A stretch of DNA of 64,000 nt from Nitrospirota bacterium (lineage in GTDB: Bacteria; Nitrospirota; Leptospirillia; Leptospirillales; Leptospirillaceae): NCBI GenBank assembly GCA_021801345.1, contig JAJYYA010000042.1, positions 1 to 64,000 of the forward strand, given 5' to 3'. Positions 1-64,000 of the stretch are shown here, one piece after another (the first letter of the stretch is position 1; the number at the start of each line of letters is the position of its first letter). The notes under the pieces are model-generated. The model was not told the origin of the DNA. It did no database searches and saw only the letters and a list, made by a program, of their open reading frames with translations. The translations under genes were made by a program, and so were the position numbers.

Positions 1-60
1 ACGGCGAATGAGGGGCTTTTGGCCGTGAGCCCGTCCTCCCCCGCGACTGCCTCGGTTTAA
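1..60 (+). CDS. Possible 3' end of an upstream gene (partial)
   Basis: Frame 1 is open from the window edge for 19 codons and closes with TAA at 58-60. The tail is low in information (Ala, Ser and Pro rich), so the family cannot be named. It may be the end of the gene before yebC, or a chance open frame. Positions 61-169 hold no gene and would carry the yebC leader. Confidence 0.25.
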   Translation, partial: TANEGLLAVSPSSPATASV

Positions 61-169
61 GGGGGGAAGAGCTCATCTTTTGATCGATTTTCTGTACGAT
101 TAGTGTGACTGAGGCGCATTGCGCCAGTTCGAATTCGCTTCTCGTCCGTCCCGATCCCGAAAGGAACCC

Positions 170-925
170 ATGTCCGGCCATTCCAAATGGGCAACAACAA
201 AGCACAAGAAGGCGCTTATTGACTCTAAGCGGGGCAAGGTCTTCACCCGCCTTTCAAAGGAAATCTCCATCGCTGCCCGTATCGGGGGAGGCGACCCTGA
301 CGGCAATCCCCGTCTCCGGACCGCCATCCTTAAGGCCCGGGAAGAGAACATGCCCATGGACAACATCAAGAAGGCCGTCCAGAAGGGAACGGGCGAAATC
401 CCCGGCGCGGTCTACGAGGAGCTCCAGTACGAGGGCCACGGTCCGAAGGGCGTTGCGATTCTTCTCAAGGTGACCACCGACAACAAGAACCGGACCATCC
501 CTGAAATCCGCTCTCTTTTTTCGAAAAACGGAGGAGCGCTGGGGGAGAACGGATGTGTCGCCTGGATGTTCGACCAGAAGGGGATCGTCACGACCCCGGC
601 TTCAGGCGTGACCGAAGACCGGATCATGGAGATTGCCATCAACGCGGGGGCCGAGGACGTTCGCCTCGAAGAGGATGTCTTCGAGGTCACCACCGCGCCC
701 GCGGACTTTCCTGCCGTTTGCGATGCGATGCGGGCGGCGGGACTGGTCCTTCCCTATGCCGAGATCACGATGATCCCCCAGACGACCGTTCCCCTCGAAG
801 GGAAGGATGCCCAGGCCATGGTGCGCCTCATGGAAGCCCTCGAGGACCACGATGATGTCCAGCATGTCTGGGCCAACTTCGATATCTCGGGAGAGGTCCT
901 CGAGTCCCTCTCCCGGAATGGCTAG
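170..925 (+). CDS. yebC: YebC/PmpR family DNA-binding regulatory or translation-associated protein
   Basis: This 251-residue protein has the family's usual length and opens with the hallmark MSGHSKW stretch followed by a Lys/Arg-rich segment. The open frame extends upstream to 119, but the conserved N-terminus fixes the ATG at 170, and an AAAGGAA-like Shine-Dalgarno lies just before it. YebC/TACO1-type proteins are cytosolic. Members have been described as transcription regulators and, more recently, as factors that ease ribosome stalling; the sequence cannot say which applies here. The next gene, pheA, begins 6 nt after the stop, so the two are probably co-transcribed. In many bacteria yebC lies beside ruvABC; here it leads an aromatic amino-acid cluster instead. 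Confidence 0.93.
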   Translation: MSGHSKWATTKHKKALIDSKRGKVFTRLSKEISIAARIGGGDPDGNPRLRTAILKAREENMPMDNIKKAVQKGTGEIPGAVYEELQYEGHGPKGVAILLKVTTDNKNRTIPEIRSLFSKNGGALGENGCVAWMFDQKGIVTTPASGVTEDRIMEIAINAGAEDVRLEEDVFEVTTAPADFPAVCDAMRAAGLVLPYAEITMIPQTTVPLEGKDAQAMVRLMEALEDHDDVQHVWANFDISGEVLESLSRNG

Positions 926-931
926 CCCCAC

Positions 932-2038
932 ATGGCCTCTTCAGACAACACCGGCGGCATCACGCACCTGCGTCAGAAGATCGACGAGATCGACCTTCAA
1001 ATCGTTTCGCTGCTCCAGGAGCGGGCCCGGGTTGCGCACGAGGTGGGAGTCTACAAAAAGGAGCGAGGACTTCCCTTCCATGTCATCTCCCGCGAGCAGG
1101 AGATCTTCGACCGGCTGGACCGGATCGACATCGCCCCCTTCCCCCGCCCGGTCCTCAAACACATCTTCCGGGAGATTCTTTCGGCCTGCCTCTCCCTCGA
1201 AGAGCCTCTTGCGGTCGCCTACCTCGGTCCCCCGGCCTCCTACACTCACCAGGCCTCCCTCAAGTTCTTCGGCACCTCGACGCGCCACCTGTCGATGTCG
1301 ACGGTCCGGGAGGTCTTCCTGTGCGTAGAGAGGAAGGAGGCGGCCTATGGCGTTGTCCCCATCGAGAACTCCACAGAGGGGATGGTGAACTACACTCTCG
1401 ACACCCTCGTCGAGACCGATCTCCGGATCAACGGGGAGGTCGTTCTTCCCATCCACCATTGTCTTCTCTCCCGGTCCGGGGGGGTCCAGCAGATCACAAA
1501 GATCTTTGCGCATCCCCAGTCGCTCGCCCAGTGCCGGGGATTCCTCTCGAACCACCTGCCCCACGTTCCGACCATCGAGACGACGAGCAACACCCGGGCG
1601 GTGGAGCTCGCTTTGCAGGACGAGGCCCATGCCGCGGCGATCGCGGGAGAGATGGCCTCCGAGGTCTACAACATTCCGATCCTTCGCCGCCATATCGAGG
1701 ACCAGCAGGACAACCAGACGCGCTTTCTTGTCATCGGGGAGGGCGTTCCCGGGCCGACATCTCTTGACCAGACCTCGATCATGGTCTCGGTGATCGACCG
1801 GGTGGGGGCCCTCTCGGCGATCCTTCAGCTCATCGCCTCCCACCAGGTCAACCTGACTCGCCTCGAGAGCCGTCCCTCCCGCAAGAAGGCCTGGGACTAT
1901 ATCTTTTTCATGGATCTGGCCGGTCACCAAAAGGATCTCCCGATCCAGAACCTTCTCGAAAAATTACAGGACCTCTGCCCTTATGTTAAGATTTTGGGAT
2001 CGTACCCCGTCTCCGAAGAAAAGAGAAAGTCGGGATAG
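932..2038 (+). CDS. pheA: Bifunctional chorismate mutase / prephenate dehydratase (P-protein)
   Basis: The 368-residue product makes phenylpyruvate from chorismate. Residues about 10-90 form an AroQ-type chorismate mutase helical domain (IDEID near residue 17). Residues about 95-270 form the prephenate dehydratase domain, with AYLGPPASYTH, the VPIENS motif near 143, TTSNTRA at 218-223 and the TRF motif near 263. Residues about 282-360 form an ACT domain with the ESRPS motif at 312-316, which in this family binds phenylalanine for feedback inhibition. Domain order and length match the standard P-protein. It sits 6 nt after yebC and about 84 nt before aroF, so the operon may have an internal promoter or leader in that gap. 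Confidence 0.96.
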   Translation: MASSDNTGGITHLRQKIDEIDLQIVSLLQERARVAHEVGVYKKERGLPFHVISREQEIFDRLDRIDIAPFPRPVLKHIFREILSACLSLEEPLAVAYLGPPASYTHQASLKFFGTSTRHLSMSTVREVFLCVERKEAAYGVVPIENSTEGMVNYTLDTLVETDLRINGEVVLPIHHCLLSRSGGVQQITKIFAHPQSLAQCRGFLSNHLPHVPTIETTSNTRAVELALQDEAHAAAIAGEMASEVYNIPILRRHIEDQQDNQTRFLVIGEGVPGPTSLDQTSIMVSVIDRVGALSAILQLIASHQVNLTRLESRPSRKKAWDYIFFMDLAGHQKDLPIQNLLEKLQDLCPYVKILGSYPVSEEKRKSG

Positions 2039-2122
2039 GGACCGGACCTCCGATGGCCCCGAACACCGGGAATGCTCCGGAGACCTCCGGCTTCCTGCAT
2101 ATAACAATCCAAGGAGATTTTC

Positions 2123-3142
2123 ATGATTATCGTCTTAAAGCCCGACGCGACGCCGGGTGATCTCGAGCACCTTTCCGAAACACTGAAGGCCAAGGGGCTC
2201 TCGGTCAACATCTCCCGCGGCAAGGAGCGGACCGTGGTGGGGGCGATCGGAGACGAGCGCGTTCTTGCCGATCTTCCTCTGGGGGCCTATCCGGGAGTCG
2301 AGTCGGTCCACAAGATCCTTCAGCCCTTCAAGCTCGTGAGCCGGGAGTTCCGGAAGAACGATACCGTCATCACCTTTTCCAACGGGGTGACCATCGGAGG
2401 TCCCGAGATCCAGGTCATGGCCGGCCCCTGTGCGGTGGAGTCTGAGGAGCAGCTCCTCTACGTCGCCGAGCGGGTCAAGAAGGCGGGGGCCAAGATCCTT
2501 CGCGGGGGCGCCTTCAAGCCCCGGACCTCCCCCTACACCTTCCAGGGACTCGGGGAGGAAGGCCTCGTCCATCTCTCCAAGGCCCGGGAGAAGACCGGCC
2601 TTCTCGTCATCACCGAGCTTATGGACCCGCGAGATCTTCCGGCGATGATGGAGCACACCGACATCATCCAGATCGGGGCTCGCAACATGCAGAACTTCCG
2701 CCTTCTTTTCGACGTGGGGGAGGTCAACAAGCCCGTTCTTCTCAAGCGGGGTCTCTCTGCGACCATCAAGGAGTTTCTCATGGCGGCCGAGTATATCGCC
2801 TCCCGAGGCAACCAGGAAATCATCCTTTGCGAACGCGGCATCCGCACCTTCGAGACCATGACGCGCAACACCCTCGACCTCAATGCCGTTCCGGTCCTGA
2901 AGAGCCTCACCCACCTTCCCGTCCTTGTCGACCCGAGCCACGGGACGGGACGATGGGATCTCGTCATCCCCATGGCCCGGGCGGGAGTGGCTGCCGGATG
3001 CGACGCCCTGATGGTCGAGGTCCACAACAATCCCGAGCAGGCTTTTTCCGACGGCGAGGAGTCCCTCATTCCGGACAAGTTCGACCGTCTGATGGGCGAG
3101 GTGCGCAAGGTGGCGGCTGCCGTCGGCAGGTTTGTTGCCTGA
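2123..3142 (+). CDS. aroF: 3-deoxy-7-phosphoheptulonate (DAHP) synthase, type I beta
   Basis: The enzyme condenses phosphoenolpyruvate and erythrose 4-phosphate, the first shikimate step. The 339-residue protein has an N-terminal ferredoxin-like regulatory domain (about 1-75), then the TIM barrel. The metal-ligand Cys is in MAGPCAVES (Cys103), and the [11 protein letters not shown] substrate motif is at about 132-142. The N-terminal domain marks the type I beta subgroup found in Thermotoga and many Gram-positive bacteria, where it carries feedback control. AAGGAG lies about 10 nt before the ATG. The stop shares one base with the tyrA ATG (TGATG), so translation of the two is coupled. Confidence 0.95.
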
Positions 3143-4032
3143 TGGGCTCCGCGGCTGTTCCTTTCAGGACGGTTGCCGTCCTGGGGACCGGCCTCATGGG
3201 CGGATCCCTGGCGGGAGCGCTCAAGTCCCTTCCCGACCCTCCAAAGGTTGCGGGATCTTCACGCAACCTCTCTGACGGGGAGGGGGCTCGGCAGCGGGGG
3301 TGGGTGGACGCGTTTTACCCCACCAATGCCCTCTGCGTTGAGGGGGCCGACCTCGTTGTTCTGGCCGTGCCCCCGGGGGATGTCGAAGGAGTGTGGCAGG
3401 AGATCGCTCCCGCACTTTTGCCGGGAACCGTCGTCACCGACCTCTCTTCCGTGAAAGGGGCGCTTTGTGCGGCCTATAGGGAGAGGTTTTCCCGGCTTCT
3501 TCCCCTTTACACGAGCTCCCATCCTATGGCAGGAAGCGAAAAGACAGGCATTACCGCCTCCCGCGCGGACCTTTTTATTGGCCGGACGGTTTTCCTGACG
3601 CCCTTTTCCGAAGAGCGGGGTCAGACTGAATCTCTTCATGCCTTCTGGCAGGCTTTGGGAGCAAAAACCACAACCCTCTCTCCCTCCGACCACGACGGAA
3701 TCGTTGCCTTCATCAGCCATCTTCCCCATGTGCTCTCCTACGCACTTCTCCATCTTGTCGACAGGGTCCGCAACGAAAAGAGGTTCGAAGGCTTCGACTA
3801 CATGGAGCAAAAGGGGGGAAGCTTCTCCGATATTCTTCGCATCGCGAAGAGCTCGCCGGCCCTCTGGGCGGAGATCTTTGTTCAGAACAGGCCGGCCCTT
3901 CTTCAGTCCATCGACCTCTACCAGAGCGAGATCGGGGAGCTCCGCGAGGCCATCGCCTCCCTCTCCGCGGGCGATCTCTCCCGCCTTCTTTCGGCGTGGA
4001 CGGAGCCTGCCTTCGGGTCCGGCCCCGCATGA
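3142..4032 (+). CDS. tyrA: Prephenate (or arogenate) dehydrogenase
   Basis: The product is 296 residues. The open frame runs further upstream inside aroF, but the NAD(P)-binding motif LGTGLMGGS (14-22) fixes the ATG at 3142, overlapping the aroF stop by one base. Family motifs SHPMAGSEKTG and SHLPHVLSYAL are both present. It oxidatively decarboxylates prephenate toward tyrosine. There is no fused chorismate mutase or ACT domain, so mutase activity must come from PheA or another enzyme. Whether it prefers prephenate or arogenate, and NAD or NADP, cannot be read reliably. Its stop overlaps the aroA start (ATGA). Confidence 0.94.
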   Translation: MGSAAVPFRTVAVLGTGLMGGSLAGALKSLPDPPKVAGSSRNLSDGEGARQRGWVDAFYPTNALCVEGADLVVLAVPPGDVEGVWQEIAPALLPGTVVTDLSSVKGALCAAYRERFSRLLPLYTSSHPMAGSEKTGITASRADLFIGRTVFLTPFSEERGQTESLHAFWQALGAKTTTLSPSDHDGIVAFISHLPHVLSYALLHLVDRVRNEKRFEGFDYMEQKGGSFSDILRIAKSSPALWAEIFVQNRPALLQSIDLYQSEIGELREAIASLSAGDLSRLLSAWTEPAFGSGPA

Positions 4033-5369
4033 TTCTCGAGGAGCAGCGCGGAGGCTCGGCACAGGGTCTCTACCGTGTCTCGGGGGCGAGCCGGGTGACG
4101 GGGAGCATCGTTCCCCCGGGCGACAAGTCGGTCTCCCATCGGGCGGTGATCCTCGGAAGCGCGGCTCGAGGCCGTACGGAGATCCATGGCTTCCTCGACT
4201 CCGCCGACTGCCAGGGAACGCTTGCCGCCTTTCTTGCCATGGGCGTGACTGTCAGGACGATTTCCCCTCACCATCTCATTCTTGCGAGCCCTGGCTCGGA
4301 AAGGCTGTCCGAGCCTTCCAACGTCCTCGACTTCGGAAACTCGGGAACGGCCGTGCGACTTATGGCGGGACTCCTTTCCGGGATCCCAGGCTACCGGGTT
4401 CTCACCGGTGACGACAGTCTTCGGCAACGGCCGATGAAGAGAGTGACCGATCCCCTTTCCCGAATGGGGGCGCGGATCGACGGTCGCGAAGGGGGCAGCC
4501 GCCTTCCTTTGGCGGTCCGGGGGGGGCCTCTCTCCCCGATCCTCTATGAAAACGTTCACCGCTCGGCCCAGGTCAAGTCGGCCATCCTCCTTGCCGCTCT
4601 TTCCGCCAGCTCCTCCTCGACCGTCGTCGAGGAGGTTCCCACCCGGGATCATACCGAGCGCCTTCTTCCGGCTTTCGGGGGGAAGGTTCTCCGGGAAGGG
4701 GGGCGCGTGACCGTCTGGCCGGCCTCGCTTTCCGGAACGGAAGTCTCCGTTCCGGGGGACATCTCCTCGGCCGCCTTTTTCATTGCCTTAGCCCTTCTGA
4801 CCCCCGGTTCGACCCTTCTTGTCAGGAACGTGGGGCTCAATCCGACACGAACGGCCATTCTCGAAATCTTGCAGAAGATGGGAGCCCGCATCGAGGTCGA
4901 GCCTTTGCCGGAACGTTCGGGGACCGAGCCGTCCGGGACTCTTCGGGTCTCCTTCTCCGAACTCTCCGGCATCACGGTTCCCCTTTCGCTGATCCCCGGG
5001 GCCATCGACGAGATCCCTATCCTTTCCGTTTTGGCGGCATTCGCCAAAGGGCGGACCGAGATCCGCGGCGCATCGGAACTGCGCGTAAAGGAGTCGGACA
5101 GGATCGCCGGCATGGCGGCGGCCCTCCGCGCCGTCGGGGTAGTTGTCGAAGAGTTTCCGGACGGGCTCGCCATTGAGGGCGGAGGCCCCGACAGGCCTCT
5201 TGAGGAAGGATCGGTCGACAGTCTTCACGACCACCGGATCGCCATGTCGATGGCCGTCCTCGGAACCCGTCTTCCCCGAGGTCGCTCGCTTTCGATCTCC
5301 GGGACCGACTTTGTGAGCACCTCATTTCCCAACTTTCCCGACCTTTTCAACAGCGTGGTGCACCCGTGA
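4029..5369 (+). CDS. aroA: 3-phosphoshikimate 1-carboxyvinyltransferase (EPSP synthase)
   Basis: The 446-residue cytosolic enzyme adds an enolpyruvyl group from PEP to shikimate 3-phosphate. Motifs are PGDKSVSHRA (30-39), GNSGTAVRLM and RQRPMKR in the first half, and the KESDR region near the C-terminus. The ATG at 4029 overlaps the tyrA stop by four bases and removes an 11-codon upstream extension. The stop in turn overlaps the cmk GTG. The aroF-tyrA-aroA-cmk order resembles that of many bacteria where aroA and cmk are adjacent. Glyphosate sensitivity class was not assessed. Confidence 0.96.
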   Translation: MILEEQRGGSAQGLYRVSGASRVTGSIVPPGDKSVSHRAVILGSAARGRTEIHGFLDSADCQGTLAAFLAMGVTVRTISPHHLILASPGSERLSEPSNVLDFGNSGTAVRLMAGLLSGIPGYRVLTGDDSLRQRPMKRVTDPLSRMGARIDGREGGSRLPLAVRGGPLSPILYENVHRSAQVKSAILLAALSASSSSTVVEEVPTRDHTERLLPAFGGKVLREGGRVTVWPASLSGTEVSVPGDISSAAFFIALALLTPGSTLLVRNVGLNPTRTAILEILQKMGARIEVEPLPERSGTEPSGTLRVSFSELSGITVPLSLIPGAIDEIPILSVLAAFAKGRTEIRGASELRVKESDRIAGMAAALRAVGVVVEEFPDGLAIEGGGPDRPLEEGSVDSLHDHRIAMSMAVLGTRLPRGRSLSISGTDFVSTSFPNFPDLFNSVVHP

Positions 5370-6049
5370 CCGCTTCCTCTCCCGCGGTCGTTGATGCGGT
5401 CGCCATCGACGGGCCGGCCTCCTCAGGGAAGTCCACACTGGCGAGGGAGGTTGCAAAACGGCTCGGATTTGTCTTTGTCGATACCGGCTCCCTGTATCGT
5501 GCCGTTGCCCTGGCCCTCGACCGGGCCGGGGCAGGGGAGGCGACCTCAGACGACCCGTCTCTTCATGCGGCATTGTCAGATCTTTCGGTCTCTCTTCTCC
5601 CGACACATTCGGGTGTTCGAGTGAGCCTCTCCGGCCTGGATGTCACCCCCTTTCTCCGGGAGGAACGGATCGGACGGATCGCCTCCCGGGTCTCCGCATT
5701 TCCCGCCGTCAGGAAGGCGCTCTTTGACCTTCAGCGGAACCTTGCACTGGCTGGACGGATCGTCATGGACGGCCGCGACATCGGTTCGGTCATTCTCCCC
5801 GAGGCCCGTCTTAAAATCTTCCTCGAGGCCGACCCCGAAGTCCGGGCCAGGAGGCGGCTGGCCGATCTCGAGCGTTCGGGTCTCTCTGTCTCCTACGAAA
5901 CCGTTCTGGCCGACATTCTTGACCGGGACACCCGGGATAGGACCCGGGCGATCTCCCCGCTGGTGATGGCTCCTGGTGCTCTTCTTCTCGACACGTCCCG
6001 AATGACAGTGGAGGAGGCTGTAAGCTGGATCGTCGCCCGCTACCGGTGA
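5366..6049 (+). CDS. cmk: Cytidylate kinase
   Basis: The 227-residue protein phosphorylates CMP and dCMP. A P-loop of the form GPASSGKS lies at 16-23, followed by DTGSLYRAVA (the family's acceptor-site motif) and DGRDIGSVI in the middle. The start is GTG at 5366, inside the aroA stop (GTGA). Length and domain content fit the bacterial short-form Cmk. The gene is translationally coupled on both sides: the downstream acyltransferase start overlaps its stop in the same way. Confidence 0.95.
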   Translation: MTASSPAVVDAVAIDGPASSGKSTLAREVAKRLGFVFVDTGSLYRAVALALDRAGAGEATSDDPSLHAALSDLSVSLLPTHSGVRVSLSGLDVTPFLREERIGRIASRVSAFPAVRKALFDLQRNLALAGRIVMDGRDIGSVILPEARLKIFLEADPEVRARRRLADLERSGLSVSYETVLADILDRDTRDRTRAISPLVMAPGALLLDTSRMTVEEAVSWIVARYR

Positions 6050-6702
6050 TCCCCCCCCCCGGCACCGTTTTTGGCTCTCGTGCCTACCGCACGGCGCGCC
6101 GCGTCATGGGGGCGATCATGACCACATACCTTCCGACGACCCTTGTGGGGTGCGAGAACATTCCTGCCACGGGTGGGGTGATCGTGGCGGCGAACCACTC
6201 CTCCCTTCTCGACGTTCCTCTTTTAAGCTACGCCATCGGCCGGGAGTCCCGCTTTCCCGCCAAACCCGAGCTTTTCTCCCGCGACCTTCTGGCCCGATTT
6301 CTTCTTTCTCTCGGGGGTTTCCCCATCGCCCGTGGAGAAGGGGACAGGAAGGCGCTCTCTTTCTCGGAGAGCGTGATCCGGGAGGGCTGTGTACTCGCCA
6401 TCTTTCCCGAGGGGACCCGATCGAGGGACGGCCGGCTTCACCCCTTTCACCGGGGCGTGGCCCTTCTTGCAATGAACGGGAACGTCCCCATCGTTCCTGC
6501 CGCAATCACGGGAAGCGGTGCGAGCTTCCCGGCTGGCGCCTTCTTTCCCCGTCCCAGCCGGATTGTGATCCGGTTTGCCCCCCCCGAATGGCCCGCCCCC
6601 GGCCCCTTCGACCCGGCCTCCCGCAAGGCCGAGAGCCTGCGGCTTACCGAGCGGGTCCACGAGCGGGTCCGGAGCATGCTCTCCCTTTCCGAATCAGATT
6701 GA
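6046..6702 (+). CDS. plsC: 1-acyl-sn-glycerol-3-phosphate acyltransferase (PlsC type)
   Basis: The 218-residue membrane-associated enzyme has the acyltransferase signature H-x4-D as NHSSLLD (His51, Asp56) and the FPEGTRS glycerol-phosphate-binding motif (120-126). It should convert lysophosphatidate to phosphatidate in phospholipid synthesis. The start is GTG at 6046, overlapping the cmk stop. Pairing of cmk with plsC is seen in several phyla. No rho-independent terminator was found just after it; about 240 nt of non-coding sequence follow. Confidence 0.92.
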   Translation: MIPPPGTVFGSRAYRTARRVMGAIMTTYLPTTLVGCENIPATGGVIVAANHSSLLDVPLLSYAIGRESRFPAKPELFSRDLLARFLLSLGGFPIARGEGDRKALSFSESVIREGCVLAIFPEGTRSRDGRLHPFHRGVALLAMNGNVPIVPAAITGSGASFPAGAFFPRPSRIVIRFAPPEWPAPGPFDPASRKAESLRLTERVHERVRSMLSLSESD

Positions 6703-6864
6703 TTTCCCCAGAAGTCTGTCTGGCTTTGACGGAGACGTTCTCTTAAACCGGCTGGGAGACTTTTCTTTCTGGTTTTTCCGCGATACACCTACCCTCTGCA
6801 CACTCAAATCGGAACTATTTTGAGGACGAAAGAAGCCCCTCTGCCTCGTGATTGGTCGCTGTGA

Positions 6865-6870
6865 TAGAAT
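6865..6870 (+). promoter_or_regulatory. Possible extended -10 element (TAGAAT) for the next operon
   Basis: TGATAGAAT (6862-6870) has the TGnTAnAAT form of an extended -10 box in the 6703-6941 intergenic gap. A matching -35 box is poor. If real, transcription would begin near 6877, which supports the downstream TTG start at 6942 over the longer frame from 6852. Confidence 0.3.
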
Positions 6871-6941
6871 CCTTTCGGGGGAAGGACAAGACGTTTTTTA
6901 GGGGACGTTCCGATTCCGGATCCGAGACAAGGAGGGGTTTC

Positions 6942-8213
6942 TTGGAGTGGGCTGAAAAAAATCTCGATGACGCACTTTTCTCCTCGATGCTTTCTCCGGT
7001 CGTCAAGAAAGCGTTCGAGAGTCTCTTCCTCCTCCCGGAGAGACCGGCTCCTTCCCTTGTGGCCGTTCTGGTCTTCCACCGGGAGCTCGGTCTGGTCCTT
7101 CATAGCGACACCACCCGCCGCCTACTTCCCAAGGCGAACTTCGGCAGTGCCTGGAGCGATATCGCCAAGACCGTCGAGGAGGCGCTCCCCCCCCCCGTCC
7201 GCTCCTCCTTCAGAACCTCCCTTGGCGCTTCCCCCGTCTTTCACGGAGCTTACCCGCTCCTGCCGGACCGGATAGAAGAATGGGAGGGAGTTTTTCTCTG
7301 GTCGGCCTCTTTCGACTGGGGATGGGCGCTTGCATTGCGTGTCTCCTCCCTCGATGAGGCGACCTTCTGCGACAAGGAGTTTTCTTTTCGTGCCGACTCT
7401 GCGGAAAGATCGCTGCGCCCTCTCCTTGACAGGTGGATGCAGGATGCGACGCTCGAAGTCTTCTGGTCGAGGATCATGACGAACATCGGAATCGAGTTCC
7501 AGCCGCTTCCGGGGAACCTTTCTCCGGAGTGGATCCGGACGGTCGCCATTTCCGGATCGGAGGAGGGCAGGATCTTCTGGGGGGACTATGTCAATACGCC
7601 GGGGCGGGGGTGGCAACGGCACGCCAAGCTTCTTCCTCCGGGGAAAAACCCGGCAAGGCAAAGGCGATCGGGCGTGGGAGAGGCGGGCAAGACGCTCGAT
7701 GTTCCGGTTGACTTGTGGGGAATGCAGTCCCTGGGAACGGTCCATATTCCCGTGGCGCTTCTTCGGAAGATTGATTCCCGGGACTTTCTCATGCGCGTTC
7801 GCGACGCCCGGTCGCTTGCACTGCGCTCCCTCTACCGCCATCTGATCTATCCGGGGCCTCTCGCCTTTCTCCTGCGATGGAACCCGGAGGCCGAGAGCTT
7901 CGATCTTGCTCTTTTGAAGGAGCTTCCGACCTATGCCGGCAAGGAGGTCCTCGGGAATGCGGTCCTGACGGTAAGGCTCGAGTCGAGGGGGCTCGCTGCC
8001 TCTCTTCAAAGAACAGTTCGTCCGGGAGACATGATGTTCTCGGGCGGGGCGGGAACGGCCTCGCGGACACTTTTTCTCCCAGGGTGCGATCCGGAGATGG
8101 CCAGGTCCTCAGTTCTCCCGAGAATCCTCAGAATCGAAGGAATCGAGGAACGGCACATGGGAAAGATCGTCTCGCTTTCTGAATACCTTTCGGAGGAGGG
8201 CGCTCGAAAATGA
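6942..8213 (+). CDS. Uncharacterised protein, possible degenerate GGDEF-like C-terminus
   Basis: I do not recognise this protein with confidence. The open frame begins with a TTG at 6852, but AAGGAGGGG at 6929-6937 sits 5-8 nt before an in-frame TTG at 6942, so I place the start there (423 residues). No signal peptide or membrane segment is evident. The last 130 residues resemble in outline a diguanylate-cyclase fold that lost its catalytic motif: an R-x-GD step, then SGGAG where GGDEF would be, then a LFLPG strand and a helix. This is a weak visual match. The stop overlaps the SprT-like gene (ATGA), so the two are made together. Confidence 0.5.
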   Translation: MEWAEKNLDDALFSSMLSPVVKKAFESLFLLPERPAPSLVAVLVFHRELGLVLHSDTTRRLLPKANFGSAWSDIAKTVEEALPPPVRSSFRTSLGASPVFHGAYPLLPDRIEEWEGVFLWSASFDWGWALALRVSSLDEATFCDKEFSFRADSAERSLRPLLDRWMQDATLEVFWSRIMTNIGIEFQPLPGNLSPEWIRTVAISGSEEGRIFWGDYVNTPGRGWQRHAKLLPPGKNPARQRRSGVGEAGKTLDVPVDLWGMQSLGTVHIPVALLRKIDSRDFLMRVRDARSLALRSLYRHLIYPGPLAFLLRWNPEAESFDLALLKELPTYAGKEVLGNAVLTVRLESRGLAASLQRTVRPGDMMFSGGAGTASRTLFLPGCDPEMARSSVLPRILRIEGIEERHMGKIVSLSEYLSEEGARK

Positions 8214-8815
8214 GCGAGCTTTCGGGACGCTCCTTCCGATCGACTGCTCCGCTCCATCCGTGTGGCGCTCTTGATGGATTTCCTGCCCTCTCTCGGGAAC
8301 TTCTTCGGGTCGAGGGTGTCGTCCGTTCCGGTATCGGAGCCGATCTGACCTTTTCGGACGGCGCTCTGGGGGAGATCCGTCTCGATCTTTCCGGACTTCG
8401 GGCCGGTCTCTTTGTTGCGCGACGGGAGGAACGTTCCTGGAAGCGCTTCCTTCGTTTCAATCCCTCCATTATCGAGCGAGTGGGCGAAGAGGCCTTCCTT
8501 CCGACCGTGGCCCACGAGTATGCCCATGCGGTCGTTCATGTCTTCTCTGTGCATCGCGCACGATTTTCCGGAGGGGACTTCTCCTCCCACGGAGCCCTGT
8601 GGCGCTCCCTGATGGAGCTCTTCGGCCATGAGCCAAAGAGATGTCACGACTATCCGGCAAAGCCCGCCCGCTCAGTCAAAACCTTCCGCTACCGCTGCCG
8701 GGACTGCGGGAAGGACTATCGTCTGGGGCCGGTGCGCCACGGGCGGCTTGAAAAAAATCCCGGATATCTCGTCTGCGGGAGCTGCCGTGGAGGCATCGTC
8801 CATTCGCCGGAATGA
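8210..8815 (+). CDS. SprT-like zinc metalloprotease-fold protein
   Basis: The 201-residue protein has the metalloprotease motif HEYAH (His102, Glu103, His106) and a third probable zinc ligand in SSHGALW (His127), as in SprT/Spartan proteins. A C-terminal zinc ribbon follows with paired Cys at 163/166 (CRDC) and 189/192 (CGSC). SprT-family proteins in eukaryotes cut DNA-protein crosslinks; bacterial members are little studied. It is translationally coupled to the unknown protein upstream (ATGA), so the two may share a task. Confidence 0.82.
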   Translation: MSELSGRSFRSTAPLHPCGALDGFPALSRELLRVEGVVRSGIGADLTFSDGALGEIRLDLSGLRAGLFVARREERSWKRFLRFNPSIIERVGEEAFLPTVAHEYAHAVVHVFSVHRARFSGGDFSSHGALWRSLMELFGHEPKRCHDYPAKPARSVKTFRYRCRDCGKDYRLGPVRHGRLEKNPGYLVCGSCRGGIVHSPE

Positions 8816-9054
8816 TGGGAGCATTCTCTCCAATCCACGGCTTTGGACAAATGCACAGCAGCCGCCGCCATTTGGGCGGGGAGGGAGTGCGGGACAGCAG
8901 ATCTGTCCTTTACTTTGAGGGGGCTGACATCGACCCCTTCCCCAAGTCGCTCCCGGTCGCTTGAGAGAGTTTTTCCCAGTCCGCGCCTTTGGGCCGCAGG
9001 CCAAGAGGGAGCGATCGGACCATTTTGCCATTTTTATCGAAAAGCGCCGTATAA
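8816..9054. other. Non-coding gap before tnpB relic 1
   Basis: I see no gene, terminator or RNA here. Similarity to the second tnpB locus begins only near 9033, so 8816-9032 is flanking sequence rather than part of the element. Confidence 0.4.
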
Positions 9055-9074
9055 CTTCGGGGTTGTGCCCGGAG
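9055..9074 (+). repeat. Subterminal hairpin of the IS200/IS605-like element, copy 1
   Basis: The 7-bp stem CTTCGGG/CCCGGAG (one G-T pair) encloses a 6-nt loop. The same stem, with a different loop, recurs at 29604-29623 at the same distance from a second tnpB relic. IS200/IS605 elements carry subterminal imperfect hairpins at their ends that the transposase recognises, so I read this as the left end of the element. Confidence 0.5.
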
Positions 9075-9132
9075 ATATAAGGCGTAGTCAGTCTGAGTGT
9101 TGTTATCTAAGCATAGATTGGGTAGCGTCCCG

Positions 9133-9546
9133 GCCAAGAAGAGACTGCGCGTCTTCACATTCCGGATCTGTCCCACGCCCGAACAGGAGAGCCTTCTCTC
9201 CCGCCACGCCGGATGCACGCGGTTCGTCTGGAACAAGGCTCTCGACCTCCAGAAGCGGCGGCTCGAGGCCCAACTGCCGCTTCTGACCTATGGGGATACG
9301 GCCAAACTTCTGCCCCTCTGGCGGGAGAGAGACGCGTACGTCTTCTTGGCCCTGGCCCCGTCCCAGTCCCAGCAGCAGACCCTCAAAAACCTCGACCGGC
9401 GATCCGGGAGGCCCTGGATAAAAAGAACCCCAGACGTTTCTCCCGGTTCAAGAAGAAGGGCGAGAAGACCTCCTTTCTCTATCCCCAGGGAACGAATCTC
9501 GACCTGAGCACGACCGGCCCGGAGGGGCAAACGGTCCTTCCGCTCC
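9133..9546 (+). pseudogene. tnpB (IS1341/IS605 OrfB) remnant 1, N-terminal part only
   Basis: Translation gives the typical TnpB opening (RLRVFTFRICPTPEQE, then RFVWNKALDLQ). Three lesions are visible. The ATG found in the second copy (29681) is AAG here. One G is missing near 9401 relative to copy 2, which shifts the frame before IREALDKKNP. Homology ends near 9546, before the catalytic RuvC-like half. The remnant abuts the end of hipA (9569), which reads toward it. No tnpA is present, so it was a tnpB-only element or had already lost tnpA. It cannot make a working protein. Confidence 0.85.
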
Positions 9547-9568
9547 TAGCTTTTCTGTTCGACCAGGA

Positions 9569-10762
9569 TCACAACCTCACAAAACTCTTCTCCATGCGAC
9601 TGATTTCCCTTGCCTTCAGCCCCACTTCCTTGGCGACTTCCCTCCAACTCTCCACTCCGCTCCTTATGCGCTCAAACTCCTCGATGGCGTTTTTCTCCTC
9701 GTATCTGAAATACGGAGCCAGGGACAGGCACACCTTTATGTTTGGCACATTTGTCCGCCCGTCGAAGCTGAGAACATGGGCTCTCCTTTCGAAAGGAACC
9801 TCTGTGGGGTTTAAGTCATACGCAGGAGCGAGAACCCATCCTGCCCCTGTATGCAAGAAACCGTGGTTGCGCAGATGGTCATCGATGTTTCCCGTCAGAA
9901 CATTGAACAACATTCGGCGCCAAAGTTGTCTGGCATCGGCAACCGGGTTGGCGGCAACATTTAAGAGGGTATCGACCATCTCTAAATAGCTCCCTGAGTG
10001 TTCGCTGCTTTCGTGACGAGCAAGAAGTGTCATCGCCGACATGAAGGGAATTCGCCCCCCTGTCAAGGTTCGATCGAAGCGCTTTACCAGAAGAACCGGC
10101 TTGTTCTCTGTGATGGCAATAACTTTGAATCCTGGTGTTTTTATCCCAAGATCCCCGGCCAGTTTCAGCATCATGGCCTCCCATAGGGCCGTTCGTTCCG
10201 TGTCGTTTATGGAGGGAAACTTGGCAATCCACATAGACCCTTCGTCCTCCACGATCGCCTTCGGTCTGGCGCCGCCCAGAGATCCCCCCGGCTGGAGAAG
10301 GAGCTTGATGTCGTCTGGAGTTTCCTTGTCGTTCTCGAGATTTTGGATGGCTTCCATCAATTCGCCGATCGTCACCAATTTCGGAATCTTCGTGTGCGGA
10401 GACAGGAAATTCGAAGGATCCTCAGCCGTACTGATCCGCAGGGCTCCCATCCGCATGGTGTCGCTTACTCCAAGCATGAAAGAGCTCTCGGAGAGATAGG
10501 CTCCGTGCGCTCTTCTTTGCAAAAGACGCCCCCATCGATCAGGCGAAATATCCTGGAATGCGCCCCAAAGGCAGGATGATGTGTAGGGGACTCCTAGGGC
10601 AAGCGGAAGCGAAGGGTCAATGGAAAACCTGAGGGGATGCCCAATCCAGTCCTCGCTATACTGAAATCGGTAGTGTTCTCTCCCCCGGACTTCGAAAATA
10701 TCCAGGGTTCCGATTCTGTGGGTAACACTTTCCTGTTCGATGCTGACAATGTACCTAGGCAT
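9569..10762 (-). CDS. hipA: HipA-family serine/threonine kinase toxin
   Basis: The 397-residue protein has the HipA layout: an N-terminal HipA_N barrel-like region (about 1-110), a glycine-rich GGSLGGARPKA loop (159-169), the catalytic-loop motif NIDDH (292-296) and the metal-binding DLNP motif (316-319). In E. coli HipA phosphorylates GltX and induces persistence. The catalytic residues are all present, so this copy should be active. The start overlaps the end of hipB by 8 nt, the usual antitoxin-first order. The stop lies about 23 bp from the edge of tnpB relic 1, so the element inserted or decayed right at the 3' end without damaging the gene. Confidence 0.93.
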   Translation of the reverse strand: MPRYIVSIEQESVTHRIGTLDIFEVRGREHYRFQYSEDWIGHPLRFSIDPSLPLALGVPYTSSCLWGAFQDISPDRWGRLLQRRAHGAYLSESSFMLGVSDTMRMGALRISTAEDPSNFLSPHTKIPKLVTIGELMEAIQNLENDKETPDDIKLLLQPGGSLGGARPKAIVEDEGSMWIAKFPSINDTERTALWEAMMLKLAGDLGIKTPGFKVIAITENKPVLLVKRFDRTLTGGRIPFMSAMTLLARHESSEHSGSYLEMVDTLLNVAANPVADARQLWRRMLFNVLTGNIDDHLRNHGFLHTGAGWVLAPAYDLNPTEVPFERRAHVLSFDGRTNVPNIKVCLSLAPYFRYEEKNAIEEFERIRSGVESWREVAKEVGLKAREISRMEKSFVRL

Positions 10763-11123
10763 GAGGGTTCTCCGATGGATTCTTTGGGGCTTTTCCTTCG
10801 CTCCGGGAAGTCGCCGGGATCTTCGTATGCGGTGAGCGGATTCTTTGGGGAAGGATTTCGTCCATCAGGTCGAGCCCTAATGGATCTCTTGTTCGGTCGA
10901 CCAGCATTTCGAGATCATCGAGTTTCCCCAGAACATGGAGGACCATCGCATAAGCGCCCATATTGACCCTTGGATCTCCCTTTTCGATGCGACTTAGTGT
11001 GACTCGTGTGATCCCCACTCGTTCAGCCATCAGGATTGTCGAGATCCGGCGACGTTTGCGGGCGTCACTCATGTCCTTTCCAAGTTTTTTCAAAACACTT
11101 TCAACTCGAAATGATTTTATCAC
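10755..11123 (-). CDS. hipB: HipB-like antitoxin, XRE-type helix-turn-helix
   Basis: The 122-residue protein has a Cro/CI-type helix-turn-helix at about 20-75 (LMAERVGITRVTLSRIEKGD). This is the DNA-binding antitoxin that represses its own operon and neutralises HipA. The start is GTG at 11123, chosen because a perfect AGGAGG lies 7 nt upstream (11136-11131); an ATG right at the AGGAGG is out of frame. The tail after residue 80 is longer than in E. coli HipB (88 residues) and rich in Pro, Lys and Ser, and may be the segment that contacts HipA. Confidence 0.88.
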   Translation of the reverse strand: MIKSFRVESVLKKLGKDMSDARKRRRISTILMAERVGITRVTLSRIEKGDPRVNMGAYAMVLHVLGKLDDLEMLVDRTRDPLGLDLMDEILPQRIRSPHTKIPATSRSEGKAPKNPSENPHA

Positions 11124-11143
11124 AATGCATCCTCCTGAATTCG

Positions 11144-11153
11144 TATAATTATA
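11144..11153. promoter_or_regulatory. Candidate hipBA operator palindrome
   Basis: The perfect 10-bp palindrome TATAATTATA lies 8 bp upstream of the hipB Shine-Dalgarno and contains a minus-strand TATAAT (11153-11148). HipB proteins bind palindromes overlapping their own promoter, so this is a plausible operator and -10 combination. No good -35 is seen at the expected distance. Confidence 0.35.
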
Positions 11154-11398
11154 TAATGACTATTACTGAATGCATTAAAATTGTAAAGTTCTTCGTCTTC
11201 AATTGAGTGCCGCTCATATCCATATCCGGAGAAGCATACAAGGGAGGAGAGGAGTGGGCTGTTCAGGAATATGGTACAATTCCTCCTGTTTCAGGCGGGC
11301 AGGGGCTCAATAATCCACAAGAAGGAACTTCTGGACGATTGGGAGCTCTGCCGTCAGAGACTGCAACCCCGAAAAATTCAACCTCTGGAGTGATCGCG

Positions 11399-11653
11399 AT
11401 GAAATGGGATGTTATGGATGTGAAGCCCGAAAAACATCTTCGTCTTCTGATTGCCTTTTCCGATGGAACATCCGGGAGGGTCACCTTTTGCGATGACCAC
11501 CTGACAGGAGTCTTTGCGCCGCTCAAGAACCCCGAGTTCTTTTCGAAGGTATTTATCGATCATGGTGCCGTTGCATGGCCTGGTGATATCGATCTGGCAC
11601 CGGATGCCATGTACCGGGAAATCAGGGAAAAGGGAAAATGCGTATTAGGTTGA
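11399..11653 (+). CDS. DUF2442 family protein
   Basis: The 84-residue protein has the DUF2442 pattern: an initial strand around Lys-Pro, a LxxxFSDG turn, then F-x-PLKNPEFFSKV and a final AVAWPGDIDLAPDAMY stretch. The ATG at 11399 is chosen because GGAG ends 8 nt before it; the longer frame from 11207 adds a low-quality 64-residue extension. DUF2442 proteins are often encoded beside DUF4160 proteins in toxin-antitoxin-like pairs, but I found no convincing DUF4160 partner upstream. Function unknown. Confidence 0.75.
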   Translation: MKWDVMDVKPEKHLRLLIAFSDGTSGRVTFCDDHLTGVFAPLKNPEFFSKVFIDHGAVAWPGDIDLAPDAMYREIREKGKCVLG

Positions 11654-11914
11654 GAAGCACCGGAACCCCTCTAGGACTTTAGCAGTGGGGGGAGGGATAA
11701 ACAGGCTGCGCTGGACTTTGCGATCACGGTCGACCGCCCTGCCGTGAATGTGTCGGAGGGATTTTCGACCATGCCTGTAAAGTGTTTGAGAGCGGTCGGA
11801 GTCGTCATGAGAAGGGCGCTCCTGATGGATGAAAATGGGGTATTATCGGTCCTGTATTCCGAGGCAGAGTTCCTGCGATAAACGCCAATAACAGAGATCT
11901 GATCGTGGACTCTG
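11654..11914. other. Non-coding gap after the DUF2442 gene
   Basis: A plus-strand frame ending in TAA at 11879-11881 encodes a short Val/Leu-rich peptide (36 residues from the ATG at 11771) with no Shine-Dalgarno that I trust. It could be a gene remnant. Nothing else was identified. Confidence 0.3.
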
Positions 11915-12745
11915 TCACTTTGTCGGGGCGGTGCGCCCCTCAAGTTCTTGGGGAAGAGTGTTCCCCGAAAGAGGATCTCCGGAATCGTCCGGATAGTACA
12001 TCCAGATATACTTGATGGCCGTATAGAACGCATAGAGAATCGCCAGAAACAGCCCTTCCCGTCCATCCCGAAATCCTTGTTTCACGACATACATCTTGAA
12101 AAAGACGAATGGAGGCCTCAAAAGAATCTTCAGGATTCCCGGTCGATGTCCCTTTTTTTTCTTTTCCATGGCAGACAGAGAGGCGTATCTTGCGGATTTC
12201 TGGAGGTAGGCATCGATCGATCGATATGTGTAGTGGAGGAGAGGGGAGGAAAGTCGTTCCACCTTCCCCGAGACGAGGATCTCTTCATGGACGAGGTTTT
12301 CTGACGTCCGACCTTCCCCATTTTTAAAAAGCCGCACGACAAAGTCGGGAGACCACCCGCTATGGAGGATAGCTCTTCCCATGAAAAAGTTCACCCTGTT
12401 TATTGCATAGCCCTCGGCACTCCCTTCCTTCTCAATAATTGAGCGTATTTCTGCCAGTAAAGAGGGGGTTGCCCTCTCGTCGGCATCGACGACAAAGATC
12501 CATCTCCCTGACGCAATATCGATAGCCCGTTGTTTTTGGCGGCCGAACCCTTCGAAAGGGGATATGCTGAATCGGGCGTTGTACTTTGCCGAGATCTCTT
12601 GTGTTCTGTCCGTGCTTCCCGAGTCGACGACGACGATTTCGTCGGCAATTGGAGCAAACGATGAAAGACAGTCGTCGAGATTTTCCTCCTCGTTGTATGT
12701 GATCAGGCAAAGGGAAAGTTGATTTGCGCTTTGTGATTCGGCCAC
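11915..12745 (-). CDS. Family 2 glycosyltransferase, LPS core type (WaaE/KdtX-like)
   Basis: The 276-residue protein has a GT-A fold start (ITYNEEENL at 15-23), VVDSGSTDRT with Asp41, and the DAD metal-binding motif at 87-89. After the catalytic domain comes a Lys-rich segment and a hydrophobic C-terminal stretch (about 220-255). This arrangement is typical of the WaaE/KdtX beta-1,4-glucosyltransferase group that modifies lipopolysaccharide inner core at the cytoplasmic face. It stands alone between the toxin-antitoxin islet and serine genes. Sugar donor and acceptor cannot be inferred. Confidence 0.85.
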   Translation of the reverse strand: MAESQSANQLSLCLITYNEEENLDDCLSSFAPIADEIVVVDSGSTDRTQEISAKYNARFSISPFEGFGRQKQRAIDIASGRWIFVVDADERATPSLLAEIRSIIEKEGSAEGYAINRVNFFMGRAILHSGWSPDFVVRLFKNGEGRTSENLVHEEILVSGKVERLSSPLLHYTYRSIDAYLQKSARYASLSAMEKKKKGHRPGILKILLRPPFVFFKMYVVKQGFRDGREGLFLAILYAFYTAIKYIWMYYPDDSGDPLSGNTLPQELEGRTAPTK

Positions 12746-13335
12746 GCCGGTTCCTTTCGAACAATGACGGTAGTGGGGAGATTTCCGCAGGTATAATTCT
12801 ATTCTCCGATTTGTCTGTGCGAAACAACCTCAGTGGAAAGATATGGGCCTCCGGAAACTCTCTACGGATGTCTATCCTAGCATTGTCGTTTGAGACTTCT
12901 CAATTTCTTAAATCACTTGCCAACGCAGGTTGTACTTGTTCTTGGAAAACGAAAATCGAGCCCCCCCCCATTTTCATCTTGCAGGGGCCCACGACTTATG
13001 CCGATCGAGGTGGCATGAGTCCCTTGCCCATTGGATTCGATCCAGACGCTTGTCTGCTTTCCTGAAACGGAGGGATAATATCTTTAAGTTGTTTTTATTG
13101 TTAATTAAAATAAGCGTTTTACAAAAGATATATCCTCTCCCCCGTCTTGTCTTCCGGCCTCCTTCTGTTGTAGAGTGGTAGGGTTTTCATCGATCGCTCT
13201 GCCCCTCTCGTCCTGCACGGAACCTGAAGGTGTGCCGGTCCCTCTGACTGCCTTCCTCCCGTCTTGTCCGAGACGCAACCATCCTGTCCCCTCGCCGAAG
13301 GGGGGATCACCCTGTTCTTAAGGAGACTCCCGTCC
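12746..13335. other. 590-bp non-coding region with an AT-rich core
   Basis: The stretch around 13075-13135 is markedly AT-rich against the GC-rich background and is the likely location of the promoter for the aminotransferase-serA operon, though no box pair is clear-cut. A plus-strand TATAAT at 12792-12797 lacks a -35 at normal spacing. Short open frames here look like noise. Confidence 0.4.
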
Positions 13336-14481
13336 ATGAAGAAACAATATCTCTTGGCTCCCGGTCCCACTCCCGTTCCCCCGGAGGTTCTGCTCGCGAT
13401 GTCTGCCCCCATGATCCACCATCGCTCGCCGGACTTTATCCCGGTGATCCAGAAGGTGCGGACGGGTCTCAAGTGGCTGTTTCAAACCAGCCAGGAGGTC
13501 CTTACCGTCGCAGGCTCGGGAACGGCCGGGATGGAGTCCTCCGTGGCCAACTTCATGAGCCCGGGAGACAAGATCATTGCCGTCAACGGAGGAAAGTTTG
13601 GCGAGCGGTGGCTTAAGATCGCGAAGGCGTTCGGCGTGACCGCCATCGAGGTTCCGGTGACCTGGGGCGAATCGGTCGACGTCGCCAAAGTGGAGGAGCT
13701 TCTCAAGAAGGACCCTTCGATCAAGGGCGTCTACGTGCAGGCGAGCGAAACCTCGACAGGAGTTTGGCACGACATCAAGAGCCTGGCCCAAATCACCTCG
13801 CGTCTATCCGGGACGATTCTGGTGGTCGATGCCATTACCGCCCTCGGCGTCGTGGACATCCCGATGGACGCTTGGGGGATCGATGTTTTGATCACCGGCT
13901 CCCAGAAGGCCCTCATGCTTCCCCCCGGGCTGGCCTTCATCGCCGTTTCGGAAAAAGCTTGGACGCTTAATCAAACGGCCAAGTGCCCCCGTTTTTACCT
14001 CGACCTGAAGAGGGAGAAGGATAACATCCTGAAGGATTCGAATGCGTGGACCCCGGCCGTCTCCCTCTGGATCGGTCTCGGAAAGGCGCTTGAAATGATG
14101 CAGAAGGAAGGTCTCGAAAATATCTTTGCCCGCCACAAAATGCTGGCCCAGGCGACCCGGGAGGGCATCAAGGGATTCGGTCTTTCCGTATTCGCCCGCC
14201 AATCCCCCTCCGATGCGCTTACGGCGGTGGTGGCCCCCGAAGGCTTCGACGGGGAGATCATCTACAAGAACCTCCGAAATCAGTATGGGATTACCGCTGC
14301 CGGCGGACAGGACCAGCTCAAGGGGAAGGTCTTCCGCATCTCCCACATGGGCTATGCCGATGTTTTCGATATCATCACCGCCATTAGCGGTGTCGAGATG
14401 GTCCTGGCCCGCATGGGATACAAGGGGGCCCCGCTGGGATCCGGCGTTGCCCGCGCCCAGGCCGTCATGATCGGACAGTAG
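13336..14481 (+). CDS. Class V aminotransferase (serine-pyruvate / alanine-glyoxylate type)
   Basis: The 381-residue PLP enzyme starts at the ATG at 13336 after an AGGAG (13321-13325); a longer frame from 13264 lacks family similarity. Motifs are APGPTPVPPEV at the N-terminus, the SGTAGMES phosphate-binding turn (61-68), Asp165 in VVDAITALG and the Schiff-base Lys191 in TGSQKALMLPPG. Its position 57 bp before serA suggests that it makes 3-phosphoserine or otherwise feeds serine synthesis in place of a canonical SerC. Alternatives are serine-glyoxylate or alanine-glyoxylate transamination. The family is clear; the substrate is inferred from context. Confidence 0.9.
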   Translation: MKKQYLLAPGPTPVPPEVLLAMSAPMIHHRSPDFIPVIQKVRTGLKWLFQTSQEVLTVAGSGTAGMESSVANFMSPGDKIIAVNGGKFGERWLKIAKAFGVTAIEVPVTWGESVDVAKVEELLKKDPSIKGVYVQASETSTGVWHDIKSLAQITSRLSGTILVVDAITALGVVDIPMDAWGIDVLITGSQKALMLPPGLAFIAVSEKAWTLNQTAKCPRFYLDLKREKDNILKDSNAWTPAVSLWIGLGKALEMMQKEGLENIFARHKMLAQATREGIKGFGLSVFARQSPSDALTAVVAPEGFDGEIIYKNLRNQYGITAAGGQDQLKGKVFRISHMGYADVFDIITAISGVEMVLARMGYKGAPLGSGVARAQAVMIGQ

Positions 14482-14538
14482 CCTTTAAGTCTTTTCGGAA
14501 ACATTTCCGGAGCGAACCCAATATCAGGAGACCAGAGC

Positions 14539-16152
14539 GTGAGCACGCAGCAAAAGATTAAAATTCTCGTCAGCGACCCCATTTCCGAAGAGGGGCTCAA
14601 TATATTCCGGAACGCGGGCTTTGAGGTGACCGTCAAGGCGAAGCTTTCTCCCGACGAGCTCAAGCAGGAGCTGGCACACTACGACGGCCTCGTCATCAGG
14701 AGCGGCACCAAGGTGACCGCCCAGGTTCTTGAAGGGGCCACGCGGCTCAAGGTCATCGGCCGGGCCGGGGCCGGACTCGACAATGTCGATCTTCCGGCCG
14801 CCACAAACCGGGGCATCGTCGTCATGAATACCCCTGGAGGCAATACGATCACGACCGCAGAGCATACCGTCTCCATGATGATGTCGATGGTCCGGAAAAT
14901 CCCCCAGGCCAGTGCCTCCAACAAAGGCGGAAAGTGGGAAAAGAGCAAGTTCATGGGGATGGAGCTTGCCCACAAGACCCTGGGGATTCTCGGCATGGGG
15001 AAAATCGGCTCCCATGTGGCCCATGTCGCCCAGGGGCTTCTCATGAACGTGGTCGCCTACGATCCCTTCCTGACGCCCGAGGCGGCGGCCAGACAGGGAG
15101 TGACCCCGGTCTCGGTCGAAGAGCTCTTTGCCAAGGCCGATGTCATTACCGTCCACACCCCTCTCACCCCGGAGACGACAAACCTGATCTCCTCCGCCAC
15201 GATCGCCAAGATGAAAAAGGGCGTCTATATCGTCAACTGCGCCCGCGGGGGGATCATCAACGAAGCGGATCTGGCAAAGGCGCTCGAGAGCGGCCAGGTT
15301 GCCGGGGCGGCCTTCGACGTCTTCGTCGAGGAGCCTCCGTCCCCGGACAACCCCCTCCTGAAACTCGACAACTTCATCTCGACCCCCCACATCGGGGCGG
15401 CGACGAAGGAGGCCCAGGAGAACGTGGCCCTGGCCGTGGCCGACCAGATGGTCGACTACCTGGCCAAGGGCGTGATCCGCTATGCGGCGAACCTGCCCTC
15501 CATTCCGCCGGAGGATGCGGCCCGGGTGGCGCCTTACCAGCAGCTGGCCGAGGTCATGGGCGGTATCCTTGCCCAGATCGCCACAGAGCCCTTCTCGAAG
15601 ATCTCCGTCGAGTTCAGCGGAGAGGCGGCCACGCTTCCCACCCAGATCGTCACCATCGCCGCCCTGAAGGGGGTTCTGACCCCCATGCTCGATGTTCGGG
15701 TGAACGAGGTGAATGCGCCTCTTCTGGCCCGGGAGCGGGGGCTTGAGGTCGTCGAATCCCGCTCGAGCCAGCAGGGCGACTACGTGGGGCTCATCACCCT
15801 TCGGACCTCGACGGCCAAGGGGTCCCACCAGGTCTCCGGCTCCATCTTCCAGAAGAAGGACTTCCGGATCGTCTCCCTCGACACGCTTCCCGTCGAGGTC
15901 GTTCCGGATCCGATCATGCTCTATCTCACCAATCAGGACCAGCCCGGCGTCGTGGGTCTTGTGGGGTCCCTGCTCGGCTCTCACGGGATCAACATCTCCC
16001 GCATGCAGTTCGGGCGGGATTTCCCGGGAGGAAAGGCCGTCTCCATGATCGGCGTCGACACGGAGCCTCCGGCCTCCGTTCTCGAGGAGATCCGGAAGAA
16101 TCCGAAGATCATCGCCCTCAAGCTCCTCCGTCTGCCCTCGCTGTCGAGATAG
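14539..16152 (+). CDS. serA: D-3-phosphoglycerate dehydrogenase
   Basis: The 537-residue enzyme catalyses the first step of phosphorylated serine synthesis. The NAD-binding motif GMGKIG is at 152-157. The catalytic Arg region is VNCARGGIINE, and the His is in the TPHIGAATKEAQ stretch. An intervening domain (about 330-450) and a C-terminal ACT domain (about 455-530) follow, giving the long form found in Bacillus and Mycobacterium, which binds serine for feedback. The start is GTG at 14539, 8 nt after AGGAG. It is clearly in one unit with the aminotransferase. Confidence 0.96.
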   Translation: MSTQQKIKILVSDPISEEGLNIFRNAGFEVTVKAKLSPDELKQELAHYDGLVIRSGTKVTAQVLEGATRLKVIGRAGAGLDNVDLPAATNRGIVVMNTPGGNTITTAEHTVSMMMSMVRKIPQASASNKGGKWEKSKFMGMELAHKTLGILGMGKIGSHVAHVAQGLLMNVVAYDPFLTPEAAARQGVTPVSVEELFAKADVITVHTPLTPETTNLISSATIAKMKKGVYIVNCARGGIINEADLAKALESGQVAGAAFDVFVEEPPSPDNPLLKLDNFISTPHIGAATKEAQENVALAVADQMVDYLAKGVIRYAANLPSIPPEDAARVAPYQQLAEVMGGILAQIATEPFSKISVEFSGEAATLPTQIVTIAALKGVLTPMLDVRVNEVNAPLLARERGLEVVESRSSQQGDYVGLITLRTSTAKGSHQVSGSIFQKKDFRIVSLDTLPVEVVPDPIMLYLTNQDQPGVVGLVGSLLGSHGINISRMQFGRDFPGGKAVSMIGVDTEPPASVLEEIRKNPKIIALKLLRLPSLSR

Positions 16153-16160
16153 CTCCGGAG

Positions 16161-17507
16161 ATGAAGAAAACAAAGGGGGGGGAAGGGAGAGTGCTCCGGT
16201 CCCCTTCCAAGACAACCCCCACAGGTGTTTCTCCGGTCTTTTCCCGAACCGCCCGATTCCGCCGGGAGACGACAGACCGTCTCCTGGCCCTCTTTTCCCT
16301 TTACGGATACCGGGAGATCATCCTCCCGTCCTTCGAGTATCTCGATGCCATCTCCCCCGGGATCGATCCCTCCCTTCTTCCGCGTCTTTACTTGATGCAG
16401 GACAGGGGGTCGGGGCAGGTCCTCGTTCTGAGACCGGACGCCACAGCCCAGATCGCAAGGCTTTCGACGCAGTCCTTCCGGGACAGGATGCTTCCCCTCC
16501 GATTTTCCTACAGCACCTCGGTCTTTCGTGACGAAAATCGCACCGCCTCTCTCATGCGAGAGATTCATCAGACGGGACTCGAGCTTCTGGGGGATCCCTC
16601 CTTCCATGCCGACATGGAGGTTCTCGAACTCTGTCTTCGCGGAGCCCGTGTCTTTCCCCTCGACAGCCCTCTCCTCGTCCTCTCCCATGCCGGACTCCAG
16701 GAGGCCTATCTGCGTTCCCCCGCTCTTTCCCGGGAGTTGCAGGCCTCTCTTCGGAAGGCTTTCCATGCGCGCGACCAGGCGACGGTCGCCGGATTGTTTT
16801 CCGAGGCGGGTGATACGGAAAGAGCCGCACTGGCTTCCGAGATTGCGGGTCGTGTTCTGGCTTTGTCCGAGGCGCTTGTGATCCTTGAGTCGATGGCCCG
16901 GACGATCCCCGGGCTTTCCGGTCACGATGGAGGCATTTCCGACTTTTCTGCCCTTCTTCGGGCCCTCTCGAAGACCCGGGAGGCCTCCGACATCCGGGTC
17001 GACTTCGCCCTCTCTCCGCCCGGTCCCTACTACACGGGAATGTTCTTTCGCATGTTTGCCAGGGAGTCCTCCACTCATATGGCAAGCGGCGGTCGGTACG
17101 ATCGCCTGGGAGAGGCCTTTGGCCACGATCTCCCCGCAGTCGGGTTTGCCTACCAGATCACTCCTATCGAGGAGGCTGTCAGGCGACGCGACGGGGATTT
17201 CCAGGAGGCTTCCCTCGTTCTTGTGGTCCACCGGGAGGGAGAGAGTGCTGACTTCGAGCCCGCTATCGGAGCTCTTCGCTCGGGAAAGGTTCCGGTCCTC
17301 TCTTCGCACTCTCCAAAGGGGGCGCTTCCTTTTTCTCCCGAGGAGGCTCTCCGCGAGCACGCGGAGATCCGGGCCGTCCTCTGGAGGGATCGGGAGGAAA
17401 AGGATCATTTCACCTTGCTCTCTCGCGACCGCCCCGTCCGAAGATCGAAGGATGTCGGAGAGCTCGTCGCTCACCTTCTTGACACCCACCCGGGTTCCTC
17501 CCGATGA
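16161..17507 (+). CDS. hisZ: ATP phosphoribosyltransferase regulatory subunit
   Basis: The 448-residue protein resembles the class II histidyl-tRNA synthetase core: motif 2-like sequence around YSTSVFRDEN and a motif 3-like GGRYDRLGEAFG. It lacks the C-terminal anticodon-binding domain and true synthetase signature residues. This is HisZ, which forms a hetero-octamer with short-form HisG and gives it histidine sensitivity. No hisG lies nearby. The start is 8 nt after serA and the stop overlaps the dnaB start. A true histidyl-tRNA synthetase is the alternative, but the C-terminal divergence argues against it. Confidence 0.85.
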   Translation: MKKTKGGEGRVLRSPSKTTPTGVSPVFSRTARFRRETTDRLLALFSLYGYREIILPSFEYLDAISPGIDPSLLPRLYLMQDRGSGQVLVLRPDATAQIARLSTQSFRDRMLPLRFSYSTSVFRDENRTASLMREIHQTGLELLGDPSFHADMEVLELCLRGARVFPLDSPLLVLSHAGLQEAYLRSPALSRELQASLRKAFHARDQATVAGLFSEAGDTERAALASEIAGRVLALSEALVILESMARTIPGLSGHDGGISDFSALLRALSKTREASDIRVDFALSPPGPYYTGMFFRMFARESSTHMASGGRYDRLGEAFGHDLPAVGFAYQITPIEEAVRRRDGDFQEASLVLVVHREGESADFEPAIGALRSGKVPVLSSHSPKGALPFSPEEALREHAEIRAVLWRDREEKDHFTLLSRDRPVRRSKDVGELVAHLLDTHPGSSR

Positions 17508-18895
17508 AGCCCCGCTCCTCCCGGGAATCCCGAAAGAACCTTCCCCAGACCATCGAGGCTGAAAAGTCCCTTTTGGGTTCGATCCTTCTCAATAACGAGG
17601 TTCTGACAACCGTCGGAGACATGGTGGCCGACGACGACTTCCTGCTTGAGTCCAACCGGCGGATCTTCATGGCCATGAAGGAGATGTCCGACCGGCATGT
17701 CCCCATCGACAGCCTGACGCTCTCCGACTATCTGGAGAAAAAGGACTGGGCTCAGATCACCGGGGCACCGGACAACATCTATGAGCTGGCGGAGATCGTT
17801 CCCACCGCCGCCAATGCCGTCCACTATGCCCGTTTGATCGTTGAGAAGGGGATCTTTCGGAAGCTGATTCTGGCCTCGGAGGAGATTGCTCAAAAGGGGT
17901 ATGACGGGACGCTGGACACGGACGAGGTTCTCGACTATGCCGAAAGAAAGATCATGGACGTGGGAGCCCGGCGGTCGCGTTCCGAATTTGTTCAGATCGG
18001 GGATCTCTCCTATCTCGATACCCAGTTCAAGCACCTTGAAGAGCTCAAAAACAGGGAGATAAAAGAGCTTGTCACCGGGCTTCCCACCGGATTTGTGGAC
18101 CTCGACCACATGACGACGGGTTTTCATCCGTCGGAGCTCATCATCGTCGCCGGCCGCCCCGCCATGGGGAAGACGGCCTTTGTTCTCTCGATCGCCCAGC
18201 ACATCGCCTTCGACCAGAAAAAACCTGTCGGGATCTTCAGTCTCGAGATGCCCAAGGAGCAGCTCTTTCTTCGTCTCATCAGCTCCCAGGCCCGGGTCAA
18301 CCAGAAGAACCTCCGGACCGGCCACCTCACATCGGAGGAATGGGAGCACGTCATGCAGGCCTTTGGCGAGGCAAGCGATGTTCCTATCTATATCGACGAT
18401 TCGGGCGATCTCACCATCTTCGAGCTTCGGACCCGGGCCCGGCGGCTCAAGAAACTGCGCAAGGATCTTTCGATGATCGCCGTCGACTACCTTCAGCTCG
18501 TCCGCGGATCCCAGCGTACCGACAACCGCGAACAGGAGATCTCCGAAATCTCCCGTTCGCTCAAGGCGCTGGCAAAAGAGCTCCAGATTCCCGTCATCGC
18601 CCTGGCCCAGCTCTCTCGTGCCGTCGAAAATCGTCCCGGGTCAAAAAAACCGACTCTTTCCGACCTTCGCGAATCCGGAGCCATCGAGCAGGATGCGGAT
18701 ATTGTCCTCTTTATCTATCGCGACGAGGTGTACCACCCGGACAACATCGACTCTCGGGGAAAGGCGGAGATCGTTATCGGAAAGCAGAGAAACGGCCCGA
18801 TAGGCTCTGCAATGCTCGCCTATCAGGGATTTTGCACCCGGTTTGAAAATCTTGCGGTAGGGTATGACGACATCTCTTCCGAAGGCTTCGGGTGA
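17504..18895 (+). CDS. dnaB: Replicative DNA helicase
   Basis: The 463-residue protein has an N-terminal DnaB domain (about 15-115) that binds primase, a linker, then the RecA-type ATPase with Walker A GRPAMGKT (217-224), the GIFSLEM strand, Walker B-like SMIAVDYLQL and the SDLRESGAIEQDAD motif. It unwinds DNA at the replication fork as a hexamer. Length is normal and no intein is present. The ATG overlaps the hisZ stop by 4 nt and its own stop overlaps the sixA GTG. Confidence 0.97.
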   Translation: MKPRSSRESRKNLPQTIEAEKSLLGSILLNNEVLTTVGDMVADDDFLLESNRRIFMAMKEMSDRHVPIDSLTLSDYLEKKDWAQITGAPDNIYELAEIVPTAANAVHYARLIVEKGIFRKLILASEEIAQKGYDGTLDTDEVLDYAERKIMDVGARRSRSEFVQIGDLSYLDTQFKHLEELKNREIKELVTGLPTGFVDLDHMTTGFHPSELIIVAGRPAMGKTAFVLSIAQHIAFDQKKPVGIFSLEMPKEQLFLRLISSQARVNQKNLRTGHLTSEEWEHVMQAFGEASDVPIYIDDSGDLTIFELRTRARRLKKLRKDLSMIAVDYLQLVRGSQRTDNREQEISEISRSLKALAKELQIPVIALAQLSRAVENRPGSKKPTLSDLRESGAIEQDADIVLFIYRDEVYHPDNIDSRGKAEIVIGKQRNGPIGSAMLAYQGFCTRFENLAVGYDDISSEGFG

Positions 18896-19383
18896 AGGTT
18901 CTGCTTCTCCGTCATGCCGAGGCCGAGGACGCACCCTATCCGGAGACTCTTCGCCCCCTGACTTCGGGCGGGCGAAAATCGGTCAAGGATCTTTCACGGG
19001 AAATCGACAGGTCGGAACTGCGCGTTGACGCGATCGTCTCAAGCCCCCTGACCCGTGCGGTTCAGACGGCCGAAATCCTTCTTTCCCGTCTTTCAGACAG
19101 CCACCCCGTTCGCCGGGTGGAGTGCCGCGTGGAGCTCGCCTGCGACTTCCTTCCCTCGAGTTTTTCCCGCTCAACCTTTTTGGCCTTTCTGGCCGGGAGC
19201 GGATCCGACGGACTTGTCCTTGTCGGTCACGAACCCTCTCTTCTTCTCTTCGCATCCTGGATGGCTCCTTCCCGGGCCCGTGCGGGAGATTTTGCGGGGA
19301 TCCGGAAGGCTTCAGGTCTTCTTTTCGAGTGGACTCCCGAGTGTGAGGGCAGCTTTGAGGGGCGCATTTTTTCCAAGCACTGA
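18892..19383 (+). CDS. sixA: Phosphohistidine phosphatase, SixA type
   Basis: The 163-residue histidine-phosphatase-fold protein has the RHAEAED motif (phosphoacceptor His8), SSPLTRAVQTAE near residue 50 and the second catalytic His in VGHEPS. SixA proteins remove phosphate from histidines on phosphorelay or PTS-type proteins. The start is GTG at 18892, overlapping the dnaB stop (GTGA). The link with DNA replication is probably only transcriptional. Confidence 0.85.
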   Translation: MKVLLLRHAEAEDAPYPETLRPLTSGGRKSVKDLSREIDRSELRVDAIVSSPLTRAVQTAEILLSRLSDSHPVRRVECRVELACDFLPSSFSRSTFLAFLAGSGSDGLVLVGHEPSLLLFASWMAPSRARAGDFAGIRKASGLLFEWTPECEGSFEGRIFSKH

Positions 19384-19425
19384 CCTGTCGCTTCCGTTGT
19401 ATAAAAAAAACAGGAGATTCTCTTC

Positions 19426-19454
19426 TTGCATTTTCCTGTCGATGGGTGTATACA
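19426..19454 (+). promoter_or_regulatory. Sigma-70-like promoter for the NHL-repeat gene
   Basis: TTGCAT (19426-19431) and TATACA (19449-19454) are separated by 17 bp, in a gap that otherwise has no gene. Transcription from about 19461 would give a leader of roughly 180 nt before the NHL gene. Confidence 0.55.
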
Positions 19455-19642
19455 TTGAGCGATCATGACAATGGATGCGGGAGCCATGTGCCATTATTAT
19501 CTCCTTCATGCGACCAGCGTAGTGGGGCTCCGCACATTGCCAGTTTGGCCATGTTAGGGTGGATTTGGGTTTCGAACTGTTCCGGGAGCCTTCCGGGACT
19601 CCGGCCGGGACTCCGGTAGCAGACCTTCCGAAGGAGGACACT

Positions 19643-20791
19643 TTGTTGCACAAAGGACAGCAGGGCAAGAAGATGGCAGGGAGAAAGGCTTCGACAAAGG
19701 CAGTGGTTGCCTTGGGTGTTGCGGCAGGCCTCATGGTCGGCGTTGCGGCCCAGGCCCATGCGGCGAGTGTCACTACCATTGCCGGGGAATTCCACGAGCG
19801 TGGCGCGGTCGACGGTACCGGCAGCCAGGCTCGTTTCGAGTATGTTCAGGGAATCGTGGCGGCTCCGGACGGGACTCTCTATCTGGCCGACACTGGTAAC
19901 GACCTGATCCGCAAGGTGACTGTGAGCGGAGGCTCTGCCACCGTGACGACCATTGCCGGGGTGAACCATCACGCCCGTTTCCGCGACGGGAACGGCACCG
20001 CGGCCCGTTTCAACAATCCTGAAGGACTTGCCATCTCTTCCGACGGCAAGACCCTTTACATCGCCGATTCCCGCAACAACCGGGTCCGGAAGATGGATCT
20101 CGCCACAGGAGCGGTTTCGACCCTCGCCGGCCGCGCCTTCCCCGGATCGAATGACGGAGTCGGTACTGCGGCAGCCTTTTACGGCCCCCGGGCTCTTGCC
20201 CTGACGCCTGATGGCAAGACCCTTTACATCTCAGACTCGGGCAACAACATGATTCGCAAGCTCGACCTGACGAGCGGAGCGGTTTCGACCGTTGCCGGTA
20301 AGGGTGCTTTGGCTGCCGGTCTTGACGATGGCATCGGGGTTGCCGCGAGCTTCCGCGATCCCCGTGGCATTGCTCTGAGCTCCGACGGAACGGTTCTTTA
20401 CGTGGCCGATACCCGCAACAACCTGATTCGCAAGATCGTTCTGGCGACCAATGCCGTCTCCACCCTGGCCGGCCATCCCGGTTTCCCCGGGATCGAGGAC
20501 GGGGCCGGAAGCTCGGCCTTCTTCAACCAGCCCGTGGCTCTTACCGTGAACGGAAACACCCTTTATGTGGGTGACTCTTCCAACGCGTCGATCCGGGCGA
20601 TCGATCTTTCGAGCAACAACGTTACAACAGTCGCCGGCGGCGTAAAGTCGATCGGTCTTCCGGTCAGCGGCAAGGATGACGGAGATGTCTCTGTCGCCCT
20701 CTTCCAGTACACCGGTGCCATCGCCTACTCGAACGGCGTGATCTACATTGCCGACATCCCGGCCGAAACGCTCCGGATGCTGAAGCTGTAG
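19643..20791 (+). CDS. Secreted NHL-repeat beta-propeller protein
   Basis: The start is set at TTG 19643 (or the next codon, 19646) because AAGGAGGA at 19631-19638 is correctly spaced; an ATG at 19673 is a weaker choice. The product is 382 residues. It has a basic N-terminus, a hydrophobic core and an AQAHA signal-peptidase site, so it is exported. Six repeats follow, each with LYxADxxNNxIRK or a variant and a VSTLAG-type strand, spaced about 57-60 residues apart, matching a six-bladed NHL propeller. These bind proteins or polysaccharide, or act as lyases in some families; no catalytic motif is seen. It has its own promoter and terminator. Confidence 0.85.
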   Translation: MLHKGQQGKKMAGRKASTKAVVALGVAAGLMVGVAAQAHAASVTTIAGEFHERGAVDGTGSQARFEYVQGIVAAPDGTLYLADTGNDLIRKVTVSGGSATVTTIAGVNHHARFRDGNGTAARFNNPEGLAISSDGKTLYIADSRNNRVRKMDLATGAVSTLAGRAFPGSNDGVGTAAAFYGPRALALTPDGKTLYISDSGNNMIRKLDLTSGAVSTVAGKGALAAGLDDGIGVAASFRDPRGIALSSDGTVLYVADTRNNLIRKIVLATNAVSTLAGHPGFPGIEDGAGSSAFFNQPVALTVNGNTLYVGDSSNASIRAIDLSSNNVTTVAGGVKSIGLPVSGKDDGDVSVALFQYTGAIAYSNGVIYIADIPAETLRMLKL

Positions 20792-20810
20792 ATCAAGACG
20801 GAATCTACTT

Positions 20811-20842
20811 AAAAGGGGAGCCTCTGGCTCCCCTTTTTTTTT
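20811..20842 (+). terminator. Rho-independent terminator after the NHL gene
   Basis: A perfect 11-bp stem (20812-20822 with 20826-20836, GGGGAGCC core) with a TCT loop runs into a T tract reaching 20842. It lies 21 nt after the NHL stop codon. Confidence 0.93.
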
Positions 20843-21137
20843 GCTCTTGGCGGGAGGTGTGGAAAACAAGAGAAAGACAGGAGGGACGATATCTCGGAAG
20901 ATGACAACAACATTGGCCGTACAGCGGACGAAAGCTGCCCGAGGTTGGCTGGACAATAATCCGACGGGCCCTCGAAAAAAAAGGTTACAGACGCGCCTTC
21001 GCCCCCCCCGGGGCGAACCCGCAGGAAGCTACTGGAAAAACAGCGCGATAACGTGTCGCACTGCGCATTGCGATTTTATCTTCCGAAAAACACTCGCAAC
21101 TCTTGTCTTCTCTTGACCATCCCCTCAAAGCTCTTGT
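20843..21137. other. Gap between the NHL terminator and hemH, with an inverted repeat
   Basis: Convergent-gene spacer. TCGCA (21056-21060) and TGCGA (21069-21073) flank an inner TGCGCA, forming a near-palindrome downstream of hemH on the minus strand. It is not followed closely by a T run, so I do not call it a terminator. Plus-strand frames here lack family similarity. Confidence 0.35.
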
Positions 21138-22211
21138 CTAGGCCGTTCCGATCGTCTCTTTTGGACAAACCCCGCAGTCGCAGCGGCATCGGGCACAGTC
21201 GAAGCAGCCATCGGCAAGCGACTCCTCCACCAGATGCCGAAGAGCGTCGATAAAAGAGGTCTGTACATTGAGGGCCGGGGCACGTTCGAAGTGAAGGATC
21301 CGGCATTCTTTCGCAAGATCCCGATAGGTAATGTCCATCTCGTAGAGGGTTTCTTGATGATCCGAGACGAAGCTGACCGGGACAAGGACAAGGTTGACGG
21401 TCTTGTGGGAGTCGGCAAGGGTTGCAATTGTCTCTTTCGTTTCTGGCCCCAGCCATTTCAAGGGGCCGACCCGACTCTGGTAGGAGAGGTGGAACCTGAG
21501 AGCTCTGTGAGGAAGATTTTTTGTAAGCCAGTTCCCGACTAATCTGACCGTCGTCTCCGTGTCGGCCTGATAGGGATCGCCTTGCCGGATTCTTTTTTCG
21601 GGAATCCCGTGCGCCGAGAAAAGAATGTCCACCGGATTATGTGTGTCGGGAAGTCTTTCGACCGCCTTTAGCACGGTTTCGGAGAGGGCCTGTATATAGG
21701 GGGGGAAGGCGGGCCAGGCCGGGACGACATAAAGCGGAAGAGTGGCAAGCGTTGGATGGTTCTTGACCATTTCGGCGAACTCCCGGAAGGAGGAGCGGGT
21801 CGTTGTGGTCGATCTCTGGGGGTAGAGAGGAAGGAGGATAAGCCTTTCGGGAGCAAACTCCTCAAGGGATTTGAGGGCGGCAGAAAGTCTCGGATGCGCG
21901 TACCTCATGGCCACAACGACCTTAACCGTCATCTCTTCAAAAGATCGGGAAAGGGCCTCTTCAAGAAGTGCGGCCTGAGAGTCGGTGATTTGCCGAAGGG
22001 GAGAGCCCCCCCCGATCGCCGCGTAGTATGAGCGGCTTTTCGGGGCTCGCCTCCTGGCCAGAAACCGGGGAAGAAAGGTTTTTACAAGAGGAGGAAGATC
22101 CATGATATCGGGATCGGAAAATAGATTTTCAAGGAAGGGGAGGACCTCTTCCTGAGACTCGGGACCGCCGAGATTGAAGAGAAGAATTCCGAGACGGGAC
22201 TTTTCCGGCAT
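21138..22211 (-). CDS. hemH: Ferrochelatase with a cysteine-rich C-terminal tail
   Basis: The 357-residue enzyme inserts ferrous iron into protoporphyrin IX (or coproporphyrin III). Key residues are His201 in FSAHGIP and the acidic ETLYEMD motif near 287-293. N-terminal LLFNLGGP is typical. The last 22 residues hold six cysteines (336, 339, 342, 344, 346, 349). Some ferrochelatases bind a [2Fe-2S] cluster through C-terminal cysteines, which this tail may do, although the spacing is unusually tight. The gene closes an lptF-lptG-hemH set on the minus strand. Confidence 0.95.
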   Translation of the reverse strand: MPEKSRLGILLFNLGGPESQEEVLPFLENLFSDPDIMDLPPLVKTFLPRFLARRRAPKSRSYYAAIGGGSPLRQITDSQAALLEEALSRSFEEMTVKVVVAMRYAHPRLSAALKSLEEFAPERLILLPLYPQRSTTTTRSSFREFAEMVKNHPTLATLPLYVVPAWPAFPPYIQALSETVLKAVERLPDTHNPVDILFSAHGIPEKRIRQGDPYQADTETTVRLVGNWLTKNLPHRALRFHLSYQSRVGPLKWLGPETKETIATLADSHKTVNLVLVPVSFVSDHQETLYEMDITYRDLAKECRILHFERAPALNVQTSFIDALRHLVEESLADGCFDCARCRCDCGVCPKETIGTA

Positions 22212-22253
22212 TGCGACTCCTTTTTTCTTTCTTGTAAGGACTTAGGAGATGGA

Positions 22254-23339
22254 TTAAACCCTGTTGACGGAAGAGAGAAGGCTCAGCCCCATGATGAAGA
22301 CCACGATGTTGGCAAACCAGGCGGCGAGGAGCGGGGGGATGACTCCCCCCCGCCCAAGGGCCAGCCCCATCGAGTAGAGGGTCCAGTAGGAGAGGGAGAG
22401 CAAGAGCGCCACCCCGAACCCCCGGGCGATCCCGACCTGCCGGCCCTCCCTTATGCCAAAAGGGATGGCGAAGAGGACCATGAGAAAGGATGCGGCAGGA
22501 AAGGCCAAAACTCCGTCGCGCAGGACCGTAAATGTTGTGTGGGGGAGGCCATTGGCCTTCAGAAGGTCGATTGTCCGGGAGAGTTCGGAGTAGGTCAGGT
22601 GGGAGAGGTGGTTTTTCCGGATGAAGAAGTCGGTGGGCCTTCTGTCGAGAGGGAAGGGGAATGTCGCGAAGGGAGCCGTCGTGAGCGTTCCGTTCCGGTG
22701 GAAAAAGGTGCGGACTCCCTCGTAGAAAATCCATCCGCCGTTCTCGTAGCGAAGACTTTTGGCTTCGATCGTCCATCTGAGGCTTGCCGTCCGGTTTTTG
22801 TGGTAGATGGTGACGTGGTCGAGAAGTCTGCCTCCGTCTTCAATTTTGGCAATCCGGAAGATCTCCCGGGATCCGTGGCGGAACCAGACATTCATTCTTA
22901 CTTGATTCGACCATCCGGCTCCCTGACTGATCCGCTCCTCCATGATCACATCGGTTGTCTGGTACGCATGGGGAACGAGCCAGAGGTTCAGGAGTAGCTC
23001 GATCGCGGAAAGAAGGCCTCCGAAGAGGATGATGGGGAAGGTCGCCTTCCCGAGGCTGATTCCTGCGGCCCTGATCGCGGTAATCTCGTGGTTCTTCGAG
23101 GCAATCCCCAGCGCCAGGATGGTGGCGAGAAGGGCCGACATCGGGATAACGCGAAAGCCCACTTCGATGGAACGCCAGGCAAAGAACTCCCCCATCATCG
23201 ACCAGGGGGCATGGTGAGCCAGAAAGTTTTTTATCTTTTCCACGGAGTCGATGACGAGATAGATCGCCTCGAGAGAGATCAGGGAAAGGAAGTAGATCTT
23301 GAGATACTCACCCATAATATGGCGCGTCAGGATCTTCAC
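22254..23339 (-). CDS. lptG: LPS export permease LptG (YjgQ family)
   Basis: The 361-residue inner-membrane protein has an N-terminal pair of transmembrane segments (about 15-35 and 60-85), a further one near 100-120, a large periplasmic beta-rich domain (about 125-265) and three C-terminal segments. This is the YjgP/YjgQ fold. With LptF and the ATPase LptB it extracts LPS from the inner membrane. The start is GTG at 23339, overlapping the lptF stop (GTGA). Assignment as G rather than F rests on gene order and sequence style. Confidence 0.87.
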   Translation of the reverse strand: MKILTRHIMGEYLKIYFLSLISLEAIYLVIDSVEKIKNFLAHHAPWSMMGEFFAWRSIEVGFRVIPMSALLATILALGIASKNHEITAIRAAGISLGKATFPIILFGGLLSAIELLLNLWLVPHAYQTTDVIMEERISQGAGWSNQVRMNVWFRHGSREIFRIAKIEDGGRLLDHVTIYHKNRTASLRWTIEAKSLRYENGGWIFYEGVRTFFHRNGTLTTAPFATFPFPLDRRPTDFFIRKNHLSHLTYSELSRTIDLLKANGLPHTTFTVLRDGVLAFPAASFLMVLFAIPFGIREGRQVGIARGFGVALLLSLSYWTLYSMGLALGRGGVIPPLLAAWFANIVVFIMGLSLLSSVNRV

Positions 23340-24469
23340 GAGGCTTTTTTCCTGAGCCAGGAGGGCAGAGAGATACGGGGAAGATGGGAGCGGACGTCGA
23401 CCTCTTTGAAGACCATGACGAGAAGGGCCGACATGAGGGCGGCCAGGACGATGTCGGGGGCAACTGCCGCGGCGGCCGGTCCCAGAAGACCCTTTGAGAC
23501 CATCAGGTCATCGATCGTGTTCATCATGTAGAAGAGGATGATGGTGACAGTGGCGAAGACGAAGCCGGCAAGGCGCCCCGAACGCATGGTATAGATGCCA
23601 TAGGGGATCCCCAGAAAGGCAAAGAAAAAGCATGAAAAAGGGTAGGCGTAATTCTTGTAACGGTCCTCGAGTGCCCGGAAGAGTGCCGGATCGGGGGAGG
23701 GGGAGCGCGCGATTTCCGCTCGGATCTCGTCGATCGACTTGACCCGGATCCGGTCCTCTGTGTGGTGCCCCGTGATCGTCAGGTCGTAGGAGCCAAAGCG
23801 GATGTACTGCTGGGCCGAACCCTCCTGGAAAAAGGTTCCATGGGAGAGCTTGAGCCGAAGTCCGGGAGGGTGACGCTCGTTTAGGATTTCTCCGCTTCTG
23901 GCAAAGATGACGGTTCGGGGCCCCGTCTTTTTTTCCTTCTGGTAGATAAAGACGCCCTCGATATGGGAGAGCGTCGGCATCCTCTCCACATAAATAATGA
24001 ATCTTCCCATGAAGTTGTTGAACGACTGGGGCTTGATGGCAAGGGAGAGCTTTTTCTGGAAGACCCGGACAAGAAGGTCCTGGAGTGAAAGTCCTTGAGT
24101 CTCCATGGCCTTGAGGGAGAGATAGAAATTACTCCCGAATCCGATAGCCGCAAAAAGAAAGAGGGGAAGAAGGAGTCTCGAGAGGCTGATGCCCGAGGCC
24201 TTGAACGCGATGATTTCTCCGTCTGAGGCCAGTCTATGGAATGTGGCAGTGGAGGCGGTAAGGACCGAGACGGGAATGATCATGCTCAAAAACTGGGGGA
24301 AGATCATTGAGAGGAGCCGGAAGACCGTTTCGACGGAAAGGCCCTTGTTGACGAGAAGGTTCATGATGAGGAGAGCCTGCTGAGTCAAAAGGAGAATAAC
24401 CAGGACCAGTAGACTCAGAAAAAACGGAGTCAGAAGTTCGAAGAAAATATATCGGTGGATGATTTTCAT
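23336..24469 (-). CDS. lptF: LPS export permease LptF (YjgP family)
   Basis: The 377-residue paralogue of the next gene has the same plan: N-terminal membrane segments, the SDGEIIAFKASG cytoplasmic turn typical of LptF, a periplasmic domain with VIFARSGEI, and C-terminal segments starting near 280. It partners LptG in the LptBFG ABC transporter. The ATG at 24469 begins the operon. No lptB or lptC is in the window. Confidence 0.87.
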   Translation of the reverse strand: MKIIHRYIFFELLTPFFLSLLVLVILLLTQQALLIMNLLVNKGLSVETVFRLLSMIFPQFLSMIIPVSVLTASTATFHRLASDGEIIAFKASGISLSRLLLPLFLFAAIGFGSNFYLSLKAMETQGLSLQDLLVRVFQKKLSLAIKPQSFNNFMGRFIIYVERMPTLSHIEGVFIYQKEKKTGPRTVIFARSGEILNERHPPGLRLKLSHGTFFQEGSAQQYIRFGSYDLTITGHHTEDRIRVKSIDEIRAEIARSPSPDPALFRALEDRYKNYAYPFSCFFFAFLGIPYGIYTMRSGRLAGFVFATVTIILFYMMNTIDDLMVSKGLLGPAAAAVAPDIVLAALMSALLVMVFKEVDVRSHLPRISLPSWLRKKAS

Positions 24470-24621
24470 CGGGGGCCCGCACGGTCAGTCGTTTCGATCT
24501 TCGAGGAGGCAATTTTAGCACAATCGGAGGGTGAATTGGCGAAAAAAAACGTTTCCGAACCTTGCGTCGATCAGAGACTGCGAGAACAGCTTTAAAGCGG
24601 AATGGATAAAAGAGCTGAGAT

Positions 24622-24842
24622 CTGTGATTCTTTAACCCGACAATCCTGCCCTCGGCACCAAAGAGAGGCGGTTTTGCAAAGCTGTCCGAAGGCCCATTTT
24701 CCGAATCGTTCCCGCTGACTATGTCTAACCGTGACCCCGTCCCGGATTCCCTTGAGGTCTTCAAGGACAATCGCCCGACAGGTGCCTTTTGCCTTGGAAA
24801 CGATGCGTAGAGACGCCGGATCTTTTTGGGGGAGAGGAATGG
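24622..24842 (-). pseudogene. tnpB remnant 2, internal RuvC-like fragment
   Basis: A short minus-strand frame contains IVSKAKGTCRAIVLEDLKG followed by IRDGVTVRHSQR and KWAFGQL. This is the central TnpB block that carries the catalytic Glu (in LEDL) and the WAF-QL helix. Sequence on both sides is unrelated to TnpB, so only this internal piece survives. It is the third tnpB locus in the window and the only one from the C-terminal half. Confidence 0.7.
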
Positions 24843-24900
24843 AGAATGTTTTCTCACTTGAAATCCTCATGGAGAATGTTTTCTCACTTGAAATCCTCGT
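24841..24900. repeat. 30-bp tandem duplication (two copies)
   Basis: GGAGAATGTTTTCTCACTTG and the next 10 bases occur at 24841-24870 and again at 24871-24900 with one mismatch (A/G). The unit is a multiple of three. It sits between the tnpB fragment and the rpn promoter. Confidence 0.9.
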
Positions 24901-24918
24901 GGAATATCTTGACCTTTC

Positions 24919-24947
24919 TTGACAGGATATGATTTTTTCATTAGATT
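24919..24947 (+). promoter_or_regulatory. Strong sigma-70-like promoter for the Rpn locus
   Basis: The consensus -35 TTGACA (24919-24924) and TAGATT (24942-24947) are separated by exactly 17 bp. Predicted transcription start is about 24954, giving a short leader before the GTG at 25001. A second TTGACC lies 10 bp upstream. It is among the best promoters seen in the window. Confidence 0.7.
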
Positions 24948-25000
24948 TTCGTGATTTTATTTTTTTATGATCGATTTTACTGTTTAACCAAGGAGAGTGC

Positions 25001-26089
25001 GTGGCAGGAAAAAGAAAAAGAGGTCCAGGCTGGCAACCTCACGACACCATGGTCAAAAATGCGCTTTCCGATCCGGCCCTTCTTGGGAGCTTCCTCGAGA
25101 GGTTCGTTCCCCCTCCCGTGGCCCCGCTCCTTGCGGGGAGCACGATCCGCTTCTGCGACTCCGAGGCCGAAGGGATCCGGAGGACGCGACGCCATTTCGA
25201 CCTGGTCGTTGAGGTCGTGGGGAACGACGGGAGCTTCCGGGTGCAGATCTTAGTCGAGCACAAGTCCTGGCGGGATCCCGGGAGCCTCTTCCAGATCCTC
25301 GAGTACAAGGTCGCCCTCTGGTCCCGGCAGCGGCGACAGGGACGGGCCCTGACTCCGGTTCTTCCGATTCTCTTCTACCACGGGGAGACCCCCTGGGGAC
25401 TGTCGGGAAGCTTCCAGGGGGTCTACGGATTTTCTGAGGAGTTCCGGAGCGTCTGCGTCGACTTTTCTCCGGTGATCGTCGATACCGCCTCCGAAGACGA
25501 AAGCGCTCTTCTCGACGGAGTCGCCTCCCTCAAGACGGCGCTTTTTCTCGTCGCGATGAAGTACGCCCGGGACAGGGAGCGGATGGAGCGGGCCATCCGC
25601 AAGGTTCTGGAGGAGCGATTTCGGGGGGAAGTGCTGGACCCCGATTCGGTCTTTTTGGTCGATATGCTAAACTTTTACGCAAGTGTTTTCGAGGTGGACG
25701 ACCGTTCTGAACTTGAACAGGTCTTTGGATCGCTATTTGGAAAGGAGGCGGCGATGACAGCCGTGGAGAAGATCCGTCAGGAGGGAATTGAGACGGGCCG
25801 GATGGAAGGCCGCCAGGAAGGCCGGATAGAAGGCCGCCAGGAAGGCCGGATAGAAGGCCGCCAGGAAGGCCGGATAGAAGGCCGCCAGGAAGGCCGGATA
25901 GAAGGCCGCCAGGAAGGCCGGATAGAAGGCCGCCAGGAAGGCCGGATGGAGGGGAGTGTGGAGACTCGGGAGGACTTCGTGAAAAAACTCTTGGCCAAAG
26001 GGACGATGAGTCCGGAAGAGATCTCCCGAACTCTCGATCTCGACCTTCTGTGGGTGAAGGAACTGGCGGATTCCCTCCGGAAGGCGTGA
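25001..26089 (+). CDS. Rpn family recombination-promoting nuclease (PD-(D/E)XK; RpnL-like)
   Basis: The 362-residue protein has a GTG start 3 nt after AAGGAGAG. Residues 1-230 are the Rpn/YhgA-like nuclease domain, with PD-(D/E)XK residues Asp67 (HFDLVV) and Glu86-x-Lys88 (VEHKS), then the conserved ILFYHGETPW. Residues about 235-250 link to a C-terminal part: SELEQVFGSLFGKEA, a start-like Met252, six octapeptide repeats GR(I/M)EGRQE (266-313) and a conserved tail. Rpn proteins in E. coli are DNA endonucleases reported as toxins acting against phage, inhibited by their own separately translated C-terminal domain. Catalytic residues here look intact. Two further copies of the 3' part follow. 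Confidence 0.88.
   Translation: MAGKRKRGPGWQPHDTMVKNALSDPALLGSFLERFVPPPVAPLLAGSTIRFCDSEAEGIRRTRRHFDLVVEVVGNDGSFRVQILVEHKSWRDPGSLFQILEYKVALWSRQRRQGRALTPVLPILFYHGETPWGLSGSFQGVYGFSEEFRSVCVDFSPVIVDTASEDESALLDGVASLKTALFLVAMKYARDRERMERAIRKVLEERFRGEVLDPDSVFLVDMLNFYASVFEVDDRSELEQVFGSLFGKEAAMTAVEKIRQEGIETGRMEGRQEGRIEGRQEGRIEGRQEGRIEGRQEGRIEGRQEGRIEGRQEGRMEGSVETREDFVKKLLAKGTMSPEEISRTLDLDLLWVKELADSLRKA
25741..25756 (+). promoter_or_regulatory. Internal Shine-Dalgarno and ATG inside the Rpn gene
   Basis: AAAGGAGG (25741-25748) lies 5 nt before an in-frame ATG (25754-25756), codon 252 of the nuclease. A near-perfect ribosome site in the middle of a frame is rarely chance, and it recurs in each downstream cassette. 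Confidence 0.7.
25754..26089 (+). CDS. Predicted intragenic small protein (RpnS-like antitoxin)
   Basis: Translation from the internal site would give a 111-residue protein: a 14-residue lead (MTAVEKIRQEGIET), six GR(I/M)EGRQE repeats, GRMEGS, and the tail VETREDFVKKLL...LWVKELADSLRKA, a probable helical domain. Known E. coli RpnS proteins have the same design, with a dimerising helix containing four-residue repeats whose number varies between strains, and they block RpnL. Here each octapeptide is two such four-residue units. Separate translation is inferred from the Shine-Dalgarno, not shown. Confidence 0.6.
   Translation: MTAVEKIRQEGIETGRMEGRQEGRIEGRQEGRIEGRQEGRIEGRQEGRIEGRQEGRIEGRQEGRMEGSVETREDFVKKLLAKGTMSPEEISRTLDLDLLWVKELADSLRKA
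25796..25957 (+). repeat. 24-bp in-frame tandem repeat, 6 units (cassette 1)
   Basis: Six near-identical 24-bp units encode GR(I/M)EGRQE (25796-25939), followed by a closing GRMEGS (25940-25957). Only the Met/Ile codon (ATG/ATA) varies between units. Confidence 0.95.
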
Positions 26090-26103
26090 TACGAAGCGAA
26101 GGT

Positions 26104-26126
26104 CCTGTTTCGAGTGCCGAAACGGG
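26104..26126 (+). repeat. Junction hairpin between cassettes 1 and 2
   Basis: A 9-bp stem (CCTGTTTCG with CGAAACGGG, one G-T pair) has a 5-nt loop and lies 14 nt after the nuclease stop. No T run follows, so it is not a classical terminator; it could be a processing or stability element. The GTG that opens the longest downstream frame falls in the loop. Confidence 0.6.
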
Positions 26127-26185
26127 AAGAACCCCGTTCTGAACTCGAACAGGTCTTTGGATCGCTATTTGGAAAGGAGGCGGCG

Positions 26186-26530
26186 ATGACAGCCGTGGAA
26201 AAGATCCGTCAGGAGGGGATTGAGATCGGAAAGGAGGCGGCGATGACAGCCGTGGAGAAGATCCGTCAGGAGGGAATTGAGACGGGCCGGATGGAAGGCC
26301 GCCAGGAAGGCCGGATGGAAGGCCGCCAGGAAGGCCGGATAGAAGGCCGCCAGGAAGGCCGGATAGAAGGCCGCCAGGAAGGCCGGATGGAGGGGAGTGT
26401 GGAGACTCGGGAGGACTTCGTGAAAAAACTCTTGGCCAAAGGGACGATGAGTCCGGAAGAGATCTCACGAACTCTCGATCTCGACCTTCTGTGGGTGAAG
26501 GAACTGGCGGATTCCTTCCGGAAGGCGTGA
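26186..26530 (+). CDS. Stand-alone RpnS-like cassette 2
   Basis: The frame opens at GTG 26114, but that codon is in a hairpin loop without a ribosome site. AAAGGAGG precedes the ATG at 26186 by 5 nt (114 residues), and a second AAAGGAGG precedes the ATG at 26243 (95 residues). The first 19-residue lead (MTAVEKIRQEGIEIGKEAA) is thus duplicated. Four octapeptide repeats follow (26285-26380), then the conserved tail ending ELADSFRKA. There is no nuclease domain. It looks like a second antitoxin copy made by tandem duplication, expressed either from the rpn transcript or from its own signals. Confidence 0.65.
   Translation: MTAVEKIRQEGIEIGKEAAMTAVEKIRQEGIETGRMEGRQEGRMEGRQEGRIEGRQEGRIEGRQEGRMEGSVETREDFVKKLLAKGTMSPEEISRTLDLDLLWVKELADSFRKA
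26285..26398 (+). repeat. 24-bp in-frame tandem repeat, 4 units (cassette 2)
   Basis: Four GR(I/M)EGRQE units (26285-26380) and a closing GRMEGS (26381-26398). Units one and two carry Met, three and four Ile. Confidence 0.95.
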
Positions 26531-26544
26531 TACGAAGCGAAGGT

Positions 26545-26567
26545 CCTGTTTCGAGTGCCGAAACGGG
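26545..26567 (+). repeat. Junction hairpin between cassettes 2 and 3
   Basis: Identical in sequence to the hairpin at 26104-26126, again 14 nt after a stop codon and with a start-like GTG (26555) in the loop. Confidence 0.6.
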
Positions 26568-26626
26568 AAGAACCCCGTTCTGAACTCGAACAGGTCTTTG
26601 GATCGCTATTCGGAAAGGAGGCGGCG

Positions 26627-26923
26627 ATGACAGCCGTGGAAAAGATCCGTCAGGAGGGGATTGAGATCGGAAAGGAGGCGGCGATGACAGCCGTGGAGAA
26701 GGTTCGTCAGGAGGGAATTGAGACGGGCCGGATGGAAGGCCGCCAGGAAGGCCGGATAGAAGGCCGCCAGGAAGGCCGGATGGAGGGGAGTGTGGAGACT
26801 CGGGAGGTCTTCGTAAAAAAACTCTTGGCCAAAGGGACGATGAGTCCGGAAGAGATCTCACGAACCCTCGATCTCGACCTTATGTGGGTGAGGGAGTTGG
26901 CGAGGGGACTCCGGAAGTTGTAA
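26627..26923 (+). CDS. Stand-alone RpnS-like cassette 3
   Basis: As in cassette 2, two AAAGGAGG/ATG units are present, at 26627 (98 residues) and 26684 (79 residues); the outer frame from GTG 26555 lacks a ribosome site. Only two octapeptide repeats remain (26726-26773). The tail has diverged most here: LDLMWVRELARGLRKL against LDLLWVKELADSLRKA in the nuclease, and EVFVKK for EDFVKK. This is the last copy; the methyltransferase promoter follows. Confidence 0.65.
   Translation: MTAVEKIRQEGIEIGKEAAMTAVEKVRQEGIETGRMEGRQEGRIEGRQEGRMEGSVETREVFVKKLLAKGTMSPEEISRTLDLDLMWVRELARGLRKL
26726..26791 (+). repeat. 24-bp in-frame tandem repeat, 2 units (cassette 3)
   Basis: Two octapeptide units (26726-26773) and a closing GRMEGS (26774-26791). 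Confidence 0.95.
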
Positions 26924-26969
26924 CGAATTTCCCTATTGGGCTTCATAGAACAGGACGATTCCGCTCGTG

Positions 26970-26975
26970 TATAAT
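26970..26975 (+). promoter_or_regulatory. Possible -10 (TATAAT) for the methyltransferase operon
   Basis: A consensus TATAAT lies 82 nt before the GTG at 27058. The -35 region (TAGAAC near 26946) is weak. Confidence 0.35.
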
Positions 26976-27057
26976 AAAAAAATCCCAACTGTCCATACCT
27001 TCTTCGTACTTCTTGACGAAAAGGGGGGAGTGGCTTCCTCTCCCTTTGGAGGTAGTC

Positions 27058-27693
27058 GTGGCGAAAAGTATGGGCATTTTTTTCCAGCCACCTCCAAAAC
27101 TACCGGGGGATCCTTTGCCACATCTCTTTGACCATCATCACGTTTCGAAGCTTCACGATCCCGAACGCAAGAAATTTCAGGATCCGACCCTTCTTTTTCC
27201 CCTGATCCGTCCTTTTGAAAAGGGAGAGTCGGCCGAGATTGGCGCAGGCTCGGGCTATGTCTTCTTCCCCATGGCCGACTATCTCTCCGCAAGGGGAACG
27301 TGCTATGCCATCGATCTCCAGCCCGAGATGATGGAGCATTTTAAAAGCGAGCTCTCAGCCCGGGGGGGGCCGAAAAATATCAAGACGCTCCTTTCCGGGA
27401 AGGATTCGATTTTGCTCAAGGATGGCAGCCTTGAACTTGTCTGGATGGTGAACGTCTTTCACGAACTGACTCATCCCCGGGAAATTTTCTCTGAGATCTT
27501 CCGGGTCCTTTCTCCTTCGGGTCAATGTCTCGTCGTGGACTGGAAAAAGGAGGAGACACCCAAAGGGCCGCCGGTCTCTGAGCGTGCCTCGGATCTGGAT
27601 CTCTATGAGGTTCTGATCGAGGCGGGATTTTCAAAAATCCGCTCCTTCGACACATATCCCTATCACTATGTGGTGGAGGCCCTGAAGGCGTGA
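27058..27693 (+). CDS. Class I SAM-dependent methyltransferase
   Basis: The GTG at 27058 is chosen because GGAGG sits 5 nt upstream; the frame is open back to 26884 through the last Rpn cassette, which is not meaningful. The 211-residue product has motif I EIGAGSGYVFFP, AIDLQPEMM (motif II) and the DGSLELVWMVNVFHEL segment, all of the Methyltransf_11/25 type. The substrate is unknown. A His-rich DHHHVSKLHDPER stretch near the N-terminus is notable and may bind metal or substrate. The stop overlaps the next gene's GTG. Confidence 0.85.
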   Translation: MAKSMGIFFQPPPKLPGDPLPHLFDHHHVSKLHDPERKKFQDPTLLFPLIRPFEKGESAEIGAGSGYVFFPMADYLSARGTCYAIDLQPEMMEHFKSELSARGGPKNIKTLLSGKDSILLKDGSLELVWMVNVFHELTHPREIFSEIFRVLSPSGQCLVVDWKKEETPKGPPVSERASDLDLYEVLIEAGFSKIRSFDTYPYHYVVEALKA

Positions 27694-28091
27694 GGGAGAA
27701 AGCGCCTATTCCCCGAAGCCCCCGAACGGAGATCCTCGGCATTCCCTGGCTTGCCCGGGCGGTCGACAAGGGACGGATGCACCTTGCCGGGACTCTGGGG
27801 GACTATGAGTTTCCTTGTCCGGCCGACGTCTTCATTCTTCGCCTTCTGAAGCTTTCTCTCGCCGACTTTCTCTCTCTCCTTGCGGCCTCATCCAACGACG
27901 AAGGACTCGACCTCACCCTTGCGCCCAGAATTTCTGACCTCACCTCGCGAGAGCGGATCTCTCTCGAGGTTTTTTCTATAAAGAACAGCCGCCTCTTTGA
28001 TTCGCTCGACATAGAGGAAGGCCGAAAGCCCATGCCGGAAAAGGTTTCCTCCGAAGAAAACCTTTCCGGACCGAAAACAAGGACCCAGTGA
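27690..28091 (+). CDS. DUF5069 family protein
   Basis: The 133-residue protein has the DUF5069 pattern: PRSPRTEILGI, LARAVDKGR, LAGTLGDYEFPCP and a later FLSLLAASSNDE. It starts at GTG 27690 overlapping the methyltransferase stop and ends 3 nt before miaB, so the three genes form one unit. The family is uncharacterised. The last 30 residues are Lys/Glu/Ser-rich and probably disordered. Confidence 0.65.
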   Translation: MREKAPIPRSPRTEILGIPWLARAVDKGRMHLAGTLGDYEFPCPADVFILRLLKLSLADFLSLLAASSNDEGLDLTLAPRISDLTSRERISLEVFSIKNSRLFDSLDIEEGRKPMPEKVSSEENLSGPKTRTQ

Positions 28092-28094
28092 ATC

Positions 28095-29438
28095 ATGGAG
28101 AAATCCCTTCCCAAGTCCGTTGAGCAAACCTGCCATATCCGTACCTTCGGCTGCCAGATGAATGTCCACGACTCCGAGAGGATGGCCGGGCTGCTTTCCT
28201 CTGCCGGCTATCGTCTTGTCGATGACCCGGCGGTGGCCTCTCTGATCGTCGTCAACACCTGTACTGTTCGGGACAAGGCCGACCAAAAGGCCCTGTCCGA
28301 TCTCGGCCGATTGCGGCTTTTCAAGAAGGGGGAAGGGGAGCGGATCCTTGCCGTCACGGGATGCATGGCCGAACGGGAGCAGGAACGCCTCCATCGCCTT
28401 ATGCCGGAGATCGATCTTGTCGCCGGCCCCGCCCAGGTCCGGAACATCCTCCCGATGGTCGAACGGATTCGCTCCGAAAAAAAACATCTGTTGGGCCGAG
28501 ACTTCGACCTTCCAGAGATGACAACACCACCCGCCCTTCGTCCGGCAGGAGTGACGGCGCTCGTCACCGTTCAGGAGGGGTGCGACAAGGCTTGTAGCTA
28601 CTGTGTTGTTCCCAGGACCCGCGGTCCGGAGAGAAGTCGCCCGGTGGATTCGATTGTCTCCGAGGTGCGGGGGCTTGTGACGGAAGGATTCCGGGAGGTG
28701 ACCCTCCTTGGACAGAATGTGAACGGGTACGGCAAAGGCTCCGGGATCGGTGAAGGCTTCGCCGCCCTTCTTTATGCTCTCGAGGAGGTTTCCGGGCTTG
28801 TCCGGATTCGGTTCACCACCTCGCATCCTTCCGATCTCGACGACGCCACAATCGAGGCAATGGCCCGTTGTCGGAAGGTGATGCCCCATCTCCATCTTCC
28901 TGTTCAGTCGGGTTCGGACAGGATGCTCTCGCTCATGGAGCGAGGCTACACCCTGGCGCAGTATCGCGAGAGAATCGCCCGCCTTCGCGAGGCCCTTCCG
29001 GAGGTCTCCCTGACCACCGATCTGATCGTCGGATTTTGTCACGAGTCCGAGGAGGACTTTAGCCTGACCCTTGAAGCGGTCTCAGAGTTTCGCTTCGACG
29101 GAGCTTTTTGTTTTATCTACTCCCCCCGTCCGGGAACTCCGGCTTACGAATGGACCGGTCTTCCCGATCGGCCTGTCGCCCTCGATCGCTTTCGTCGACT
29201 GGAAAACATGCTTTCCTCGATCGTTCTTGAGAAAAATCGAAGCCGGATCGGGAAGACGGAGGAGGTTCTCGTCGAACGGGTCGATTCGGAGTCCGGCCAC
29301 TTTTCCGGTCGCTCCCCCGGGTTTCGCTCTGTGCGGGGACGGGTGGAGGAGAGAGATCTCCTTCCCGATCCGGGTCAGGTGGTGAAGGTTCGCATTGACG
29401 ACTGCACCAAGGCGGGACTTGCCGGTCTCATGGAGTAG
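28095..29438 (+). CDS. miaB: tRNA-2-methylthio-N6-dimethylallyladenosine synthase
   Basis: The 447-residue radical-SAM methylthiotransferase adds a methylthio group to i6A37 of tRNAs. The N-terminal UPF0004 domain has cluster cysteines Cys20, Cys56 and Cys90. The radical-SAM motif is Cys163-x3-Cys167-x2-Cys170 (CDKACSYC). A TRAM domain occupies about 375-440. FGCQMN and the SGSDRMLSLMERGYT stretch are characteristic of MiaB rather than MtaB or RimO. Confidence 0.95.
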   Translation: MEKSLPKSVEQTCHIRTFGCQMNVHDSERMAGLLSSAGYRLVDDPAVASLIVVNTCTVRDKADQKALSDLGRLRLFKKGEGERILAVTGCMAEREQERLHRLMPEIDLVAGPAQVRNILPMVERIRSEKKHLLGRDFDLPEMTTPPALRPAGVTALVTVQEGCDKACSYCVVPRTRGPERSRPVDSIVSEVRGLVTEGFREVTLLGQNVNGYGKGSGIGEGFAALLYALEEVSGLVRIRFTTSHPSDLDDATIEAMARCRKVMPHLHLPVQSGSDRMLSLMERGYTLAQYRERIARLREALPEVSLTTDLIVGFCHESEEDFSLTLEAVSEFRFDGAFCFIYSPRPGTPAYEWTGLPDRPVALDRFRRLENMLSSIVLEKNRSRIGKTEEVLVERVDSESGHFSGRSPGFRSVRGRVEERDLLPDPGQVVKVRIDDCTKAGLAGLME

Positions 29439-29603
29439 CGCGAGCGCGGAACGAGACGATCTGCCGGAAGAGCTCCCTCGTCTTTCACCTGGAGAACGGC
29501 TTACGGCACAAGAAGACCCACCCCGGGATGCTTCCTCTCGTCCGGGCTCTCCTGCACCAAGGGGACTTCCGCTTCCTGTCATTTATCGAAAAGCGTCGTA
29601 AAA

Positions 29604-29623
29604 CTTCGGGGTTCCGCCCGGAG
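29604..29623 (+). repeat. Subterminal hairpin of the IS200/IS605-like element, copy 2
   Basis: Same CTTCGGG/CCCGGAG stem as 9055-9074, with loop GTTCCG instead of GTTGTG. The conserved stem and changed loop suggest selection for structure when the element was active. Similarity to locus 1 starts near 29581, marking the element's left end. Confidence 0.5.
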
Positions 29624-29680
29624 CTATAAGGCATAGTCAATCTGTTGTTTTGTTGACATAGATTGGGTAGCGTCCCAGCC

Positions 29681-30090
29681 ATGAAGAGACTGCGCGCCCT
29701 CACATTCCGGATCTGTCCCACGCCCGAACAGGAGAGCCTTCTCTCCCGCCACGCCGGATGCACCGGTTCGTCTGGAACAAGGCTCTCGACCTCCAGAAGC
29801 GGCGGCTCGAGGGCCAAATGCCGCTCCTGACCTACGGGGACACGGCGAACCTCTGACTCTCTGGCGGGAGAGCGACGAGTGCGGCTTTCTGGCCCTGGCC
29901 CCCCTCCCCGCCCCAGCACCAGACCCTCAAAAACCTCGACCGGGCGATCCGGGAAGCCCTGGATAAAAAGAACCCCAGACGTTTCCCCCGGTTCAAGAGG
30001 AAGGGCGAGAAGACCTCCATTCTCTATCCCCAGGGAACGAAGCTCGACCTGAACACGACCGGCCCGGAGGGGCGAATGGTCCTTCCGCCG
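29681..30090 (+). pseudogene. tnpB remnant 3a, frameshifted N-terminal part
   Basis: An intact ATG (29681) opens MKRLRALTFRICPTPEQE, but one G is missing near 29763 relative to remnant 1 (GCACCGG for GCACGCGG), shifting the frame before the RFVWNKALDLQ block. An in-frame TGA follows at the LLTLW position. Later pieces (AIREALDKKNPRRFPRFKRKGEKT) are readable in another frame. Homology to remnant 1 is high and ends at the same point. Confidence 0.85.
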
Positions 30091-30475
30091 CCCTGCGGGA
30101 TGCGCCCGGTTCGTCCTGCAACAAGGCCCTCGACCTCCAGAGGAGGAGGCTCGAAGGGGGGATCCCCCTTTTATCCTACGGAGACTTGGCCAAACTCCTG
30201 ACGCTGTGGCGGGCGACGAATACGGCTTTTTGGGATTTGGTCCGGTCCATCCGCAGACGTGGGCCCTCAAGTTTCTGGACCGGGCACTGTGGGACGGCCT
30301 GACGAAGAAGAAGGGCTTCCCCCGGTTCAAGAAAAGAAAGGGGACGGAGACGCTCTCCGGTTTTCGGATGCCCTCCAGATCACGTTCGACAGGGCGGAAA
30401 AAGATCCGGACGGACGAGGCCTCTTTCCCCGGATCTTCGTTCCCACGTCGGAAACTCCTTCTTAGCCGTTTTCCG
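30091..30475 (+). pseudogene. tnpB remnant 3b, second N-terminal fragment
   Basis: Directly after remnant 3a, another TnpB N-terminus is readable in pieces across frames: CNKALDLQRRRLEGG, LSYGDLAKLLTLW, then WALKFLDRALWDGLTKKKGFPRFKKRKG. It differs clearly from 3a, so it is a second element fused to the first rather than a continuation. It lacks the catalytic half. Confidence 0.75.
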
Positions 30476-30522
30476 ACAAGACGGAAGAGGGTTTCTCGTC
30501 TTATATCGCGCTAAGGCGACGC

Positions 30523-31176
30523 TCAGTCTGAGAGGGGATCTGTCCGGTCGGAGCCTTCGACCCTGAGAAGTCCCGAGGAGGGGGGGGCATTTCTCAGGGA
30601 GCGCCAGGCGGAGAGAAGGAGAAGACGGTCTCCGGGAAGGAGGGGGATGTTCGGACCGAGTTCGACGGAGAGGCCTCCTCTTAGGGCCGTTACCGGGACC
30701 GTACCGTCTGAGGCCGCCGTCTTCCGGATATCGGCGATCGAAAGACCTGCATAGGGAGACTCTTCCGTCACGAGGAGTGTGCGGGGAGTGACGGTGCGTC
30801 GTATCAGGCTTTCCTGGAGGTTCGAAAGCACGGACGAAACCTCCCGGTCTTCAAGGTATTCAAGCCATTCGCGGAGATGGGTTTCAAGGGACTCTTCCTG
30901 GGCGATCCGTTCGATCAGCTTCGACATGTGGGGGGGGCGGAGGGGGGTATTGGGCCAATGGGCTCCCGTACCGTCCTCGGCCGCAAGCCTGCCCAGCTGG
31001 GAAAGAAGCCCGGCCTTGCGCCGGGACACTCGTCGGAGACGAAACCAGACCCGAAACCATTCGATTCGGGGATAAAGAGCGTCCCGGACGCGGGAGAGCG
31101 TTTCTTCGATGACCGCAAGGGGATGGCCGACGGAGGGAAGGGGCGGCCTGTCTCCGGGGTCGGAGGAGAGGATCAT
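30523..31176 (-). CDS. RCK_C (TrkA-C)-like domain protein
   Basis: The 217-residue soluble protein starts at ATG 31176 with AAGGAGC upstream. The N-terminal two-thirds is helical and charged (WFRVWFRLRRVSRRKAGLLSQL, then an acidic helix). The last 70 residues resemble the RCK_C ligand-binding domain of potassium channels and transporters: YAGLSIADIRKTA, VPVTALRGG, then LLPGDRLLLLSA. No membrane segment or transporter gene is next to it. It may be a stand-alone regulator. purF begins about 55 nt away on the same strand (upstream), so it may be the last gene of the purine unit. Confidence 0.55.
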   Translation of the reverse strand: MILSSDPGDRPPLPSVGHPLAVIEETLSRVRDALYPRIEWFRVWFRLRRVSRRKAGLLSQLGRLAAEDGTGAHWPNTPLRPPHMSKLIERIAQEESLETHLREWLEYLEDREVSSVLSNLQESLIRRTVTPRTLLVTEESPYAGLSIADIRKTAASDGTVPVTALRGGLSVELGPNIPLLPGDRLLLLSAWRSLRNAPPSSGLLRVEGSDRTDPLSD

Positions 31177-31230
31177 CGGGGGGCTCCTTCTTGGGTGGTC
31201 ACCTGCGGGTTTGGGGACCGACAGGGGGGA

Positions 31231-32700
31231 TCAGGGTCCCTGCCTGTCGAAGAGTCCGTGCTGGACCCTCTCCTCCTGAGAAAATGCAATCGGATAGTTC
31301 CCGTCGAAGCAGGCCTTGCAGTAATGTCCCGGCGTCCGGCTCTCCCCCTCCCGGAAGGTCTGGCTCTTTTGCACCTCCTCCTCCATGGCCGCGGTGGAGA
31401 GATAGGCCAGGGAGTCCGCCTTGAGGTAGCGGCGGATTTCGTCAACCGTGTGGGTGGAGGCGATCAACTCTCCCCGGTTGGGGGTGTCGATGCCGTAAAA
31501 GCAAGGGTAATGGATCGGAGCCGAAGTGATCCTCATGTGGACCTCTCGGGCTCCGGCCTCCCGGATCATCGAGACGATCTTCCGGCTTGTGGTGCCGCGC
31601 ACGATGGAGTCGTCGATAACGACGACCCTTTTTCCCGCCAGAAGGTCGGGGACGGCGTTGAGCTTGATCTTGACCCCGAAATGGCGGATCGACTGCTGGG
31701 GTTCGATGAAGGTTCGTCCCACGTAATGGTTCCTGATAAGCCCCATGTCCAGAGGAATGCCGGATTGCTCGGCATATCCGAGCGCAGGAGCGAGCCCTGA
31801 ATCCGGGACCGGAACAACAAGGTCGGCTTCGACGGGGGAGTCCAGAGCAAGCCTCCGGCCGAGCCTTTTTCTGGCCTGATAGACCGGGATGCCGAAGACG
31901 CGGCTGTCGGGACGGGCGAAGTAGATGAGCTCGAAAATGCAGGCGGCCTCGGTAATGCGGGGGAAGAGGCGAAAGTGTTCGATGCCGGCCTCGGTGATCA
32001 CAACCATCTCGCCGGGCTCGACATCCCGAAGGTATGTGGCTCCGATCAGATCGAAGGCGCAGGTTTCGGAGGCCAGAACGAAGGATTCTCCGATCTTGCC
32101 GATCGAGAGGGGGCGGAAGCCGTGGGGATCACGTATCCCGATCAGGGCGTTCGGAAGAAGTGCCAGAAGAGAGTAGGAGCCCTTGACGGAGGCCAGGGCG
32201 GACTCCATGCGGGAGACCATGTCTTCGCCGCGGCTCCGGGCGATCATGTGGACGAGAACTTCGGTGTCCACGTCCGTGGTGAAAAGCGCCCCCTCCTCCT
32301 CGAGTTTTTTTCTCAGGTCGAGAGCGTTCGTGAGGTTCCCGTTATGGACCAGGGCCATCGAGATGTCGCTGATGTAGGCCGTCAGCGGCTGGAGATTCCG
32401 CTGGGACTCCGACCCGGCGGTAGAGTAGCGATTGTGGCCGATCGCGGCGGTTCCCCGGAGATCGCGCAGGATCGATTCATCGAAAACCTCGGAAACAAGA
32501 CCTTCCCCCTTGCGGATGATCATCTTTCCTGCGTCCATGGAGGCGATGCCCGCACCTTCCTGCCCCCGGTGCTGAAGGGCATAAAGGCCAAGATAGGTGA
32601 GGTTGCCGGCTTCCGGGTGGTTGTAGATCCCGAAGACGGCGCATTTCTCCTTCAGGGAGTCGAGCGGGAATCCTGAAGGGTCGGAGAGGGAAGGGTCCAT
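31231..32700 (-). CDS. purF: Amidophosphoribosyltransferase
   Basis: The 489-residue enzyme makes 5-phosphoribosylamine. The nucleophile Cys20 (KCAVFGI) follows a 19-residue leader that is normally cut off. Cysteines in ACIFEL, PCFYG and HYCKACFDG match the [4Fe-4S] ligands of the Bacillus-type enzyme. The PRPP loop is VVIDDSIVRGTT. The start overlaps the purL stop by one base (TGATG), so the two are coupled. Confidence 0.96.
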   Translation of the reverse strand: MDPSLSDPSGFPLDSLKEKCAVFGIYNHPEAGNLTYLGLYALQHRGQEGAGIASMDAGKMIIRKGEGLVSEVFDESILRDLRGTAAIGHNRYSTAGSESQRNLQPLTAYISDISMALVHNGNLTNALDLRKKLEEEGALFTTDVDTEVLVHMIARSRGEDMVSRMESALASVKGSYSLLALLPNALIGIRDPHGFRPLSIGKIGESFVLASETCAFDLIGATYLRDVEPGEMVVITEAGIEHFRLFPRITEAACIFELIYFARPDSRVFGIPVYQARKRLGRRLALDSPVEADLVVPVPDSGLAPALGYAEQSGIPLDMGLIRNHYVGRTFIEPQQSIRHFGVKIKLNAVPDLLAGKRVVVIDDSIVRGTTSRKIVSMIREAGAREVHMRITSAPIHYPCFYGIDTPNRGELIASTHTVDEIRRYLKADSLAYLSTAAMEEEVQKSQTFREGESRTPGHYCKACFDGNYPIAFSQEERVQHGLFDRQGP

Positions 32701-34922
32701 CAGGGAAGGGTCTCCATAGGGCCGGAAAGCGCCGAAAGATATTTTTTCTTGAGCGATGAGAGAGGGAGAGCGAGCGCCTTCTCCTTCCCGTCCCTGTCGC
32801 GGTATGTGAGTGAAAAGCGGTGAGGGGCGGTCTGCCCGAGATCAAGGAGAGGGACGCCAAACTCCCGGGCGGTGTCGGCGACAACGGGGCCATTTTCAGG
32901 AGCAAAGGCCAGGACGATTCTTCCCGGGGCCTCGGAGAAAAAGGTTCCGAGAGGGGTATCAAGAAGCGGGAGCCGGAGGTGAAGTCCGGTCTCGTCCGAA
33001 TGGGCGACCATGCTCAGAAGAGTTCTCAGAAGGCCCCCGCGTCCAATGGCTCGGGTCGCCCTCAGAGCCCCCTTCTCGATGAGAAGGGCCAGAAAGGGTT
33101 GAAGGAGGACAAGTCCCGCCCAGTCGACGGAAGGAACGGGACTCTCCTCGAGCTCTGGAAGGATCCAGTCGAGATAGGATCCACCGAGGGAGAGATCGGC
33201 GTTCGAGCCGGCCATGACCAGCCGGAGCCCCCCCTCCCCGAGAGAGCCCGGTGGGGCGTTACGGGGGGAGGCAAGGACACCGCAAGTCGCAAGGATGGGT
33301 GTCGGAGGGATGGAGACGCCGTCCGTTTCGTTGTAGAAGCTGACGTTTCCGGAGACGACAGGGATGTCGAGGCGGCGAGCGGCATCGGCGATGCCCGAGA
33401 CGGCCATGACAAAGTCATGCATCGTCTCAGGACGTTCGGGATTTCCGAAGTTGAGACAGTCGGTCAAACCCACCGGCCAGGCGCCGACGGCGGCCAGGTC
33501 GGTGACCGTCTTTGCCACAAGGAGGGCTCCACCCCGGGCCGGATCGCGGAAGACCGGATGGGAGGAGCCGGCCAGTGCGATGGCAACCCCGCGGTCCTCG
33601 GCCCGGAGATCGACGATGGCTACGTCATGGCCCGGTCCCAGAAGTGTTCGGGTCCCCACCTCGTAGTCGAACTGCCGGAAGATCCACTCGGCCGATCCTC
33701 CGTTGGGATGGTCGAGAAGACGAAGAAAGATGTCGGCAATGGCGTGGCGTCCTGAGGCGGAGGGATGGGGCGGGTGCTGCGGAAAAGAGGCGGTTCGCGG
33801 GCTTTGCGGGCGGTCGTAAAGAGGAGCTTCCCGCGTAAGATGAGAGACCGGAACCTCCCCGTAGACCGTCTCCCCTTTCCGGACGCGGAAGACCGGCTCG
33901 GGGATAATGTGTCCGATGACCCCTGCCGCCACCTGGCTCTCCCTGGCGATCTCGAGGATGGACGGTACCTTGTCCTCCTCGACGAGCAGGAGCATTCGCT
34001 CCTGGGACTCGGAAAGAAGGATCTCCCATGGCTCCATCGTCGGATCCCGCAGAGGAACCTTCTCTACGTCGAGCTCGATGCCCATGCCGGCCTTGTCGGC
34101 CATTTCGACCGAGGAGCTTGTGAGCCCGGCGGCCCCCATATCCTGGATCGCGCCCGCCAATCCCCGGCGGATGATCGTGAGTGTCGCCTCCATCACCTTC
34201 TTTCCGACAAACGGATCGGCGACCTGAACCTGGGGCCGGAGATCAGACTCCTTGTCGGAAAAGCTCCGAGAGGCCATTGCCGCACCGGACACCCCGTCGC
34301 GGCCCGTTTTGTTTCCCAGATAGACAGCCAGGAGGGGTTTCGCGGGAGGGATGGCGCTCATGATGGCATCGTCGGGAACAAGTCCCAGGGCGAAGGCATT
34401 GACCAGAATATTTTTCGCATAGCGCTCGTCGAACCAGATCTCCCCGCCGACAGTGGGGACACCGATGGCATTCCCGTAGGCGCCGATTCCTGCGACTACC
34501 CGTCGAAAAAGGGTCATCTGGCGGGGTTGGCGAAGGGATCCCATGACAAGGCTGTTCGTAAGGGCGATAGGGCAGGCTCCCATCGCGAAGATGTCCCGAA
34601 GAATGCCGCCGACCCCTGTGGCTGCACCCTGAAATGGCTCGATGTAGCTCGGGTGATTGTGGCTTTCCATCTTGAAGGCGATTCCCAGACGGCTTGTGAC
34701 GCGGACAACGCCGGCGTTTTCGCCGGGTCCCATCAAGACTCGGGGTCCCTTCGAGGAAAATCGGCGGAGGTGGATACGGCTTGACTTGTAGCTGCAGTGC
34801 TCGCTCCAAAGTGCCGAGAATATTGCCTCCTCCGTGATATTGGGATGACGGCCCAAAAGGGAGAGGATGCGCTCCATTTCCTGAGCGGGGATTCTGAAGC
34901 GGGATTTTTGAGTGTCTGTCAT
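32700..34922 (-). CDS. purL: Phosphoribosylformylglycinamidine synthase subunit PurL
   Basis: The 740-residue small-type PurL is the ATP-dependent synthetase subunit of FGAM synthase. The N-terminal HCSYKSSR motif, GGIxRD-type nucleotide motif and two AIRS-like halves are all present. This form needs PurQ for ammonia and PurS to bridge the complex. purQ overlaps its start by one base; no purS is in the window. Confidence 0.95.
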   Translation of the reverse strand: MTDTQKSRFRIPAQEMERILSLLGRHPNITEEAIFSALWSEHCSYKSSRIHLRRFSSKGPRVLMGPGENAGVVRVTSRLGIAFKMESHNHPSYIEPFQGAATGVGGILRDIFAMGACPIALTNSLVMGSLRQPRQMTLFRRVVAGIGAYGNAIGVPTVGGEIWFDERYAKNILVNAFALGLVPDDAIMSAIPPAKPLLAVYLGNKTGRDGVSGAAMASRSFSDKESDLRPQVQVADPFVGKKVMEATLTIIRRGLAGAIQDMGAAGLTSSSVEMADKAGMGIELDVEKVPLRDPTMEPWEILLSESQERMLLLVEEDKVPSILEIARESQVAAGVIGHIIPEPVFRVRKGETVYGEVPVSHLTREAPLYDRPQSPRTASFPQHPPHPSASGRHAIADIFLRLLDHPNGGSAEWIFRQFDYEVGTRTLLGPGHDVAIVDLRAEDRGVAIALAGSSHPVFRDPARGGALLVAKTVTDLAAVGAWPVGLTDCLNFGNPERPETMHDFVMAVSGIADAARRLDIPVVSGNVSFYNETDGVSIPPTPILATCGVLASPRNAPPGSLGEGGLRLVMAGSNADLSLGGSYLDWILPELEESPVPSVDWAGLVLLQPFLALLIEKGALRATRAIGRGGLLRTLLSMVAHSDETGLHLRLPLLDTPLGTFFSEAPGRIVLAFAPENGPVVADTAREFGVPLLDLGQTAPHRFSLTYRDRDGKEKALALPLSSLKKKYLSALSGPMETLP

Positions 34923-35647
34923 CAGGCGTCGTCCCGGGATGAAAAGGCGAGGGAAAGGGGAGAGATGTCCCGCTCCCCCGTGAGCCAGGCGGCAAGAGAC
35001 TGGAAGAAGGGAAGACCATCGCTGGTCGATGCCCCCCTCATGCGCCGTTCAGGGTGGGGCATGAGACCTGCGATGGTGCCTTCGGGGCTTGTCACTCCGG
35101 CGATGTCCCGAAGCGAGCCGTTCGGGTTGGCGTTGTATCGGCAGAGGACCTGTCCCCTCGCTTCAAGCTCGACGAGCGTGTCGGGGTCGGCATGGAAGCG
35201 TCCCTCCTGATGAGCGATGGGAAGGCGGATGCGGGCTCCCGGAGAGAAAAAGAGGGTAAAGGGCGTCCGTGTCTGTTCCACGGAGATCCGCTCCTCCCGG
35301 CAAAGGAAGGTGCGTCCGGAGTTTGGAAGAAGTGTGCCGGGAAGGAGCCCCGCTTCGGCCAGAATCTGGAAGCCGTTGCAGATGCCGAGAACAGGCTTGC
35401 CCTTTTCAGCAAATTGTCCGATTGCGTCCATGACGGGGGAGCGTGCGGCGATGATTCCTGTCCTCAGATAGTCTCCGTAGGAGAATCCTCCCGGAAGAAT
35501 CACGGCATCGATGCCGTCGAGCGAGCGGTCGCGATGGGAGATCCATGTGGGCGCAAGTTCCGGGACAAGGGCGACCGCCTCCCATGTATCGAGGTCGCAG
35601 TTGGTCCCGGGAAATCGGATGATTCCGACTCGAAAGCATTCTGGCAT
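34922..35647 (-). CDS. purQ: Phosphoribosylformylglycinamidine synthase subunit PurQ
   Basis: The 241-residue class I glutamine amidotransferase has nucleophile Cys90 in GICNGFQIL, His/Glu partners in LMPHPERRM and the oxyanion PGGFSYGDYLR loop (52-62). It supplies ammonia to PurL. It is first in purQ-purL-purF, with AGGA upstream of the ATG at 35647. Confidence 0.95.
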   Translation of the reverse strand: MPECFRVGIIRFPGTNCDLDTWEAVALVPELAPTWISHRDRSLDGIDAVILPGGFSYGDYLRTGIIAARSPVMDAIGQFAEKGKPVLGICNGFQILAEAGLLPGTLLPNSGRTFLCREERISVEQTRTPFTLFFSPGARIRLPIAHQEGRFHADPDTLVELEARGQVLCRYNANPNGSLRDIAGVTSPEGTIAGLMPHPERRMRGASTSDGLPFFQSLAAWLTGERDISPLSLAFSSRDDA

Positions 35648-35807
35648 TGGGTGTCCTGGTTGTGTTGTGGCTCGTCCGCCTCAGGTTGATCGGATGAGGT
35701 CAAAAAGAGTTCTTTCAGGCCTGACTATCGAGTCCTGTCCGGGACGATACGGTGATGGCCCTAGAGAGTATGGGGAATAAGGAGAAACTCGCAGAGGGTA
35801 CTTTGTG

Positions 35808-35836
35808 ATTTTACAATGGACAGGCGGCAAACGCAA
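35808..35836 (-). promoter_or_regulatory. Candidate promoter for purQLF
   Basis: On the minus strand TTGCGT (35836-35831) and TAAAAT (35813-35808) are 17 bp apart. This gives a leader of about 155 nt before purQ. No purine-riboswitch core was recognised in that leader. Confidence 0.4.
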
Positions 35837-35951
35837 TCGTCTTTTCGTCCCCTGATATCGGAAGACGAGGTTTGAGGTTTCCAAGCGGTCTTTCTTGTTC
35901 CGCATTCGCATCATTGTTCATTTGCTTGTCTGAGCGAGAGGGCAGGGCCGA

Positions 35952-35980
35952 TTGACGTGAAACGGGGAGGGTGCTAGATT
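35952..35980 (+). promoter_or_regulatory. Promoter of the RND efflux operon
   Basis: TTGACG (35952-35957) and TAGATT (35975-35980) are separated by 17 bp, with TGC just before the -10 (extended -10). Predicted start is near 35987. Confidence 0.65.
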
Positions 35981-35988
35981 CATTAGTT

Positions 35989-36008
35989 AATTGGTCAATC
36001 AGTCAATT
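35989..36008. promoter_or_regulatory. Candidate operator over the efflux promoter start site
   Basis: AATTG and CAATT arms lie 10 nt apart, and a GTCAAT direct repeat (GTCAATCAGTCAAT) fills the middle. Its place right at the predicted +1 is where a repressor would act. No TetR or MarR gene is adjacent; the LysR gene at 42740 is the nearest regulator. Confidence 0.35.
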
Positions 36009-36110
36009 TCGGGCCGATCTGATCCCGTCGGCCTGATCACGTCGGAAAGACGGCCGATAAGCCATCGAAAAAGGGTCGAGCATGTTCCTCCAGGAGAAGC
36101 GATTCGATTC

Positions 36111-36887
36111 GTGATACGACAATCCCCTTTTCCCACAAGTTTTTTTGGCGCAGAGGCCGAATATCCCGCCTTGGTTCGTTTTTGGTCGACATTCTTCCTT
36201 CCGGGGGCGCCGACTCTTCTTTGTCGTATTCTCCAGGCGGGAGGCGTCATCCTTCTCCTGGCCCTCCTTGTGACGGTCGGAGGCCCGGCCGATTCCCTGG
36301 CCGCCTCTTTGGGGCCGCAAGGAGAGGCCTCGGAGGACGGCGTTTCGGAGCCCTATGCCTCCCAGACGGGGCGATTCGGACTTTCCGTGATCTTTTCCTA
36401 CGATGCTCTCCAGACTCCGGCTCCGGTCAAGCTTTATCAGGACAGCGTCGGCGGTGTCGGAGAGCTCTCCTGGGGCCTCCTCCGGGGAATTCGTATCCTG
36501 GGCGGGGCCGGCTTCAATATGGGCTCCCCCCACATCGCTCCCCCGCTCAATGCGAAAAAGCCTTCCGGTCCCTCGATCTCCTATGTGCCGGTCTACGCTG
36601 GCCTTCAGGTCGAGCTGACGCGCTGGTTCCCCTCCATGATCAGGTACCAGCCGTGGTTTCCCTATCTCCGGGGCGATACGGGAGGGGTCTTTACCAGCGT
36701 GAGCAACGACGGACCGGCGAGCCTGCACACCAATGGCCTCATGGAAGATTTGGGTTTCGGGATCGAAGCCCGTCCCCGGGCCGTTCCCATGGCATTTTTC
36801 GGAGAGATCAGGTCCCAGTGGCTTTTTCTTGGCCCACAGATCATCACCGTTATACCGGTCATGGCGGGAACGACCTTTTATTTTTGA
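36111..36887 (+). CDS. Small outer-membrane beta-barrel-like protein, efflux-operon type
   Basis: I place the start at GTG 36111 after AGGAGAAG (36092-36099); the frame is open from 35991, but that is only about 4 nt from the predicted transcription start. The 258-residue product has a long N-terminal hydrophobic segment (ILQAGGVILLLALLVTVGG) as a signal peptide. Alternating Gly/aromatic strands follow, and the chain ends in VMAGTTFYF, a C-terminal Phe as in outer-membrane barrels. The protein at 45257 shares this plan and ending. Both precede or follow a TolC gene. Function unknown. Confidence 0.6.
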   Translation: MIRQSPFPTSFFGAEAEYPALVRFWSTFFLPGAPTLLCRILQAGGVILLLALLVTVGGPADSLAASLGPQGEASEDGVSEPYASQTGRFGLSVIFSYDALQTPAPVKLYQDSVGGVGELSWGLLRGIRILGGAGFNMGSPHIAPPLNAKKPSGPSISYVPVYAGLQVELTRWFPSMIRYQPWFPYLRGDTGGVFTSVSNDGPASLHTNGLMEDLGFGIEARPRAVPMAFFGEIRSQWLFLGPQIITVIPVMAGTTFYF

Positions 36888-36901
36888 CAGGCGGGGCAAA
36901 G

Positions 36902-38383
36902 ATGATGTCGAGGGATCTTGCAAAAATAAAGAACGGCAGGGGAAGAAGGGGCAGGAATCTTCCCTCTCTCTCCTTGCGGACTCTTGGCTTTCTTCTTTTT
37001 CTTTGGACCTTCCTTGTGTATTCCATTCCGGCGCGGGCGCAATCCTTCGATTCGAACACCACAATCCTCGCCCCCTCAAAAGAGCGCGCGCTTGCGATTC
37101 CTCACCATCTGACACTTCTTCAGGCGATGGAGATCACGATCGACCGGCATCCCCAGTACAAGCAGGCTCTCCATACGGCCCAGGCCAACAAGGAGGTCAT
37201 CGGGGAGGCTTTTTCCAATTATCTGCCGCATCTCTCCGCCGGGGCCGGCTACAACTTCGAGACCGGGAACTTCGTCATCTCCCCGGGGATCCCTGCCTCC
37301 TTTTACGCTGTCCTTCCGGCCAATTCAAATCAGGCCTACAACTTCTACCAGGCCTCCTTCAATCTCACCCAGACAATCTATACCTTCGGTCAGCGGGTCA
37401 CTCAGCTCCGCCAAGCCAAGTACTCCTATAAAGCCTCTCTTGACCAGGCCCGATGGACTCTCGTCAATCTCCTCTACGGCGTGGAGACGGCCTACGACAC
37501 CTTTGCCCAAAATCTCCTGCTCGTCGGTGCCGCAAAGAAAACCGTCGACGACTACACCGCACAGCTCCAGGTCGCCCAGGCGGAGTTCCAGATCGGCATG
37601 GCGGCCAAGTTCGATGTTCTTAATGCCCGCGTCAATCTTTCCAACGCAAAGCTGAACCTCATCACCGCCGAAAACAATGTCTCGACGGCCCGGGTCGCAC
37701 TTTCCAACGCCATGGGGATCGAAACAAACGAGCCTTACACGGTCGACACCGACCTTTCCTACGCCCCTTTTGACGCCGACAGCACAAAGCTCGTCCGGAC
37801 GGCTCTCGAAAATCGTCCTGACCTCAGTTCGGCCATGAACCAGAAGCTTTCCGATCTCCAGAACGAGCGCTACTATGAAAGCACCTACATGCCGTCGATC
37901 GGGATGACCGGCGGCTATACCTATGCCAGCATGTTCTTTCCTCTGACCTATAACTGGTCTGCGGGAGCGACGATCTCGATCCCGATCTTTTCGGGCTTTC
38001 TGACGGTCCACCAAGAGCGGCAGGCGCAGAAGACGACGCTGGCGGCTCGTGATGCCGAGCAGAATGTCCGGGTCGGGATTGTCTCGGCAATCCACCAGGA
38101 TGTCGACAATCTCAGGACGGCCTTGCAAAGGATCCGCACGACCCGGGACCTTCTCTCCCAGGCCAAGGAAAGCTTGCGACTTGCGGCAGGACAGTACCAG
38201 GTCGGAGTGGGAAGCGCCGTGGCGCTGACTCAGGCCGAGGCGGATCTCGCGGCTGCCCGGGCGCAGGTCGTCTCTGCAGTTTACGGCTACAAGATTGCCC
38301 GTGCAGCGCTCATCAAGGATGCTGGCCTCGACCCCCTGTCCCAGGCCAAGAGACGGAAGAATACGGAGGAGAGAAAAAAGTGA
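36902..38383 (+). CDS. TolC-family outer-membrane efflux protein
   Basis: The 493-residue product has a Tat-like or long Sec signal (Arg-rich start, hydrophobic core, ARAQS cleavage site near 46), then two OEP repeats. Hallmarks are the coiled-coil helices, FDVLNARVNLSNAKLNL and the paired second repeat with TQAEADLAAARAQ. The start is ATG 36902; a much longer upstream frame overlapping the barrel gene is noncoding. It is the outer channel for the RND pump encoded next. The stop overlaps the adaptor GTG. Confidence 0.92.
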   Translation: MMSRDLAKIKNGRGRRGRNLPSLSLRTLGFLLFLWTFLVYSIPARAQSFDSNTTILAPSKERALAIPHHLTLLQAMEITIDRHPQYKQALHTAQANKEVIGEAFSNYLPHLSAGAGYNFETGNFVISPGIPASFYAVLPANSNQAYNFYQASFNLTQTIYTFGQRVTQLRQAKYSYKASLDQARWTLVNLLYGVETAYDTFAQNLLLVGAAKKTVDDYTAQLQVAQAEFQIGMAAKFDVLNARVNLSNAKLNLITAENNVSTARVALSNAMGIETNEPYTVDTDLSYAPFDADSTKLVRTALENRPDLSSAMNQKLSDLQNERYYESTYMPSIGMTGGYTYASMFFPLTYNWSAGATISIPIFSGFLTVHQERQAQKTTLAARDAEQNVRVGIVSAIHQDVDNLRTALQRIRTTRDLLSQAKESLRLAAGQYQVGVGSAVALTQAEADLAAARAQVVSAVYGYKIARAALIKDAGLDPLSQAKRRKNTEERKK

Positions 38384-39489
38384 ATCGTCGCGGAACCCGT
38401 CTGACCCTGTTTCTTGTGGCCGCTTTCATTCTGGTCCTGATCGCGGTGCGATTTGTGCACCATTCGGGGGCACCTTCCCGCACTCGCGGCAAGGTGGCGG
38501 CTCCCGAGGTGGTGGGGGTCGTGCCCGTCAATCTCCGCGACATCTCCCTCGTCATCACGCTGACGGCCGATATTCAGCCGATCAACCAGGCGGCGATCTA
38601 TTCCCAGGTGAGCGGCTACCTCGACAAGATCACCGTCCGAAGAGGTTACCGCGTCAAAAAAGGCCAGCTGCTGGCCCATATCAACGACACCACTTTGAAG
38701 GCCCAATACCACCAGGCCCAGGCGAACCGGGACTATGTATGTCTCAATGCCACGCGCTACAAGGCGCTACTGGCGAAGAACCTCGTTTCCAAGGATGCCT
38801 ACGATCTGGCGAACTCCCAGTGCCGTCAGTCGCAGGCCACGGTGGACTATTCCCGGAAGATGCTCTCCTATGCCGACATTGTCGCTCCCTTCGACGGGTA
38901 TATCTTCAATCGCATGGTCGATCCGGGCGCGACCATCCCGGCAACGACCGCGGCCCTTTCCTCCGGCTCAAATCCCCTTTTTACCGTGGTCGATACCCAT
39001 ATCGTAAAGATTGTCGTGAATGTTCCCGAGCGCGACATCCGCTACCTTCACCTTGGCCTTCATGTCATGGTCCATGCCGACGCCTATCCCGGAGAGACCT
39101 TTACCGGGAAGATCACCCGCATGAACCCGGCGCTGGACACTTCGACGCGCACACTGGCGGTCGAGATCGATATGAACAATCCCGACGGTCGTCTCAAGCC
39201 CGGGATGTTCGCAAAGGCCGTCCTGAACCTGACGACCCACAAGGATGTTCTCCAGGTTCCGAAAATCGCGATCCTGTCGCGCCAGGGCAAGAGCTGGGTC
39301 TACACCCTCGAGCCGGGATCCGTCGTCAAAAAGCGCGAAGTGACTCTCGGGATTCTTGGCCAGAGAAATGCGGAGGTTCTCTCCGGTCTCTCTCCGGGAA
39401 TGAGCGTCGTGATAGCCGGCCAGGAGCATCTCGAAGACGGTGACCATGTTCAGGCCAAGGTGATCGATACCGGACTGCCAAACTTCTAA
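38380..39489 (+). CDS. RND efflux periplasmic adaptor (membrane fusion protein)
   Basis: The 369-residue protein has one N-terminal membrane anchor (about 9-26). A barrel-sandwich hybrid (about 60-95 and 170-200) flanks a short alpha-hairpin, and beta-barrel and membrane-proximal domains follow. GYLDKITVRRGYRVKKGQ is the typical lipoyl-like half. The start is GTG 38380, overlapping the TolC stop. It should bridge the inner-membrane pump and the TolC channel. Confidence 0.92.
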   Translation: MNRRGTRLTLFLVAAFILVLIAVRFVHHSGAPSRTRGKVAAPEVVGVVPVNLRDISLVITLTADIQPINQAAIYSQVSGYLDKITVRRGYRVKKGQLLAHINDTTLKAQYHQAQANRDYVCLNATRYKALLAKNLVSKDAYDLANSQCRQSQATVDYSRKMLSYADIVAPFDGYIFNRMVDPGATIPATTAALSSGSNPLFTVVDTHIVKIVVNVPERDIRYLHLGLHVMVHADAYPGETFTGKITRMNPALDTSTRTLAVEIDMNNPDGRLKPGMFAKAVLNLTTHKDVLQVPKIAILSRQGKSWVYTLEPGSVVKKREVTLGILGQRNAEVLSGLSPGMSVVIAGQEHLEDGDHVQAKVIDTGLPNF

Positions 39490-39516
39490 CGTCCGAACGG
39501 AAGGCGTCCCTCTGCC

Positions 39517-42500
39517 ATGTGGCTGACCCGTATCGCACTTAAAAACCCCATCGCGGTCTTTATGGCCTCGCTCCTTCTCGTCCTGGTGGGGTCCCAGTCC
39601 GTCAGCAAGCTTCCCATCGACCTCTTCCCGAACCTTGCCGTTCCTGTCCTGATCGTCGGGACCCTTTACCCCGGTGCCTCACCGGTCGACGTCGAAAGAA
39701 GCGTCACCTACCCCCTCGAAAAGACGCTGGCCACCATCGACGATGTCAGCCATATCCAATCGCAGTCTCGCATCGGCGTCTCCTCGATCCAGGTCTGGTT
39801 CAACTGGGGCAAGGATCTCAACGGGGGGCTCGTCCAGGCGGTCCAGAAGATCTCCCAAATCCAGAACCAGCTTCCCCCGGGCATTCAGCAGCCCTTTATC
39901 CTCAAGTTCGACATTGCCAATATCCCGGTGGTCTCCCTGACGGTCTCCGATCCCGAAATGAACCAGATCCAGCTCTACGACCTGGCCTACAACACGATCG
40001 AACCGCAGCTCGAACAGCTGCCCAACGTCTCGCAGGCGACGGTGAACGGGGGGAAGGTTCGCCAGATCAATATCGATGTCGACCCCCGCGAGCTTCTGGC
40101 CAGGAACCTGTCTATGATCCAGGTCGTGAATGCTGTCAACCTGGCCAATCTGATCCAGCCCTCCGGCGACATCAAGATCGGGAGCAAGGACTACAATCTT
40201 TTTGTCAACACCCAGATTAGCCGAAACCTTGTCGACGTCCTGAGAAATGTTCCCGTGGCGACGCAGGCGACCCCGGACGGGCGGACTGTCCCTGTCTTCG
40301 TCAAGGACTTTGCCCGGGTCGCGGATTCGGCCGAAACGCAGACGAACCTGGTGCGGGTCAACGGAGAGAACGCCGTCTATCTGTCGGTGAACAAGCAGCC
40401 CGGGTCGAATACGGTCGCGGTCGTCGATGCGGTCAGAGCGGTCATTCCCCACCTCCGGGGAATCCCCAAAGGCGTCCACCTCGACACCTTTTTCGACCAG
40501 TCCACCTATATCCGCGAGTCGATCCGGGGGCTCTACCACGAGTCGGTCCAGGGGGCGATTCTCGCGGTCATTGTCATTTTGCTCTTTCTCGGGAGCCTTC
40601 GGGCCACCTTCATCATCGGAGTGGCGATCCCGCTCTCGGCCCTGGTGGCCCTCATCTTTCTCTACTTCACACACGAGACTCTCAATATTTTTACCTTCGG
40701 CGGACTGGCACTGGGGATTGGGCGGCTCGTCGACGATTCGATCGTCGAGCTTGAAAATATCTTCCGCCACTTTTCTATTCGCGAAGAGAGCCGTCCCGTT
40801 GCCCTTCTGACGGCGGCCCGCGAGGTCGCCATGCCGATTTTGGCGTCCACGATCACGACGGTGATCGTCTTCTTCCCCATTGTCTTCATGGAAGGCATCG
40901 GTCGCCTTCTCTTTACGCCCATGGCGCTGACCATTACCTTTGCTCTCTTTGCCTCCTTTTTTGTCTCGCGGACGGTGACGCCTCTTCTGTGCTACCGGTT
41001 CCTGAAGGGAGGGGAGGTTCCTTCCGGAGCAGGCAAAGAGAGCCGTCTTCGCCGTTTTTTTTCCCGGCTGGAGAGTGGCTACCAGGAGATCCTGATCACG
41101 TCACTGCGCCACAGAAAAAAAGTTTATGTGGCGATGACGGTCCTCTTCTTTCTCACGCTTCCTCTCGTCAAGGGGATCGGGACCGAGTTCTTTCCCGCCC
41201 CGGACGAGAGCCAGTTTACGATCAATATTCAGGAGCCCCCCGGCACGCGCATTGAGATTACGAGCAAGACCGCCCGACAGATCGAGGATCTCGTCAAGAA
41301 AACTCTTCCCCCCGGCGAGATCCGCCTTATCGCTTCGAACATTGGACTTCGCAGTACGGCCGGCCGGGGGACAAACGGCGCCGCCTCGGTCTTCACCTCC
41401 AACACCGGCCCCGATACCGGGTTCGTCCAGGTGAACCTCGTCGACCCGGAAAAGCGCAGCGAAAACTCCGACCAGGCGATGGAGCGGGTGCGGAAGGCGG
41501 TTGCCGGCCTCTTCCCGGGGGTGAGGATCTACTTTATGCCGGGGGGGCTCATCGAACGGATTATCAATTTCGGCTACCAGGGGATTATCAACCTCGAGGT
41601 CTACGGGTATGATCTGAAGACGGGAGAGGATCTCTCCTACCGGCTGGCTCGGGAGATGGGGAAGATTCCCGGAGTCGGGGACATCCAGGTGCTTCCCAAC
41701 GACTTCCACTATCCCTCCTACAACGTGAAAATCGACCGGGTGAAGGCTCGCATGTTGGGTTTGTCGGTCTCCGACATCGCCTCGACCGTCCTGTGGAGCT
41801 TTGTCGGAAACGAGAACAATCCCTCGATCTACACCGATCCCGCTACGGGAAACGAATACAATATCGTCGTCGAGTTCGACCGTCCCTTCCGCCACTCCCT
41901 CGAAGATCTCCAAAACGTCTTTCTCACGACCCCTTCCGGCGAGCCGGTTCTTCTTCGCAATATCGCGACCATTGAGAAGGGAACCTCGCCGAACGAGGTC
42001 GACAGGAAGTTTATGACCCGGCTTATCACCATCACCGCCAATCCCGTGAACCGTTCTCTCGGAGAGATCGCCAGAGATCTTTCTGCGATGCTCGCCAAGA
42101 CCCCACTTCCCGACGGCTTCAGTGTCACCATGGCCGGACAGATCGCCGAACAGAAGGGAACCTTTCTCTCTCTCGGACTGGCGCTTCTTTCCTCCCTCTT
42201 TCTTGTCTACATGGTCCTTTCGATCCAGTTTCGCTCCTTCCTCGACCCTTTCATCATCATGTTCACCGTTCCCCTTGGGCTCATCGGGGTCATCTGGATG
42301 TTCTTCCTGACGGGAACGAACTTTTCCTCGATCGCCTTCATGGGAGTGATCGTGACGGGAGGAATTGCGGTCAGCAACGGGGTTCTTCTGGTCGACTACA
42401 CCAACAAACTCGTCCGGGAGAAGGGGAGAGACCTGAAGGAGGCGGTGGTTCTGGGCGGCCGGACGCGTCTTCGGCCGGTTCTTATGACGAGCATTGCGAC

Positions 42501-42732
42501 GATCACAGGGCTTATGCCTATGGCCATCGGACTTGAGGTGGGAAGCTCGAACAGTATGCCGCTGGCCCGGGCGGTGATCGGAGGGTTGAGCTTTTCGACG
42601 GTCTTTACTCTCGTGCTCATTCCCCTCGTCTACGTCTCTCTCCACGAGTGGCGAGAAAAGCGGCGAAGCAAGGGCACGACCTTCCCCACTCCGGCGGAGT
42701 GGGAGAAGGTCGCTCCTGCAAAAGAGGACTGA
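39517..42732 (+). CDS. RND-family inner-membrane efflux transporter
   Basis: The 1071-residue protein has the AcrB/MdtB plan: 12 membrane segments in two halves with large periplasmic loops after TM1 and TM7. It opens with the ITRIALKNPIAVFMASLL-type N-terminus. The proton-relay motif GRLVDDSIVELENI (TM4) is intact, as is GGIAVSNGVLLVDY in TM10-11. The HAE-1 or multidrug type is likelier than metal-exporting CusA, since the methionine-rich elements were not seen. Substrate unknown. It ends 7 bp from the convergent LysR gene. Confidence 0.94.
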   Translation: MWLTRIALKNPIAVFMASLLLVLVGSQSVSKLPIDLFPNLAVPVLIVGTLYPGASPVDVERSVTYPLEKTLATIDDVSHIQSQSRIGVSSIQVWFNWGKDLNGGLVQAVQKISQIQNQLPPGIQQPFILKFDIANIPVVSLTVSDPEMNQIQLYDLAYNTIEPQLEQLPNVSQATVNGGKVRQINIDVDPRELLARNLSMIQVVNAVNLANLIQPSGDIKIGSKDYNLFVNTQISRNLVDVLRNVPVATQATPDGRTVPVFVKDFARVADSAETQTNLVRVNGENAVYLSVNKQPGSNTVAVVDAVRAVIPHLRGIPKGVHLDTFFDQSTYIRESIRGLYHESVQGAILAVIVILLFLGSLRATFIIGVAIPLSALVALIFLYFTHETLNIFTFGGLALGIGRLVDDSIVELENIFRHFSIREESRPVALLTAAREVAMPILASTITTVIVFFPIVFMEGIGRLLFTPMALTITFALFASFFVSRTVTPLLCYRFLKGGEVPSGAGKESRLRRFFSRLESGYQEILITSLRHRKKVYVAMTVLFFLTLPLVKGIGTEFFPAPDESQFTINIQEPPGTRIEITSKTARQIEDLVKKTLPPGEIRLIASNIGLRSTAGRGTNGAASVFTSNTGPDTGFVQVNLVDPEKRSENSDQAMERVRKAVAGLFPGVRIYFMPGGLIERIINFGYQGIINLEVYGYDLKTGEDLSYRLAREMGKIPGVGDIQVLPNDFHYPSYNVKIDRVKARMLGLSVSDIASTVLWSFVGNENNPSIYTDPATGNEYNIVVEFDRPFRHSLEDLQNVFLTTPSGEPVLLRNIATIEKGTSPNEVDRKFMTRLITITANPVNRSLGEIARDLSAMLAKTPLPDGFSVTMAGQIAEQKGTFLSLGLALLSSLFLVYMVLSIQFRSFLDPFIIMFTVPLGLIGVIWMFFLTGTNFSSIAFMGVIVTGGIAVSNGVLLVDYTNKLVREKGRDLKEAVVLGGRTRLRPVLMTSIATITGLMPMAIGLEVGSSNSMPLARAVIGGLSFSTVFTLVLIPLVYVSLHEWREKRRSKGTTFPTPAEWEKVAPAKED

Positions 42733-42739
42733 TCGAAGG

Positions 42740-43678
42740 CTACTTTTTTTCCTTGAGGGGAGATTCGGACCATCCCGACGCCAGGATCTGGAGGGCGACC
42801 TGCTTCGTCGTCAGGTGGTGGATATCCGGCTCGTGCCGGGCGAAGGCCGACAGGGTGCAGTCGAAGGAGACCTCGTCGATGGAAAGTCCGATGAGCTCCC
42901 CGCTTTCGATCTCCTTCCTGAAGATACTGTTGGGAAAGATGCCGACGCCAAATCCGGAGAGCAGCGCCTTTCTCAGGACATCGACCTCTCCCGTGTCGAT
43001 CCCGAGCTTCGTTTTGAGGCCGAGCTTATGAAGCTTCTCCTCTATCGGCCGCCGGATCAGGCTGTCCGGGGGCGGAAGCAGGACGGGAAAGTTTTCGAGG
43101 ATCCGGACATTTCTCTGCCAGCGGTCTTTTGAAAGACCCGGCGACCCCAGTACGAGGGTTTTTGCCCTGTCGACGGGCAGATTGCGGATTTCGGAGGGGT
43201 TGGCGAAGGGGGAGGGGGTGTCATTCATGTGGTAGAACATGACGATGTCGGCCTGACCGCTTTCGAGTTCTCCAACGAGCTCCCGCTCCGCTCCATGAAA
43301 GGATTTCACAGGGATTCTTTTCTGGAATGTCCCGTGAAGATAGTGCTGAAGGAACCTTTCCCTGTTCTGGGGGGCTCCGAACCCTGTTCCGATGCGGAGG
43401 GAGTCGGTCTTCGCGATCGGGGTAAAGGAGTGGAGAAGTGACTCCGAACGGTTGACCCGTGCTATGATTTCAAGAGCGAGTTCGCGAAAGAGAAATCCTG
43501 CCTGACTCAGATAGACCCGTCGTCCGATCCGGTTGAAAAGGCTGACCTCGAGCTCCCTTTCAAGAAGCTGGATCTGCGTGCTGACAGCCGGCTGGGTGAC
43601 GGAAAGGGTCCGGGCCGCCCTTGTAAAGTTCAGGGATTCACCGACGACGAGAAATGTTTGAATCTGCGACAGGGTCAT
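42740..43678 (-). CDS. LysR-family transcriptional regulator
   Basis: The 312-residue protein has the LysR winged helix at 1-60 (FLVVGESLNFTRAARTLSVTQPAVSTQIQLLE) and a substrate-binding domain from about 90. It is divergent from the TolC/ABC exporter operon that begins at 43851, the classic position for a LysR regulator of the neighbouring genes. The effector cannot be inferred. Confidence 0.92.
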   Translation of the reverse strand: MTLSQIQTFLVVGESLNFTRAARTLSVTQPAVSTQIQLLERELEVSLFNRIGRRVYLSQAGFLFRELALEIIARVNRSESLLHSFTPIAKTDSLRIGTGFGAPQNRERFLQHYLHGTFQKRIPVKSFHGAERELVGELESGQADIVMFYHMNDTPSPFANPSEIRNLPVDRAKTLVLGSPGLSKDRWQRNVRILENFPVLLPPPDSLIRRPIEEKLHKLGLKTKLGIDTGEVDVLRKALLSGFGVGIFPNSIFRKEIESGELIGLSIDEVSFDCTLSAFARHEPDIHHLTTKQVALQILASGWSESPLKEKK

Positions 43679-43850
43679 TCTTTAGTCCTTCCGAGTGTTA
43701 GGCTCCCGAAGATTCGGCAGCGGGGATCTTTTTCGGGCTGAAAACCGAAATTTTGAACTTCTTCATTATACATTTCTTCCGGTTCATTCTTCAATAATTT
43801 TTTTTTGTCATAGTGGAGTCGAGCAAAAAACGGATGCCCGAGAGGTTCTG

Positions 43851-45260
43851 TTGAATTTTTATTTTCGTTCTTTTCCGATTCTTTTTATCGTGACCTTATC
43901 GCTTTCGTCTTATGCTTTACCCATGGATTTTCCCGGGGCATTGGCCCATGCGGAGGATCTTCCGGGGAGCCCAGACGGCTCCTCCGCTTCTTTCGGCAGG
44001 CCGTTTCGGCTGACTCTTCGGGCCGCTCTCGGGATCGCCCTCAGGTCCTATCCGGGAATCGGGGCCGCCCAGCAGGGAGTTCTTGCTTCGAAAGCCGGAA
44101 TAGGCGTGGCCAAGAGTCAGTATTATCCGACCCTCTCCGGGGCGACGACCTATACGCGGGAGACGGGAAATTTCGGTCCCCAGCCGGGCTTCCCCTTTAC
44201 CATTCCCGAGTCCCCCGTCTCCTTCGACTTCTACCAGGCCCAGCTGACCCTTTCCGAGACCCTCTTTTCCTTTGGTCGCCGGCGCTCCCAGGTCAGCCAG
44301 AATCGCCATCTCTACAATGCCTCCAGAAGTCAGCACAGGCGGACGCTCCAGGACACCGCCCTCAATGTCGAAAAGGCCTTCTTCCTCGTCCTGAAGGACC
44401 AGAATCTCGTTTCGGTTGACGATTTGACGATTGCCGACTACCGGATTCAGGAGGAGGTGGCTCGGGTTCGCTACAAGGATGGAGTGGCGACCTCCTACGA
44501 TGTGCTCAATGCCCGGGTCAATCTCTCGAACGCCCGCCTCTCCCGGGTGACGGACAAGAATCAGGAGCGCATTGACCGCCTCGCCCTTGATCGGGCGATG
44601 GGCGTGGTGGCCCACGCCTCCTATCGGGTGGTCGCTCCCTCACATCTCTCCTCTCCGGATCTAAACCCCGACAGAGCCGTTGCGCTGGCTCTTTCCCGCC
44701 GGCCAGACCTCAAGACCCTGACCGAGCAGGCGCGTGCCCAGAAGCAGGTAGTCAAGTTCGATCAGGCGCAGTTCTTCCCGACGGTTCAGACGGTGGGGGC
44801 TTACAGCCTCGACAGCGAATTCTTTCCCCTCGTCTACAACTGGTCGGTGGGGACGACTCTGACCATTCCCATCTTCAACGGGTTCCAGTTCGTCCACCAG
44901 ACACAGATGGCCAGGGCTCAGATGCGCCAGATGATATTTCAAAGAGAAGACCTCCGGCAGCAGGCGATCGTCGAGGTTCGCTCCGATATCCTCAATATCA
45001 AGACATATCGTGAAAAGGTCGCGGCCGACACGGAGATCGTCGCCCAGGCCCGACAGAACCTCTTTCTGGCGGAAAACCAGTTCCGTGTCGGGACCGGGAC
45101 CTCGGTCGCAGTCACCCAGTCGGAGCGGGATCTGGCCAGTGCGCGCTCGAATCTGGTCAGGGACAAGGCGGATCTTGCGATCGCCATCGCAACGCTTCGG
45201 CACGATCAGGGAGTGAACCTCGACCCTGGAACCCACCGCATTCCCCGGGATCTGCCATGA
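43851..45260 (+). CDS. TolC-family outer-membrane protein of the ABC exporter locus
   Basis: The start is TTG 43851, 5 nt after AGAGG and in frame with a clear signal peptide (MNFYFRSFPILFIVTLSLSS); the frame is open back to 43695. The 469-residue product has two OEP repeats with YDVLNARVNLSNARL and VTQSERDLASARSN. It is a paralogue of the TolC protein at 36902, sharing motif wording in both repeats. It starts a five-gene set that lacks an RND pump but has an ABC-2 transporter. Confidence 0.9.
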   Translation: MNFYFRSFPILFIVTLSLSSYALPMDFPGALAHAEDLPGSPDGSSASFGRPFRLTLRAALGIALRSYPGIGAAQQGVLASKAGIGVAKSQYYPTLSGATTYTRETGNFGPQPGFPFTIPESPVSFDFYQAQLTLSETLFSFGRRRSQVSQNRHLYNASRSQHRRTLQDTALNVEKAFFLVLKDQNLVSVDDLTIADYRIQEEVARVRYKDGVATSYDVLNARVNLSNARLSRVTDKNQERIDRLALDRAMGVVAHASYRVVAPSHLSSPDLNPDRAVALALSRRPDLKTLTEQARAQKQVVKFDQAQFFPTVQTVGAYSLDSEFFPLVYNWSVGTTLTIPIFNGFQFVHQTQMARAQMRQMIFQREDLRQQAIVEVRSDILNIKTYREKVAADTEIVAQARQNLFLAENQFRVGTGTSVAVTQSERDLASARSNLVRDKADLAIAIATLRHDQGVNLDPGTHRIPRDLP

Positions 45261-46027
45261 AGCTCTCCGGCAAAGCGTCGCGATGGGCGCGTGTCGTCTT
45301 CGCGGGTTTGATTCTGGTTCACCTTGTTTTCCCTCTTCGCTCCCGAGCGGATTCGAATCCTCCGATGCCTCTTCCCGAATCCCCCGGACTTCCCCGTATC
45401 GCAGGAACGCACTCCGGGCCGGCCACCGACCGATGGTCTCTTTCCCCGACCTATTCCTACTACCTTCTCCCCGGGGGAGGGCTTTCGCGGACCATCGACC
45501 AGGCGATGGGGGTCGGAGGCGAACTCTCCTACCGCCTGGGGGACCTTCCTTCCGGGGGAACGCCCGAGAGCCTTTCTTCGCACTTTCGTATACTGGGCGA
45601 CTTTTCCTACTTTCAAATGACGCCGGGAGCCAACCTGGCCCCTCCGGCCTCCGGAGGATTTTTTTCCTCCTCCTCGCCCTCATCTGTCCCTCCCGTTCCC
45701 GGATCGCCCTCCGTCACGGGCTTTATCGTTCGTGCGGGGCTGGCCTACGACCTCTTCGGGATGGTTCCCGACTCCCTGGGGATCCACCGGATCCTTGTTC
45801 CCTATGTGCGCATTGATGCGGGGGGTGTCGACTGGGCGGTCTCGAATGTTCCGGGGATCTCCGGGCACCCTTACGGGGGGGTGGTCGATGCCGGAGCCGG
45901 ACTCGCACTCTCCATCCCGGGCTATCCGCTGGGGGTGTTTGGAGAGGCTGACCCGACCCTCTTCGATCTTTCGAACAACGTCATGACCATTTTGCCGCTC
46001 GTTGCTGGTATTATGGTGAGGTTCTGA
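45257..46027 (+). CDS. Small outer-membrane beta-barrel-like protein, ABC-locus type
   Basis: The 256-residue protein starts in the TolC stop (ATGA). It has a signal peptide (VVFAGLILVHLVFPLRSRA), repeated Gly/Tyr-rich strands, a Ser/Pro-rich loop near 135-150 and the ending LPLVAGIMVRF. The last 40 residues match the ending of the protein at 36111 in pattern (TVIPVMAGTTFYF). The shared ending and shared TolC neighbourhood suggest a related role, perhaps a TolC partner or assembly factor. No named family. Confidence 0.6.
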   Translation: MKLSGKASRWARVVFAGLILVHLVFPLRSRADSNPPMPLPESPGLPRIAGTHSGPATDRWSLSPTYSYYLLPGGGLSRTIDQAMGVGGELSYRLGDLPSGGTPESLSSHFRILGDFSYFQMTPGANLAPPASGGFFSSSSPSSVPPVPGSPSVTGFIVRAGLAYDLFGMVPDSLGIHRILVPYVRIDAGGVDWAVSNVPGISGHPYGGVVDAGAGLALSIPGYPLGVFGEADPTLFDLSNNVMTILPLVAGIMVRF

Positions 46028-46067
46028 CGGAGCCCCAAGGGGCATGACTCTTTTGGAGACTATGCAT

Positions 46068-46679
46068 ATGGACCAGAATGAGACAGAGAAAAAAAGTGGA
46101 CCGGAGAAGAGTTTTCGCCTTCCCAAGAGCTTCATCGTTCTCGGGGGGGGATCGATCCTTGTCATGGCGGCCGGGGTTGTGTACACGATTTTCTTTTACC
46201 TCTCCCTCCCCAATCACCACGATCTCGACTCGGCGGGTCAGGCGATCCGGCATGTTCCCCTTCCGGTTCCCCCCACGAGCTTCTTTCCCTCGGGGAAGGG
46301 GCCGGCGGTCGACAGCTTTGGGTCGAAGGACTTCGATCTGCACATCGGAGGGGTAAGCCGGACTCCGGACGGCTTCGACGTGTCGATGGTCTTTACGGCC
46401 AAAACGGACGGGGCCGACGGCGACGGTCTCTCTCTGGCTGTTGCGGGGACGCCCCGGTGGGTCGACTCCCGAAGGAACTCCGGAAAGGGGGCTGCCTCTC
46501 TCTCGACTGCGACACTCTTTAAAAAAGGGCTTCCGGGGAGTTTCACCGTCCACTTTTCAAGGATGCCGACGGCTCCGGTTTTTGATCTTTATCTGGGCCT
46601 CGTTGGAACTCGCGGCATCAAGGGAGACCGCTTCCTGATCCATTTCAAAAACATATCGACTCCCCGGACGCGCTCCTGA
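46068..46679 (+). CDS. Single-pass membrane protein of the ABC exporter locus
   Basis: The ATG at 46068 is best placed after GGAG (46055-46058); two earlier ATGs exist at 46044 and 46062. The 203-residue protein has a charged N-terminus, one transmembrane helix (about 30-50) and a periplasmic beta-rich domain with Pro-rich linker. It does not show the coiled-coil or lipoyl parts of a standard membrane fusion protein. Position between the TolC/barrel genes and the ATPase suggests that it links the inner-membrane transporter to the outer membrane. Family not recognised. Confidence 0.6.
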   Translation: MDQNETEKKSGPEKSFRLPKSFIVLGGGSILVMAAGVVYTIFFYLSLPNHHDLDSAGQAIRHVPLPVPPTSFFPSGKGPAVDSFGSKDFDLHIGGVSRTPDGFDVSMVFTAKTDGADGDGLSLAVAGTPRWVDSRRNSGKGAASLSTATLFKKGLPGSFTVHFSRMPTAPVFDLYLGLVGTRGIKGDRFLIHFKNISTPRTRS

Positions 46680-47437
46680 TGGGAGGATCCGGAGAGAAGG
46701 TGCTCGTTTCCGAAAAGGTGTCCAAGCGGTATCTTCCGGGGGGCCCCTTTGCGGTCAAGGAGGTCGACCTAAGCCTCCATGCCGGGGAGGTCGTAAGCAT
46801 GGTGGGCCCCAACGGCGCGGGAAAGTCGACCCTTGTTCAAATGATGCTGGGGCTACTCATTCCCGATGGGGGAAGCATCCGGATCTTTGGACAGGACGTC
46901 GTCGCCGACAGGCGTCGGATCGCCCACCGGATCAACTATGCCTCGACCGACCTGAGCCTTCCCTACGCGCTGACCGTCAGGGAAAACCTTTTGACCTACG
47001 CCCTCATCTACAACATGAAAAAACCTCGGGAGAGAGTCTCTCGACTCCTCTCCCTTCTCGGCCTCGAGTCGTTTGCCGACCGGAAGGTCGGGGCTCTTTC
47101 GACCGGACAGGTGGCGCGCATGGGGATCGCCAAGGCTCTTGTCAACGATCCGGAGATTCTCTTTCTCGACGAGCCCACGGCGACCCTCGATCCCGAGGTT
47201 TCCGCGCAACTTCGCCAGCTTCTTGCCGAGATGGTTCGGGAGCGGGGGATGGCCCTTCTCTATACTTCCCACAATATGCGGGAGGTAGAGCGCTTTTCCG
47301 ACCGCATCCTCCTCATGCGCGAAGGCGAGATCGCCGCACAGGGAACGGCCTCATCTCTCATGGATCGCTACAAGACGCAGGATCTCGAGGCTCTTTTTCT
47401 TCTCGTGGCCGGAAAGAAGGAGGGGGCCGTTGTCTGA
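46679..47437 (+). CDS. ABC transporter ATP-binding protein (ABC-2 type exporter)
   Basis: The 252-residue ATPase has Walker A GPNGAGKST (43-51), a slightly altered signature LSTGQ, Walker B ILFLDEPTATLD and the H-loop SHNMREVE. It belongs to the CcmA/NatA type that energises ABC-2 permeases. The start overlaps the previous stop by one base (TGATG), and its end overlaps the permease start by 8 nt. Confidence 0.93.
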   Translation: MGGSGEKVLVSEKVSKRYLPGGPFAVKEVDLSLHAGEVVSMVGPNGAGKSTLVQMMLGLLIPDGGSIRIFGQDVVADRRRIAHRINYASTDLSLPYALTVRENLLTYALIYNMKKPRERVSRLLSLLGLESFADRKVGALSTGQVARMGIAKALVNDPEILFLDEPTATLDPEVSAQLRQLLAEMVRERGMALLYTSHNMREVERFSDRILLMREGEIAAQGTASSLMDRYKTQDLEALFLLVAGKKEGAVV

Positions 47438-48251
47438 AGGACCGGAGCCGGTCTCCCTCTTCTCCTGGCGTCCGCTGGCCGGAATCCTCTACCGGCAGGC
47501 GGTCCTCTATCGCCGTTCGCTTCCGAGGTGGATGGAGATCTTCTACTGGCCCCTCCTCGATCTTCTCGTCTGGGGGTTTCTGACGCTCTATCTCAAGCGC
47601 ATCCCCTCCTTTCTTCCCTCGGCCGTCGTCTCCCTTCTCGGGGCACTTCTTCTCTGGGACATGCTCTACAGGGCGCAGCAGGGAATCTCCGTCATGTTTC
47701 TCGAAGAGATCTGGTCGAGGAATCTGATTCATCTTCTCGTCGCGCCCATTACTCCCTATCATGTCGTTTTCGCAGCCATTGTCTCGAGCTTCGGCAAGGT
47801 TCTCCTCTCCTCGACGGTGGCCGCGACCCTGGCCTACTTTCTTTTTTCATTCAAGATTTTTTCGCTCGGGATCGACCTTCTTTTTTTTGTCGGAGCCCTG
47901 CTGACCATGGGGTGGGCCCTGGGCATCATGACGACGGCGATCATCCTTCGATTCGGGCAGGAGGCGGAGGTGTTGGCCTGGGGGATCATCTTTCTCTTCC
48001 AGCCCTTTTCCGCCGTCTTCAATCCCGTCGCCGTCCTTCCTCCGGTCGCGGCAACACTGTCCCGGTTCGTTCCCGCCTCCTATGTCTTCGAGGGGATGCG
48101 TTCTCTTCTGACGGTGGGGACCATGCCCTTTCGGGACCTTTTTATGGCCTATCTCCTTGACGCCGTCTATATGGCCGGAGCAGTCTTTCTCTATGCCGGT
48201 GTGATTCGCCGCGCTCGCAGAAGGGGGTTTCACTTAAAGCTTGGATCTTGA
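47430..48251 (+). CDS. ABC-2 type transporter permease
   Basis: The 273-residue integral membrane protein has about six transmembrane segments and the ABC-2 motif region FEGMRSLLTVG near the C-terminus. The start is TTG 47430 inside the ATPase gene. As a single permease subunit it would act as a homodimer with the ATPase. The order TolC, barrel, membrane protein, ATPase, permease is a complete export chain except for a canonical adaptor. Confidence 0.9.
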   Translation: MSEGPEPVSLFSWRPLAGILYRQAVLYRRSLPRWMEIFYWPLLDLLVWGFLTLYLKRIPSFLPSAVVSLLGALLLWDMLYRAQQGISVMFLEEIWSRNLIHLLVAPITPYHVVFAAIVSSFGKVLLSSTVAATLAYFLFSFKIFSLGIDLLFFVGALLTMGWALGIMTTAIILRFGQEAEVLAWGIIFLFQPFSAVFNPVAVLPPVAATLSRFVPASYVFEGMRSLLTVGTMPFRDLFMAYLLDAVYMAGAVFLYAGVIRRARRRGFHLKLGS

Positions 48252-48300
48252 ACTCCGGAGATTTTTTCGACCAATACTTTAAGAGAAAGGATCGCATTTC

Positions 48301-49035
48301 ATGGCTAAGCGCCCTGTCGTCTCGGCCGCTGTTGCGGAGATCATCCGGGAAACGCCCCGGGTTTCGACCTTTGTTCTGGAGTTTCCGAAAGGAACGGATT
48401 TTGATTTCAGGTCGGGGCAGTTCGCCATGCTCTCGCTTCCGGATTTTTTAAACGACAAGGGCCGTCCTGTCCGCCGGGCCTACTCCATCGCGTCCTCACC
48501 GCCCGAGTTGCGTGACCGAAGGATTGCCTTCACCATCACCCGGAAAGGGGAGGGGGGGTATTTCTCCAACCGTATCCACGAATCCCGCGTCGGGGACTCC
48601 GCGCTGGTGGAGGGCCCTTACGGAACATCCTTCGTTCTTGACCCCCTTGACCCGAGACCCCACCTCTTTCTTGCGGCAGGGAGCGGAATTGCCCCCTTGC
48701 GCTCGATGATCCGGACACTGCTTTCCGGGGAGACTCCTCCTCCGATCGAACTCCTCTACGGATTTCGCGACCGGGAGGACTTCATCTACGCCGAGGAGAT
48801 GAAAGAGTACGAGAAGGCCGTTCCCGGGTTCACCCTTCGGGTCGCCCACTCCCGCCCCTCCCCGGGATGGACCGGTCATTCGGGGCGGGTTCCCGAGATT
48901 CTCCCCCGCCTGTATCCGTCGTACCAGGGGCAGGTGGTCTATATTTGCGGACATCCGGAGATGGTAATATCGACGGTTTCATGGCTCAAATCCGCCGGGT
49001 TTCCGGAAGAGTCCATCCGCAAGGAGCAATGGTAG
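48301..49035 (+). CDS. Ferredoxin/flavodoxin-NADP reductase-like FAD oxidoreductase
   Basis: The 244-residue protein has an FAD domain with RRAYSIAS (Arg-x-Tyr-Ser) and the GPYGTSF loop, then an NAD(P) domain with AAGSGIAPLRSM and YICGHPEMV, ending in a Glu-Gln-Trp. The C-terminal aromatic is typical of plant-type FNRs, whose last residue stacks on FAD. The start is ATG 48301 with AAAGGAT upstream. It would move electrons between NAD(P)H and a ferredoxin or flavodoxin. Confidence 0.9.
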   Translation: MAKRPVVSAAVAEIIRETPRVSTFVLEFPKGTDFDFRSGQFAMLSLPDFLNDKGRPVRRAYSIASSPPELRDRRIAFTITRKGEGGYFSNRIHESRVGDSALVEGPYGTSFVLDPLDPRPHLFLAAGSGIAPLRSMIRTLLSGETPPPIELLYGFRDREDFIYAEEMKEYEKAVPGFTLRVAHSRPSPGWTGHSGRVPEILPRLYPSYQGQVVYICGHPEMVISTVSWLKSAGFPEESIRKEQW

Positions 49036-49058
49036 ATCCCCCGATGAGGAGTTCTGAC

Positions 49059-50069
49059 ATGGAAAACAATCCCTTTCCCTTCCAGGAGGATCCTTCGGGA
49101 AGGGGGCCCTCCACCCGGCGTTCTGCTTGGCGGAGAACGGTCGGGGCGGTCTTTCTTCTTGTGGTCCTCCTCCCCGCCCTCTTTCTCTTCGTCTTCTACT
49201 ATCGGGAGGTCTCGGTCACCTACTATATGACCAGAAACCCCCTAGAACCGGCCGCTCTCCATCTCGCCTCCCGCATGGAGGCGATCCTCCTGGGAAACAT
49301 GCGGGCGCTTTCGGCCGTATCAGACCAGATTCGATGGTCAAACTCTCCCCCCTCCGAAGAGTCCTTGAGGAACGTGCTGGGGCGGTACATCCGGGAGGGA
49401 GACCTTGCGGCCTATGGAGGATTTGCCGTGCTTGACGCCCAGGGAGGGGTCCTGGCCCTTTTGGACCGGCGCGATATCGATCCCTACGTTCAAAGAGCGC
49501 GAAAGCTTGCTTCAGACCTTGTCGCAAGGGGAGGGCGCTTTCTCGTCGAGACGATCGTGAGCCCTGGCGCTCACCCCGAGATCATTTTGATGACGGCTGT
49601 CCGGACCGGACAGACCGCTTCGGGCGGAGGGGGAGTCCTCGTGGCGCTCCGGAACCTGTCGGGGGAGATGAGCAAAAATCTTCCGGTTCCGAGATTTCGC
49701 GGGACTTCTGGCCGCTCCTATCTGCTCTCTTCAGATGGCCTTGTCCTGGCCTCTTCCGACCCGGCAATGGTCGGGCTCGATCTTCACAACGCCGGACGGG
49801 CGGCCCTTCTTGATGTTTTTGCAAAGGGGCGGGCAGGGACGGTGACGGCAACGGTCGACGGCGTCAAGACCACCTTCGGTTCGGCGCTTCTTCTCTCCTT
49901 GACGGGGATTTCTTCTAAGCCCTGGTTTGCGGTTCTCGAGGCCCCCCAAGCCTCTCTCGACGATCAGGCCGCCCGGACGCGCCTGAATATGGATCTGATT
50001 GTCTTTCTTCTCGTTCCGGCTTTCTTAATTATAATCCTTTTCATTCTCTACAAGAGCTTTCGGCCGTAG
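49059..50069 (+). CDS. Membrane-anchored Cache-domain sensor protein without output domain
   Basis: The ATG at 49059 follows GAGGAG by 7 nt; the frame is open far upstream inside the reductase gene. The 336-residue protein has an N-terminal membrane helix (about 28-48), a periplasmic dCache-like region (about 55-305; GGFAVLDAQGGVLAL and GRSYLLSSDGLVLASS are the typical PAS-like strands) and a C-terminal membrane helix (about 313-332). It ends five residues later, so there is no HAMP, kinase, cyclase or MCP domain. Confidence 0.8.
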   Translation: MENNPFPFQEDPSGRGPSTRRSAWRRTVGAVFLLVVLLPALFLFVFYYREVSVTYYMTRNPLEPAALHLASRMEAILLGNMRALSAVSDQIRWSNSPPSEESLRNVLGRYIREGDLAAYGGFAVLDAQGGVLALLDRRDIDPYVQRARKLASDLVARGGRFLVETIVSPGAHPEIILMTAVRTGQTASGGGGVLVALRNLSGEMSKNLPVPRFRGTSGRSYLLSSDGLVLASSDPAMVGLDLHNAGRAALLDVFAKGRAGTVTATVDGVKTTFGSALLLSLTGISSKPWFAVLEAPQASLDDQAARTRLNMDLIVFLLVPAFLIIILFILYKSFRP

Positions 50070-50442
50070 GGTCTTGGGGTTATCCCCGCTTCTCTTCCCG
50101 GCAGATGGATGCTCCCCGCGCCAATGATTGACGGGAGATCCGAGGATGGGTCGAAAACGTGCGCCATTGGCGTTGTATTTTTGAGTGTAAGGCTTCGTCT
50201 CGTCCTTGACACCGGTTTCAAAGGTTGGTAGCATTCCAACTGTTGTGTGCACTGGCATCATTCTTATTAAGCTTTTTTCTGCCCTCTCCTGAAAACTCTC
50301 TTCCTGAGAAGAGGATTTTCGGGAGGGGACGGAAATGTGTTCACTTCGCGGGAACGCCCGATTGTGTGACGCGATAGACGCATCATGATGGGAGTTCCCT
50401 CTTTCGGCAATGTGTTGTGCAAACCAGGAGGTGATTTAAAAA
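50070..50442. other. Non-coding gap and possible promoter before the PG-binding gene
   Basis: TTGTGT (50243-50248) and TATTAA (50265-50270) are 16 bp apart, a fair sigma-70 match, with a GTTGG/CCAAC inverted repeat (50224-50240) just upstream. A minus-strand frame at 50025-50261 has no recognisable family. Confidence 0.35.
50426..50435 (+). promoter_or_regulatory. Full-length Shine-Dalgarno
   Basis: AGGAGGTGAT, a 10-base match to the 16S anti-Shine-Dalgarno, sits 7 nt before the ATG at 50443. It suggests strong translation of the small secreted protein. Confidence 0.8.
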
Positions 50443-50802
50443 ATGAAAAATGCAAAGATGACTGTTCTTTCAACTGTTTCCGCTGTGCTCTCTGGTCTCG
50501 TCCTTTCCGCTTCGATGATTCTTCTTCCCGTTCAGGGTGCTGTGGCTGCTGATGCCGCCAAGGCAACTGCCAAGGCTCCTGCCAAGAAGGCTGCCGCCAA
50601 GAAGGCCATGAAGAAGCACGCTCCTTCCGCTTTCTGGAAGAAGGTCCAGACTGCCCTGATTGCCAAGGGAGCCAAGATCAAGGCTGACGGCTTTGCCGGA
50701 CCTGCCACCCACAAGGCGATCCTTGCGTTCCAGAAGGCCAACAAGCTCAAGACGACCGGCAAGGTCGATGCCGCCACCAAAAAGGCGCTTGGTCTCAAGT
50801 AG
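50443..50802 (+). CDS. Small secreted protein with a peptidoglycan-binding domain
   Basis: The 119-residue product has a signal peptide (to about 35, AVA-AD), a Lys/Ala-rich linker (KAPAKKAAAKKAMKK) and one PG_binding_1 domain (about 60-119: KVQTALIAKGAKIKADGFAG, then TGKVDAATKKALGLK). There is no catalytic domain, so it probably coats or tethers to the cell wall. A full-length Shine-Dalgarno, a strong terminator and plain codon use point to high expression as a single-gene unit. Confidence 0.88.
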   Translation: MKNAKMTVLSTVSAVLSGLVLSASMILLPVQGAVAADAAKATAKAPAKKAAAKKAMKKHAPSAFWKKVQTALIAKGAKIKADGFAGPATHKAILAFQKANKLKTTGKVDAATKKALGLK

Positions 50803-50823
50803 AACGAATTTCTTCAGGTTTTG

Positions 50824-50855
50824 AAAAGAGGGACATTGAGTCCCTCTTTTTTTTT
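50824..50855 (+). terminator. Rho-independent terminator after the PG-binding gene
   Basis: An 11-bp perfect stem (50824-50834 with 50840-50850, GAGGGAC core) has a 5-nt loop and runs into a T tract. Confidence 0.93.
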
Positions 50856-50929
50856 GCCGTCTTCTATGGGAGTCTTGGCACGGACGCCTTAGAACGCATG
50901 GTCGCATCTCTGAAAATGTGAGGATTTCT

Positions 50930-51502
50930 ATGATCCGCATCCAGTCCGGACGGCTCAAGGGGCGCTCCCTGCCGCTTCCCGACCCCGGAAAGGTCCGGCC
51001 GACGACGGGGAAGGTCCGGTCGGCAATCTTCAACATGCTTCAGACCGACTTGCCGGGGACGCTTTTCTGGGACCTCTTTTCCGGATCCGGGGCGGTCGGA
51101 CTCGAGGCCTATTCCCGAGGGGCCGAAAAGGTCCTTTTCCTGGAAAAGGATCCGGATCTTGTCCGGCGTCTTGCGGCCTGGATCGGGAAAGAAATCCCAG
51201 AAGGCTCTGACGCATTCGAGCTCGTCTCCGGGGAGGCCCTTTCTTTCCTGGCGACCCGCCCGCGCTCATCTCCGCCGGGAATCCTCTTCCTCGATCCTCC
51301 TTACGGCTACTCAGATTGGCCGGCTCTATTGAAATCATTGCACGATAATGGTATACTCGACCACAATTTCATTATGGTTCTGGAATATCATCGCAAGGAC
51401 TCCCTTCCGTGGGAGTGCCTCCCTGACTGGGGTTGCCGCATCTTGTCTCATCACATTTATGGAGAAAGTGGCGTGAGCCTGCTTCTTCCTTCGGTCCGAT
51501 GA
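50930..51502 (+). CDS. rsmD: 16S rRNA (guanine966-N2)-methyltransferase
   Basis: The 190-residue enzyme has the SAM site FSGSGAVGLEA and the catalytic DPPYGY motif (NPPY type). The ATG at 50930 follows GAGGAT; a GTG at 50918 is the alternative. It overlaps coaD (ATGA), the usual rsmD-coaD pair. Confidence 0.93.
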   Translation: MIRIQSGRLKGRSLPLPDPGKVRPTTGKVRSAIFNMLQTDLPGTLFWDLFSGSGAVGLEAYSRGAEKVLFLEKDPDLVRRLAAWIGKEIPEGSDAFELVSGEALSFLATRPRSSPPGILFLDPPYGYSDWPALLKSLHDNGILDHNFIMVLEYHRKDSLPWECLPDWGCRILSHHIYGESGVSLLLPSVR

Positions 51503-51990
51503 TACGCAGGGCGGTCTACCCAGGCACATTCGATCCGGTCACGAACGGGCATCTCGACATGCTTCATCGGGGGCTCTCTCTTTTCGATGAGATTGTGATC
51601 GGGGTCGCCGACAGTCCCCGCAAGGCCCCTCTGTTCTCCCTCGAAGAGCGCATCGATCTTCTCAGGAAAACCATTCCCTATCCGGCCCCACGAGTCGTCG
51701 TCAGGGGGTTCGATCATCTTCTCGTCCATTTCGTTCGTGAAGTCGAGGCTCTTTGCATTCTTCGAGGCGTCAGGGCGGTGGCTGACTTCGACTACGAGCT
51801 CCGGATGGCCCTGATCAACCAGAATCTCGACCGGGACATCGAAACCGTCTTTCTCATGCCCTCCGAAAACTATATGTTCATCACCTCCACCGCCATTCGG
51901 GAGATTGCCGAACTTGGCGGGGATCTCTCCCACTTTGTTCCCTTGGCGGTGGAAGAGGCTCTCAGGCAAAAATACTCCCGGAGAAGATAA
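51499..51990 (+). CDS. coaD: Phosphopantetheine adenylyltransferase
   Basis: The 163-residue enzyme converts 4'-phosphopantetheine to dephospho-CoA. The nucleotidyltransferase motif is GTFDPVTNGH (His18), and SSTAIRE-type ISTSTxIR is present as TSTAIREIA. The start overlaps the rsmD stop by four bases; a longer upstream frame is ignored. Five nt separate it from the aminotransferase. Confidence 0.96.
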   Translation: MIRRAVYPGTFDPVTNGHLDMLHRGLSLFDEIVIGVADSPRKAPLFSLEERIDLLRKTIPYPAPRVVVRGFDHLLVHFVREVEALCILRGVRAVADFDYELRMALINQNLDRDIETVFLMPSENYMFITSTAIREIAELGGDLSHFVPLAVEEALRQKYSRRR

Positions 51991-51995
51991 CGCAC

Positions 51996-53207
51996 ATGCC
52001 CCGACCGCTGTCCGATATGCTCGCTTCCCGTCTTTCTCTTCTCAAACCCTCCCCGACGCTTCTTCTTTCCTCCAGAGCGCGAGAGCTCAAGTCGAGAGGG
52101 ATCGACGTTCTGGACTTTTCCGGAGGGGAGCCCGACTTTGATACCCCGGATCCGGTCAAGCAGGCGGCGGTCAAGGCACTCTCGGAAGGCTTCACAAAAT
52201 ATACGGCCGTCGGAGGAATCCCCGACCTGAAGGAGGCCATCAGGGAGAAGTTTCTTCGGGATCAGGGGCTCAACTTCTCTCCCCGGGAGATTGTTGTTTC
52301 AAATGGGGCAAAGCATTCTCTCTTTGAACTTTTTCAGGTTCTCGTCAATCCAGGGGATCAGGTTCTGCTTCCCGCACCGGCCTGGGTCTCCTATCCCGAC
52401 CAGATCCTTTTAAACCAGGGGGACCCGGTTCTCGTTCCCTGTCGGGAAGAGGACGGCTTCCGGCTCGATCCGGACGCGCTGGTCTCTTTCTTGACGCCAA
52501 GATCGAAACTTCTCGTCCTGAATTCGCCGAACAATCCGACCGGGGCCATTCTCGACAAGAAGCGTCTCGAGCGGATCGCCGAAATCGTCCTGAAAAATGA
52601 TCTTCTCGTCGTCTCCGACGAGATTTACGAGAAGATCAACTACACATCCTCCCCGGTTCCCTCCATCGCCTCTCTCGACACGGCTCTCCGGGAGAGGACG
52701 GTGATCGTAAACGGAGTTTCGAAGACCTATGCCATGACGGGGTGGCGAATCGGCTATGCGGCGGGACCCCGCGAGATCATGGAGGCGGTCGATACGGTCC
52801 AGAGCCAGACCGCTTCGAATCCGAACTCCATCGCACAGAAGGCAGCGGCCTTTGCCATCCGTTCCGGAGAGACCTTCTTCGCTCCCATGCTCGAGGAGTA
52901 CCACAAGCGCCGGGACTGGGTCGTCACGGCCTTCAACGGGATTCCAGGGATTCGTTGCGCGCCGCCGGAAGGGGCATTCTATGTCTTTCCGAACGTCTCG
53001 GGTCTCCTCGGTCGCTCCTACAAGGGAGTTCCGGTCCAGACTGTCTATGAACTGGCCGAGTTTTTTCTTGATGTGGCCCGCGTTGCGATCGTTCCGGGGA
53101 CGCCGTTCGGAAGTCCCCTTCACATGCGGCTCTCCTATGCCGCCTCTCTTTCTTCTCTCCAGGAGGGGCTTCGGAGGCTTTCGGAGGCGGTTGCGCTTCT
53201 CGAGTGA
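51996..53207 (+). CDS. aspC: Aspartate aminotransferase, class I fold type I
   Basis: The 403-residue PLP enzyme has FSGGEPDFDTP, the NSPNNPTGA motif, DEIYEKINY and the Schiff-base Lys in NGVSKTYAMTGWRIGY. It matches the 1-gamma/1-beta aspartate aminotransferase group (AspC/AatA), which in some bacteria also transaminates prephenate. That would connect to the aromatic pathway at the start of the window, but cannot be judged from sequence alone. Confidence 0.88.
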   Translation: MPRPLSDMLASRLSLLKPSPTLLLSSRARELKSRGIDVLDFSGGEPDFDTPDPVKQAAVKALSEGFTKYTAVGGIPDLKEAIREKFLRDQGLNFSPREIVVSNGAKHSLFELFQVLVNPGDQVLLPAPAWVSYPDQILLNQGDPVLVPCREEDGFRLDPDALVSFLTPRSKLLVLNSPNNPTGAILDKKRLERIAEIVLKNDLLVVSDEIYEKINYTSSPVPSIASLDTALRERTVIVNGVSKTYAMTGWRIGYAAGPREIMEAVDTVQSQTASNPNSIAQKAAAFAIRSGETFFAPMLEEYHKRRDWVVTAFNGIPGIRCAPPEGAFYVFPNVSGLLGRSYKGVPVQTVYELAEFFLDVARVAIVPGTPFGSPLHMRLSYAASLSSLQEGLRRLSEAVALLE

Positions 53208-53264
53208 TCCTGGGCACTGTGTCGGATGGGCGAAGCTTTTGGGTATGCGCGAAGATGTTTATGA

Positions 53265-53294
53265 TTGGCGCCGGGCCGAGGTCTTTAGTATAAT
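53265..53294 (+). promoter_or_regulatory. Candidate promoter for fmdB
   Basis: TTGGCG (53265-53270) and the consensus TATAAT (53289-53294) are 18 bp apart, between the aminotransferase and fmdB. Confidence 0.5.
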
Positions 53295-53352
53295 CGAGGA
53301 AGAGAGAGTCAGGACCAGAGACATAACCCCGACGTACGACAAGGAGTCACTC

Positions 53353-53691
53353 ATGCCGCTCTACGAGTATTCCTGCCAGAAATGCCATACGGTTATCGAG
53401 GAAATCCAGAAGTTTTCAGATCCGCCGCTCGAAGTCTGCCAAAAATGCGGGGGTCCCCTGGTTCGGCTGATGGGAAAACCCGCACTCCAGTTCAAGGGCT
53501 CAGGTTTCTATATTACCGACTACGTCAAGAAGAGTGGCGAGTCCGGAGAAGGAGCCCCGAAGTCGGGGGACACGGCGGCCTCCCCGGCGTCCGCGCCTGC
53601 TGCGCCTGCTGCGCCTGCAACCCCGGCCTCCGCTCCCGCGGCAACCGCCGCTCCGGCCTCGGGCGGGGGAGGGAGCGCCTCTTCGGAGTAG
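53353..53691 (+). CDS. FmdB-family zinc-ribbon protein with Ala/Pro-rich tail
   Basis: The ATG at 53353 lies 6 nt after AAGGAG. Residues 1-60 form the FmdB-type zinc ribbon: MPLYEYSCQKC with a second CxxC (CQKCGG), then the SDPPL segment and the short strand FKGSGFYITDY. Residues about 65-112 are Ala/Pro/Ser/Gly-rich low complexity, longer than in most relatives. FmdB proteins are called regulators, but function is mostly unknown. Confidence 0.88.
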   Translation: MPLYEYSCQKCHTVIEEIQKFSDPPLEVCQKCGGPLVRLMGKPALQFKGSGFYITDYVKKSGESGEGAPKSGDTAASPASAPAAPAAPATPASAPAATAAPASGGGGSASSE

Positions 53692-53719
53692 CAAGAAAAG
53701 TCTTTTTTTCCGCCCGTCT

Positions 53720-54391
53720 TTAGCGGATCTGCCCGTCGTCCATGGCGATCGAGCGGTCCGCTTTTTTTGCGAGCGTTTCGTTGTGCGTCGTAACGAGGCA
53801 GGTCATGCCGAAGCGGCCTGAGAGGGTCTTGAGAAGCGTGAAGACCTCGAGACCCGTGTGGGAGTCGAGATTGCCGGTCGGTTCGTCGGCCAGAAGAAGG
53901 GCCGGCTTCATGACGAGGGCCCGGGCTACGGCGACCCTTTGCTGTTCTCCTCCCGACAACTCCGACGGTTTGTGGTCGAGCCTCTCGCCGAGCCCCACCT
54001 CCCGGAGAAGCTCCCTGGCCCAGTCTCTCTCCTCCTCTTTCTTTCCGGAGATCCACGTCGGCATCAGGACGTTTTCCAAGGCGGAGAATTCCGGAAGAAG
54101 GTGGTGAAACTGAAAGATAAATCCGATCTTGGCGCTCCGAAAGGCGGCCAGGTCCCTGTCCTTTTTTTCGGGAGCGGGGAGTCCGTCGTAGAGGATCTCT
54201 CCCGACGTGGGGCGGTCGAGAGTTCCCAGAAGATGGAGGAGTGTGGACTTCCCGGCTCCGGAAGGTCCTGTCAGGACGGTAAAGGAGCCGGGCGTGAGGG
54301 CAAGGGTGATCCCCTTGAGAACCTCGATCGTCCGTCCTCCCCGGAGGTAGGCGCGGGCAAGATTTGTGGCGGAGACGGCAAGTCCGGCCAT
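53720..54391 (-). CDS. lolD: Lipoprotein-releasing ABC transporter ATPase LolD
   Basis: The 223-residue ATPase has Walker A GPSGAGKST, signature LSGGEQQRVAVARAL and Walker B LLLADEPTGNLD, in the MacB/LolD subfamily. The ATG at 54391 overlaps the lolC stop by one base; the longer frame from 54847 is noncoding. With LolC/E it frees lipoproteins from the inner membrane for LolA. Confidence 0.92.
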   Translation of the reverse strand: MAGLAVSATNLARAYLRGGRTIEVLKGITLALTPGSFTVLTGPSGAGKSTLLHLLGTLDRPTSGEILYDGLPAPEKKDRDLAAFRSAKIGFIFQFHHLLPEFSALENVLMPTWISGKKEEERDWARELLREVGLGERLDHKPSELSGGEQQRVAVARALVMKPALLLADEPTGNLDSHTGLEVFTLLKTLSGRFGMTCLVTTHNETLAKKADRSIAMDDGQIR

Positions 54392-55638
54392 TATTCGTAC
54401 CTCAGGGCATCGACCGGACTGAGTCGTGCGGCCTGCCGGGAGGGGTAGATTGTCGCCAGAAAGCTGATGCCGATGGCCGAGAGCGAGACGGCGAGCAGAT
54501 CCCTCATGCGGATGATGACCGGGATGTGGCTCACGAAATAGACGTCGTTCGGCAAGGTGTAGTAGTGCTCGAGAAGAAAGGTGATGAAATAGCCCAGAGG
54601 CAGTCCCAGAAGGGTTCCGGTTCCGCCTATCAGAAGGCCGTCGAGGATGAAGATGGCCATGATCTGGCGGTTCGACGCGCCCATTGTCTTGAGGATCGCG
54701 ATTTCCTTGCCCTTGTCGATCACGATCATCGACAGGGTGCTCACGATGTTGAAGGAGGCGACGAGGACGATCAGGACAAGGATGATGAACATGACGAGCT
54801 TCTCCAGCATCAGGGCCGAGAAAAGATTCTTGTTCATCTCGAGCCATGAGCGGGCCCAGTAGGGGAAGCCCAGGTGTTTTCCGATCGTGTGGGCCATGCC
54901 GGAGGCGGCAAAGATGTCGTGAACCCGAATCTCGAGGCCGGTCGCCGATCCGACGGGAAGTCCGAGAAAGCGGGCGGCCTGGCCGATCTCGAGCAAGGCC
55001 AGCGTATTGTCGTATTCGTAGAGGCCCGATTTGAAGATGCCGGCGACCCGGAAATGCCGGATCTTGGGGATCATCCCGAAGGCGGAGGGGGTTCCGGTGG
55101 GGCTGATGAGATCGACCTTGTCCCCGAGGTCGACCCCCAGGCGATCGGCCAGGTCCGATCCGAGAATGACTCCGGGAAGAGCCTCTTCCGTCTTCTTCGT
55201 ATTCGCCAGAAGAGAGGAGAGGTGTCCTTCGACCATATAGCGGTCGATGCGGGTCACCTGGGGTTCGCGCTTTGGGTCCACGCCCCGGATGACCGTTCCG
55301 GAGACGGTCTTGTCGGCCGAAATCATGGCCTGCCCGACAATGAAAGGGGAGAGTGCGACTACTCCGGGAAGAGTGGCAACGGATTTTTCGATCTGCCCCG
55401 GATCCAGAATGGGGGCGCCGCGACCGTCGGTCAAGACGATGTGGGAGTTGACCCCAAGGATCTTCGACCGAAGCTTGTGCTGGAAGCCGGTCATGACGCC
55501 GAGAGTGGCCATCAGGGCCGCCACCCCGACAGTCACCCCCGCGACGGAGATCACGGTGTTGAGCGAGAGGCGCATCTTTTCGCTGCGTGAGGAGCGAAGG
55601 TAACGCAGGGCCACCTTCAGCTCGAAAAAGGGGGTCAC
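54391..55638 (-). CDS. lolC: Lipoprotein-releasing system membrane protein LolC/LolE
   Basis: The 415-residue protein has one N-terminal membrane helix (about 25-50), a large periplasmic domain, then three C-terminal helices from about 270, the FtsX/LolCE plan. Only one such gene precedes lolD, so this bacterium may use a LolCE homodimer (LolF-like), as in organisms with a single copy. It overlaps the lysS end by 4 nt. Confidence 0.9.
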   Translation of the reverse strand: MTPFFELKVALRYLRSSRSEKMRLSLNTVISVAGVTVGVAALMATLGVMTGFQHKLRSKILGVNSHIVLTDGRGAPILDPGQIEKSVATLPGVVALSPFIVGQAMISADKTVSGTVIRGVDPKREPQVTRIDRYMVEGHLSSLLANTKKTEEALPGVILGSDLADRLGVDLGDKVDLISPTGTPSAFGMIPKIRHFRVAGIFKSGLYEYDNTLALLEIGQAARFLGLPVGSATGLEIRVHDIFAASGMAHTIGKHLGFPYWARSWLEMNKNLFSALMLEKLVMFIILVLIVLVASFNIVSTLSMIVIDKGKEIAILKTMGASNRQIMAIFILDGLLIGGTGTLLGLPLGYFITFLLEHYYTLPNDVYFVSHIPVIIRMRDLLAVSLSAIGISFLATIYPSRQAARLSPVDALRYE

Positions 55639-57155
55639 GCGTCCGGCCGAAGAAGGGGGAAGAGGAGAACGTCCCGGATCGAGGTCTGGTTGGTCAGAAG
55701 CATGACGAGCCTGTCGATGCCGATTCCTTCCCCGGCGGTCGGAGGCAGGCCGTATTCAAGAGCCCGCACATAGTCGTAGTCGGGAGGCGGCGCCTCGAGG
55801 TCTCCCGACTGGCGTGACTCCTGTTGGGCGAGGAAGCGCCGAAGCTGTTCGTCGGGATCGTTGAGCTCGTTGAAGCCGTTGGCAACCTCGATTCCGGCGA
55901 TGAAGAGCTCGAAGCGGTCGGTTACCTCCGGATCGTGCTCCGACGAGCGCGCCAGGGGCGAGATGGCCTTGGGATACCCCGTCACAAATGTCGGCTGGGT
56001 GAGCTCCGGCTCGATCGCCTCTTCGAAGAGGGCATTCAAAAGCAGTGCGACATGGGGTTTTCCGGGGCGCGGCTCCGGAACGGGGATCCCCTTCGACTGG
56101 AGAAGGGCGATAAGGCGGCCGTCGTTAAAGTAGTCTTCCGGCGCGAGGCCGAAGGCCTGTCCGATCGAGTCGAGGTAGGAGATCCTCCGGAACGGGGGAG
56201 AGAGGTCGATCTCGTGGTCTCCGAAGGGGATGCGGGTTTTCCCGTGGATCTTCTGGGCAAGATCGGAGAAGAGACGTTCCGTCAGGGCCATCAGTTCCTC
56301 ATAGGAGGCATAGGCGGCGTAGAACTCCATCATCGTGAACTCGGGGTTGTGGCGGGTACTGACTCCCTCGTTCCTGAAATTCCGGTTGATTTCGTAGACG
56401 CGGGTCATGCCTCCGACGATCAGCCTCTTGAGATAGAGCTCCGGCGCGATGCGAAGAAAAAGTTCGATGTCGAGCGCGTTGTGGTGTGTGGCGAACGGCC
56501 GGGCAAGAGCCCCTCCAGGCGTTGGCTGCATCATCGGCGTCTCGACCTCGAGGAAGCCCTCTTTGTCCATGAAGTTCCGGATGAACCGAACGATCAGGGA
56601 GCGGGTGATAAAGACACGGTGCGTGTCGGGGGTGGCGATGAGGTCGACATATCGCTGTCTGTAGCGGGCCTCGGTGTCGGAGAGTCCGTGCCACTTGTCC
56701 GGGAGAGGGCGGACGGACTTGGCCAGAATCGTCAGGGAGGCGATCTGGAGCGTCGGCTCCCCCGTCTTGGTAAAAAAGAATGTCCCCTCGACCCCCACGA
56801 TGTCGCCCAGATCGAGAAGTTCTGCCCAGATGGCATAGTCCTTGAGAAGGTCGGCCTTCACGTAGATCTGGAAGCGCTCTCCCTCGTCCTGGAGCGTGGC
56901 GAAAAAGGCCTTCCCGAACCGTCTCATGAGGACGATCCGTCCGGCGATGCGGGCCGAGGGAGGGGGATCGGGAAGGGACTCCGGGGAGAGGCCCTCTGTC
57001 CGTTCGCGAAGATGTGCGATCGGCTCCCTGTCGGGGAAGGGAGCTCCATAGGGGTCGATCCCGCGCATAAGGATCTGGTCGCGCTTTGCCCGGCGAACCC
57101 GTTCGTGTTCGCTCTGGTCGAGTGGTCCGGTCTCGGCGGGAGTCAGGGGGTCCAT
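55635..57155 (-). CDS. lysS: Lysyl-tRNA synthetase, class II
   Basis: The ATG at 57155 follows AGGTGA; a GTG at 57161 is the alternative. The 506-residue enzyme has an N-terminal OB-fold anticodon-binding domain (about 55-165), motif 2 (YEINRNFRNEGVSTRHNPEFT) and motif 3 (GIGIDRLVMLLT). It charges tRNA-Lys. Confidence 0.96.
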   Translation of the reverse strand: MDPLTPAETGPLDQSEHERVRRAKRDQILMRGIDPYGAPFPDREPIAHLRERTEGLSPESLPDPPPSARIAGRIVLMRRFGKAFFATLQDEGERFQIYVKADLLKDYAIWAELLDLGDIVGVEGTFFFTKTGEPTLQIASLTILAKSVRPLPDKWHGLSDTEARYRQRYVDLIATPDTHRVFITRSLIVRFIRNFMDKEGFLEVETPMMQPTPGGALARPFATHHNALDIELFLRIAPELYLKRLIVGGMTRVYEINRNFRNEGVSTRHNPEFTMMEFYAAYASYEELMALTERLFSDLAQKIHGKTRIPFGDHEIDLSPPFRRISYLDSIGQAFGLAPEDYFNDGRLIALLQSKGIPVPEPRPGKPHVALLLNALFEEAIEPELTQPTFVTGYPKAISPLARSSEHDPEVTDRFELFIAGIEVANGFNELNDPDEQLRRFLAQQESRQSGDLEAPPPDYDYVRALEYGLPPTAGEGIGIDRLVMLLTNQTSIRDVLLFPLLRPDA

Positions 57156-57175
57156 GGTCACCTTTCGGCTTTCGG

Positions 57176-58240
57176 TCAGGAGGCCGCCCGGCCGGAACCG
57201 GACAGATAGGCGGAGAGCTCGTCGGGGCTAAAGACTCCGCGTTCGGTGATGATGGCGGTAATATTGCGGGCTGGTGTGACGTCGAAGGCCGGATTGTAGA
57301 CCGAGACTCCTTCGGGGGCCATCCGTCTCTCCCCCTGGTGGGTGACCTCCCGGGCGGAGCGCTCTTCGATCGGAATCATTTGTCCGGTTGAAGTCCGAGG
57401 ATCGATGGTGGAGAAGGGGGCCGCGATGTAGAAGGGGATCCCGTGTTCGCGGGCAAGAACGGAGAGGCCGTAGGTTCCGACCTTGTTTGCCGTGTCTCCG
57501 TTGGCGGCGATCCTGTCGGCCCCGACGATGACCGCGTCGATCCTCCCCTGGGCCATGACCATGGCCGCCATGGAGTCGGTGATCAGTGTCGTGGGGATCC
57601 CGTCGCTGGTAAGCTCGTAGGCAGTCAGCCGGGCCCCCTGAAGGTAGGGGCGTGTCTCGTCAGCGTAGACCGAGATGTTCTTTCCCGCCTCAACCGCTCC
57701 GCGGATCACTCCCAGTGCGGTTCCGTAGCCTCCCGTGGCCAGAGCTCCTGCATTGCAGTGGGTCAGCACTGTCGCCTTTTGCGGAAGGAGCGCCTGTCCG
57801 TGAGATCCGATCCTCCTGTTTCGTTCGATATCGTCGTCTTTGATGGCCTGGGCCTCCGTAAAAAGGACACGGGCCCGTTCGGCGGGGGGAAGATTGGCCG
57901 CCTTCTGCCAGACGGGGCGCATCCGTTCGATGGCCCAGAAGAGGTTGACCGCAGTGGGTCGGGTTTGTCCGAGCGTCACCGCGACCGATTCCATATGGTT
58001 TGAGAAGGCGAGCCCTTCTGTGGGAGCGGTCTCTTCCTGGGCTCCCAAGGCAATGCCGAAGGCCGCCGAGATCCCGATGGCAGGAGCGCCGCGCACGACC
58101 ATCTCCCGGATGGCATCGGCCATCTCCCGGTGGGTCCGGCACAGGAGCTCGATCTCCCGCGAAGGGAGCTCGCGCTGGTCTATCAGGTGGACGAGCGTCT
58201 GCCCGTCCCTGTCCGTCGTTGTCCAGATGGCCTCGACCAT
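57176..58240 (-). CDS. mtnA: S-methyl-5-thioribose-1-phosphate isomerase
   Basis: The 354-residue enzyme acts in methionine salvage. Motifs RGAPAIGISAAFG, HCNAGALATGGYGTALG and GADRIAANGDTANKVGT are diagnostic of MtnA as against eIF2B-like relatives. No other mtn gene is in the window. The minus-strand gene starts 46 nt after the TPR gene stop, and that gap contains a CCGGAG/CTCCGG hairpin (58263-58280). Confidence 0.94.
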   Translation of the reverse strand: MVEAIWTTTDRDGQTLVHLIDQRELPSREIELLCRTHREMADAIREMVVRGAPAIGISAAFGIALGAQEETAPTEGLAFSNHMESVAVTLGQTRPTAVNLFWAIERMRPVWQKAANLPPAERARVLFTEAQAIKDDDIERNRRIGSHGQALLPQKATVLTHCNAGALATGGYGTALGVIRGAVEAGKNISVYADETRPYLQGARLTAYELTSDGIPTTLITDSMAAMVMAQGRIDAVIVGADRIAANGDTANKVGTYGLSVLAREHGIPFYIAAPFSTIDPRTSTGQMIPIEERSAREVTHQGERRMAPEGVSVYNPAFDVTPARNITAIITERGVFSPDELSAYLSGSGRAAS

Positions 58241-58286
58241 GTCAACCTCGTACTCTGGTATGCCGGAGGAATCTCTCCGGTTCGGT

Positions 58287-59066
58287 TTATTTTTGAGGAG
58301 AAAGAGGCAGCGGCTGGGTCGTCGCCGGTGGCGTCACGCCGTTTTTCATCAGAAACGGCTCCGCCTCGGCGGCCCAGGGGGACGCGGGAAAGTCCGAGAC
58401 AAGCTTTTTGTAGTTGATGATCGCCAAAGCGGGCTGGCCCAGAATCTCATAGGTCTTGCCAATGTTGTAGAGGGCGGCATCGGCCAGGACCTTTGAGGGA
58501 AAGGCGATCACCTTCTGGAACATAGCGATCGCCTGGTCGTACTGGCGGGACGACATCATAGTCAGCCCCATGCTTTCGTAGTAGAAGGGAAGAAGCTTCA
58601 TGTTGCCGGCATTTTTGTCGAGACCGCGGTGAAGCCATTCGATCGCCTTGGCGGAATCCTGAGGGGTCTGAATATTGATGATGGAGGCCAGAAAGAGGGG
58701 GGCGACGCGAGCGGAGGCGGTTTCGCCATAGGAACCCATGACCTTGAGGAGAAGATCCTTGGCCTTGGAAAGCTCCGGTCCGTTGCTCTGCTGTCCCTGG
58801 GAGTAGAGCTGCTCCGCCTTCGTTTCGAGGGCCGCCGCCTCCGATTCCCGCGCGACCTTCTTCGAATGGATATGGTAGACGACTCCGACGCCGATAAGGA
58901 GCACCAAAAAGATCGTCCCGGCAAATCCCCACGCATGGCGCGAAGGCGAGACTCCTGAGAGTCTCGCCGCCATGGATTCGGTTCGGGCGGAGACGGAGGG
59001 TGTGGGGCTCTCAGGAGGGCCGGATTCGTTTCCCGATGTGTTTTTCTTTCGGATGCGGTAAGCCAT
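58287..59066 (-). CDS. Membrane-anchored TPR protein
   Basis: Start ATG 59066 with AAAGGAAA upstream; the frame is open further but unrelated. The 259-residue protein has a Ser/Pro-rich cytoplasmic stretch, one membrane helix (about 47-66), then three or so TPR units (FLASIINIQTPQDSAKAIEWLHRG, YDQAIAMFQKVIAFP, LAIINYKKLVSDFP). The topology is like YfgM/AncA or CcmH-type helpers. Function not assigned. Confidence 0.7.
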   Translation of the reverse strand: MAYRIRKKNTSGNESGPPESPTPSVSARTESMAARLSGVSPSRHAWGFAGTIFLVLLIGVGVVYHIHSKKVARESEAAALETKAEQLYSQGQQSNGPELSKAKDLLLKVMGSYGETASARVAPLFLASIINIQTPQDSAKAIEWLHRGLDKNAGNMKLLPFYYESMGLTMMSSRQYDQAIAMFQKVIAFPSKVLADAALYNIGKTYEILGQPALAIINYKKLVSDFPASPWAAEAEPFLMKNGVTPPATTQPLPLSPQK

Positions 59067-59077
59067 CAGTTTTCCTT

Positions 59078-59425
59078 TCAGTGCGTCTTTGTCTTCGCCG
59101 GACTGTGCGAAGGGGTGTTTGCGTCCAGTCTGAATGCGACGTTTCCGGAAAGGAGGTCCTCTTTCTTCGACCGGATCCCTTCGAGAAGGGTCGACGTCCG
59201 AGCGTCGGTCATGTCGGAGAACCATGTTCCGTCGGGATAGAGAAGGACCATCGGTCCATTCTCGCACATGTTGAGGCAACCCGTCTTCGTGATCAGGACC
59301 GTGGAGAGTTCGGGTGTCCTGTCGACGATATTCTGGGCCAGGATCTTCATCTCTTCGCCGCCCTTCCCCAGGCATTTGTTTCCGGTGCAGAAGAGAATGT
59401 GGCGGGTGATCGGGGGCCGGTTCAT
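59078..59425 (-). CDS. Thioredoxin-like [2Fe-2S] ferredoxin
   Basis: The 115-residue protein has the thioredoxin-like ferredoxin pattern: CTGNKC at the N-terminus, then GCLNMCENGP. The four cysteines would bind a [2Fe-2S] cluster as in NuoE C-terminal domains or the Aquifex ferredoxin. ATG 59425 is preceded by an in-frame TTG. It lies 37 nt downstream of the NuoF-like gene on the same strand, so the two may work as an NADH-linked electron unit. Confidence 0.85.
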   Translation of the reverse strand: MNRPPITRHILFCTGNKCLGKGGEEMKILAQNIVDRTPELSTVLITKTGCLNMCENGPMVLLYPDGTWFSDMTDARTSTLLEGIRSKKEDLLSGNVAFRLDANTPSHSPAKTKTH

Positions 59426-59461
59426 CAAGGTCGGATCCCCAGAAGGAAGACGGTCGGGGGC

Positions 59462-60811
59462 CTATCCACGAGCGGACGCTTGTTCTTGAGGAACAAAGTG
59501 ATCGTATTGCCAGGACGGGATGCGCCGGGGACGACTCTCTCCGGATGCGGCGATCTCTTCGCGAAGAGCGGGAGAAAAGTGTTCGAGAAGAGATTCGGCC
59601 ATAAAGGCCGAGGCGGTGATGAGACCGCAATTTCCGCGTCCCTTAATCATTTTTGTCACCTTTGCGATCCGTTCGAGGATCTCTTCCGATCCCGATCCGT
59701 TTTCAATCCGCCCGAGGAGGTCGTGCAAGGATTCCGTTCCGAGCCGGCAGGGGGGACACTGCCCGCAGGACCCTTTTTCATAGAAGGCTGCAAAGGAGGA
59801 CGCGGTGGCAAGAACGGAGTCTCCCGAGCCCAGGACGATGATTCCGGCTGAGCCCAGACCTGTTCCCTTCGCCCGAAGTGCATCGTATTCCAGGGGCGTA
59901 TCGATTTCTCGTGCAGGAAGAATGCCGAAGGAGGGACCTCCCGTAAAAAAACACTGGAAGCTTTCTCCGGGGAGAGGTCCTCCGGCATAGTCGTAGAGGA
60001 GACGCTCGAGAGAAAACCCAAGAGGAAGCTCAACGACCACAGGCCTCCTGACAGACCCGGAAACGGAGAAAATCATCGTTCCTGGACTTTTGGGGGTCCC
60101 TCTCTCCCGAAACCATGCGGGCCCCTTGGCCATGATGCGCGCCACATGGGCGTATGTCTCCACATTGTTGACGACCGTCGGTTTCCGGTGGAGGCCCATC
60201 TCCGTCGGATAGAAGGGAGGCTTGGGGCGAGGTCTGGGCATCCGGCCCTCAAGGGCCTCGAGAAGGGCCGTCTCCTCTCCGGCGATGTAGGCGGCGGGGC
60301 CGACGAATATCTCGATGTCGACGGAGAATCCCGTTCCAAGAATGTTGTTACCGAGAAGTCCCGCTTCAAGGGCTTCTTCCCGGGCCTTCTTGAGGATCTC
60401 AACGCCTTCGGGAAAACTTTCCTTGACGAAAAGATGTCCGCTTTTGGCCGAAACCGCAAAGCAGGCAATGATCATTCCCTCGAGGATCTGATGGGGGGAT
60501 CGGGAGATCAGATAATGGTCCTTGTGGCTGCCCGGCTCTCCTTCGCTCCCGTTCGCGACGACGTATCTGACGGGAACACGGTGATGGGCAACTTTTTCCC
60601 ACTTGAGAGCCGTGGGAAAGCCCGATCCTCCCCGACCGCGAAGACCGGACTCCTTGATCTCCGCGATAACATCCGTCGGAGAGAGGGCAGAGAGGACCCT
60701 TCGGAGCCCTTTGTATCCGCCTCCCTTTTCGTAGGAGACAAGCGAAGGGTCTCCCATGAGCGCGGGGTCGGTGAGGACCCGGTCGGGCCCTTCCATGATG
60801 GTCATATCCAT
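59462..60811 (-). CDS. nuoF: NuoF-like NADH dehydrogenase flavoprotein subunit
   Basis: The 449-residue protein starts at ATG 60811 (MDMTIM); the open frame back to 60991 lacks similarity. It has the FMN/NADH-binding motif LRGRGGSGFPTALKW, a SLBB region, and the [4Fe-4S] N3 ligands CGQCPPC plus a downstream Cys in GNCGLI. Unlike a complex I operon, no nuoE, nuoG or other nuo gene is adjacent; only the thioredoxin-like ferredoxin is. It may be a diaphorase of another system (hydrogenase, formate dehydrogenase) or a detached complex I subunit. Confidence 0.9.
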   Translation of the reverse strand: MDMTIMEGPDRVLTDPALMGDPSLVSYEKGGGYKGLRRVLSALSPTDVIAEIKESGLRGRGGSGFPTALKWEKVAHHRVPVRYVVANGSEGEPGSHKDHYLISRSPHQILEGMIIACFAVSAKSGHLFVKESFPEGVEILKKAREEALEAGLLGNNILGTGFSVDIEIFVGPAAYIAGEETALLEALEGRMPRPRPKPPFYPTEMGLHRKPTVVNNVETYAHVARIMAKGPAWFRERGTPKSPGTMIFSVSGSVRRPVVVELPLGFSLERLLYDYAGGPLPGESFQCFFTGGPSFGILPAREIDTPLEYDALRAKGTGLGSAGIIVLGSGDSVLATASSFAAFYEKGSCGQCPPCRLGTESLHDLLGRIENGSGSEEILERIAKVTKMIKGRGNCGLITASAFMAESLLEHFSPALREEIAASGESRPRRIPSWQYDHFVPQEQASARG

Positions 60812-60929
60812 AAAATTGAAGACCTTGCGGGTTGGAAGCCTTTGTGGCCCCCAGGAAAAAAAAGGCCGCTCAGGCCTTCTCGTTTCGAGGGAGAATTGAC
60901 GGCTGAAAATGTATCCCAAGAAGAAAATT

Positions 60930-62117
60930 CTACCGCGGTACTGGTTTTTTTTCAACCGGGACGCCCTTCCCGGAAGGGAGGGCGGAGACATTTTGGTAGA
61001 GCCGGGTCAAGATCGCTTGGGAGAGGTCGGTCGATTCGCGCAGGGTCTCTCCGAGAACGGTGAAGTGACCCATCTTTCGTCCCGGACGGGGAGAGTTCTT
61101 GCCGTAAAGAGTCAGCTTGGCCCGAGGTTCGGAGAGAATGGGGGAGAAGTCGGGAAGAGCCTCGTCGGGCCAAAGATCCCCCAGAAGGTTGCCCATGGAG
61201 CAGGGGGAGAGGAGGCGGGGAGAGGCCAGAGGAAGACCGCAGAGCGAGCGCACCTGCTGGTCAAACTGGCTGGCGACGCAGGCATCGATGGTGTAGTGGC
61301 CGCTGTTGTGGGGACGGGGGGCCATTTCGTTGACGAAAAGGCGGCCGGATTTGTCCAGAAAGTATTCGACGGCCATGACGCCCGTGTAGTCGAGTGCCTG
61401 GGCGATGGCCTCCCCGATCATCCGGATCTTTCCCGAGACCTCTAGGGGAATGTCGGCCGGGATCGCTGAAAGATGGAGGACCCCCCTTTCATGGAAGTTT
61501 TCGGAGACCGGATAGAGGGCTGTCTCTCCGTCGGCGCCCCGGGCGATGACGAGGGAGAGCTCTCGTTCGAGGTCGAGCTTTTTCTCGAGAACAAAGGGTC
61601 CGGCAAGGGTGTCGGTCACAGAAAAAAGATCCTCGATGGTGGCGATCGGCCACTGTCCTTTGCCGTCGTAGCCCTCGCGGCTGGTCTTGAGGATCCCCGG
61701 GAGAAGGGGAACGATCGTCTCGGGAGCGGGACGGTCCCCGCCGGCGACGACGATAAAGGGAGCGGTTTGAAAGCCGTGCTCGGAGAGAAAGGTTTTTTCT
61801 CGGATCCTGTCCTGGCAGATGGCGACAGGGAGGGCCGAGGGACGCACCACGCCCCGTGCGGCAAGAAACTCGAGCGAGGCGGCAGGAACATTTTCGAATT
61901 CGGTCGTGACGGCCTGACACGACTCCGATAGTCGAAGAAGCGCCGCCGTGTCGTCGTAGCGCGCGACGATCGTCCGGTCGGCACAGGCCATGGCCGGAGC
62001 CTGGGGATCTGGATCGAGGACAATCGTCCGAAAGCCTGCGCGTCGGGCAGAGAGCGCAAACAAAAGTCCAAGCTGGCCTCCGCCAAGGACGCCGAGGGTG
62101 GCTCCAGGTCTGATCAA
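60930..62117 (-). CDS. purK: 5-(carboxyamino)imidazole ribonucleotide synthase
   Basis: The 395-residue ATP-grasp enzyme opens with the TLGVLGGGQLGLL motif and has the EMAPRPHNSGHYTIDAC segment typical of PurK. It carboxylates AIR to N5-CAIR. It is 13 nt downstream of purE on the minus strand. Confidence 0.96.
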   Translation of the reverse strand: MIRPGATLGVLGGGQLGLLFALSARRAGFRTIVLDPDPQAPAMACADRTIVARYDDTAALLRLSESCQAVTTEFENVPAASLEFLAARGVVRPSALPVAICQDRIREKTFLSEHGFQTAPFIVVAGGDRPAPETIVPLLPGILKTSREGYDGKGQWPIATIEDLFSVTDTLAGPFVLEKKLDLERELSLVIARGADGETALYPVSENFHERGVLHLSAIPADIPLEVSGKIRMIGEAIAQALDYTGVMAVEYFLDKSGRLFVNEMAPRPHNSGHYTIDACVASQFDQQVRSLCGLPLASPRLLSPCSMGNLLGDLWPDEALPDFSPILSEPRAKLTLYGKNSPRPGRKMGHFTVLGETLRESTDLSQAILTRLYQNVSALPSGKGVPVEKKPVPR

Positions 62118-62130
62118 GGGGAAAAGGCTC

Positions 62131-62622
62131 CTATCCCTTCGGGAGGGTCATTTGATGGACCTGTTCGACAAGTTCTTTCCGGTAGTCCTCGAGTCGCTTG
62201 AAGAGTCCCGGGTCATGGTTTGCAAGCATAGAGACGGCAAAAAGCCCCGCATTCACAGCTCCCGGTTTTCCGATGGCGAATGTCGCTACGGGAACCCCTT
62301 TGGGCATCTGCACAATGGAGTAGAGAGAGTCGATTCCTCCCAGATGCGCAGAGGGAACCGGTACGCCCAGGACGGGGAGTGGCGTCAGGGCGGCGAGCAT
62401 CCCGGGAAGATGGGCCGCCCCTCCCGCCCCGGCAATGATGATCCGAAGACCGCGTTCCCGGGCGGTCTTTGCGTAGTCGACCATGTCCAGCGGAGTGCGG
62501 TGGGCGGAAACCACCCGGCATTCGTGAGAAAGAGAGAACCTGTCGAGGATCTCTGATGCTCCCTGCATCGTCTCCCAGTCGCTCTGGCTCCCCATGACGA
62601 GGCCGATCAGCGGGCTACTCAA
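62131..62622 (-). CDS. purE: N5-carboxyaminoimidazole ribonucleotide mutase
   Basis: The 163-residue class I PurE has [18 protein letters not shown] and the [16 protein letters not shown] loop. It moves the carboxylate to C4. Together with PurK it shows the bicarbonate-dependent bacterial route. It is separate from the purQLF unit. Confidence 0.96.
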
Positions 62623-62640
62623 CGGTCGTGCTCCTTTCGT

Positions 62641-63282
62641 TTAGACATCCTCGGCAACGAGGGTCTCCCCCGCCAGGATAAAAAGCTCCGCATTCCGGAG
62701 ACCCCCGATAAAGACCCTGTCTCCCCCGGCGTTGGTGAGAACGAGCGTGGGACGGGTGCTCACGCCCTCCTCCCGAGCACGGTCGACATCCTCTTGCAAA
62801 GATGCGGCGACGGAGGGGGTGTTCTCGAGTTCCTCCAAGCGTTTCGCATCGAGTCCCAGGCGGGTCGCCTCCCGGTAAAGGAGCGCCCGGTTGTCGATCG
62901 CCTCTCCTTCGACAAAGGCCAGAACGCGCATTCGGGAAAGAAGGAGATCTCCTTTCGAGGGATCCAGAGTCAGAGCGGCCTTGGCGAAGAGACAGCACGT
63001 CTCCGTCGATCCGGGAGCCCGTCCGAGCTCCCAGACCTTGGGGCTCATCGGAATGCCCGTAACAGAGGAGACCTTGAGCACTTTCGGAGCGAATTCCGCC
63101 TGACTCGACAATTCGTGGCGGGCGAGAAAGCGGGCGAGATCCTTGTAGAGGGGGAAAAGACGGTGGCGAAAAAAGAGGCGGGCTCCGAAGTGTTTTCGGA
63201 ATGTCTCAATCGCCCCTTCTGCCGCATAGCTCCAAGAGCAGAAGGGATCGGTATACCAATCGGCAAAGAGAACCGGCTCCAT
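62641..63282 (-). CDS. DsbA-family thioredoxin-fold protein (FrnE/HCCA isomerase-like)
   Basis: The ATG at 63282 is chosen for AGGAG 7-8 nt upstream; the ATG at 63300 overlaps the previous stop (ATGA) and is a real alternative. The 213-residue protein has DPFCSWSY at the N-terminus, with a single Cys where DsbA has CxxC, and the cis-Pro loop VSTRPTLVL. The lone Cys argues against a disulfide oxidase and for a FrnE or glutathione-like isomerase activity. It has no signal peptide, so it acts in the cytoplasm. Confidence 0.82.
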   Translation of the reverse strand: MEPVLFADWYTDPFCSWSYAAEGAIETFRKHFGARLFFRHRLFPLYKDLARFLARHELSSQAEFAPKVLKVSSVTGIPMSPKVWELGRAPGSTETCCLFAKAALTLDPSKGDLLLSRMRVLAFVEGEAIDNRALLYREATRLGLDAKRLEELENTPSVAASLQEDVDRAREEGVSTRPTLVLTNAGGDRVFIGGLRNAELFILAGETLVAEDV

Positions 63283-63296
63283 CGGAAGATCTCCTG

Positions 63297-64000
63297 TCAT
63301 TTCGTGGTGTCGAGAGTCCGAATATTTTTAAGAATAGCCTGAGCCTTGAGAATATACTTTTTGGTCTCTCTCTGGGAAGGGTCGATTCGGAGGGCCTCCT
63401 GCCAGAGGCGGATCGCGGTCTTGAGATGCCTGTGGCGGTAGGCGACAAGGCCCTCGCGCACCTTTTGCTTTACGAGAAACTGAAGGCGATTTTCGATTCC
63501 CCGGGCCAGAGAATTGTCGGGATCGAGCCGAACCGCCTGTTCGGCAAGTCCCCGGGCATCGCCCAACCGATTTTCCTTTTCTCTCCTCCCGGCCCATTGG
63601 GCGTAGGCAAAGGAGATAAATTTGCGTCTGGACTCTGCGAGGGGTTGGGGCAAAAGGCGCGCAGTTCTGATGGCAAGCCTTTCGTCTCCTGTTTCGACGA
63701 GAGCTTTGAGCACCCTCTCCCGGTGAAGAGGCGAGAGAATTCCGAGCAAGAGCGAGACATCGCGGGGATCACGGTGGTAGAGAGGTGTTATCGAGGCGGA
63801 TAAAGCCTGGAGATTCATTCGCGAGAGGTCGGCGAGCGCCTTTTTCAAAAGTTGTCGTTCCTCCTCCCGGCGAATCAGAAGGGCGAGGGATCTGCTTTCT
63901 TCAGAAGAGGGCATTCTGCCAAGAAGTTTTCGAGCTTCTGTCAATTTATCCGAAGAGAGAGCCTCCACGACCTTCTCCAAGGTCCTGTCATCAGAGGAAA
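63297..64000 (-). CDS. TPR-containing protein (partial; continues past the window)
   Basis: The frame is open to the window edge at 64000, so the N-terminus is missing. The visible part is helical and charged, with TPR-like repeats near the C-terminus (LAEQAVRLDPDNSLARGIENRL, then LKTAIRLWQEALRIDPSQRETKKYILKAQAIL). It may be a domain of a larger LysM/TPR envelope protein. The stop overlaps the DsbA-like gene's ATG at 63300. Confidence 0.75.
   Translation of the reverse strand, partial: SSDDRTLEKVVEALSSDKLTEARKLLGRMPSSEESRSLALLIRREEERQLLKKALADLSRMNLQALSASITPLYHRDPRDVSLLLGILSPLHRERVLKALVETGDERLAIRTARLLPQPLAESRRKFISFAYAQWAGRREKENRLGDARGLAEQAVRLDPDNSLARGIENRLQFLVKQKVREGLVAYRHRHLKTAIRLWQEALRIDPSQRETKKYILKAQAILKNIRTLDTTK

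Follow-up and report, generated by a model that had tools for sequence, protein, structure and literature searches.

The locus described here carries five chained genes, which encode a TolC-family outer-membrane channel, a predicted small outer-membrane β-barrel, a 203-residue protein (P203), an ABC ATPase and an ABC-2 permease, together with a divergent gene for a LysR-type regulator (Table 1). It lies within the window, the whole stretch of 64,000 nucleotides that was analysed; the source genome is 2.6 Mb in size, 97% complete and assembled in 73 contigs. An earlier note on this DNA had described the five-gene chain and the divergent regulator, and both are borne out: all six genes are present where it placed them, the start first called for P203 is the one backed by the alignment, and the gene order is conserved. 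From TolC to the permease, the spacings are, in order, −4, +40, −1 and −8 nt. The 49071 protein, encoded 3′ of the flavin reductase gene, has a periplasmic dCache-like domain between two transmembrane (TM) helices and is without an output domain; dCache_1 matches 5 of 9 homologues (best E 1.4e-5), and PDB 4wy9 matches at E 0.003. The divergent position of the LysR gene is identical in all Leptospirillaceae loci that reach that far. Scans for sigma-70 promoters and terminators gave results at chance level, and in the 172-nt divergent gap between LysR and TolC no clear LysR-operator-like stretch is conserved across genera.

Table 1. Genes of the export cluster and of the adjacent RND operon, with positions in the window.
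Feature	Position	Strand	Evidence and remarks
Barrel paralogue, first gene of RND operon	36366..36887	+	29% identity by tblastn (E 2e-10); span is that of the match, with the true start further upstream
TolC paralogue, RND operon	36932..38383	+	36% identity to 43851 TolC; nearest in tree
Normal membrane fusion protein	38380..39489	+	HlyD_D23 E 2e-33; RLS motif RYKALLAKNLVS
RND pump	39517..42732	+	ACR_tran E 6e-231
LysR-type regulator, divergent	42740..43678	-	Pfam HTH_1 E 5e-19, LysR_substrate E 1e-13
TolC-family outer-membrane channel	43851..45260	+	Pfam OEP E 9e-59
8-stranded outer-membrane β-barrel (predicted)	45257..46027	+	AF2, Foldseek; 4-nt overlap with TolC
P203 (203 aa): TM helix, linker, Ig-like sandwich (predicted)	46068..46679	+	AF2, Foldseek, alignment
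ABC ATPase, DrrA/NodI/ABCA-like	46679..47437	+	ABC_tran E 5e-34; 1-nt overlap with P203
ABC-2 permease (273 aa)	47430..48251	+	Pfam ABC2_membrane E 1e-7; 8-nt overlap with ATPase
FAD/NAD(P)H (flavin) reductase	48301..49035	+	NAD_binding_1 E 3e-20, FAD_binding_6 E 1e-6
dCache-like membrane protein	49071..50069	+	dCache_1 and PDB 4wy9 matches

The Leptospirillaceae are iron-oxidising, acid-loving bacteria, and every genome of the family in which the locus is assembled keeps the order TolC-barrel-P203-ATPase-permease, with the reductase and the dCache protein then following 3′ of the permease. A search for the same order in other genomes, as the earlier note had proposed, found it with near-zero gaps in 19 related loci from 18 genomes, which carry the labels Leptospirillum sp. 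or Nitrospirae bacterium; from these labels we take the family to be the Leptospirillaceae. Because the order and the tight gaps are repeated in these 19 loci while P203 identity falls to 33-35%, the five-gene arrangement is beyond chance. Where fully assembled, the order reads barrel′-TolC′-membrane fusion protein (MFP)-RND, LysR on the opposite strand, and TolC-barrel-P203-ATPase-permease-reductase-dCache protein. As estimated from blast ends, the TolC and barrel genes overlap in nearly all loci of the family, and the gaps that follow are 14-57 nt (barrel-P203), −17 to 9 nt (P203-ATPase), −10 to 59 nt (ATPase-permease), 39-139 nt (permease-reductase) and 35-102 nt (reductase-dCache), while the gap beyond the dCache gene varies from 321 to 4094 nt. 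By these spacings, the conserved cluster extends over seven genes, of which the first five are tightly packed as a core.

P203 was found in 19 of the 21 family genomes. In one of the other two, contig ends break up the locus, the barrel gene being cut at the end of one contig and the permease starting at base 2 of another; in the second, which is 80% complete, the entire region is absent. A profile search of 275 other Nitrospirota genomes gave no convincing match to P203: the six matches at E 0.02-0.09 are short fragments, none above 15.5 bits, and were attributed to chance. Scanning 84,980 species by pattern returned 18 loci, all from Leptospirillaceae. Samples of the phylum comprised 100-300 genomes, and many assemblies among these are fragmented. 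The earlier note had held that its linker proposal would fall if most genomes had P203 but not the transporter; across the genomes searched, P203 was never seen apart from it. In the open-access literature on Leptospirillum TolC and ABC transporters, we found no account that could be tied to this cluster. Two TolC genes and an RND set appear in a chloride transcriptome of L. ferriphilum (PMC9053815), but they could not be assigned to it.

The 46679 and 47430 genes encode an ABC ATPase and an ABC-2 permease together, as expected of an ABC-2 exporter. The ATPase matches the NCBIfam model drrA at E 5e-58, below the cut-off of that model, with DrrA, NodI and others as its NCBIfam neighbours, and its closest PDB matches are ABCA phospholipid transporters. 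ABC ATPases are poor guides to substrate, and the ABCA, DrrA and NodI neighbours may offer a weak clue to what this pump carries. Relatives of the permease were found by profile in 101 of 198 Nitrospirota genomes, nearly always in single copy, and about half of those outside the family (81 of 177) have the pump subfamily; further relatives, annotated as an ATPase-permease pair, lie on Azospirillum and Bradyrhizobium plasmids. Of 20 non-family loci that we read, 17 have, by a strict threshold, the ATPase gene adjoining that of the permease in the same orientation, and P203, the barrel and an in-operon TolC are absent from all 20. A TolC gene stands somewhere in the stretch in 3 of them, 2.9-7.2 kb away and twice on the opposite strand. 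Since other Nitrospirota keep the pump as a bare two-gene unit, it need not be tripartite by descent, and the premise of the earlier note that tripartite exporters need a fusion protein is not binding here. With a two-gene exporter as the form of the wider subfamily, TolC, the barrel and P203 look like additions made in the Leptospirillaceae.

The stand-alone pump of other genomes would also suit a different arrangement, in which the ABC-2 pump and P203 act at the inner membrane only, for example as a flippase of lipids or envelope precursors with a periplasmic acceptor, and TolC and the barrel are spare copies serving the RND or other pumps. ABCA phospholipid transporters as the nearest structures to the ATPase would agree with this, subject to the caution on ATPases given above, and so would the presence of TolC and barrel paralogues in the RND operon. 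However, that operon already has a TolC of its own, and in all genomes the TolC and barrel genes of the cluster are packed against the pump genes, with overlaps or very short gaps; we consider an inner-membrane-only system unlikely. The transporter may, as the earlier note also suggested, serve envelope biogenesis.

The outer-membrane genes of the cluster have counterparts next door. The 43851 protein, with two OEP stretches, is a TolC/outer-membrane efflux protein whose best PDB match is OprM. Its tip motifs RYKDGVATSYDVLNA and QFRVGTGTSVAVTQ, the adaptor-docking segments, are kept in 16 of 16 sequences, and these segments resemble the tips of the RND clade and of OprM. It groups with the RND-operon TolC (support 86/85, which is moderate and comes with long-branch warnings), to which it is 36-40% identical, versus 25-34% to other TolCs. 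The barrel protein has a signal helix, a Pro-rich unstructured N-terminal segment, eight strands and a C-terminal F in its AF2 model (mean pLDDT 73); in this predicted structure the signal peptide, eight strands and C-terminal aromatic residue are those of a small outer-membrane barrel. Foldseek matched it to OmpX, NspA, OmpA and OmpW (E 1e-6 to 1e-4, prob 1.0). To the Pfam and NCBIfam models, the barrel protein and P203 gave spurious hits only (E 0.2). Conservation extends to the RND operon beside the cluster, the LysR gene standing between them, and the barrel profile matches the head of this operon across the family. Since the barrel accompanies TolC where a fusion protein exists too, it is better viewed as a companion of TolC than as a substitute for an adaptor.

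The cluster itself has no fusion protein, so that pump, fusion protein and TolC do not stand together in one locus; the earlier note was right in seeing no recognisable adaptor here. The genome has 7 TolC genes and 12 HlyD_D23 fusion-protein matches, and the 43851 TolC is the only one of the 7 without a fusion protein in its own operon. We looked for an orphan fusion protein elsewhere in the genome and rejected this candidate: the 12 matches appear to adjoin RND, MFS-like, MacB-like or AaeB-like pump genes, contexts that were read from blast, TM counts and mechanical ORF calls and are not curated models. With each fusion protein apparently beside another pump and only the 43851 TolC without its own, a fusion protein could be shared in trans, but an orphan adaptor for this pump is not to be found in the genome. 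The earlier note had named a normal fusion protein elsewhere, shown to work with this pump, as the finding that would undo its proposal; the RLS-bearing 38380 protein, in the operon of the sister TolC 4.4 kb upstream of the cluster, is a serious alternative. The exact RLS motif is present in the RND fusion protein of 13 of 13 family members examined.

With this fusion protein adjacent in those loci that extend far enough, and with the tips of the 43851 TolC intact, the cluster could be an ordinary tripartite ABC exporter that takes its adaptor from the RND operon, P203 being a minor accessory of no mechanistic importance. This is very improbable in our judgement, because P203 is kept as widely as the pump in the family and has 36 invariant alignment columns, which points to an important role.

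P203 was predicted to consist of a sole TM helix (residues 20-45), a linker modelled at low confidence as unstructured (47-74) and an Ig-like β-sandwich (about 80-200, pLDDT >90). This AF2 model was built from 18 sequences; the alignments behind the AF2 models comprise no more than 17-18 related sequences. The N terminus would lie inside and the sandwich in the periplasm, in agreement with the single-pass periplasmic protein of the earlier note. Among the invariant columns are VPLPVPP (63-69), which lies in the linker, and PRWVD, which lies in the sandwich; as the tether is predicted to be disordered, the invariance of VPLPVPP may mark a binding site. Among PDB structures, Foldseek ranked the Ig-like domains of ApaG and of adaptin ears highest (E 7e-4 or weaker, prob 1.0), with a TM-score to these targets of about 0.5 and identity of 9-17%.

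P203 is not a membrane fusion protein. The possibility of a distant MFP in disguise was ruled out by Pfam, PDB profile, RLS-motif, hhalign and predicted-fold comparisons: no Pfam MFP model matches any of 18 members, the RxxxLxxxxxxS motif is absent from 18 of 18 sequences, the model has no α-helical hairpin, lipoyl domain or adaptor β-barrel domain, no adaptor is among the best 50 PDB fold matches, and the neighbouring fusion protein 38380 shows no profile similarity to P203 (hhalign prob 0.1%). In AcrA, MacA, MexA and HlyD, the TolC-docking interface is the RLS/RLT motif (PMC3391258). The adaptor BesA is described in a review as being without a hairpin (PMC4446572), so that a missing hairpin alone is not decisive against an adaptor role; unlike a case of hairpin loss alone, P203 is without the other adaptor domains as well. 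Structure prediction of P203 by itself, which the earlier note had recommended, thus returned the one TM helix, but the rest is a linker with an Ig-like sandwich and not an adaptor fold; with a lone sandwich and no TolC-docking element in the predicted fold, the notion of P203 as a linker of pump and TolC is unsupported as it was put.

A new class of adaptor could nevertheless be imagined, in which the Ig-like domains of P203, on their VPLPVPP linkers, bind the TolC tip or the barrel and so replace the fusion protein. P203 holds the fusion protein's slot when barrel-TolC-MFP-RND is set against TolC-barrel-P203-ATPase-permease, is present exactly where TolC and the pump co-occur and missing where the pump is bare, and has an invariant motif in its disordered linker that suggests a protein contact; by our estimate of length, a tether of about 10 nm with a 4-nm domain could reach the TolC tip. 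However, P203 has neither hairpin nor RLS motif and neither a lipoyl nor a barrel domain, a sealed conduit is hard to build from one small sandwich, and the tips of the 43851 TolC resemble tips at which ordinary fusion proteins dock. We therefore regard this adaptor role as rather unlikely. In its boldest form, P203 would be the founding member of a non-MFP adaptor class, a tethered Ig-like domain coupling the ABC-2 pump to TolC, possibly with the barrel as co-receptor, by which TolC is recruited and opened without hairpins; this, too, we think doubtful.

Based on these findings, we favour, as an even call, a Leptospirillaceae-specific export cluster: an ABC-2 exporter equipped with its own periplasmic subunit, P203, and with a duplicated TolC/barrel pair. 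The five proteins TolC, barrel, P203, ATPase and permease would form one machine, whose base may be the two-gene ABC-2 exporter widespread in Nitrospirota. The ATPase-permease pair would carry a substrate, small and probably amphiphilic, across the inner membrane or out of it. P203 would be anchored in the inner membrane as a private subunit of this exporter, and its Ig-like domain, on a proline-containing tether of about 33 residues, could engage the pump or the substrate on the periplasmic side; it may then pass on or gate the substrate, presumably without forming a sealed adaptor tube. At the outer membrane, the exit would consist of the 8-stranded barrel and TolC, the latter a paralogue of the RND-operon TolC. 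Opening of this TolC most likely still depends on a fusion protein of the RLS type, for which 38380 is the nearest candidate; the opener would be either this neighbouring fusion protein or P203. If P203 couples the ABC-2 pump to TolC, the cluster is an exception to the rule that MFP-type adaptors recruit TolC; if it does not, it is still a two-part exporter that gained an outer-membrane stage with components taken from the pump next to it. These alternatives predict opposite outcomes for a few deletions.

Among known systems, MacAB-TolC and HlyBD-TolC also have an ABC pump and TolC encoded together, with conserved TolC tips; they differ from this cluster, in which no MFP is encoded, P203 is without adaptor domains or RLS motif, and the permease is of the ABC-2 type versus the MacB or HlyB type. 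The same ATPase-permease pair is found in two-gene ABC-2 exporters of the DrrAB, NodIJ and YadGH kind and in the bare pairs of Nitrospirota and Azospirillum (permease identity 36-53% for non-family Nitrospirota and 39-40% for Azospirillum), but these have no TolC, barrel or P203 alongside, unlike the Leptospirillaceae cluster. ApaG and adaptin-ear domains resemble P203 in fold only, and their compartment and architecture differ. The 45257 barrel shares its predicted 8-stranded fold with OmpX, NspA, the OmpA TM domain and OmpW, with no match at the level of sequence; unlike them, it is family-specific and sits with TolC in two adjacent operons. The RND operon next door shares the paralogous TolC and barrel and differs by its normal fusion protein and RND pump.

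The same pairing of an 8-stranded barrel with TolC is found in both neighbouring operons, the exporter and the RND operon upstream of it, where a paralogous barrel is the first gene. In a set of 198 Nitrospirota genomes, members of the barrel family were found in the Leptospirillaceae alone. In P203, the anchored 203-residue protein of the exporter, the motif VPLPVPP (residues 63-69) sits within a tether predicted to be disordered, yet it is unchanged in all homologues.

The conserved cluster also includes a flavin reductase, in which a ferredoxin domain was not recognised. Downstream of the exporter, the gene for a two-TM protein with a periplasmic dCache-like domain is kept. In some relatives, about 4 kb lie between this gene and a peptidoglycan-binding gene; at locus L026, this interval contains a 1132-aa ORF on the opposite strand, which, from reading of its sequence rather than a model search, looks like a GAF-GGDEF-EAL cyclic-di-GMP protein. 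The exported compound might be a ligand of, or a signal sensed by, the dCache-like protein, which has no cytoplasmic output domain; it is unusual for a Cache domain to lack a signalling output.

Coordinates of the features discussed
Feature	Sequence	Positions	Strand
RND operon	window	36366-42732	
VPLPVPP of P203	window	46254-46274	
Flavin reductase	window	48301-49035	
dCache-like protein	window	49071-50069	
1132-aa ORF between the dCache and peptidoglycan-binding genes	L026	2541-5939	+
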